Virus record (IMG/VR): IMGVR_UViG_3300011116_000282
Location: 1-25,357 of that record
From: a virus
Length of the DNA: 25,357 nt
Reading direction: 5' to 3' (one strand)
Each line of letters opens with the position of its first letter. Positions within the stretch are counted from its first letter, which is position 1. A program made the translations under genes and the position numbers. The notes under the pieces were generated by a model. The model had not been told where the DNA came from and searched no databases. It saw nothing but the letters and a program-made list of their open reading frames with translations. Positions 1 through 25,357 of the stretch are shown piece after piece.

Positions 1-2
1 AC

Positions 3-1424
3 AAAATGGTTCGTGAAGATGGGGGAGACGGGACGGTCTTTCGCGTTAACAAATGGACTCCAATCGAAGCCTCTATTGTATCACTGCCAGCAGACTCGTC
101 TGTTGGTGTTGGTCGGTCTATTGAAATTATCTCAACCCCAATTCAGGAGATTAAAATGAGTGAAGTAAATCATGACGAAATGCGTTCGGCTATCGTTAAG
201 CAGAATGCAGAAATCATTGAGACAGGTGCTCGTCTCAACAAGCGTGACATTGCTGAAAAGGCAATCGCTCGTGGTCTGTCGCTTGAGCAGTTCCGTGGTG
301 AATTGATCGAATCTTTCGGCAGTACAGCACTTGGCAATGGCTCGCATGAAGTCGGAATGAATAAGCGTGAGCGTTCTTCTTATTCGCTTATGCGTGCAAT
401 CAGTGCATCTGCTCGTCAGGACTGGTCTGAGGCTGGTTTCGAGCGTGAACTGTCCGACGAAATCGGAAAGCGTCTTGGTCGTACTGCTCGCGGCTTCTAC
501 GTTCCATCTGATATGTCTTGGTCAAAGCGTGATGTCATTTCTGGCACAGGCACAGGCACATCGAAGGGCGGCTACATGATCGGTACTGATCAGCGTGGTG
601 ATCTTTTCATTGATGCTCTCCGTGACACCATTGTCACTGCTGGCCTCGGTGCAACAATGCTGACTGGCCTTCAGGGTAATGTTGCGATTCCAAAACTTGC
701 CACGAAGACGACTGTTGCGTTTGTTGCTGAAACATCTGCACCAACTGAAGGTGCTCCTGTTTTCGGTCAGCTTACGATGTCGCCTAAGACTGTCGCTGGT
801 TATGTTGATATTTCACGCCGGATGATCATCCAGTCCGACCCATCGGTCGAAATGGTACTCCGTAATGACATCATCAACCAGATCGCAGCTAAGATTGATG
901 ACGTTGCTATCGAAGGTGGTGGTGCAAATGAGCCAACGGGTATTCTTGGCACAAGCGGCATCGGTGCAGTTGCAATCGGTACAAACGGTGGTGCTCCTAC
1001 TTGGGCGATGGTTAATAATCTTCAACGTGCTGTGGATATTGCCAACGCAAACACGGGTGCATTGTCCTACCTCACCAACCCGAAGGTTACCGCAAAACTC
1101 CGCACAACTGCCAAGCAGTCGTCTGGTGTTGAAGGCAACTTCATCCTTGGTGAGATGAATACGCTTCTCGGTTACGGCATTGCCTCGACGAACCTTGTTC
1201 CTTCCGATCTCACGAAGGGTACAACGTCTGGCACTTGCTCTGCACTGATCTATGGCAACTTCAACGAGTTGGTCATCGGAATGTGGAGCGGCATTGACAT
1301 TGTTGTTGATACAGCATCGCTTTCGACGGCTGGTGGTCTGCGTCTCGCATTCTTCCAAGACGTTGATGTCGGTGTTCGTCATGCTGAGTCGTTCGCGGCT
1401 TGCAAAGACATTACGACGACCTAA
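3..1424 (+). CDS. Prohead protease / major capsid protein fusion (5' truncated)
   Basis: The reading frame is open to the left edge of the window, so the gene begins outside it. Residues about 10-45 (WTPIEASIVSLPADSSVGVG) match the C-terminal end of ClpP-like phage prohead proteases. From about residue 51 the protein is charged and helical (to about 115), as in the scaffold-like delta region of HK97-type capsid proteins, and from about 130 to the end it has the look of the HK97-fold shell protein. Such protease-capsid fusions are a known phage family. The protease would cleave the scaffold region during procapsid maturation. An in-frame ATG at 156 with AGGAGA at 145-150 could start a separate capsid polypeptide of 422 residues. 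A strong terminator follows at once. Confidence 0.9.
   Translation, partial: KMVREDGGDGTVFRVNKWTPIEASIVSLPADSSVGVGRSIEIISTPIQEIKMSEVNHDEMRSAIVKQNAEIIETGARLNKRDIAEKAIARGLSLEQFRGELIESFGSTALGNGSHEVGMNKRERSSYSLMRAISASARQDWSEAGFERELSDEIGKRLGRTARGFYVPSDMSWSKRDVISGTGTGTSKGGYMIGTDQRGDLFIDALRDTIVTAGLGATMLTGLQGNVAIPKLATKTTVAFVAETSAPTEGAPVFGQLTMSPKTVAGYVDISRRMIIQSDPSVEMVLRNDIINQIAAKIDDVAIEGGGANEPTGILGTSGIGAVAIGTNGGAPTWAMVNNLQRAVDIANANTGALSYLTNPKVTAKLRTTAKQSSGVEGNFILGEMNTLLGYGIASTNLVPSDLTKGTTSGTCSALIYGNFNELVIGMWSGIDIVVDTASLSTAGGLRLAFFQDVDVGVRHAESFAACKDITTT
145..158 (+). promoter_or_regulatory. Internal Shine-Dalgarno and ATG for the capsid part
   Basis: AGGAGA at 145-150 lies 5 nt before an in-frame ATG at 156. 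The signal sits exactly at the boundary between the protease-like tail and the delta/capsid part, so a capsid polypeptide could be made separately from the fusion. This reading of its role is inference. Confidence 0.55.
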
Positions 1425-1446
1425 TCGGTATTATATCACGAAGATT

Positions 1447-1473
1447 AGGGACGGCTCACACCGTCCCTTTTTT
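1447..1473 (+). terminator. Intrinsic terminator after the capsid gene
   Basis: An 8-bp perfect stem (AGGGACGG / CCGTCCCT) with a 6-nt loop runs directly into a T6 tract, 23 nt after the capsid stop codon. This is a textbook rho-independent terminator for rightward transcription. It also separates the capsid gene from the two leftward genes that follow. Confidence 0.9.
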
Positions 1474-1474
1474 A

Positions 1475-1816
1475 TTATTCTTCATCTGTTTCAATCTCTG
1501 TAATCCATTCTAGCATCACTAGAGGTTGTTCAATATCTCTTGGTGGGTATGTCAACCAGTTAGGTTGAAAGTCTTCAAATCTAATTATCTCTGATGAAGA
1601 TAGATCATGGCTATGATAATCAAAACATCCATCAAATGTATGGAGATCGTATTCTTCTGTTGAGTCTCTCTTTGACATCGCCCAATGATTTACATGTAGG
1701 ATAAAATCAGCCTCATCCCAACTGTACCATATTTCTCGTGAGCCGCGATGAGGTCGATCAATAATGATTAATCCGTCTTTGAAAGGCGAGTTCTGATTAA
1801 TTGCGTATTGTGTCAT
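1475..1816 (-). CDS. Hypothetical protein, 113 aa
   Basis: Not recognised. It is an acidic soluble protein rich in Asp, Glu, Trp and His (for example YHSHDLSSSEIIRFEDFQ in the middle), without a signal peptide or membrane segment. The ATG at 1816 is preceded by a good ribosome binding site (GGGAGAA about 5-6 nt upstream). The same AACGGGAGAA block precedes the next gene upstream, which suggests both are genuine and belong to one leftward pair. It ends only 2 nt from the capsid terminator's T tract. Its place, reversed inside the structural operon, suggests an accessory (moron-type) gene. Confidence 0.72.
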   Translation of the reverse strand: MTQYAINQNSPFKDGLIIIDRPHRGSREIWYSWDEADFILHVNHWAMSKRDSTEEYDLHTFDGCFDYHSHDLSSSEIIRFEDFQPNWLTYPPRDIEQPLVMLEWITEIETDEE

Positions 1817-1837
1817 TGTGTTTCTCCCGTTGGTAGT

Positions 1838-1855
1838 GGGGAGCCGAAGCTCCCC
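1838..1855 (-). other. UUCG-tetraloop hairpin between two leftward genes
   Basis: A perfect 7-bp stem GGGGAGC/GCTCCCC closes on TTCG when read leftward, giving the extra-stable C(UUCG)G tetraloop. No U tract follows on the minus strand; on the plus strand the sequence after it (GTTGTTTGATT) is only weakly T-rich. It may be an mRNA-stabilising or processing hairpin, or a weak terminator. Confidence 0.6.
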
Positions 1856-1864
1856 GTTGTTTGA

Positions 1865-2116
1865 TTAACCTTCGTCCTGCTCTGCTTCAATCAAAGAAAG
1901 CTCGTCGCGATGATACCGACACGCGTCCCAATGAGCCAAATCAATGAATCGTGCGACGTTAATACGATCTGCAAGACGCTCTGCCTGATCTTTCGTGAAA
2001 TAGGCGAAACCCTTTGGCCCATTGTGGTAAACACTACGACCGTTGCCAAGATATGCTACAACCGCAAAAATGTTGGCTTCAACTTCAAAGGCATCTGCTG
2101 CTACGATCTTCGTCAT
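1865..2116 (-). CDS. Hypothetical protein, 83 aa
   Basis: Not recognised. It is a small soluble protein with a mixed alpha/beta pattern: a hydrophobic first half (residues 1-25, AFEVEANIFAVVAYLGNG), a central KGFAYFTKDQAERLADRINVAR stretch of strand-then-helix type (interrupted here only for description), and an acidic C-terminus. The start ATG at 2116 has GGGAGAA just upstream. It is first in the leftward pair and is probably driven by the promoter at 2151-2179. Accessory gene; function unknown. Confidence 0.72.
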   Translation of the reverse strand: MTKIVAADAFEVEANIFAVVAYLGNGRSVYHNGPKGFAYFTKDQAERLADRINVARFIDLAHWDACRYHRDELSLIEAEQDEG

Positions 2117-2150
2117 TTTTCTTCTCCCGTTTGGTTGTTTCTATATAATC

Positions 2151-2179
2151 AAATTACACAGTTTCTTAGAACACGTCAA
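2151..2179 (-). promoter_or_regulatory. Leftward sigma70-type promoter
   Basis: On the minus strand TTGACG (2179-2174), a 17-bp spacer and TAATTT (2156-2151) stand 35 bp before the start of the leftward gene at 2116. It would transcribe the two leftward accessory genes. Confidence 0.5.
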
Positions 2180-2232
2180 TAGAAAAATTGATATTTTTAC
2201 AAAATTATTTTTTATTTTATTAAAAAAAATGT

Positions 2233-2261
2233 TTGACATATATCAAAATATGTGATACGTT
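2233..2261 (+). promoter_or_regulatory. Rightward sigma70-type promoter with palindromic spacer
   Basis: A consensus TTGACA at 2233-2238 is followed by a 17-bp spacer and TACGTT (2256-2261). The promoter contains the inverted repeat ACATAT-6-ATATGT (2236-2253), a possible operator. The predicted transcript would begin near the small hairpin GTAGC-AAGAAA-GCTAC at 2268-2283. It is placed to drive the small gene at 2310. Confidence 0.6.
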
Positions 2262-2267
2262 CTATAT

Positions 2268-2283
2268 GTAGCAAGAAAGCTAC
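2268..2283 (+). other. Small hairpin at predicted 5' end of transcript
   Basis: GTAGC and GCTAC flank AAGAAA, beginning about 7 nt after the predicted -10 box. A stem at the very 5' end of an mRNA commonly protects it from decay; that role here is inference. Confidence 0.4.
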
Positions 2284-2309
2284 GGGCTATTTGAAATGGA
2301 AAAAACAAA

Positions 2310-2540
2310 ATGCAAAATGTCAGCTATGATGTTGTCGTAAAAAAAGAAATGAGCATGACAAAAGATGAATTGGCAAAGATTCGAGAAACTATCAAAAAGT
2401 TTGAAGGTGATAGTTGGAAGGGACGATACAGATTCAAAACTAGAGTTGAAGCAGAACGGAAATGTCATTGGATGAGTACAACAATTAAAATAAGATTTGA
2501 AGTTGTTGAAAGTTATCCAGTTGGAATCCAGATATTCTAA
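2310..2540 (+). CDS. Small hypothetical protein, up to 76 aa
   Basis: Not recognised. A basic, Lys-rich small protein with a predicted helix (TKDELAKIRETIKKFEG) followed by two strands. It stands alone between its own promoter (2233-2261) and its own terminator (2549-2573), which supports it being a real gene. The start is uncertain: no convincing ribosome binding site precedes ATG 2310, and ATGs at 2349 and 2355 are alternatives giving 63 or 61 residues. Divergent from the two leftward genes of the same cassette. Confidence 0.6.
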   Translation: MQNVSYDVVVKKEMSMTKDELAKIRETIKKFEGDSWKGRYRFKTRVEAERKCHWMSTTIKIRFEVVESYPVGIQIF

Positions 2541-2548
2541 TGATAATT

Positions 2549-2573
2549 GGGGAGGTGAAAGCCTCCCCTCTTT
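2549..2573 (+). terminator. Terminator hairpin with GAAA tetraloop
   Basis: GGGGAGGT-GAAA-GCCTCCCC forms an 8-bp stem (one U-G pair) closed by a GNRA tetraloop, followed by TCTTTG. It lies 8 nt after the stop of the small gene and closes the cassette. The U tract is short, so termination may be partial and let transcription into the head-completion genes. Confidence 0.65.
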
Positions 2574-2600
2574 GTCGTGCTAATTAATTTGAAAGATAAA

Positions 2601-3113
2601 ATGATAGATATTCGACAGATCGAGAACTCAAGATCAGGTCGCTCGGTTGCAATCCTTGGCGGTGGGCCATCTCTTCTCAATGACATCTATCAGTTGCCAG
2701 AGGATGTAGACCTGATCGGGATCAATCAACACGCATTATTATTGCCATTAGATTTTGTGGTATTTCTCGATCATGCAATGTGGGAGTTAGTTAAGGATCA
2801 TCCATGCCTGAAGGTGTCGCATCATAAGATTGAGCATGAACGAATGGTGTGGTCTGGAATCTGTCCTGAGTATGGATTGTCAGGTGCAGCGGCACTTTGG
2901 ATTGCAGAGTTTTTAGGTTATAAAGAAATTATGGTTTGCGGTTTTGATTGTTATTCACAGAAACGTCGATATTGGCACTCTCCTGTGGATCAGAATTTCG
3001 AGGCTAATGCTTACCAGAATGATATACGGATTTGGGATTTGGTTCGGTCGCATCTGAAATATCCAGAACGAATCAAGTTTATGTCTGGGCCAATGATGGA
3101 GAAATGGCAATGA
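2601..3113 (+). CDS. MptE/DUF115-like nucleotide- or sugar-binding fold protein
   Basis: Residues about 15-28 carry VAILGGGPSL, a Rossmann-type glycine loop, followed by a strand-helix pattern and the segments DLIGINQH, DFVVFLDH and EIMVCGFDCY. This arrangement resembles the DUF115 / 6-hydroxymethylpterin pyrophosphokinase-like (MptE, motility accessory factor) family, of which short phage members occur near head genes. The start is taken at ATG 2601; a GTG at 2577 inside the terminator's downstream flank is less likely. The stop overlaps the next start as ATGA. The role in the phage is unknown; modification of a sugar or cofactor is possible but unproven. Confidence 0.7.
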   Translation: MIDIRQIENSRSGRSVAILGGGPSLLNDIYQLPEDVDLIGINQHALLLPLDFVVFLDHAMWELVKDHPCLKVSHHKIEHERMVWSGICPEYGLSGAAALWIAEFLGYKEIMVCGFDCYSQKRRYWHSPVDQNFEANAYQNDIRIWDLVRSHLKYPERIKFMSGPMMEKWQ

Positions 3114-3331
3114 AGATTGAAATTACGAGTGCAACATTCGTCAAGGGTGATTTTTGCGATGCTGGTACGATCATCGAATTGAATGATCGTGAGGCACAGG
3201 ATTTAATCAACATGGGACGTGCTACACGGGCAACAACCGTTGAGGTTGATCAAGATATATCTGATCGCTCAATCGGTCTCAGCGATGCTCCTGAGTTCAC
3301 GAAACGCAAGGGTAGGACACCAAGAGGCTAA
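3110..3331 (+). CDS. Small head-tail region protein, 73 aa
   Basis: A 73-residue protein whose pattern (KGDFCDAGTIIELNDREAQD, then LINMGRATRA) fits the very common small phage proteins of the form K-x-G-x-h-x-L-x-x-x-x-A-x-x-L-h-x-x-G-x-A that sit between capsid and connector genes. ATG 3110 is chosen over ATG 3104 because GGAG at 3098-3101 gives an 8-nt spacing; it overlaps the upstream stop as ATGA, which implies translational coupling. The C-terminal third is charged and probably disordered. A structural or assembly role is likely from position only. Confidence 0.75.
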   Translation: MKIEITSATFVKGDFCDAGTIIELNDREAQDLINMGRATRATTVEVDQDISDRSIGLSDAPEFTKRKGRTPRG

Positions 3332-3333
3332 TC

Positions 3334-3648
3334 ATGGGTGTTGAGACAGAAGCTGATCGAGCATTGATGCTCAATGTCGGAGATTTTGGCACGATAGCAA
3401 GTTATACGCTATCTGCCGGGGGAAATTATTCTATTCTCGGAATTTTTGATAATGAGTATTTCGAGGCAGAGGCAAATACCAATGTTGGGTTTGTTTCTAC
3501 TCAGCCAAGATTTGTCTGTACGACAGCATCTCTTCCTGCAACTGCTGGTTACAATGATACTGCTGTGATCAACACGATTACATATAAAGTTCGTGTTGTT
3601 CAGCCTGATGGTACGGGAATGACAACTCTGATTCTGGAGAAGCAGTAA
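3334..3648 (+). CDS. Head-tail connector (gpFII / Gifsy-2 gp-like)
   Basis: A 104-residue beta-rich protein. Residues 14-25 (VGDFGTIASYTL), the IFDNEYFEA strand and the C-terminal YKVRVVQPDGTGMTTLILEK follow the pattern of the small head-tail joining proteins related to lambda gpFII and the Gifsy-2 prophage protein (beta-barrel attached to the portal ring). Such proteins sit on the filled head and receive the completed tail. It starts 2 nt after the previous gene with AGAGG upstream, and its TAA overlaps the next ATG by one base. The assignment rests on pattern and position. Confidence 0.75.
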   Translation: MGVETEADRALMLNVGDFGTIASYTLSAGGNYSILGIFDNEYFEAEANTNVGFVSTQPRFVCTTASLPATAGYNDTAVINTITYKVRVVQPDGTGMTTLILEKQ

Positions 3649-4091
3649 TGTCTCATCTTCGTAAGCAGATCAGGGATCGTATCATTGCAAATGTGTCAAA
3701 TTTGACCACAACGGGATCGAGAGTTTATCAGACTCGCCTATATCCGATTGCCTCTGTTTCTTTGCCAACATTGCTTGTTTATACGGTATCAGAAACATCT
3801 GAACCAGAAACAATGTCTCGTCCAAGAAAGATTATTCGTCGAGTAGATTTTGGCCTTGAAGGTATGGTCAATGGAACTACTGGATTGGATGATACTTTGG
3901 ACAATATCGCTAGAGATGTTGAAGAGGCATTATTGTCTGATCCAACTTGTAATGGTCTTGCAAAAGATACGGTTTTGACGGGCACAGAAATAGATTATAA
4001 TGCGTCAGGCGAACAACCTGTTGGCTCGGTTAAGATGACGTTTCAAGTCACCTATCGAACAACTGAAACTGAATCTGAGTCACCAGCTTGA
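3648..4091 (+). CDS. Tail terminator protein (gpU-like)
   Basis: A 147-residue alpha/beta protein with an N-terminal helix (HLRKQIRDRIIANV), the phrase RVYQTRLYPIASVSLPTLLVYT, a central FGLEGMVNG strand, a helix DNIARDVEEALLSD and a C-terminal strand MTFQVTYRT. This order is typical of tail terminator proteins, which cap the tail tube and make the join to the head. Its place between the connector and tail tube genes is the usual one. Coupled to the upstream gene by TAATG; AGGAG follows its stop and serves the next gene. Confidence 0.78.
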   Translation: MSHLRKQIRDRIIANVSNLTTTGSRVYQTRLYPIASVSLPTLLVYTVSETSEPETMSRPRKIIRRVDFGLEGMVNGTTGLDDTLDNIARDVEEALLSDPTCNGLAKDTVLTGTEIDYNASGEQPVGSVKMTFQVTYRTTETESESPA

Positions 4092-4101
4092 GGAGATACT
4101 A

Positions 4102-4491
4102 ATGGCTAATCATACGGGTAGTGAAGGTGTTATTCATTCCGGCACGAATGTTGTTTCTGAGGTGCGTTCATGGACGCTTACAGAGACTGGAGATACCATC
4201 GAAGATAGCACGATGGGAGATTCATACCGTACCTACAAAGGTGGCATGAAGAGTTGGACAGGTTCTGTTGTAACTTATTGGGATGAGACTGACACAACTG
4301 GTCAGGGAACATTCACCATTGGTTCAAGCATTACGATTAAATTCTATGCTGAAGGATCGGCAACAGGGGACACTTATTATTATGGTTCAGCTTTGGTAAC
4401 GAGCGTTGAACGATCTGCTGCATTTGATGGCATGGTCGAGGCAACATATTCGTTCCAAGGAACTGGTACTCTTTCTGTTGGCACAGCTTAA
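4102..4491 (+). CDS. Major tail (tube) protein, first copy
   Basis: A 129-residue beta-rich protein of tail-tube type: TLTETGDTIEDSTMGDSYRT, GGMKSWTGSVV and the C-terminal FDGMVEATYSFQGTGTL are hallmarks of small tube proteins that stack as hexameric rings along the tape measure. AGGAG at 4091-4095 precedes the ATG. A close paralogue follows immediately (4504-4899), with about two thirds of residues identical by my hand alignment. The two copies differ mainly in the N-terminal 10-20 residues and in the loop after YWDETD. Which copy builds the tube, or whether both do, cannot be told from sequence. Confidence 0.85.
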   Translation: MANHTGSEGVIHSGTNVVSEVRSWTLTETGDTIEDSTMGDSYRTYKGGMKSWTGSVVTYWDETDTTGQGTFTIGSSITIKFYAEGSATGDTYYYGSALVTSVERSAAFDGMVEATYSFQGTGTLSVGTA

Positions 4492-4503
4492 GGATTATTT
4501 AAC

Positions 4504-4899
4504 ATGGCTAATCATACAGGTTCTGAAGGTATCGTTAAGATCGGCACATATACGATGGCAGAAGTTCGTTCGTATACACTGACTGAAACGGGTGATACGA
4601 TTGAAGATAGCACGATGGGTGATTCCTATCGTACTTACAAAGGTGGCATGAAAAGCTGGACTGGTTCAGTTGTATGCTATTGGGATGAGACGGATTCTGC
4701 ACAATCTGCATTGACGGTAGGTGCAAGTGTGACACTGAATCTTTATCCAGAAGGTAACACTGCTGGAACATCTGAGAAATATTTCACTGGTAGTGTCATT
4801 GTAACAAGCATCGAACGGTCAGCAGCATTTGATGGCATGGTCGAAGCTACATTCTCATTCCAAGGAAATAACACACTAACATTATCAACATTAGCTTAA
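4504..4899 (+). CDS. Major tail (tube) protein, second copy (paralogue)
   Basis: A 131-residue paralogue of the protein encoded just upstream, sharing the first nine residues, an uninterrupted block of 33 residues (about 25-57) and most of the last third. The differing loop after YWDETD is re-lengthened (SAQSALTVGASVTLNLYPEG). The DNA has diverged at many third positions while the protein is conserved, which suggests both copies are under selection rather than a fresh duplication. It is followed by the tail assembly chaperone gene, the normal order after a tube gene. Confidence 0.85.
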   Translation: MANHTGSEGIVKIGTYTMAEVRSYTLTETGDTIEDSTMGDSYRTYKGGMKSWTGSVVCYWDETDSAQSALTVGASVTLNLYPEGNTAGTSEKYFTGSVIVTSIERSAAFDGMVEATFSFQGNNTLTLSTLA

Positions 4900-4908
4900 A
4901 GGGCAGAT

Positions 4909-5247
4909 ATGACGAATATTCTTGAACGAGCGAAAGCACATTTCAAAAATCAATCGGTTACAAGAATTGAGGTTCCTGAATGGGGTGAAAATGGAGTTCC
5001 GTTGATTATCTATTCAACGCCATTTACTCTTGCTGAGAAGGACAGAATTTTCAAAGGTTCTCAGGAGCAATCTTTGAAGGTTTTAGTTGATTGCATTATT
5101 CTGAAGGCGAAGGATGAGAAGGGTGATCCTATCTTCACACTCGAACATAAACGAGATTTGATGAATAGCGTTTCACCTGATGTTATCGTTCGAATTTCAA
5201 ACGAGATGATTTCACAGCCTAACGTGGATGATCTCGTAAAAAACTAA
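4909..5247 (+). CDS. Tail assembly chaperone, short form (gpG-like)
   Basis: A 112-residue protein between the tube and tape-measure genes, the place of lambda G. It contains EVPEWGENGVPLIIYSTPFTL and a following helical part, typical of the first domain of tail chaperones. It ends at TAA 5245-5247 directly behind a slippery heptamer, so this is the product of ribosomes that do not shift frame. The chaperone coats the tape measure protein and recruits tube subunits during tail assembly; it is usually absent from the finished virion. AGGG stands a few nt before the ATG. Confidence 0.85.
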   Translation: MTNILERAKAHFKNQSVTRIEVPEWGENGVPLIIYSTPFTLAEKDRIFKGSQEQSLKVLVDCIILKAKDEKGDPIFTLEHKRDLMNSVSPDVIVRISNEMISQPNVDDLVKN

Positions 5248-5399
5248 AGACCGATCCCGATGCGTTTGCTGTCTACGCATTAGCGGATCGGTTACATAAA
5301 ACGGTTGCTGAGATTTTGGAAATGGAAGTTTCTGAGTTCTTGGGTTGGATAGCTTACTTGACGATCATTTCGGAGAAAACAGATGGCAGTCGGAAATGA
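4909..5399 (+). CDS. Tail assembly chaperone, frameshifted long form (gpGT-like)
   Basis: A -1 shift at A AAA AAC (5238-5244) joins residues 1-112 to a 51-codon extension read from 5244 to the TGA at 5397-5399, giving 163 residues. The extension begins LKTDPDAFAVYALADRL and continues EILEMEVSEFLGWIAYLTII, the form of the T domain of lambda G-T fusions (helical, with a W-x-A-Y motif). It has no start codon of its own and no stop codons, which strongly supports real coding. The extension overlaps the tape measure start (5383) by 17 nt. By analogy the T part binds the tube protein while the G part binds the tape measure. Confidence 0.85.
5238..5291 (+). promoter_or_regulatory. Programmed -1 ribosomal frameshift signal
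   Basis: The heptamer A AAA AAC (5238-5244) is a perfect X-XXY-YYZ slippery site in the zero frame and is followed directly by the stop TAA. After a 6-nt spacer (5245-5250) there is a two-tier stem: CCGATCC (5251-5257) with GGATCGG (5285-5291), and inside it ATGCG (5260-5264) with CGCAT (5276-5280) around an 11-nt loop. Spacing and structure fit a stimulatory stem-loop. Confidence 0.9.
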
Positions 5400-7341
5400 G
5401 ACGATCAATTATCGTATCACAGCACAAGACAACGCATCGGCTGTATTTCAAAAACTGCAAGGCACGATGTCTGGTATGTCAGTCATTGGTGCAAACTTTG
5501 GCAGAATAATTGGAGCATTGGGAGTTGGCTTGTCGCTACAACAAGCCGCTTCCGCTATGAAAAATCTAATCGACAAAGCTGACAGCTTCAAAGATATCAG
5601 TCAAAAAACTGGTGTAGCTGTTGAAACATTATCTCAATTTTCACAAGTGGCAGAAAATTCAGGTACTAGTTTGGATTCTGTTGCAATCGGGTTAAAAAAA
5701 TTATCATCAAACATGGTTCAAGCCTCTGCTGGCAATCGGGAAATGCTTGCTATTTTTGATGCTTTGAATGTTTCGTTCACTGACTCGCAGGGCAATCTCC
5801 GAGACACTGGCGATGTTATGATGGACATTGGAGATCGTTTTACAACGATGGAAGATGGGGCATTAAAATCTGCAACTGCTGTTAAGTTATTTGGAAAAGC
5901 TGGTTCTGATCTTGTTCCAATGTTGAATGAAGGTTCTGAAGGAGTTCGTGAATTTTCAGCAGTAGTTGATACTGATTTAGCAAATTCTGCTGATAAGTTT
6001 AATGAGAATATGAAAAAGATGCAGAACAGCATTGAAAAAGGATTCAATGCGTCATTGAAAGCTATTCTGCCTCTAATAAACGATTTCATCGATGCCCAAA
6101 GTAAAATGCAATCATTTGATGAGATCGTAATATCTGGTGTTCAAAGTGCGGCAGTAAAACAAAATGAAGAATTGTTATCTAAAATCAATAGCACAACTCA
6201 AGATTTAGAAGCAGCACAAGCAAGGCTGGTCGCTGCAAATGACGATGTTTCAAAAATGATGATTGGAACATCTGTAACGATATTGAAAGATTTGCTTGCT
6301 GGTTATCAATCCCAGTTAGAGGCATTGGATCAACAAGTTAAAAATCTTGGTGCATCAGCAGAAGCGGCTGGAATACAAATAAATGTAAGCAAAAATGTTC
6401 CAATTAACCCCGGACGAGGAATAGTTAATCCTCCGATGGTAAATCCAAAAAAACTTGCAGCGGCAGTTGGTGGTGGAACTGGTGGAACAGATGAACTTAA
6501 GAAGTTTCTTGAAGATCAAAAGGCATCTATTGAGTTGTTGAAACTCGAAGGCCAACAAGCCTCAATGACTGCTCTGGATTATAAACTTTTAACTGACCAG
6601 CAAAAATTCAAATCAGAACTTGATAAACTGTTGATCGGCAAATCAGGTGAAAAGGTTGATGCTTTCAGAGCAGAGGCAATAGCACTTGAGCAAACAAAGC
6701 TTGAACTGATTAAAGCTAATGCAGTTTACAAGCAATCCATTGAAGGCGGCTTCATGGAAGGTCTTGCCAAAATTCGTGAAAAGGCAATGGATGTTGGCGG
6801 TCAGATTTCCGATGCAATGCAGAACGCTTTTTCAGGAATGGAAGATGCACTTGTCAGCTTTGTAATGACAGGCAAAGCAGATTTCAAATCGCTTGCTAAC
6901 TCGATCATCTCCGATCTGATCCGAATTCAAATCCGCTCAATGCTTGGTGGAATGTTTGGAGGTGGCGGCTTCAATCTTGGCTCATTGTTTGGCATGGGTG
7001 GTGGTGGGCAATTTTCATTCGGTGCTGGCGGTTACACAGGCATGGGGCCATTCATGGCTAAAGGTGGCCCAGTCTCCGCTAATAGGCAATACATCGTCGG
7101 TGAGAAAGGGCCAGAACTGTTCATGCCCGGCAGTAGTGGTTCTATCGTGCCTAACAATGCTCTAGGTGGTAACTCAGGTGGCGTGACTATCAATCAGACA
7201 ATCAATATCTCTACAGGCGTTCAGCAGACAGTTCGTGCTGAGATTCAGCAGTTGTTGCCGCAAATCTCGAATGCCGCTAAGAATGCAGTTGTGGATGCAA
7301 AACGTCGAGGCGGTTCGTTCGCAATGGCATTCGGAGGCTGA
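5383..7341 (+). CDS. Tail tape measure protein (lambda gpH-like)
   Basis: A 652-residue protein. The first 60 residues are soluble and lead to a hydrophobic stretch around 40-60; the middle (about 200-450) is mostly helical and coiled-coil. Residues about 455-525 (from GFMEGLAKIREKAMD through FVMTGKADFKSLANSI) match the lambda-type tape measure C-terminal domain, followed by a Gly-rich region (about 520-565) and a conserved IVGEKGPELFMP motif near 570-580. Tape measure proteins set tail length; 652 residues would suggest a tail of about 100 nm by the usual 1.5 angstrom per residue rule. The start overlaps the frameshifted chaperone end. Confidence 0.92.
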   Translation: MAVGNETINYRITAQDNASAVFQKLQGTMSGMSVIGANFGRIIGALGVGLSLQQAASAMKNLIDKADSFKDISQKTGVAVETLSQFSQVAENSGTSLDSVAIGLKKLSSNMVQASAGNREMLAIFDALNVSFTDSQGNLRDTGDVMMDIGDRFTTMEDGALKSATAVKLFGKAGSDLVPMLNEGSEGVREFSAVVDTDLANSADKFNENMKKMQNSIEKGFNASLKAILPLINDFIDAQSKMQSFDEIVISGVQSAAVKQNEELLSKINSTTQDLEAAQARLVAANDDVSKMMIGTSVTILKDLLAGYQSQLEALDQQVKNLGASAEAAGIQINVSKNVPINPGRGIVNPPMVNPKKLAAAVGGGTGGTDELKKFLEDQKASIELLKLEGQQASMTALDYKLLTDQQKFKSELDKLLIGKSGEKVDAFRAEAIALEQTKLELIKANAVYKQSIEGGFMEGLAKIREKAMDVGGQISDAMQNAFSGMEDALVSFVMTGKADFKSLANSIISDLIRIQIRSMLGGMFGGGGFNLGSLFGMGGGGQFSFGAGGYTGMGPFMAKGGPVSANRQYIVGEKGPELFMPGSSGSIVPNNALGGNSGGVTINQTINISTGVQQTVRAEIQQLLPQISNAAKNAVVDAKRRGGSFAMAFGG

Positions 7342-7344
7342 TCA

Positions 7345-7971
7345 ATGGCAATCTCTTATCCTCTGACATTTCCATCAACAGGCATCGCTCAGATTACAAT
7401 GACGGCTCGTAACTCGGTGGCAATTAGTAGTTCTCCGTTTACATTTCGGCAGCAAGTTCAGAAAAATGTCGGTTCAAGATGGGAAGCAACAATTACTCTG
7501 CCTCCGTTGTTGAGAGCCAATGCAGACGTATGGATAGCCTTCTTAATGTCTCTAGGCGGTCAGTACGGCACTTTCACAATGGGTGACCCACTGGCTGCTA
7601 CGCCAAGAGGATCGGCCTCTACAACGCCCGGCACTCCTCTAGTGAACGGAGCATCTCAATCTGGTGGCACGGTCGCTGTTGACGGACTGCCAGTCAGTGC
7701 AGCTAATTATTTGAGGGCTGGGGATTACATTCAGCTTGGATCGGGTGCGAGTTCCCAACTTTACAAAGTTCTGGAAGATGTAACTTCAAATGCAAGCGGT
7801 CAGGCAAACATTTCAATCTGGCCCGATCTTAGATCGTCACCAACAGATAATTCAACGGTTGTTGTTCAAAGTGCAGTTGGTGTTTTTAGATTGAGTTCAC
7901 CAGAAACAACATTCAACATCGATACTGCATCAGTCTACGGCATCTCCTTTGCAGCAGTAGAGGCGTTATGA
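7345..7971 (+). CDS. Distal tail-like minor tail protein
   Basis: A 208-residue beta-rich protein directly after the tape measure. It follows a pattern I recognise from many phage tails: a first half with SSPFTFRQQVQ and WEATITLPPL, then a helix ending FLMSLGGQYGTFTMGDP, then RAGDYIQLG, and near the end a WPDLRSSP and VGVFRLSS motif. Such proteins form the ring at the distal end of the tail, connecting tube and tip. It is 3 nt after the tape measure stop, and its own stop overlaps the next start as ATGA. Confidence 0.78.
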   Translation: MAISYPLTFPSTGIAQITMTARNSVAISSSPFTFRQQVQKNVGSRWEATITLPPLLRANADVWIAFLMSLGGQYGTFTMGDPLAATPRGSASTTPGTPLVNGASQSGGTVAVDGLPVSAANYLRAGDYIQLGSGASSQLYKVLEDVTSNASGQANISIWPDLRSSPTDNSTVVVQSAVGVFRLSSPETTFNIDTASVYGISFAAVEAL

Positions 7972-8594
7972 CTAGACCTATTTCAGCAGGGTTTGATAGC
8001 GTTCTTCAGGGAGATGTTGTTCGACCAATCATCCTTGTCGAATTGCTTTTTGATTCTGGTGCTGTCAGGCTTTGGAATGGTTTAACTGATCTTGTTTATT
8101 CAGGGAATACATACACAGGAGCAGGGACGCTATTAAGCATTTCAACAGTTGAAGATACTGCCGACATTTCTGCAAGAGGAATCACTATTTCTTTATCAGG
8201 AATTTCAGCTTCAATTATCTCTTTGGCTCTTGATGAAAAATATCAAAATCGAACAGCTAATGTTTATTTTGGAATCATTGGAGTGCCTGATCTTCTAAAA
8301 ACACAGGCAGGGGAATATATCGTTGATTTTGATCTGATAAATTTTGATGTTTCTTCCTCTGACCGAAATGAGTACATACCGATTTTCACTGGTCTTATGG
8401 ATCAAATGACGATTGCTGATTCTGGTGATACTTTGAACATTGGCTTAACGGTTGAATCCAGAATGATTGATCTGGAGCGACCAAGAGTTTGGCGGTACAC
8501 ATCCGAAGATCAAAAACGTGTTTATCCAAATGACAAGGGTTTTGATTATGTCAATGATCTCCAGACAAAAACAATTTTATGGGGCCGTAAATAA
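7968..8594 (+). CDS. Tail hub / tip assembly protein (minor tail protein)
   Basis: A 208-residue protein with ILVELLFDSGAVRLWNGLTD near the N-terminus, then YTGAGTLLSIS, and a C-terminal part containing VESRMIDLERPRVWRYTSED and the end KTILWGRK. This combination is seen in minor tail proteins located between the distal tail protein and the NlpC/P60-like protein, where lambda has gpL. It probably forms part of the tail hub. The coding sequence overlaps the next gene by about 47 nt. Confidence 0.72.
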   Translation: MTRPISAGFDSVLQGDVVRPIILVELLFDSGAVRLWNGLTDLVYSGNTYTGAGTLLSISTVEDTADISARGITISLSGISASIISLALDEKYQNRTANVYFGIIGVPDLLKTQAGEYIVDFDLINFDVSSSDRNEYIPIFTGLMDQMTIADSGDTLNIGLTVESRMIDLERPRVWRYTSEDQKRVYPNDKGFDYVNDLQTKTILWGRK

Positions 8595-9009
8595 ACTTCC
8601 AAATTGGGAAAGCAAATTGAATGATTATATCGACTCTTGCAGAAATAGGTCATTTCAATGGGGAAAGTTTGACTGCGTTCGTTTTGCTGATGGTGCTTTC
8701 GCTTCTCAATACGGCATGAATTTATTTCCTGATTTTGATTATGATGATTTTGAATCCTCATGTCTGGGAATGATGAAATATTGCAAAACAGTTAAAATAG
8801 AAAAAGCGGTTGATCAATTTTTAACACGCAAAGATATCCACTTACTGCAACGAGGTGATCTCGCATTGTTTAACCCGAAATTTTCATTTGGAGGTGATAG
8901 CGTTGGAGGCTCTCTAGGTGTATGTTGCGGAACTATGATTTCTGGTGTTGGACGGAACGGGTTAGAATTTATGCCAACTGGTGAAGCAATGATTGGCTGG
9001 AGCGTCTAA
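8548..9009 (+). CDS. Tail peptidase-like protein (DUF6950 / NlpC-P60-like)
   Basis: The start is set at ATG 8548 because AAGGG at 8535-8539 gives an 8-nt spacing; the result is 153 residues, in line with related small tail proteins. Residues 36-48 hold FQWGKFDCVRFAD, where Cys43 is in the place of the catalytic Cys of NlpC/P60-type tail proteins (lambda gpK position), and RGDLALF follows at mid-length. I see no clear catalytic His, so cell-wall hydrolysis is not assured. It overlaps both neighbours: 47 nt with the hub gene and TAATG with the tip gene. Confidence 0.72.
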   Translation: MSMISRQKQFYGAVNKLPNWESKLNDYIDSCRNRSFQWGKFDCVRFADGAFASQYGMNLFPDFDYDDFESSCLGMMKYCKTVKIEKAVDQFLTRKDIHLLQRGDLALFNPKFSFGGDSVGGSLGVCCGTMISGVGRNGLEFMPTGEAMIGWSV

Positions 9010-11978
9010 TGCCACAACTTGTCATTGCCGCAATCCCATTAATTTTCGGTGCTACCTCTTCTATTGGTATTTTTGCAAGTTCGTTTATCGGACAACTTGT
9101 TATTACGGCTGGTGTTGGCTTGGCGTCATCAATGCTTATGCCACAACCAAAAACACCTAAAAGCGGTCTAAGCGGTCGAGATGAAAACTTCCGTGATCCT
9201 TTAGCTGATCGACCTACTGTTTATGGGTCTGTCATGGTTGGTGGGCCAATTATTTATGCCCAAACTACACCGAGTACAGGTTCTACTAAAAACCGATATC
9301 TTCATATGATTGTGCCAGTTGCTGGGCATGAAATAACTGCGTTTGATGAAATTTATTTTGATGATGATTTACTGACCATTGATGGTTCAGGAGATGTTAC
9401 TGCTCCATCAAAATATGTTGGCTCTGCAAGAATTTTAACACATCTTGGCTCTGCTTCTCAGACAGCTGATGCTACTTTGATTTCTGAATCTGAAGGACAA
9501 TGGACAAGTGATCATAAATTAAGCGGTGTTGCATACATTTATGTTCGTTTGAAATTTGATCAAGACGCCTTTCCAAATGGTCGTCCAACAATTAAAGCAG
9601 TGATCAGAGGCAAGAAAATATATGATCCTAGAACATCAACAACTGCATATTCAAACAATGCTGCGTTGTGCGTTCTCGATTATCTGAAAGACTCAACATT
9701 TGGTTTTGGTGCTGAGAATACAGAAATCAATATGGATTCGTTTATTGCAGCGGCAAATATCTGCGATGAAAATGTGACTCTTGTAAGTTCAACAACTGAA
9801 AAACGATACGCACTAAACGGAACAGTCCCATCTGCCTCAACTCTGAGACAGGCTCTGCAAGATATGCTGACAGCCTCTGGAGGCATTGTTTATTATTCCT
9901 CTGGTCGATGGAATATGAAGGTCGCAGCTTATTCAACACCTACAGTTACGATTACAGACAATGACCTCAGAGGGCCGATATCGGTTACAACTAGGCATTC
10001 GCGGAGAGACAATTTTAACACGGTAAAGGGTGTGTTTGTCTCACCAGATGATAAGTGGCAAGCGACCGATTATCCTGCTGTAATCGGATCTACATTTGTG
10101 GCTGATGATAATGATATTTCAAGCACATTCGATCTGACATTGCCGTTCACAACATCATCGTCGATGGCCCAACGGATAGCCAAGATTGCTTTATACAAGC
10201 AAAGGCAACAGCAAACGATTGAATTGAAATGCTTATTGTCTGCCTTCAAGATTGAAGTCGGCGACACGATCATGCTGACAAATACTCGATATGGGTTCTC
10301 ATCAAAACCATTTGAGGTAGTGAATTATTCCTTAGCCGTAGAAGGCAGTTCAGACTCGCCATCACTTGGCGTTGATCTAATCCTGAGAGAAACCAGTTCG
10401 GCTGTTTACGACTGGAACGCTGAAGAACAAGCCATTGAACGTGATAATACAAATTTGCCTGATTATTCTGATGTGTCTCCACCGGGGGTTACATTATCTG
10501 ACGAACTAAGAACGGTGAATCAAGACGTTGTTACTGTCTTGCTTGTCGATCTAGTTTCGACAGATGAGTTTGCATCGGAATTTGACGTTCAATTTAAGAA
10601 AGCAACAGACACTAATTATACCTCGGCTGGTCGTTCAACGAGCAATCGGTTTGAGATTTTGAAAGTTGATGACGGCATTTCTTACAATGTTCAAGCAAGA
10701 GTAATTTCAGCTTTAGGTGTTCGATCTCCCTATGTAACAGCGACAAGACAAATCGTAGGTAAAACTGCCGACCCATCTGATGTAACGAATTTCAATATCA
10801 ATATTAATGGTCAATACGCTTCATTGAGTTGGACTCCAATAACTGATCTTGATTTGTCTCATTATGTAATCAGGCATTCAACATCAACATCAGGTGCAAC
10901 ATTCTCAAATGCAGTTGATATTGTTGATAAAGTATCACGACCAGCATCGACAGCCACTGTCCCTGCTTTGACAGGAACTTATTTCATTAAAGCAGTAGAC
11001 AAACTTGGCAACAACTCAGTCAACGCTGCATCAATTTTAGTTCCTGTTGGATTTGTTGGTGATCTTAATGTTGTTTCTACGATAACTGAAAGTCCAACAT
11101 TTTCAGGAACAAAATCTAATACAGTCGTTGTTGGCTCTGGCTTGAGAATTTCACAAGCTGCAACGTATTCTCAATCTGGAACCACAGTAACAGTTACTGC
11201 TACCGATCACGGAATCCCAGATGCAACTGCTATTTATGCTGATATTCAAACTGGAACTGCTATAGATGGCACTTATACAATTACGGTTATTAATGCCAAT
11301 TCGTTTACTTACACGGCAGCAACATCATTAACGACTTCAGGTAATGTAAATATCTCAAAAATTGCTGGAACATACACATTCGCAACAACACTAGGAGCAA
11401 GTTATGATCTAGGTGCTGTTTACACATCTCGTTGTTATTATTCGATTACTTTATCTCGCGTTGAATTTGGATCATTATTTGATAGTGCTTCGGGACTATT
11501 TGATGCAAGAGAAGGTCTGTTTGATGGCACTGGTGATTTCAATGATGTCAATGCTTACATGGAAATCAGAACAACGAACACTGATCCGAATGCCTCACCA
11601 ACTTGGAGTGGTTGGCAAAAATTCATCAATGGCGATTACACAGCAAGAGCATTTCAATTCAGGGTTCAAATGGAATCACTTGGTTATAATATCACACCTG
11701 AAATAACAGGATTGAGCGTTGTGATTGATATGCCTGATCGTATTCTTTCTGGAAAAGATTTGGTGAGCGGTGCTGCGGCATATACGGTAACTTTCACTCC
11801 TGCTTATAAATCTCTTGAAGGCGTTGTTGTTCTTCCGCAAAATATGGCAACAGGCGATTATTATGCTATAACGTCAAAATCAGCTTCAGGGTTTACAGTC
11901 ACGTTCAAGAACTCTGGAGGGACTAATATAAGCAGAACATTTGATTATGTTGCTCGCGGCTATGGAAAGGTAGTGTAA
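9009..11978 (+). CDS. Tail tip / host specificity protein (gpJ-like)
   Basis: A 989-residue protein, the largest in the window. Residues 1-45 are hydrophobic and Gly-rich. Residues about 50-240 resemble the conserved J N-terminal part (RDPLADRPTVYG; the NNAALCVLDYLKDSTFGFG segment near 216-236). Residues about 500-680 look like fibronectin type III modules, and the last part (about 830-989) is a beta-sandwich region with WSGWQKFINGD near 866. J-type proteins form the tail tip and contact the host receptor. It lies at the expected position and is coupled to both neighbours by one-base overlaps. Confidence 0.88.
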   Translation: MPQLVIAAIPLIFGATSSIGIFASSFIGQLVITAGVGLASSMLMPQPKTPKSGLSGRDENFRDPLADRPTVYGSVMVGGPIIYAQTTPSTGSTKNRYLHMIVPVAGHEITAFDEIYFDDDLLTIDGSGDVTAPSKYVGSARILTHLGSASQTADATLISESEGQWTSDHKLSGVAYIYVRLKFDQDAFPNGRPTIKAVIRGKKIYDPRTSTTAYSNNAALCVLDYLKDSTFGFGAENTEINMDSFIAAANICDENVTLVSSTTEKRYALNGTVPSASTLRQALQDMLTASGGIVYYSSGRWNMKVAAYSTPTVTITDNDLRGPISVTTRHSRRDNFNTVKGVFVSPDDKWQATDYPAVIGSTFVADDNDISSTFDLTLPFTTSSSMAQRIAKIALYKQRQQQTIELKCLLSAFKIEVGDTIMLTNTRYGFSSKPFEVVNYSLAVEGSSDSPSLGVDLILRETSSAVYDWNAEEQAIERDNTNLPDYSDVSPPGVTLSDELRTVNQDVVTVLLVDLVSTDEFASEFDVQFKKATDTNYTSAGRSTSNRFEILKVDDGISYNVQARVISALGVRSPYVTATRQIVGKTADPSDVTNFNININGQYASLSWTPITDLDLSHYVIRHSTSTSGATFSNAVDIVDKVSRPASTATVPALTGTYFIKAVDKLGNNSVNAASILVPVGFVGDLNVVSTITESPTFSGTKSNTVVVGSGLRISQAATYSQSGTTVTVTATDHGIPDATAIYADIQTGTAIDGTYTITVINANSFTYTAATSLTTSGNVNISKIAGTYTFATTLGASYDLGAVYTSRCYYSITLSRVEFGSLFDSASGLFDAREGLFDGTGDFNDVNAYMEIRTTNTDPNASPTWSGWQKFINGDYTARAFQFRVQMESLGYNITPEITGLSVVIDMPDRILSGKDLVSGAAAYTVTFTPAYKSLEGVVVLPQNMATGDYYAITSKSASGFTVTFKNSGGTNISRTFDYVARGYGKVV

Positions 11979-13162
11979 TGGCACAGCACGATTTTACGAT
12001 TGATAATCAAACATTTCCAGCAACTCGATCAGATATCAATTCTGCTTTGCAAGCACTTGCTTCACTTTCATCTGGAGCATCTGCACCATCGACAACATTT
12101 GCTTATCAGTTATGGGTTAATACGACAGCCGATCCAAATATTCTCAATATCAGAAATTCTGCAAACAATGCTTGGATTAAGATCGGTGAAGTAAATCAAG
12201 GATCGGCGGCGTTTATATTAACTGCATACGCTATTTTGCAATCTGGTTCTGCCGCATCTCCTTCTCATTCATTTGATGTTGATCGCGATACAGGAATGTA
12301 TCGTGCAGCGGCAAATATCATTGGATTTGCTACAAATGGAACAGAGCGATTTAGAATTGGTGATTCTGGTCAATTAGGTATTGGTGGAGCAACATACGGT
12401 ACTTCTGGTCAAGTATTGACATCAGGTGGTGCGTCTGCGGCTCCTTCTTGGGCCACTCCAACAACTGCGGGGCGTCTGTTACGCGCACCACAAGTTATTA
12501 CATCAGGCACTTCATACACGACACCAGCAGGCTGCACATTAATTATGGTAACGGCATTCGGCGGTGGGGGCGGTGGGGGTGGCGGCAGCAGGGGTAGCAC
12601 TGGGACACAAACAAACGGCGGTGGCGGCGGTGGTTGTGGAGCACATTTTCAGGTCAATATAACTGTTAGTCCAAGCACAGCATACACTATCTCAGTCGGA
12701 GCGGGTGGTGCTGGAGGAATAGGAAGAACTGGTTCTAATGGAGCAGGAACCGCTGGAGGTGACGGTGGCAACACATCTATAATTGTAGGTGCGGTAACTT
12801 ATTCTGCTGGGCAAGGCACAGGAGGAGGTGGTGGGCCTAATAGTAGTACAGGGTCAACTTCAGGTGTAGGTGGATTAGCAACCCCAAGAGCGTCATTATT
12901 AATGTTTGGCGATGGATTGCCTGTTAGTGCTGATACTAGGGCAGGTGACACGCCAAGTGGTCAAAATGGGTATACGATGAGATACGGATTTTATGACAAT
13001 GTTGGTGGTGATGGTGGTGCTGTTACTGCTGTCGGTGCTGTTGGAATTGGATATTCATGCGGTGGTGGTGGCGGTGGTAGTGCTGTTTCAAATAACCTCA
13101 ATGGGTACGATGGTGCTGCTGGCAACGCTGGTGTCTTAATAATTACGGAGTATGCATTATGA
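11978..13162 (+). CDS. Tail fibre with glycine-rich receptor-binding domain
   Basis: A 394-residue fibre. The N-terminus (MAQHDFTIDNQTFPATRSDI, then a QLWVNTT stretch and NNAWIKIGE) is a virion-attachment module I associate with uncultured aquatic phages. Residues about 100-125 carry the repeat-type DVDRDTGMYRAAANIIGFAT motif. From about 165 on there is a Gly-rich domain that opens with LIMVTAFGGGGGGGGG and has further runs of up to six Gly. Such domains resemble glycine-rich phage adhesins, where polyglycine II helices pack into a sandwich with variable loops that bind receptors. It probably determines host range. The G-rich DNA at about 12558-12640 is low complexity. Confidence 0.85.
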   Translation: MAQHDFTIDNQTFPATRSDINSALQALASLSSGASAPSTTFAYQLWVNTTADPNILNIRNSANNAWIKIGEVNQGSAAFILTAYAILQSGSAASPSHSFDVDRDTGMYRAAANIIGFATNGTERFRIGDSGQLGIGGATYGTSGQVLTSGGASAAPSWATPTTAGRLLRAPQVITSGTSYTTPAGCTLIMVTAFGGGGGGGGGSRGSTGTQTNGGGGGGCGAHFQVNITVSPSTAYTISVGAGGAGGIGRTGSNGAGTAGGDGGNTSIIVGAVTYSAGQGTGGGGGPNSSTGSTSGVGGLATPRASLLMFGDGLPVSADTRAGDTPSGQNGYTMRYGFYDNVGGDGGAVTAVGAVGIGYSCGGGGGGSAVSNNLNGYDGAAGNAGVLIITEYAL

Positions 13163-13362
13163 AATGTGCTGTAGTGTCTTTATCTGACAACGCTGTCATT
13201 AATGTAATTCTTGCTGACCCATCTATTGACCCTGCGTATGAAGGAACAAGATTGGTAGGTATAGACGATGATTTACCAGTTAGGATGGGTTGGATATACG
13301 ACCCTGCAACAGGGCAGTTCACAGACCCTAATCCACCAGAAGATACTGAGGTGACGCCATGA
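13159..13362 (+). CDS. Small fibre-associated protein, 67 aa
   Basis: A 67-residue acidic protein with an N-terminal strand pair (CAVVSLSDNAVINVILADPS), VGIDDDLPVRMGW and the C-terminal IYDPATGQFTDP. The G-W-x-Y-D-x-x-x-G-x-F-x-x-P ending is common in small phage proteins next to tail fibres, including fibre assembly proteins. It overlaps both neighbours (ATGA at each junction), so it is translated as part of the fibre block. A role as chaperone or accessory of one of the flanking fibres is inference. Confidence 0.68.
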   Translation: MKCAVVSLSDNAVINVILADPSIDPAYEGTRLVGIDDDLPVRMGWIYDPATGQFTDPNPPEDTEVTP

Positions 13363-14474
13363 CAGATAAAAAGATTTCAGAATTAACTGCTATTGATGGT
13401 GTAGATACAGCGGCTGGTGATTTGTTTTTGATTGTTGATGTTTCAGCAAATCAAACAAAAAAAATTACTCGTCAAGAGATGAACAACGCACTCGATCTTA
13501 ATACGATCTCAAATATCACTGTCACTGGTGGAACAATCAATGGAACAAGCGTTGGTGCAACAACACCATCAACAGGTGCGTTCACGACATTAAGTGCAAC
13601 AACACCGCTTGCCGCTTCTTCTGGTGGCACAGGCTTGAGTGCTTTAGGAACAGGAATAGCAACATTTTTAGGAACGCCAAGTTCTGCAAATTTAGCTGCT
13701 GCGGTTACAAATGAGACTGGAAGCGGATCACTAGTCTTTGCAACTTCGCCAACGCTTGTTACGCCTATACTTGGAACTCCTGCAAGCGGAGTTTTGACTA
13801 ATGCTACAGGATTACCAATAAGTACAGGTGTAAGTGGTCTTGGAACAGGCGTAGCAACTTTCCTTGCAACTCCAAGTTCAGCTAATTTTGCTGCGGTGTT
13901 AACAGATGAAACTGGAACAGGATCAGTTGTTTTAGCAACATCTCCAACTCTTGTAACTCCTGTTCTAGGAACTCCTGCAAGCGGAGTTTTGACTAATGCT
14001 ACAGGATTGCCATTGACGACTGGAGTCACTGGTACTCTTCCTGTGGCGAATGGTGGGACTGGCGTTACAACATCCACTGGAACAGGATCAACTGTTTTAT
14101 CTGCATCTCCTGCATTCACAGGAGTTCCAACATCAACGCATTTTTATAACAACGCTACTCAAACAGCTACCAACACAGCAACTTTGACAGCGGCTCAAAT
14201 TACAGGCCCGTTCTTGCTTGGCACTCCTACAGCGACAGCATCCTATACATTGCCGTTGGCTTCTGCGGTTGAAACTGCTCTTGGAACTCCAGCAAACGAA
14301 ACTGGTTGGGATTTTGTTGTTTTCACAACTGCGGCATTTGCAATCACATTGCTGACCAATACGGGGTGGACTCTAGTTGGCTCAATGGCAACAGGTGCGA
14401 CAGCAAACAGCTTTGCTCGGTTCAGATGCCGGAAGACAGGAGCAGCGGCTTATTCGATCTATCGCGTAAGTTAA
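13359..14474 (+). CDS. Tail fibre protein with internal repeats
   Basis: A 371-residue Gly/Thr/Ser/Ala-rich fibre. The N-terminal KISELTAIDGVDTAAGDLFL and VDVSANQTKKIT form a widespread attachment motif of phage fibres. Residues about 90-225 contain two 65-residue repeat units (ATFL-TPSSAN, then SPTLVTP, then GTPASGVLTNATGLP in each), and a ANGGTG motif follows. The C-terminus (about 285-371) is a compact domain with ETGWDFVVFTTAAFAITLL, probably the tip. The units are nearly identical in one 41-bp DNA segment, which makes recombination or copy-number change possible. It may bind the host or a second receptor beside the glycine-rich fibre. Confidence 0.82.
   Translation: MTDKKISELTAIDGVDTAAGDLFLIVDVSANQTKKITRQEMNNALDLNTISNITVTGGTINGTSVGATTPSTGAFTTLSATTPLAASSGGTGLSALGTGIATFLGTPSSANLAAAVTNETGSGSLVFATSPTLVTPILGTPASGVLTNATGLPISTGVSGLGTGVATFLATPSSANFAAVLTDETGTGSVVLATSPTLVTPVLGTPASGVLTNATGLPLTTGVTGTLPVANGGTGVTTSTGTGSTVLSASPAFTGVPTSTHFYNNATQTATNTATLTAAQITGPFLLGTPTATASYTLPLASAVETALGTPANETGWDFVVFTTAAFAITLLTNTGWTLVGSMATGATANSFARFRCRKTGAAAYSIYRVS
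13773..13813 (+). repeat. Perfect 41-bp direct repeat, copy 1
   Basis: The 41 bases at 13773-13813 recur exactly at 13968-14008, 195 bp (65 codons) apart, inside the repeat units of the fibre gene. Each copy contains the inverted repeat AACTCC-7-GGAGTT. Confidence 0.9.
13968..14008 (+). repeat. Perfect 41-bp direct repeat, copy 2
   Basis: Second copy of the repeat at 13773-13813. Sequence around the two copies has diverged more, so this block has been homogenised recently or is held constant by selection. Confidence 0.9.
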
Positions 14475-14532
14475 TTCTGTCTTTTGACGATCATCTTTTC
14501 GGTGTACAAGTGCATTGAGAAGAGGATCACCA

Positions 14533-15249
14533 ATGTCGGTTCAGCGGTTAAATTCATCATCAAGCCGAAACGTCTATCTGGATGCTCCTCGTGGTATTCA
14601 TCCAGACTGCACAGCCGTTCATCGATTCTCTTTTAATGCGTCTGTTGGAACGTCCTACGAGACGATCTGGGACGGTGTAGCAGGAATCTACACATTCCCA
14701 TCCTCGGCAGTCATTATGTCGTGTGTATCTACCTCTGCAAGCGATACAATGGGCCTAGTAATTACTGGCCTAGATGCGGATTACAAAGAGATCAGCGAGA
14801 CGGTTACGCTGACAGGTGTAACACCAGTATCAACCACAAAATCATTCCTCAGAATTAACTATGCTCAGATCGCGACTGGCAGCAATGTTGGTGAAATTGA
14901 TATTAGTAATGGTGGAACAGTTTACGGTCACATATCTGTCGGTAATGGCGTTCAGCAATCTTCCGTGTTTTCTGTTCCTGCTGGTCAATCATTGTACATC
15001 ACTCAGATTGACTGGACGAGCGGCACAATCGGATCAAACAAATATGGGTTTGCTAGAGCATATCTGAAATTGTTTGGTGGGCCGACATTGCGGTTTTTTG
15101 AATCAACCTTTGTGACATCTCAGTTGAAATACGAACCACCAGTTCCGTTCAAGGTTCCTGAGAAATGTGATTTTGCTATCGAAGGCAAAAGTTCGGCAAC
15201 GACTAATGAGATCGGTTGCTATATCAACGCATTATTAATCGACGATTGA
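14533..15249 (+). CDS. Virion structural protein, 238 aa
   Basis: The start ATG 14533 has AGAGGA at 14521-14526 (6-nt spacing). The protein is beta-rich with no signal or membrane segment: YETIWDGVAGIYTFPSSAV, SDTMGLVITGLDADYKEISE, ETVTLTGVTPV, then VYGHISVGNG and VPAGQSLYITQID. This pattern (an I-W-D-G segment, a G-L-D-x-D-Y-x-E segment and a VPAG strand) recurs in virion proteins of marine phages, where its exact function is unknown. It sits between the fibre block and the lysis cassette. Assigned to the virion by pattern and context only. Confidence 0.72.
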   Translation: MSVQRLNSSSSRNVYLDAPRGIHPDCTAVHRFSFNASVGTSYETIWDGVAGIYTFPSSAVIMSCVSTSASDTMGLVITGLDADYKEISETVTLTGVTPVSTTKSFLRINYAQIATGSNVGEIDISNGGTVYGHISVGNGVQQSSVFSVPAGQSLYITQIDWTSGTIGSNKYGFARAYLKLFGGPTLRFFESTFVTSQLKYEPPVPFKVPEKCDFAIEGKSSATTNEIGCYINALLIDD

Positions 15250-15259
15250 GAAACCTAGA

Positions 15260-15463
15260 ATGTCAGATGATTTGAACCAGCAGATCGGTCGCTTGGAAGC
15301 TAACGTCGAGCGGCTCCATGCCGACATGGCTGAATTAAAAGCTGACATAAAGGTTATATCAAACTCGGTTAATCGTTGGAAAGGTGCCGGGGCAGTTCTG
15401 TTGATTATCGGAACTGTTCTCGGATTTGTCGTCGATATGATCTACAGATTGTTTGAGAAATAA
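15260..15463 (+). CDS. Small coiled-coil membrane protein of the lysis cassette
   Basis: A 67-residue protein with an N-terminal heptad-like helix (QQIGRLEANVERLHADMAEL) and one C-terminal transmembrane segment (about 44-62, AGAVLLIIGTVLGFVVDMIY) ending in a short basic tail. The layout resembles XhlA-type lysis accessory proteins. It lies 10 nt after the previous stop and ends next to the following ATG without a gap. A role in membrane permeabilisation or holin regulation is plausible by context. Confidence 0.7.
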   Translation: MSDDLNQQIGRLEANVERLHADMAELKADIKVISNSVNRWKGAGAVLLIIGTVLGFVVDMIYRLFEK

Positions 15464-15937
15464 ATGCTTGATCCTTTTACCCTCATTGCTGGTGCAACAT
15501 CGCTCTACAACGGCATCAAGTCGATGGTGGATAATGGTCATGATATGCTCGATACGGCTGAAAAGGTCGGATCGCTATTCGGTCGCATTGCTCAAATCAC
15601 TCAGCTAACAAGTGCAAAAAAGAAAAAGAAACTTTTCCAATCTCAGGCTGAATATGAAGCAGAGGCGATCAAACTTTACACTCTCAAACAAAAAGCACAG
15701 CAACTTCAGCTTGATACCAGAAACCTATTTGTAGGTGCATACGGTATCGCAGCATGGACAAGCATCCAAAAAGAGGTGACGGAAATGAGGAAAGAAGCGG
15801 CTCGTCAGGCTGCTATTGCTATGAAAGAGGCTGAAGAAAACCGCAAAGACCTTATCCTCGGTGTTTGGCTGCTCGGAGCAGTCGTATTGTTCGCATTAGC
15901 CGTTGGCATTGCAATGGTAGTTTTCACGCACAAATGA
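15464..15937 (+). CDS. Membrane-anchored coiled-coil protein, 157 aa
   Basis: The first 40 residues are moderately hydrophobic, followed by a Lys-rich patch (AKKKKKLFQ near 52-60), a long helical region (about 60-128) and one strong C-terminal transmembrane segment (about 131-153, LILGVWLLGAVVLFALAVGI). I do not recognise a named family; similar proteins appear before holins in aquatic phages. It starts directly after the previous TAA and overlaps the lipoprotein start as ATGA. An inner-membrane spanin-like role is possible, since its partner downstream is a lipoprotein, but the orientation and length do not prove it. Confidence 0.68.
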   Translation: MLDPFTLIAGATSLYNGIKSMVDNGHDMLDTAEKVGSLFGRIAQITQLTSAKKKKKLFQSQAEYEAEAIKLYTLKQKAQQLQLDTRNLFVGAYGIAAWTSIQKEVTEMRKEAARQAAIAMKEAEENRKDLILGVWLLGAVVLFALAVGIAMVVFTHK

Positions 15938-16116
15938 AATATCTCATCATAACAATGTTGATCGTTTTAACTGGGTGCGAGGACAGGTATCGCTACCCAT
16001 GCCAAGACCCTGCGAACTGGGATAGTGCTGAGTGCAATCCTCCGATCTGCACAGCATCTGGAACGTGTACTGCTGATACTCTAAAACGAAATCCATGCGG
16101 ATCGGTGGCAAGATGA
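15934..16116 (+). CDS. Small outer-membrane-type lipoprotein, 60 aa
   Basis: Residues 1-14 are a short hydrophobic signal with lipobox L12-T-G-C15, so signal peptidase II would leave a 46-residue lipoprotein. The mature part (EDRYRYPCQDPANWDSAECN onwards) is Cys- and Pro-rich, with six cysteines after the lipidated one by my count of C-x spacing, and resembles small lipoproteins of marine phages. It overlaps both neighbours by ATGA. Its position before the holin and endolysin suggests an o-spanin (Rz1-like) or superinfection-related role; neither is shown. Confidence 0.72.
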   Translation: MKYLIITMLIVLTGCEDRYRYPCQDPANWDSAECNPPICTASGTCTADTLKRNPCGSVAR

Positions 16117-16367
16117 GAATCAAGGAAGACGAACTCCATGCTCTCTTGCAGTTTATCATCGGGATCAGCCTATGCCTGACACTGACAGGAACGGTATTCG
16201 CTGTGCTGTACAGCCTGATCTTTGTTGTGCAGCCGATTGACGGTCAAGCACCAAATGATCAAGAGTTTTTTAAGCTGATCGCACCTATCGCAACATTTCT
16301 AACAGGTACGCTTTCGGGCATCATGCTCGGTAGCAAATCAACAGGAGGCAAAGATGGAACTTCTTAA
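16113..16367 (+). CDS. Two-helix membrane protein, holin-like
   Basis: 84 residues from ATG 16113, which overlaps the lipoprotein stop as ATGA; an upstream in-frame ATG at 16095 lies inside that gene and is less likely. Two transmembrane segments are visible: about 13-40 (LLQFIIGISLCLTLTGTVFA and on) and about 57-76 (FFKLIAPIATFLTGTLSGIM), joined by a polar loop with QPIDGQAP. The size and two-helix design fit an antiholin or class II holin. It overlaps the next holin gene by 14 bp. Confidence 0.7.
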   Translation: MRIKEDELHALLQFIIGISLCLTLTGTVFAVLYSLIFVVQPIDGQAPNDQEFFKLIAPIATFLTGTLSGIMLGSKSTGGKDGTS

Positions 16368-16881
16368 AGTGTTCGGGCCATTGATCGGGTCGGTTGCACC
16401 TAGCATCGCAACGGCTCTAGGAGGCCCACTAGCAGGGATGGCGACCAAGGCACTATCACTGGCACTGCTCGGCAACGAGAATGGCTCTGAGGATGATCTG
16501 AAGGCCGCTATGAGCAATGCTAGTCCTGAACAGTTGTCAGTTCTGAAAAAGATTGATGCTGATTTCAAGGTTCAGATGAAATCGTTAGACATTGATTTGG
16601 AGGCTCTCGCTGTTGATGATCGAAAGTCGGCGAGATCAATGCAGACGGAAACGAAAGATTGGATTCCGAGGGCATTGGCGGTGAGCGTAACGCTCGGATA
16701 TTTCGGCATCATAGCTTTCGTCTTGATCAGCGGATTGCCAATGAACGGATCAGAAGTTCTGCTCATGCTGCTCGGCACTCTATCGGCTGGGTGGACAGGC
16801 GTGATGGCATTCTATTTTGGCTCGTCGTCGGGAAGCCAGAAAAAAGATTCCATGATCTACAACTCAACGCCAAAGGAGTGA
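16354..16881 (+). CDS. Holin of the three-TM GTA type
   Basis: 175 residues with a hydrophobic Gly/Ala-rich N-terminus (about 5-38), a long charged helical middle (about 45-100) and two C-terminal transmembrane segments (about 107-126 and 133-157) beginning at DWIPRALAVSVTLGYFG. This order matches the three-TM holin family known from gene transfer agents and alphaproteobacterial phages (PF11351). It forms inner-membrane lesions that let the signal-less endolysin reach the wall. It is followed after 3 nt by the endolysin gene. Confidence 0.8.
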   Translation: MELLKVFGPLIGSVAPSIATALGGPLAGMATKALSLALLGNENGSEDDLKAAMSNASPEQLSVLKKIDADFKVQMKSLDIDLEALAVDDRKSARSMQTETKDWIPRALAVSVTLGYFGIIAFVLISGLPMNGSEVLLMLLGTLSAGWTGVMAFYFGSSSGSQKKDSMIYNSTPKE

Positions 16882-16884
16882 TCC

Positions 16885-17397
16885 ATGAAAGACAATTTTG
16901 AAGAATCATTGGCCCATGTTTTGAAATTTGAGGGGGGATACGTCGATCATCCCAAAGACCCCGGCGGTGCTACAAACCTCGGCTGCACTAAAAAGGTCTG
17001 GGAAGAGTGGGTAGGTCACGAGGTAACTAAAGATGACATCAAAGCATTAACGGTTGCTGATGTCGCTCCGCTTTATAAATCACGTTATTGGGACAAGGTT
17101 CGAGGCGATGAAATACCGAGAGGTGCAGATTTTTGTCTATTCGATCTTGCTATTAATAGTGGTACTGGTCGTGCCGCCAAGTTTTTACAAAGCGTTGTCG
17201 GTGCTACTCCTGACGGTGCTATCGGGCCAGCAACCATGAAACTGGTAGCAGAAGCTGATCCGAAAGAATTGATCGTTGCTATCTGTCAGAAGCGTTTAGC
17301 GTTTCTTCAGGCTCTCCCGACTTGGGATACTTTCGGCAAAGGTTGGGGCCGTCGAGTCAAAGAGACTGAAGAAACTGCGTTGAAGATGGCTCAGTAA
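16885..17397 (+). CDS. Endolysin, GH108 N-acetylmuramidase
   Basis: 170 residues. FEGGYVDHPKDPGGATNLG at 15-33 is the glycosyl hydrolase 108 signature, with Glu16 of the EGGY motif as the catalytic acid. The C-terminal part (about 90-165, with GRAAKFLQSVVGATPDGAIG) fits the small peptidoglycan-binding domain usual in this family. It cleaves the glycan strands of peptidoglycan at the end of infection. There is no signal peptide, so release depends on the holin upstream. AAGGAG at 16873-16878 gives a good start. Its last 7 bp overlap the convergent gene on the other strand. Confidence 0.92.
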   Translation: MKDNFEESLAHVLKFEGGYVDHPKDPGGATNLGCTKKVWEEWVGHEVTKDDIKALTVADVAPLYKSRYWDKVRGDEIPRGADFCLFDLAINSGTGRAAKFLQSVVGATPDGAIGPATMKLVAEADPKELIVAICQKRLAFLQALPTWDTFGKGWGRRVKETEETALKMAQ

Positions 17398-17684
17398 TCA
17401 TGCACCTCGTCTAGGAAGTGATCCTCTGCTATCTCGGTAGCTTTATCGTTGATAGCAAGCAGGACACTTTCCCAGATCATTTTGCTCATTTCGGATGATT
17501 TTAATTCCCGTGCTTGATCCCATTCGAGAGTATTGCCATCCCATTGTATAGCCGACAGATACCATAAAGATTCTTCTTCTCTGTCAAACACAATATATGC
17601 TTTGACATTTTCGATAATCACATCTGTCTCAACCAGATTGTTGAACAAATCCAGTTCTTCAATTTCAATAATTGTATCACCCAT
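17391..17684 (-). CDS. Hypothetical acidic protein, 97 aa
   Basis: Not recognised. A very acidic soluble protein with strand-rich N-terminus (IIEIEELDLFNNLVETDVII) and a W-rich centre (SLWYLSAIQWDGNTLEWDQA), then a helix to the end. The start is ATG 17684 with AGGAAGG 7 nt upstream; an adjacent GTG at 17687 is less likely. The ATG overlaps the upstream stop as TGATG. It is the last gene of the leftward early operon and its end overlaps the endolysin end by 7 bp. Its acidity might suggest a DNA-mimic or inhibitor, but nothing specific supports that. Confidence 0.7.
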   Translation of the reverse strand: MGDTIIEIEELDLFNNLVETDVIIENVKAYIVFDREEESLWYLSAIQWDGNTLEWDQARELKSSEMSKMIWESVLLAINDKATEIAEDHFLDEVHDY

Positions 17685-17887
17685 CACTGCACCTTCCTAT
17701 TGTTCAACGCTTTCTCTGCAATAAGCCTAGCTCGATCTGCGGGCCACTTGCCTGATGCCAGACGCTCCAATGCCTCTTTGAATGTTGCATGATCCAATTC
17801 ATACTTCAAAGCATCTTTGTAGTTTTCATGCCACATTGAGGCTTGTGCTTCCCAGTATTGGGCGGCTGTTAATTCTTTTTCTTCCAT
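17684..17887 (-). CDS. Hypothetical helical protein, 67 aa
   Basis: Not recognised. A helical, charged small protein (MEEKELTAAQYWEAQASMWH, then FKEALERLASGKWPADRARL). ATG 17887 overlaps the stop of the membrane microprotein upstream (TGATG), with AAGGA about 9 nt before it; the stop overlaps the next ATG in the same way. The R-L-I-A-E-K-A-L ending is a common feature of small early phage proteins without known function. The tight coupling suggests co-translation with its neighbours. Confidence 0.68.
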   Translation of the reverse strand: MEEKELTAAQYWEAQASMWHENYKDALKYELDHATFKEALERLASGKWPADRARLIAEKALNNRKVQ

Positions 17888-17976
17888 CACTTTTTGTCCT
17901 TACGAGTTATCATGATTCCAAGTAGTAGAGGCGAGATGCAGATGACTACTGTTCCAACATAAAACAATAAATCCAT
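17887..17976 (-). CDS. Membrane microprotein, 29 aa
   Basis: MDLLFYVGTVVICISPLLLG is followed by IMITRKDKK: a single transmembrane helix of about 22 residues with a positively charged C-terminal tail, the layout of a C-in (N-out) single-span peptide. It fills exactly the gap between two genes and is joined to both by stop/start overlaps (TGATG upstream and downstream), which is strong evidence that it is translated. A second ATG directly before (17979) would add one Met. Possible roles include membrane-potential or receptor interference, or a pinholin-like function; unknown. Confidence 0.65.
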   Translation of the reverse strand: MDLLFYVGTVVICISPLLLGIMITRKDKK

Positions 17977-18209
17977 CATTCTGGCACCATCCCGCATCGC
18001 CCGTAGGTCTTGCTTGTCACTCTCCAAAAGTTAGGCCCAGTGCCTTCATCCTCCGGTATCGGAACCTGATACTGATGCCATCGCCAAGCCATGCACTCAT
18101 GCGAAACGCACTGACCGCTAACGTCATCAATGTCCGATGTTGCTTTTAACGGGCATATTTTTTTGAATGCCTCCTCCGGTGTCACATAATGTGGATTTCT
18201 TTCACTCAT
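17976..18209 (-). CDS. Cys-rich conserved phage protein, possible zinc binding
   Basis: 77 residues with the pattern PEEAFKKICPLKATSD, GQCVSHECMAWRWHQ and a final YGRCGMVP. The C-P-L ... C-x4-C-M-A-W-R-W ... G-x-C-G arrangement is a widespread small phage protein family of unknown function; four cysteines could bind zinc. Start ATG 18209 overlaps the previous stop (TGATG) and follows AAGGAGAAAG. Its stop overlaps the microprotein start. A role in early host takeover is inferred only from the operon. Confidence 0.75.
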   Translation of the reverse strand: MSERNPHYVTPEEAFKKICPLKATSDIDDVSGQCVSHECMAWRWHQYQVPIPEDEGTGPNFWRVTSKTYGRCGMVPE

Positions 18210-18406
18210 CACTCTTTCTCCTTCTCGTTTAGTTCTTCTCGCAGTCTTAAAACTTCAGATCGCAACTTGTCGCATTCAGTTCTCGCATGATCGTAGTGCA
18301 TCTGAAGGTCTGAGTTAGCTAACCTCAGCCGATCAATCTCGTCAGCCGCTTCTTGCCATGGCCCCATAAAATTCAAAGCACGCAATCTTGAAACTAAATC
18401 GTCCAT
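18209..18406 (-). CDS. Coiled-coil protein, 65 aa
   Basis: Begins MDDLVSRLRAL, continues EAADEIDRLRLANSDLQMHY and ends in a heptad-patterned helix (CDKLRSEVLRLREELNEKE). The D-L-V-x-R-L-R ... E-A-A-D-E-I-x-R-L-R pattern is frequent in small phage proteins and host-like early genes without assigned function; it will form a coiled coil, probably a dimer. GAGGT lies 8 nt before ATG 18406. It overlaps the next gene as TGATG. Confidence 0.75.
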   Translation of the reverse strand: MDDLVSRLRALNFMGPWQEAADEIDRLRLANSDLQMHYDHARTECDKLRSEVLRLREELNEKEKE

Positions 18407-18410
18407 TTAT

Positions 18411-18497
18411 TTACCTCATAGAATTGATCATTATTGCTAGTGCCACACCGATAATTAAAGCAACTATCGGTGTGAACACATTGATTGGGTCGATCAC
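18411..18497 (-). CDS. Membrane microprotein, 28 aa (GTG start)
   Basis: Translated from GTG 18497: MIDPINVFTPIVALIIGVAL followed by AIMINSMR, a single transmembrane helix with one basic residue at the end. The GTG overlaps the stop of the upstream gene (GTGA), and the TAA lies 4 nt before the next ATG, so it occupies the whole gap between two genes. Length, charge pattern and coupling resemble the other microproteins at 17887-17976 and 23912-23998, though the sequences differ. Function unknown. Confidence 0.58.
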   Translation of the reverse strand: MIDPINVFTPIVALIIGVALAIMINSMR

Positions 18498-18868
18498 TTT
18501 CTTTTAACCAAATTAGCAACTTGCTCGTCAATCTGGCTCGTAATTTCATCAGTCAATTTCAACGATGTAATCTGCAAGCGGTTTGCCTCGACTGCATCTG
18601 TCGCTTTTGCGTTCGAGAACTCGGCAGCGAATGCGGTATAAGCGGCAAGATCGACATAGGAATCCATGTGAGTTTTGTTCTGGGCAATCCGAGCCATTTT
18701 AACAGCCATCAGGATGATGCTGACATCATAGGCGGTAATTGTTTTATCTAATAGGGTCGAGGCTACTGTAGAGGCTCTAGAGAAGGATTGAGCGGCATTG
18801 CCGTATTCATGGCCTCGGCTTTCGATAGTATCGATTGATGTCGAAAGAATTTGTTTTGCACTCGTCAT
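18494..18868 (-). CDS. DUF6378-like early phage protein, 124 aa
   Basis: The start is ATG 18868, which has AGGAAG upstream; an upstream in-frame start would extend into the neighbour. The sequence shows SRGHEYGNAAQSFSRAS, ITAYDVSIILMAVKMARIAQ and THMDSYVDLAAYTAFAA. The R-x-x-x-Y-G ... D-V ... K-x-A-R-I-x-x-x ... H-x-D-S-x-x-D-L-A-x-Y order is the DUF6378 pattern, a small all-helical family in phages with MazG-like features. A nucleotide-metabolism role is therefore possible. The first 62 bp overlap the end of the gene upstream in another frame. Confidence 0.78.
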   Translation of the reverse strand: MTSAKQILSTSIDTIESRGHEYGNAAQSFSRASTVASTLLDKTITAYDVSIILMAVKMARIAQNKTHMDSYVDLAAYTAFAAEFSNAKATDAVEANRLQITSLKLTDEITSQIDEQVANLVKRK

Positions 18869-19166
18869 TTTTATCTTCCTTTTTTTGATCAAGGGCAGAT
18901 CGCCCCGGCGGTGGTTTCCCAAATAGTGTGACGTGAATGTCGGTTGTCAATTCTTTTTTAATTCTATTCATCTGGTGCTTTAACACCAATTCATTTTCGC
19001 TTCTTAGTGTCGGTGCTATTTCGTTATTCATTGCTTTGTAATCGTATATCCAAGACCTAACAGTTGTCGGTGGTATTTTCAAAATTTCAGCAACACGGGC
19101 CGCTGACCGAATCTTCTGATATTCAGTCCAGACCATCTGCCGAAGGTGTTCTTGTCTTTTCGCCAC
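18807..19166 (-). CDS. Helix-turn-helix protein with FGxPPPGRSALD motif
   Basis: 119 residues from GTG 19166, about 11 nt after AGGAGA; TTG 19175 is a less likely start because it is too close. Residues about 12-40 (EYQKIRSAARVAEILKIPPT, then TVRSWIYDY) form a helix-turn-helix. Near 80-95 is DIHVTLFGKPPPGRSALD, a motif I have seen at the C-terminal side of small phage proteins in rhizobial and other phages. The charged tail follows. DNA binding is likely; the target is unknown. It overlaps the HNH gene by 44 bp and the DUF6378-like gene by 62 bp. Confidence 0.7.
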   Translation of the reverse strand: MAKRQEHLRQMVWTEYQKIRSAARVAEILKIPPTTVRSWIYDYKAMNNEIAPTLRSENELVLKHQMNRIKKELTTDIHVTLFGKPPPGRSALDQKKEDKNDECKTNSFDINRYYRKPRP

Positions 19167-19500
19167 GAAGGACAACTTCTCCTGATAGCTTCTTCTTCAT
19201 TTTCGATCCTTTACCACAAGGAAACGGGTTTCGCGATACCTTCTTTCCAACGTGACGAGCCGCTTGCCGTTTAGCCTTAGCGATACGTCCAACATCTGCT
19301 TTCGTTTTGCTCCTGTGGCATTGTATGTGAGCGAGATCAAGGTTCTTACCTCGGTCATCTCCACCGAGGGCCACTGGAACAATGTGTTCAATTTCCCAAT
19401 CTTGCCCAGCGTAGATTTTATTGCCACAGATATGGCAGATGCCTTTTCGATCATTGAATAACTCCGTCCGTTCTTTTTTACTGATTGATCGACGAGTCAC
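19123..19500 (-). CDS. HNH endonuclease
   Basis: 125 residues from GTG 19500, which overlaps the previous stop as GTGA. The C22-x-x-C25 pair (CHICG), the E38-H39 of WEIEHIVPVALGG, N53 and the H58-x-x-C61-H62 group (LAHIQCHRSKTKAD) together make a classical HNH zinc-containing nuclease. A basic tail (about 70-110) would contact DNA. HNH proteins near terminase help packaging in many phages, but this one lies in the early operon next to ERF, so a role in recombination, host DNA degradation or homing is equally possible. It is not interrupted by, nor inserted in, another gene. Confidence 0.88.
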   Translation of the reverse strand: MTRRSISKKERTELFNDRKGICHICGNKIYAGQDWEIEHIVPVALGGDDRGKNLDLAHIQCHRSKTKADVGRIAKAKRQAARHVGKKVSRNPFPCGKGSKMKKKLSGEVVLRGEKTRTPSADGLD

Positions 19501-19814
19501 AGTTTCATTTCCGCTCGTTTGCTGGCCTCTGCCGAGTTCCATTCTTGGAATCTCATCCTGATCCATTCTAGTTTGACTTTTAACAAATCGGCTTGCTTGC
19601 GAAGTTCTACCATCTCTCGAACATACTCTCGATATTCAAGCGATGCTTTAACTTCCATCTCTCGGCGTCCAACAGGAACATCATTGCCTAACAAGGACAT
19701 TCGATAGGCAACTGTGTGTGACTTGGTTTCTTCCATTAGTGAGGCAGCAGAGTGGGCCTCGACCCACTCCTTTGCGACTAAACGGTATTGTTCCGATAAT
19801 GGCTTATCAGACAT
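19497..19814 (-). CDS. Conserved helical phage protein, 105 aa
   Basis: A helical charged protein with AHSAASLMEETKSHTVAYRM, REMEVKASLEYREYVREMVE and a C-terminal KLEWIRMRFQEWNSAEASKR. The ending (I-R-M-R-F-x-E-W-N-S-x-E-A-x-x-R-A-E-M-x-L) is well conserved in phage proteins that accompany single-strand annealing recombinases. ATG 19814 overlaps the ERF stop (TAATG) and has GGTGA 7 nt upstream. It is probably a partner of the recombinase; no biochemical function is known to me. Confidence 0.8.
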   Translation of the reverse strand: MSDKPLSEQYRLVAKEWVEAHSAASLMEETKSHTVAYRMSLLGNDVPVGRREMEVKASLEYREYVREMVELRKQADLLKVKLEWIRMRFQEWNSAEASKRAEMKL

Positions 19815-20440
19815 TAGAAATCACCTTTCAGCATGAAGCTATCAAGCTGAACCTCGTATTGCTCAGTTAAAGCGTCTCGCCAAGCCAAGGGCCATGTAGA
19901 GACTTCTTCAACAATAGACTTCTTATACTCTTTTAGTTGGTCTTTGGTCTGGGTTGCTCGGATAGCTGCTTCAATTTCAGACCAGCGATTAGGCTGATCT
20001 TTCTTCAACGAGTTAGATGATTTTGTCGGTGATGTCTGACTCTTTGGAAAGTTTCGCTCAATAGAAGCCTCACCATCGTCATCAACTGGTGGAATGCAAA
20101 ACAGAGCCATCAATGAATATCTGCATCCGTAAGTGATTGCGGATCCTGCACCTTGAGCATCTCGTTTGCTAAGAGGTATATGAAGATGGTTCACCAATGA
20201 TTGACCATTAATATGCCAGATCGTTGTTGTGATCTCTATGCAACCTTCAGGTGTTATTCTGCCCGGTGCTTGAGTAACAACTAGGCTATTTGCCTGAAGC
20301 GTAGGACGCAATGTATCAATTACAGCCTCTAGACTTGCGTATCTGTTTTTAAAATGCGGGTTACTTGAATCACGAACTACACCTTTCATTGTACTTTGTA
20401 CGAGGTATAGAGCCTCAATGAGTTTGTTCTTGTCTGTCAT
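19814..20440 (-). CDS. erf: ERF-family single-strand annealing protein
   Basis: 208 residues. Residues 27-37 (NPHFKNRYASL), the stretch SLVVTQAPGRITPEGCIEIT, and AQGAGSAITYGCRYSLMAL with PPVDDDGEAS are the signature of the ERF family (P22 Erf type), which anneals complementary single strands during phage recombination and genome circularisation. The last 70 residues form a helical C-terminal part after a Ser/Lys-rich linker (about 130-150). AGGAAG stands before ATG 20440. It overlaps the gene upstream by 26 bp and the one downstream by 1 bp. Confidence 0.9.
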   Translation of the reverse strand: MTDKNKLIEALYLVQSTMKGVVRDSSNPHFKNRYASLEAVIDTLRPTLQANSLVVTQAPGRITPEGCIEITTTIWHINGQSLVNHLHIPLSKRDAQGAGSAITYGCRYSLMALFCIPPVDDDGEASIERNFPKSQTSPTKSSNSLKKDQPNRWSEIEAAIRATQTKDQLKEYKKSIVEEVSTWPLAWRDALTEQYEVQLDSFMLKGDF

Positions 20441-20606
20441 TTTCTTCCTCCGTTTCTTTTTCCCAAAGTTTATTAAGCATAATGTTAATTTGCTCTATTT
20501 TCTCGAGCAATTTTATCGCATTATTTTTTTTTGAGTTAGTGACATATTTTGTTGCTAAATCAGTAATTTCTGAAAGTTCGTTTATTAAATCGTTATATGT
20601 GATCAT
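20415..20606 (-). CDS. Small helical protein, first gene of leftward operon
   Basis: 63 residues, Asn/Lys/Glu-rich and almost entirely helical (LINELSEITDLATKYV, then NAIKLLEKIEQINIMLNKLW). Not recognised. AAAGGT lies 5-6 nt before the ATG at 20606, about 29 bp after the -10 box of the leftward early promoter, so it is the first product of the operon. Its DNA is more AT-rich than its neighbours. It may be a regulator or an ERF partner, but no evidence points to either. Confidence 0.68.
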   Translation of the reverse strand: MITYNDLINELSEITDLATKYVTNSKKNNAIKLLEKIEQINIMLNKLWEKETEEENDRQEQTH

Positions 20607-20634
20607 TTTTTACCTTTCTTTTATTTACTAAAAA

Positions 20635-20663
20635 ATATTAGTTTACAAAAAAAGATTTGTAAA
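20635..20663 (-). promoter_or_regulatory. Leftward early promoter
   Basis: On the minus strand TTTACA (20663-20658), 17 bp, TAATAT (20640-20635): a good sigma70-type promoter for the operon from 20606 to 17391. Its -35 box is one arm of the operator at 20642-20663. Confidence 0.65.
20642..20663. promoter_or_regulatory. Putative operator, 8-6-8 inverted repeat
   Basis: TTTACAAA and TTTGTAAA flank AAAAGA, a perfect inverted repeat that includes the -35 boxes of both divergent early promoters. A dimeric regulator bound here would block both. The Cro-like protein encoded at 21045-21284 is the obvious candidate. Confidence 0.6.
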
Positions 20664-20670
20664 GTAGAAA
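20642..20670 (+). promoter_or_regulatory. Rightward early promoter
   Basis: TTTACA (20642-20647), 17 bp, TAGAAA (20665-20670), 33 bp before the GTG at 20704. The -35 box is the other arm of the operator, so the two promoters point away from each other with overlapping -35 regions. Confidence 0.58.
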
Positions 20671-20703
20671 AAATTACTGAAACAAAAAAAACAGGAGATA
20701 GCG

Positions 20704-21048
20704 GTGAAATTTACAGATGCACTTCAAAACGTAATGAATATCCAACAAAGAGTGATGTTTCCTCATCAAGCCAAGAAGACATCAATCGAAGCAGCTTTAT
20801 CGGTTCATCCTAAGCTGACTGAAAAGGCAATCGAAGTTCTCGAATACGCTTACGACATGGGTTATCAAGGCTTCACAGACATTGATCTGAGTCGTCAGTT
20901 TGATTGTCAGACAAGCACTTATAGAAGCATCCGCTCGCGGCTCGAAGATTTGCATTTAATCGCGATGACAAATCGGACAGTGAAATATCCAGAACGAGGC
21001 AATAACTGCTTTCATACCGTGTTCATTCATAAGGATTTTGTAAGATGA
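20704..21048 (+). CDS. Winged-helix early protein, 114 aa
   Basis: GTG start at 20704, fixed by AGGAGA at 20693-20698 (5-nt spacing). The C-terminal half (GYQGFTDIDLSRQFDCQTST, then YRSIRSRLEDLHLIAM) reads as a winged helix-turn-helix: helix, recognition helix with S/T-rich turn, then a two-strand wing carrying RTVKYPERG. Such proteins in phages are usually small DNA-binding regulators or replication helpers. First gene of the rightward early operon and coupled to the Cro-like gene by ATGA. Confidence 0.72.
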   Translation: MKFTDALQNVMNIQQRVMFPHQAKKTSIEAALSVHPKLTEKAIEVLEYAYDMGYQGFTDIDLSRQFDCQTSTYRSIRSRLEDLHLIAMTNRTVKYPERGNNCFHTVFIHKDFVR

Positions 21049-21284
21049 AAATTGAAATTAAATCGGTTCGCGAACTTATACAGCATCTCGGAAGCCAAAC
21101 GGCTGTCGCTAAAAAGATCGGACTCACACAAGGTGCGGTTTCACAATGGGCGGTCACTGGTCGCATTATGCTAAGGCATTGGAAAGCAGTTATAAAGATT
21201 GCTGAAGAACTTGGTTTTGAACTTACGGCTGAAGATTTAATGCAAATCATGTTGCGTGAGCATCGCAATCGTGGTGTTATCTGA
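21045..21284 (+). CDS. Cro-like helix-turn-helix regulator
   Basis: 79 residues. GSQTAVAKKIGLTQGAVSQW (about 16-35) is a helix-turn-helix of the Cro/YdaS type, followed by a helix with HWKAVIKIAEELGFEL and a short basic tail. It likely binds DNA as a dimer and represses early promoters, perhaps at the inverted repeat at 20642-20663. Its stop is followed by a strong terminator at 21302-21335, so the two regulators form their own transcription unit. No CI-type repressor is found opposite it. Confidence 0.8.
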   Translation: MKIEIKSVRELIQHLGSQTAVAKKIGLTQGAVSQWAVTGRIMLRHWKAVIKIAEELGFELTAEDLMQIMLREHRNRGVI

Positions 21285-21301
21285 GGGTTCCTCCCAGAAC
21301 G

Positions 21302-21335
21302 AGTGCCACTAGGTCTGCACACTTAGTGGCACTTT
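21302..21335 (+). terminator. Terminator hairpin after the regulator operon
   Basis: A stem of 13 bp (AGTGCCACTA with TAGTGGCACT, extended inward by three more pairs including one G-U) closes on CTGCAC. Only TTT follows, so it is stable but with a weak U tract. It separates the regulators from the replication genes and may be the target of antitermination. Confidence 0.6.
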
Positions 21336-21348
21336 AATCAGGTGATCA

Positions 21349-21720
21349 ATGAAATTTTGGGTTTACTATCCACCATCTGCGAATCGTTTATATCGAGCGG
21401 TTCCGAATCGTGGAGTGATAAAATCAGCAGAATATCGGCAATATCTACTTGAAAACACTTGGTTAATAAAAACACAAAAAGACAAGGGGCAACCGATCAA
21501 AGGTGCTTATGAAATCCACTACTCAATACAAAGACCAAACAAAAGAAAAAGGGATATAGACAATCTTCTCAAGCCGTTGAATGATCTCATTGTAGATGCA
21601 GGGTGTGTCGAGGATGATAGTTTATGTCAAAAAATAACCGCAGAATGGAACGGAACAGGTAATGCAATTACAGTCACAATCACAGAATTCACTAGCTTAT
21701 CAGATTCATCTGGAAGCTAA
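21349..21720 (+). CDS. rusA: RusA-family Holliday junction resolvase
   Basis: 123 residues. PPSANRLYR (8-16), KSAEYRQYL, and KRKRDIDNLLKPLNDLIVDA (65-84) followed by EDDSL are RusA hallmarks. Asp69, Asp71, Lys75 and Asp90 line up with the catalytic D70, D72, K76 and D91 known for E. coli RusA, so the enzyme should be active. It would resolve four-way junctions arising from ERF-mediated recombination or replication. The start ATG 21349 has AGGTGA about 5 nt upstream. The end overlaps the DnaA-like gene by 59 bp. Confidence 0.9.
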   Translation: MKFWVYYPPSANRLYRAVPNRGVIKSAEYRQYLLENTWLIKTQKDKGQPIKGAYEIHYSIQRPNKRKRDIDNLLKPLNDLIVDAGCVEDDSLCQKITAEWNGTGNAITVTITEFTSLSDSSGS

Positions 21721-22231
21721 GGCGAGAAAAGCACGAATCCTTGCAGCTTCACAGGATATCAACCGACTTGAGAAGCCAACACCACAAGCCATCGTTGTTG
21801 TTAACATAAAGACGCCAGAGGAGAAGCTAGAGCAACGCATCAGGGACATTTTGATGGTTGCAACGCGACCACCTAGCGACGATGAAGAACAGGCTTTCTG
21901 GCGGTCTGCAAAGCCTTGGATGAAGGGTTGCAATGTTCCACCAATTCCAAAGCGGATCATTGCCGAGTGCCTGATAAAGCATCAGATCAAATACATTCAT
22001 GTTGCTTCCGAGTGTCGAAATTTCGAACTGGTAACTTGTCGGCAAGAGATTTGCTATCGGCTCAGAGAGGAAACATCATACAGTTTACCTCAAATTGGGC
22101 GGTTGCTCGGCGGTCGGGATCATACGACTGTTTTATTTGCTATTCGTCGACACAAAGAGATTATGTTTGGTGGGCCAAAGCCAAATAAGAACAAAAAAAA
22201 TAGGCTGTTAACATCTTCAGAAAAGGTGTAA
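21662..22231 (+). CDS. DnaA domain IV-containing protein
   Basis: 189 residues. The last third (about 125-170) contains ELVTCRQEICYRLREETSYS, LPQIGRLLGGRDHTTVLFAI and RRHKEI: the DnaA C-terminal DNA-binding domain with its GGRDHTTV signature near 149-156. There is no AAA+ ATPase domain. The front part (about 1-100) is unlike DnaA: basic, then acidic and Pro-rich. Such proteins may bind DnaA boxes at a phage origin or interfere with host initiation. The ATG at 21662 lies inside the RusA gene, with GGAAC/AGG upstream; a later start is possible. Confidence 0.82.
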   Translation: MQLQSQSQNSLAYQIHLEAKARKARILAASQDINRLEKPTPQAIVVVNIKTPEEKLEQRIRDILMVATRPPSDDEEQAFWRSAKPWMKGCNVPPIPKRIIAECLIKHQIKYIHVASECRNFELVTCRQEICYRLREETSYSLPQIGRLLGGRDHTTVLFAIRRHKEIMFGGPKPNKNKKNRLLTSSEKV

Positions 22232-22238
22232 TCTAAAT

Positions 22239-22353
22239 GTTGAAGCCGCCCAGCTACCAACCGGACGGCTTCTTGTGACCACCGTGTGCGGCGATGGTCG
22301 ATAGGCAGTTTACATATACTGCTTTTCGATCCTAGCTTCAACTTAGGATCGAA
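22239..22353 (+). promoter_or_regulatory. Structured leader of the YdaU-like gene
   Basis: This non-coding gap has three hairpins in series: GAAGCCG (22242-22248) with CGGCTTC (22266-22272); GACCA/TGGTC with an inner CCG-TGTG-CGG (22276-22299); and a perfect 10-bp stem TTCGATCCTA/TAGGATCGAA (22325-22334, 22344-22353). The AGGA of the downstream gene lies inside the last stem, so its start would be masked. The loop of that stem (GCTTCAAC, 22335-22342) is complementary to GTTGAAGC (22239-22246), part of which also belongs to the first hairpin. This looks like a two-state RNA control element, or alternatively part of a replication origin. Confidence 0.55.
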
Positions 22354-22355
22354 CC

Positions 22356-23132
22356 ATGTCCATACCTTATATGCCGATTTACTGGGGCGATTATTTAGGT
22401 GACACTCAGCACCTTACAGCCATCGAACATGGTGGCTATTTACTGCTCATTTCACACTATTGGAGAACAGGTTCAATCCCAAACGACGAGGTAAAATTAT
22501 CTCGAATTTCGCGGATGACGATGAAGCAATGGAACAATCACGGGCCGACGATTATGGAGTTTTTCCCCGATGGAAAGAACAAACGAATTGATCGTGAGTT
22601 ATCTAAAATCGGTTTGAAAAGTGAAAAGATGAGATTAGCCTCAGAGAAAAGATGGAACACCAACCAAGATGCTAATTCATTGAAATCATTAGATGCAGAC
22701 GATGCTTGTGCATTGCCTGAGCAATCCATAAGCAATGCTAACCAGAACCAGAACCATAACCATATAAAACAAGAAGATAATAACTATAAGCGAACTGCAC
22801 TCGCTACGCGATTGCCAAACGATTGGAATCCATCGAATGAGGATATTGAATTTGCAAATCAGACAGGTGTTGATTGGATCAAGAACGCAGAAATATTCCG
22901 AGACTACTGGGTCGCACAGCCGGGCGTTAAAGGTCGGAAAGCAAACTGGTCGGCAACATGGAGAAACTGGGTTAGAAGGGCATCCGAGCAGAGGGTGACG
23001 CGACCGCAGAGCAAAGAAACTGCAATTGAGATGGGACGTAGATTAATTAGGGAGTTTGAAGATGACCAACAGAACACAAGCATTACAGGCAGTATCGCTA
23101 ATGTTATCAGCCTACCACGACAACAAGGTTGA
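22356..23132 (+). CDS. YdaU-like (DUF1376) replication protein
   Basis: 258 residues. The N-terminal domain (MPIYWGDYLGDTQHLTAIEH, then GGYLLLISHYWRTGSIPNDE) is the DUF1376/YdaU family common at phage replication loci. After a polar linker (about 110-150), the C-terminal part has LPNDWNPSNEDIEFANQTG and FRDYWVAQPG with WSATWRNWVRR, the pattern of the C-terminal ssDNA-binding type domain of phage initiators and DnaT-like proteins. It probably helps to load helicase or to open the origin. Its SD (AGGA) is inside a hairpin. It overlaps the next gene by 71 bp. Confidence 0.85.
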   Translation: MSIPYMPIYWGDYLGDTQHLTAIEHGGYLLLISHYWRTGSIPNDEVKLSRISRMTMKQWNNHGPTIMEFFPDGKNKRIDRELSKIGLKSEKMRLASEKRWNTNQDANSLKSLDADDACALPEQSISNANQNQNHNHIKQEDNNYKRTALATRLPNDWNPSNEDIEFANQTGVDWIKNAEIFRDYWVAQPGVKGRKANWSATWRNWVRRASEQRVTRPQSKETAIEMGRRLIREFEDDQQNTSITGSIANVISLPRQQG

Positions 23133-23424
23133 TCGTGAATTGTTTACAAAGTTAGCGGCAACAGGTCTTGAGGATTTCTCGGTTGCCGCTTTGAGAGCAA
23201 TATGTGACCCGAAGGTTGGATTGATTGCGACATCGAAGTTTATGCCGTCGATTGCCGAGATGAGGCAGTTCTGCAAGACTTATGTTGATCCTACAATTAT
23301 TGCACTGCCGCGAAAAGTAGAGCAGCCTGTCAAAATGACTGAGGAGCAAAGGCAACGGATGCTAGATAAATTTCAACAATTATCGTATTATATCGGCTCA
23401 TCGAATGAAAGGAATGACAAATGA
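23062..23424 (+). CDS. Replication-associated protein, 120 aa
   Basis: Start ATG 23062 with AGGGAG at 23049-23054 (7-nt spacing), inside the end of the YdaU-like gene. The protein is helical: RTQALQAVSLMLSAYHDNKV, FSVAALRAICDPKVG and FMPSIAEMRQFCKTY, then a charged C-terminal helix. The F-M-P-S-x-A-E motif and the gene order recall helicase-loader or primosome proteins that follow DUF1376 genes in phages, but I cannot assign a family. Coupled to the next gene by ATGA. Confidence 0.7.
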   Translation: MTNRTQALQAVSLMLSAYHDNKVDRELFTKLAATGLEDFSVAALRAICDPKVGLIATSKFMPSIAEMRQFCKTYVDPTIIALPRKVEQPVKMTEEQRQRMLDKFQQLSYYIGSSNERNDK

Positions 23425-23660
23425 ACAACGACAATCGCGGCTCTATCAGCAAAAACAAGCGTAAAGAGCAAGACAAGCATCCAGATTATCGCGGGTCAGT
23501 TACCATCGAAGGCAAGAAATATTGGATTTCAGCTTGGATAAAGCACAAGGATGGCGAGTCATTCTTGTCGATGAACTACCAGATCGAAGAAGAACAGGCA
23601 TCTAAGCCAAAACAAGCAAAACCAACGTCAAACTATGATGACGACGATATGCCATTTTAA
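23421..23660 (+). CDS. Small protein with SSB-like acidic C-terminal tip
   Basis: 79 residues. A basic N-terminus leads to HPDYRGSVTIEGKKYWISAW and IKHKDGESFLSM, a compact beta region, followed by a Lys/Gln-rich linker and the terminal DDDDMPF. That tip closely resembles the DDDIPF end of bacterial SSB, which recruits RecQ, PriA, exonucleases and primase. The core is too short for a normal OB fold. It may be a reduced ssDNA-binding or SSB-mimic protein in the replication block. A paralogue follows at once, lacking the tip. Confidence 0.75.
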   Translation: MNNDNRGSISKNKRKEQDKHPDYRGSVTIEGKKYWISAWIKHKDGESFLSMNYQIEEEQASKPKQAKPTSNYDDDDMPF

Positions 23661-23670
23661 GGATCACACT

Positions 23671-23904
23671 GTGCCATTTATGAACTCAGGCCATCTCAAT
23701 ATCAACGAGAATAAGACGCAACCCAAATACCCAGATTATCGCGGAAGCGTGAATGTAGATGGTATCGCATACTGGATCAGTGGCTGGTGGAAGACAGGCA
23801 AGGATGGGAAACCGTTCTTGTCGCTTTCATTGAGAGAGAAGGACGAGCAAATCGATGATGATGGTACTGTTTACCATCGCAGCGATGAGTTTGATGTTGT
23901 TTAA
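23671..23904 (+). CDS. Paralogue of the preceding small protein, without the tip
   Basis: 77 residues from GTG 23671 (AAGGA at 23659-23663, 7-nt spacing); ATG 23680 is the alternative. YPDYRGSVNVDGIAYWISGW and KDGKPFLSLSLREKDEQ align closely with the core of the upstream protein (P-D-Y-R-G-S-V-x-h-x-G-x-x-Y-W-I-S-x-W). The C-terminus is acidic (DDDGTVYHRSDEFDVV) but does not end in the M/I-P-F tip. A tandem duplication followed by divergence is likely. The two may form a heteromer or act at different stages. Confidence 0.72.
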   Translation: MPFMNSGHLNINENKTQPKYPDYRGSVNVDGIAYWISGWWKTGKDGKPFLSLSLREKDEQIDDDGTVYHRSDEFDVV

Positions 23905-23911
23905 TTTTAAC

Positions 23912-23998
23912 TTAAAAGATGATGTACAGACCGAATATGGTTGCACAGCAAAGCATGAATCCGACACCTTCAATGATAAATTCGATTGCATTACGCAT
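23912..23998 (-). CDS. Membrane microprotein, 28 aa
   Basis: MRNAIEFIIEGVGFMLCCAT followed by IFGLYIIF: a single hydrophobic span with one Arg at the N-terminus. GGAG stands 8 nt before ATG 23998, and a possible promoter lies upstream (TTGACC, 16 bp, AACAAT on the minus strand) with a 12-bp palindrome at 24022-24033 in its spacer. It is a lone leftward gene in a 157-bp gap between two rightward genes. The good ribosome binding site is the main support. Function unknown. Confidence 0.5.
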   Translation of the reverse strand: MRNAIEFIIEGVGFMLCCATIFGLYIIF

Positions 23999-24021
23999 TT
24001 TGCTAACTCCGATTGTTGATG

Positions 24022-24033
24022 GTATGATCATAC
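24022..24033. promoter_or_regulatory. 12-bp palindrome, possible operator
   Basis: GTATGATCATAC is a perfect palindrome in the gap between the leftward microprotein and the rightward gene at 24062. It falls in the spacer of a weak minus-strand promoter candidate. Chance occurrence cannot be excluded. Confidence 0.3.
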
Positions 24034-24061
24034 GGTCAATCAGTTAAAGAATGGTTAAGCC

Positions 24062-24760
24062 ATGAGATTTGATGTCAGATCAAACATAAATGATGTTGTG
24101 AAGCGTGTCGGTAATTTCAAAAGAGAGATACCATTTGCGACTGCTCTTGCTTTGACTCAAACGGCTATTGATTTGAAGAAACGTCAGATTCAAGAGATGA
24201 AGAACGTATTCAGTAATCCTGTTCCATATACTTTGAACGCATTAGATCATCGTCGTTCGACTAAACAAGATTTGAGATCAGAAGTTTATTTCAAAGAGTT
24301 TGCTGGTAAAGGCACACCAGCTTTCAAATATCTTATGCCAAACATCAAAGGTGGGCCTCGTAGAGCAAAGAGGCATGAACTGGCATTAAGAAGTTATGGA
24401 TTGATGGGAGCGGATAAGTTTACTGTGCCATCAAATACAACACGATTGAACTCGGCTGGCAATCTAACGGGTGGATACTATCGTCAGATGCTATCATCAG
24501 TTCAAGCGGCTGGTGATCAGAACCTGAAGAAAGGTTCACAGCGTCAGAAGAAAGCAAGAACAACATTCTTTGCAATCAAAGACAAAGGTATCTTTGAACG
24601 CAAAGGCAAACGGATTGCTCGACGATTGATCTTTGTCGATCAGCCAGTTTACAAACAGCGGTATGACTTCTACGGATTGAGCGAACGATTCACTAAGAAG
24701 AACTTCCCCATAAACTTTGAGAAGGCATTCAAGATGGCTGTAGCAACGAGGCGTCGATAA
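24062..24760 (+). CDS. Conserved phage protein, possibly tail completion (gpZ-like)
   Basis: 232 residues, very basic. The N-terminus (REIPFATALALTQTAIDLKK, then RQIQEMK and NPVPYTLNAL) followed by YLMPNIKGGPRRAKRHELAL, GNLTGGYYRQMLSSVQ and a C-terminal VDQPVYKQRYDFYG is a pattern I have seen in phage proteins of the morphogenesis region. The A-L-x-x-T-A start and the basic helical build recall minor tail protein Z (tail completion), but the resemblance is weak. Its position next to a methyltransferase and, probably, the terminase end of the genome fits a virion or assembly gene. No good SD is seen. Confidence 0.65.
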   Translation: MRFDVRSNINDVVKRVGNFKREIPFATALALTQTAIDLKKRQIQEMKNVFSNPVPYTLNALDHRRSTKQDLRSEVYFKEFAGKGTPAFKYLMPNIKGGPRRAKRHELALRSYGLMGADKFTVPSNTTRLNSAGNLTGGYYRQMLSSVQAAGDQNLKKGSQRQKKARTTFFAIKDKGIFERKGKRIARRLIFVDQPVYKQRYDFYGLSERFTKKNFPINFEKAFKMAVATRRR

Positions 24761-25350
24761 TGTTGGAAGATATAGAGCGGTCTAAGTACGAACGCATCTG
24801 GTCAATGGATGAGTACAGACAATACTCGCCGGGCAAAGAGTCAGCACTGATCGCACATAAACTATTCGCACTAACATCAACCAAGACACTGATCGACCTC
24901 GGATGCGGTACAGGTAGAGCAGGAGACGTGTTCGCATCGATAGGCTATGACGTGACGCTCGTAGACTTTGTGCCGGCAGCAGTAGAGACAAGGCAGCTAC
25001 CATTCATCGAGTCATGCCTATGGTCATTGCCTGATGATCTATATGCAGACCTCGGCTACTGCTGTGATGTCATGGAACACATACCAGAGTCCATGATCGA
25101 CAAGACACTCGACAACATACAACGAGTGATCGGCGAACAAATATTCTTTCAGATCGCATTGCAACCTGACTCATGCGGTCAACTGATAGGCGAGAGACTC
25201 CACCTAACACTCAGGTCAGCAGACCAATGGGATGAAATACTTTCAAAGAGATGGAAGAAGCAGTCAATGACATCGAATGGCATCTGGGTGCAGTGGCATG
25301 GCATAGGGGGGGGGTCTAGGTTCTTCCCAGAGGTTCCCAATGCGAGGTAA
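24760..25350 (+). CDS. Class I SAM-dependent methyltransferase
   Basis: 196 residues. KTLIDLGCGTGRAGDVFASI (about 42-61) is motif I of class I methyltransferases (D-x-G-C-G-T-G), DVTLVD the second strand with the acidic residue for SAM ribose, and YCCDVMEHIPESMID near 105 the motif IV region. The start YERIWSMDEYRQYSPGKES is typical of a phage group whose substrate I do not know; DNA, small molecule or protein are all possible. Codon choice (many CTA, ATA, ACA) differs from its neighbours. The C-terminus runs through a G9 tract at 25306-25314, so the last 12 residues are unsure. The start overlaps the previous TAA as TAATG. Confidence 0.85.
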   Translation: MLEDIERSKYERIWSMDEYRQYSPGKESALIAHKLFALTSTKTLIDLGCGTGRAGDVFASIGYDVTLVDFVPAAVETRQLPFIESCLWSLPDDLYADLGYCCDVMEHIPESMIDKTLDNIQRVIGEQIFFQIALQPDSCGQLIGERLHLTLRSADQWDEILSKRWKKQSMTSNGIWVQWHGIGGGSRFFPEVPNAR

Positions 25351-25357
25351 TTCTAAC
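25340..25357 (+). CDS. Possible start of next gene (3' truncated by window)
   Basis: ATG 25340 has AGAGG at 25329-25333 (6-nt spacing) and reads MRGNSN to the window edge. It overlaps the methyltransferase end by 11 bp. The position would suit a terminase small subunit, but six codons cannot show this. Confidence 0.25.

Follow-up and report, generated by a model that had tools for sequence, protein, structure and literature searches.

Does the gene that separates the tail tube and tape measure genes of this uncultured phage encode one tail protein or two? The locus lies in a stretch of 25,357 nucleotides (the window) comprising positions 1 to 25,357 of the IMG/VR record IMGVR_UViG_3300011116_000282, and a preliminary description had proposed that a -1 frameshift at this place yields a G-T pair of tail chaperones. 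The heptamer AAAAAAC at 5238-5244 lies in the X_XXY_YYZ phase of the open reading frame 4909-5247 and is immediately followed by TAA, as had been claimed (Table 1). The XXXYYYZ pattern is expected at a given position with P ~0.005, and among the 14 in-frame heptamers in the + strand genes of the window only that at 5238-5244 both touches a stop codon and leads into a long -1 frame. This frame is open from 5244 for 51 codons to TGA 5397-5399, with the upstream -1 stop just before 5232, and its end overlaps the tape measure ATG (5383) by 17 nt. It contains no ATG, GTG or TTG before 5316, and its only start codons (TTG 5316, ATG 5322, TTG 5340 and TTG 5358) all lie inside the conserved domain. 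The proposed 51-codon frame that lacks its own start and ends over the start of the tape measure gene is as described.

Table 1. Features of the putative frameshift locus and its neighbours, in coordinates of the window
Feature	Position	Strand	Basis
Tail tube protein gene, second of two tandem copies	4504..4899	+	Phage_tail_2 E 4.4e-5; PHROG 1407 major tail protein E 1.5e-14
G-like gene, tail assembly chaperone zero-frame product, 112 aa	4909..5247	+	PHROG 16513, fold match, gene order
Slippery heptamer A_AAA_AAC, -1 shift site	5238..5244	+	In phase; kept among relatives
Zero-frame stop TAA, abutting the heptamer	5245..5247	+	
-1 frame extension (T-like), 51 codons and TGA 5397-5399	5244..5399	+	Conserved motif, PHROG 16513 score gain
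Hairpin, likely 3' stimulator	5249..5293	+	Outer stem 5249-5257/5285-5293, inner stem, loop 5266-5274
Tape measure protein gene	5383..7341	+	Tape_meas_lam_C E 1.2e-23; overlapped by extension end

Relatives of G were gathered from viral contig scans, including single-protein scans, and from phage records, and together with the window they comprise 155 distinct versions, which are related sequences so that counts among them are not counts of independent events. In 154 of the 155 versions an in-frame slippery heptamer lies 0-3 nt ahead of the stop (directly before it in 148, one codon earlier in six), and the remaining version has only a doubtful candidate. AAAAAAC accounts for 143 versions, GGGAAAC for six, AAAAAAT for three and AAAAAAG for two. 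The zero-frame stop is TAA in 128, TGA in 15 and TAG in 12; this mixture at a fixed place implies that the position of the stop is kept while its identity varies. The -1 extension is present in every version in which it was measurable and spans 42-61 codons. The preliminary description had named homologues without both the heptamer and the downstream frame as evidence against a shift; a search for them found both in 154 of the 155 versions. In total, the site, the -1 frame and the observation as a whole are real, and it is their conservation that settles the matter.

Two variations within the family concern the slippery site itself. Cyanophage S-2L (L055), the most distant homologue and the one with the doubtful candidate, has no heptamer near the stop; its -1 frame is open and contains a related motif, and the shift may use another site or one further upstream. 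In L045, L046, L032, L033 and L036, Pelagibacter phages among them, the slippery site lies within a run of about nine A, and in such relatives transcriptional slippage could add to ribosomal slippage.

The extension carries a motif, L-x-x-D...LADRL.KT..EI......W.AY, that is common to the aligned relatives (30 sequences) and in which A, L and W are invariant, and the extension is conserved from its first post-shift codon on (L-[KR]-x-D). Among 16 aligned sequences the extension is free of stops only in the -1 frame, each other frame containing 2-8 stops, and substitutions by codon position number 1900/1329/2981, with the third position the most variable. Judged from these alignments, the substitution profile in the -1 frame is the pattern of a translated frame.

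The zero-frame product and the extension also match a single protein family. The fusion of G with the extension matches the PHROG 16513 tail assembly chaperone with an E-value of 2.4e-17 and 64.5 bits (residues 2-156 to profile positions 4-159 of 160), G alone matches it with an E-value of 4e-8 and 34.5 bits, and PHROG 16513 is the best match of these two and of the extension by itself. A suggested relationship of the extension to DUF4035-type families gained no match in Pfam or NCBIfam: neither collection, including DUF4035 and lambda T, gave a relevant match above the curated cut-off for G, the extension or the fusion. Of all PDB entries, the AlphaFold model of G (pLDDT 80) best matches 2ob9, the HK97 tail assembly chaperone, with a Foldseek probability of 1.00 and an E-value of only 0.009; the two proteins share ~15% identity, which is below the reach of sequence families. 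3fgx and YqbN (3klu) likewise rank in the first five PDB matches, with weak E-values. In BFVD the same model matches the tail assembly chaperone of RcRhea. A PDB sequence search of G and the extension returned as best matches designed repeat proteins over ~19 residues, which we judged irrelevant.

The gene order is tail tube, G, tape measure. The tail tube gene is itself duplicated, the tandem genes 4102-4491 and 4504-4899 encoding strongly similar proteins with long identical stretches. Both copies occur in the relatives L002, L003, L007, L017, L021-L025, L027 and L031, and a single gene is found in the others, including cultured Pelagibacter, Roseobacter and Rhodobacter phages, some contigs being too short to tell. 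Further upstream, a 178-aa open reading frame (2577-3113) lies between the capsid and connector genes and by eye does not look structural.

Downstream of the stop, the region 5230-5330, whose folding the preliminary description had advised, contains a strong stem, with -29.3 kcal/mol and a z-score of -3.2 (1 of 200 dinucleotide shuffles was as stable). The proposed two-tier stem is present in that a nested stem is found; its outer helix had been understated, being 9 bp (5249-5257 with 5285-5293) and not 7 bp, and the inner helix encloses a loop of 9 nt and not 11 nt in the minimum-energy fold. Because a G-U and an A-U pair extend the perfect 7 bp from below, the spacer shortens to 4 nt; counting the perfect 7 bp alone, it is 6 nt. 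Just 5 of 6327 sliding windows along the contig are more stable than the 52-nt stretch after the stop, and this stretch beats 98% of shuffles that permute the same synonymous codons (36 of 2000 as stable).

In the wider clade of the window (23 distinct rows) the register of the outer stem is kept, and 87.4% of its cells are paired. Its covariation, 0.350, exceeds that of all 500 shuffles (mean 0.169) and of all slid versions (0.03 to 0.139). With the stop's first base numbered 0, the pair 6/46 is C-G, A-U, G-C or G-U and the pair 12/40 is C-G, A-U or U-A across this clade; at each of these pairs the base on the 3' side falls at the third position of an extension codon for Arg or Ala, and changes that restore pairing are therefore synonymous on that side. 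Among 151 relatives the fold z-score relative to same-codon shuffles has a median of -2.5, and 58% of them reach the 5% level or lower on their own. About half of the relatives have fewer than 7 of the 9 outer-stem positions paired in the register of the window. The outer stem is absent in other branches (the Pelagibacter phages, L028 and L032), and the hairpin is therefore an aid that many but not all members of the family have; in the window it is likely the 3' stimulator of the frameshift.

The loop of the hairpin had also been thought able to find a pseudoknot partner. A search for complementarity between the loop and downstream sequence gave distant partners only, the best of which (5381-5389) begins 88 nt past the stem, and the loop sequence differs in the close relatives L002, L003 and L009. 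With its best partner so distant and its loop not kept by close relatives, a frameshift pseudoknot is not supported and was rejected, there being no conserved downstream partner. Purine tetramers within 20 nt upstream of the site occur in 114 of 147 relatives; because many of them stem from protein-coding Glu codons (GAGGAA) and the window has none, we do not claim a Shine-Dalgarno-like upstream stimulator.

How, then, is the extra frame reached? A polymerase that adds or drops an A in the A-run could create the fused frame during transcription, and in 6 of 147 relatives an uninterrupted run of 8-9 A leads up to the final base of the heptamer, which is enough for polymerase slippage. We nevertheless consider transcriptional slippage very unlikely because the run in the window has six A only, because relatives with GGGAAAC have the same arrangement, and because a positioned, covarying hairpin makes sense for ribosomes and not for a polymerase. 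Alternatively, the downstream frame could be a small gene in its own right, translated from its own start or by re-initiation coupled to termination of G, and the annotation of phi3LM21 does treat this region as a separate short open reading frame. Separate initiation is contradicted by the absence of a start codon before 5316, which itself lies inside the conserved motif, and by conservation from the first post-shift codon onward; moreover, PHROG 16513 spans G and the extension as one protein, and we regard this option as extremely improbable. As to chance, in which an open frame would merely happen to follow an A-run, a frame open for at least 51 codons has by itself a chance probability of ~0.08; the retention of the arrangement throughout nearly all distinct versions already refutes such a coincidence, protein-type substitution in the -1 frame speaks against it as well, and its probability is negligible.

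Thus, it is almost certain that a programmed -1 ribosomal frameshift yields two tail assembly chaperones from one mRNA, as first proposed, a reading that is supported by gene position, PHROG 16513, the predicted fold, the conserved heptamer and extension, and the covarying stem. What the sequences show is the site, the frame and their conservation, the hairpin with its covariation, the family and the predicted fold; that ribosomes do shift, how often they do so and how G and GT share the work is inferred. In this model, the majority of ribosomes would terminate at TAA 5245, the product being the 112-aa G form. The hairpin ~4-6 nt downstream would slow a minority, in which tRNA-Lys and tRNA-Asn would re-pair from AAA-AAC to AAA-AAA; these ribosomes would read Leu-Lys-Thr-Asp, continue into the 51-codon frame and complete a GT form of 163 aa. 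If the analogy to lambda holds, G would coat the tape measure protein and the T part would recruit tail tube subunits.

The heptamer itself is not the one favoured in Escherichia coli, in which A_AAA_AAC is much less slippery than A_AAA_AAG (PMC5009743), a point against the frameshift model; the host of the window may differ. A_AAA_AAC is a mammalian-type heptamer that also serves as the g-t heptamer of the haloarchaeal virus HCTV-2, and the lambda chaperone pair needs a ratio of ~30:1 (PMC5009743); a low efficiency of A_AAA_AAC would suit a chaperone pair with a need like that of lambda. GeneTack lists A_AAA_AAC among the heptamers found in prokaryotic genomes, and a phage tail chaperone assayed in that study shifted at 7% (PMC3711429). 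The distance from slippery site to stop averages 26 nt in the PRFect training set (PMC10885494), compared to which a stop that abuts the heptamer, as in ~95% of this family, is mildly unusual. The abutting stop could be an inherited habit or part of the signal. Its occurrence in ~95% of a diverse family suggests that, while a ribosome stands at the stop codon, slippage may compete with release factor, which would tie the GT:G ratio to termination efficiency; we hold this idea to be rather unlikely, and if true, the abutting stop would be the -1 counterpart of the prfB logic.

The locus resembles lambda gpG/gpGT in the order tail tube - G/GT - tape measure, in a -1 shift near the end of G and in a C-terminal T domain, but differs in that the window proteins have no Pfam match to the lambda families and in that A_AAA_AAC abuts the stop. 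The slippery heptamer of lambda is G_GGA_AAG. Reportedly, Levin 1993 and Xu 2004 and 2013 deal with phage lambda gpG/gpGT, and Xu 2004 is said to be a source for frameshifted tail chaperones. The lambda pair is reviewed in PMC5009743, and frameshifted tail chaperones are textbook knowledge (PMC5009743; PRFect, PMC10885494). Closer to the window, the Rhodobacter phages RcCronus and RcRhea (NC_042049, NC_028954) encode a homologous G (29% identity) next to the tape measure gene, with a heptamer directly before the stop and a 45-46-residue extension, the whole gene being annotated as a frameshift-joined CDS; they differ in having GGGAAAC instead of AAAAAAC and in lacking a matching outer hairpin in the same register. 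The chaperones of Pelagibacter phages HTVC026P and HTVC202P and of the Roseobacter CRP-8xx phages have the same heptamer-stop arrangement and extension, whereas in their records the zero-frame product alone is annotated. The GT product is thus under-annotated, several public records having G alone. In phi3LM21 (L056), a short hypothetical protein is annotated over the -1 extension at 1893-2003, likely an error for the T part of the chaperone.

Accordingly, the lambda-type G/GT frameshift and its annotation as joined genes in the Rhodobacter relatives were already known; what is new is that this uncultured phage belongs to that kind and that the stop abuts the heptamer across the family. The finding adds to the known G/GT frameshift a large and mostly unannotated family of aquatic phages, cultured Pelagibacter and Roseobacter phages included, and provides a clean set for asking why a stop-adjacent A_AAA_AAC is preferred over the A_AAA_AAG favoured by E. 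coli.
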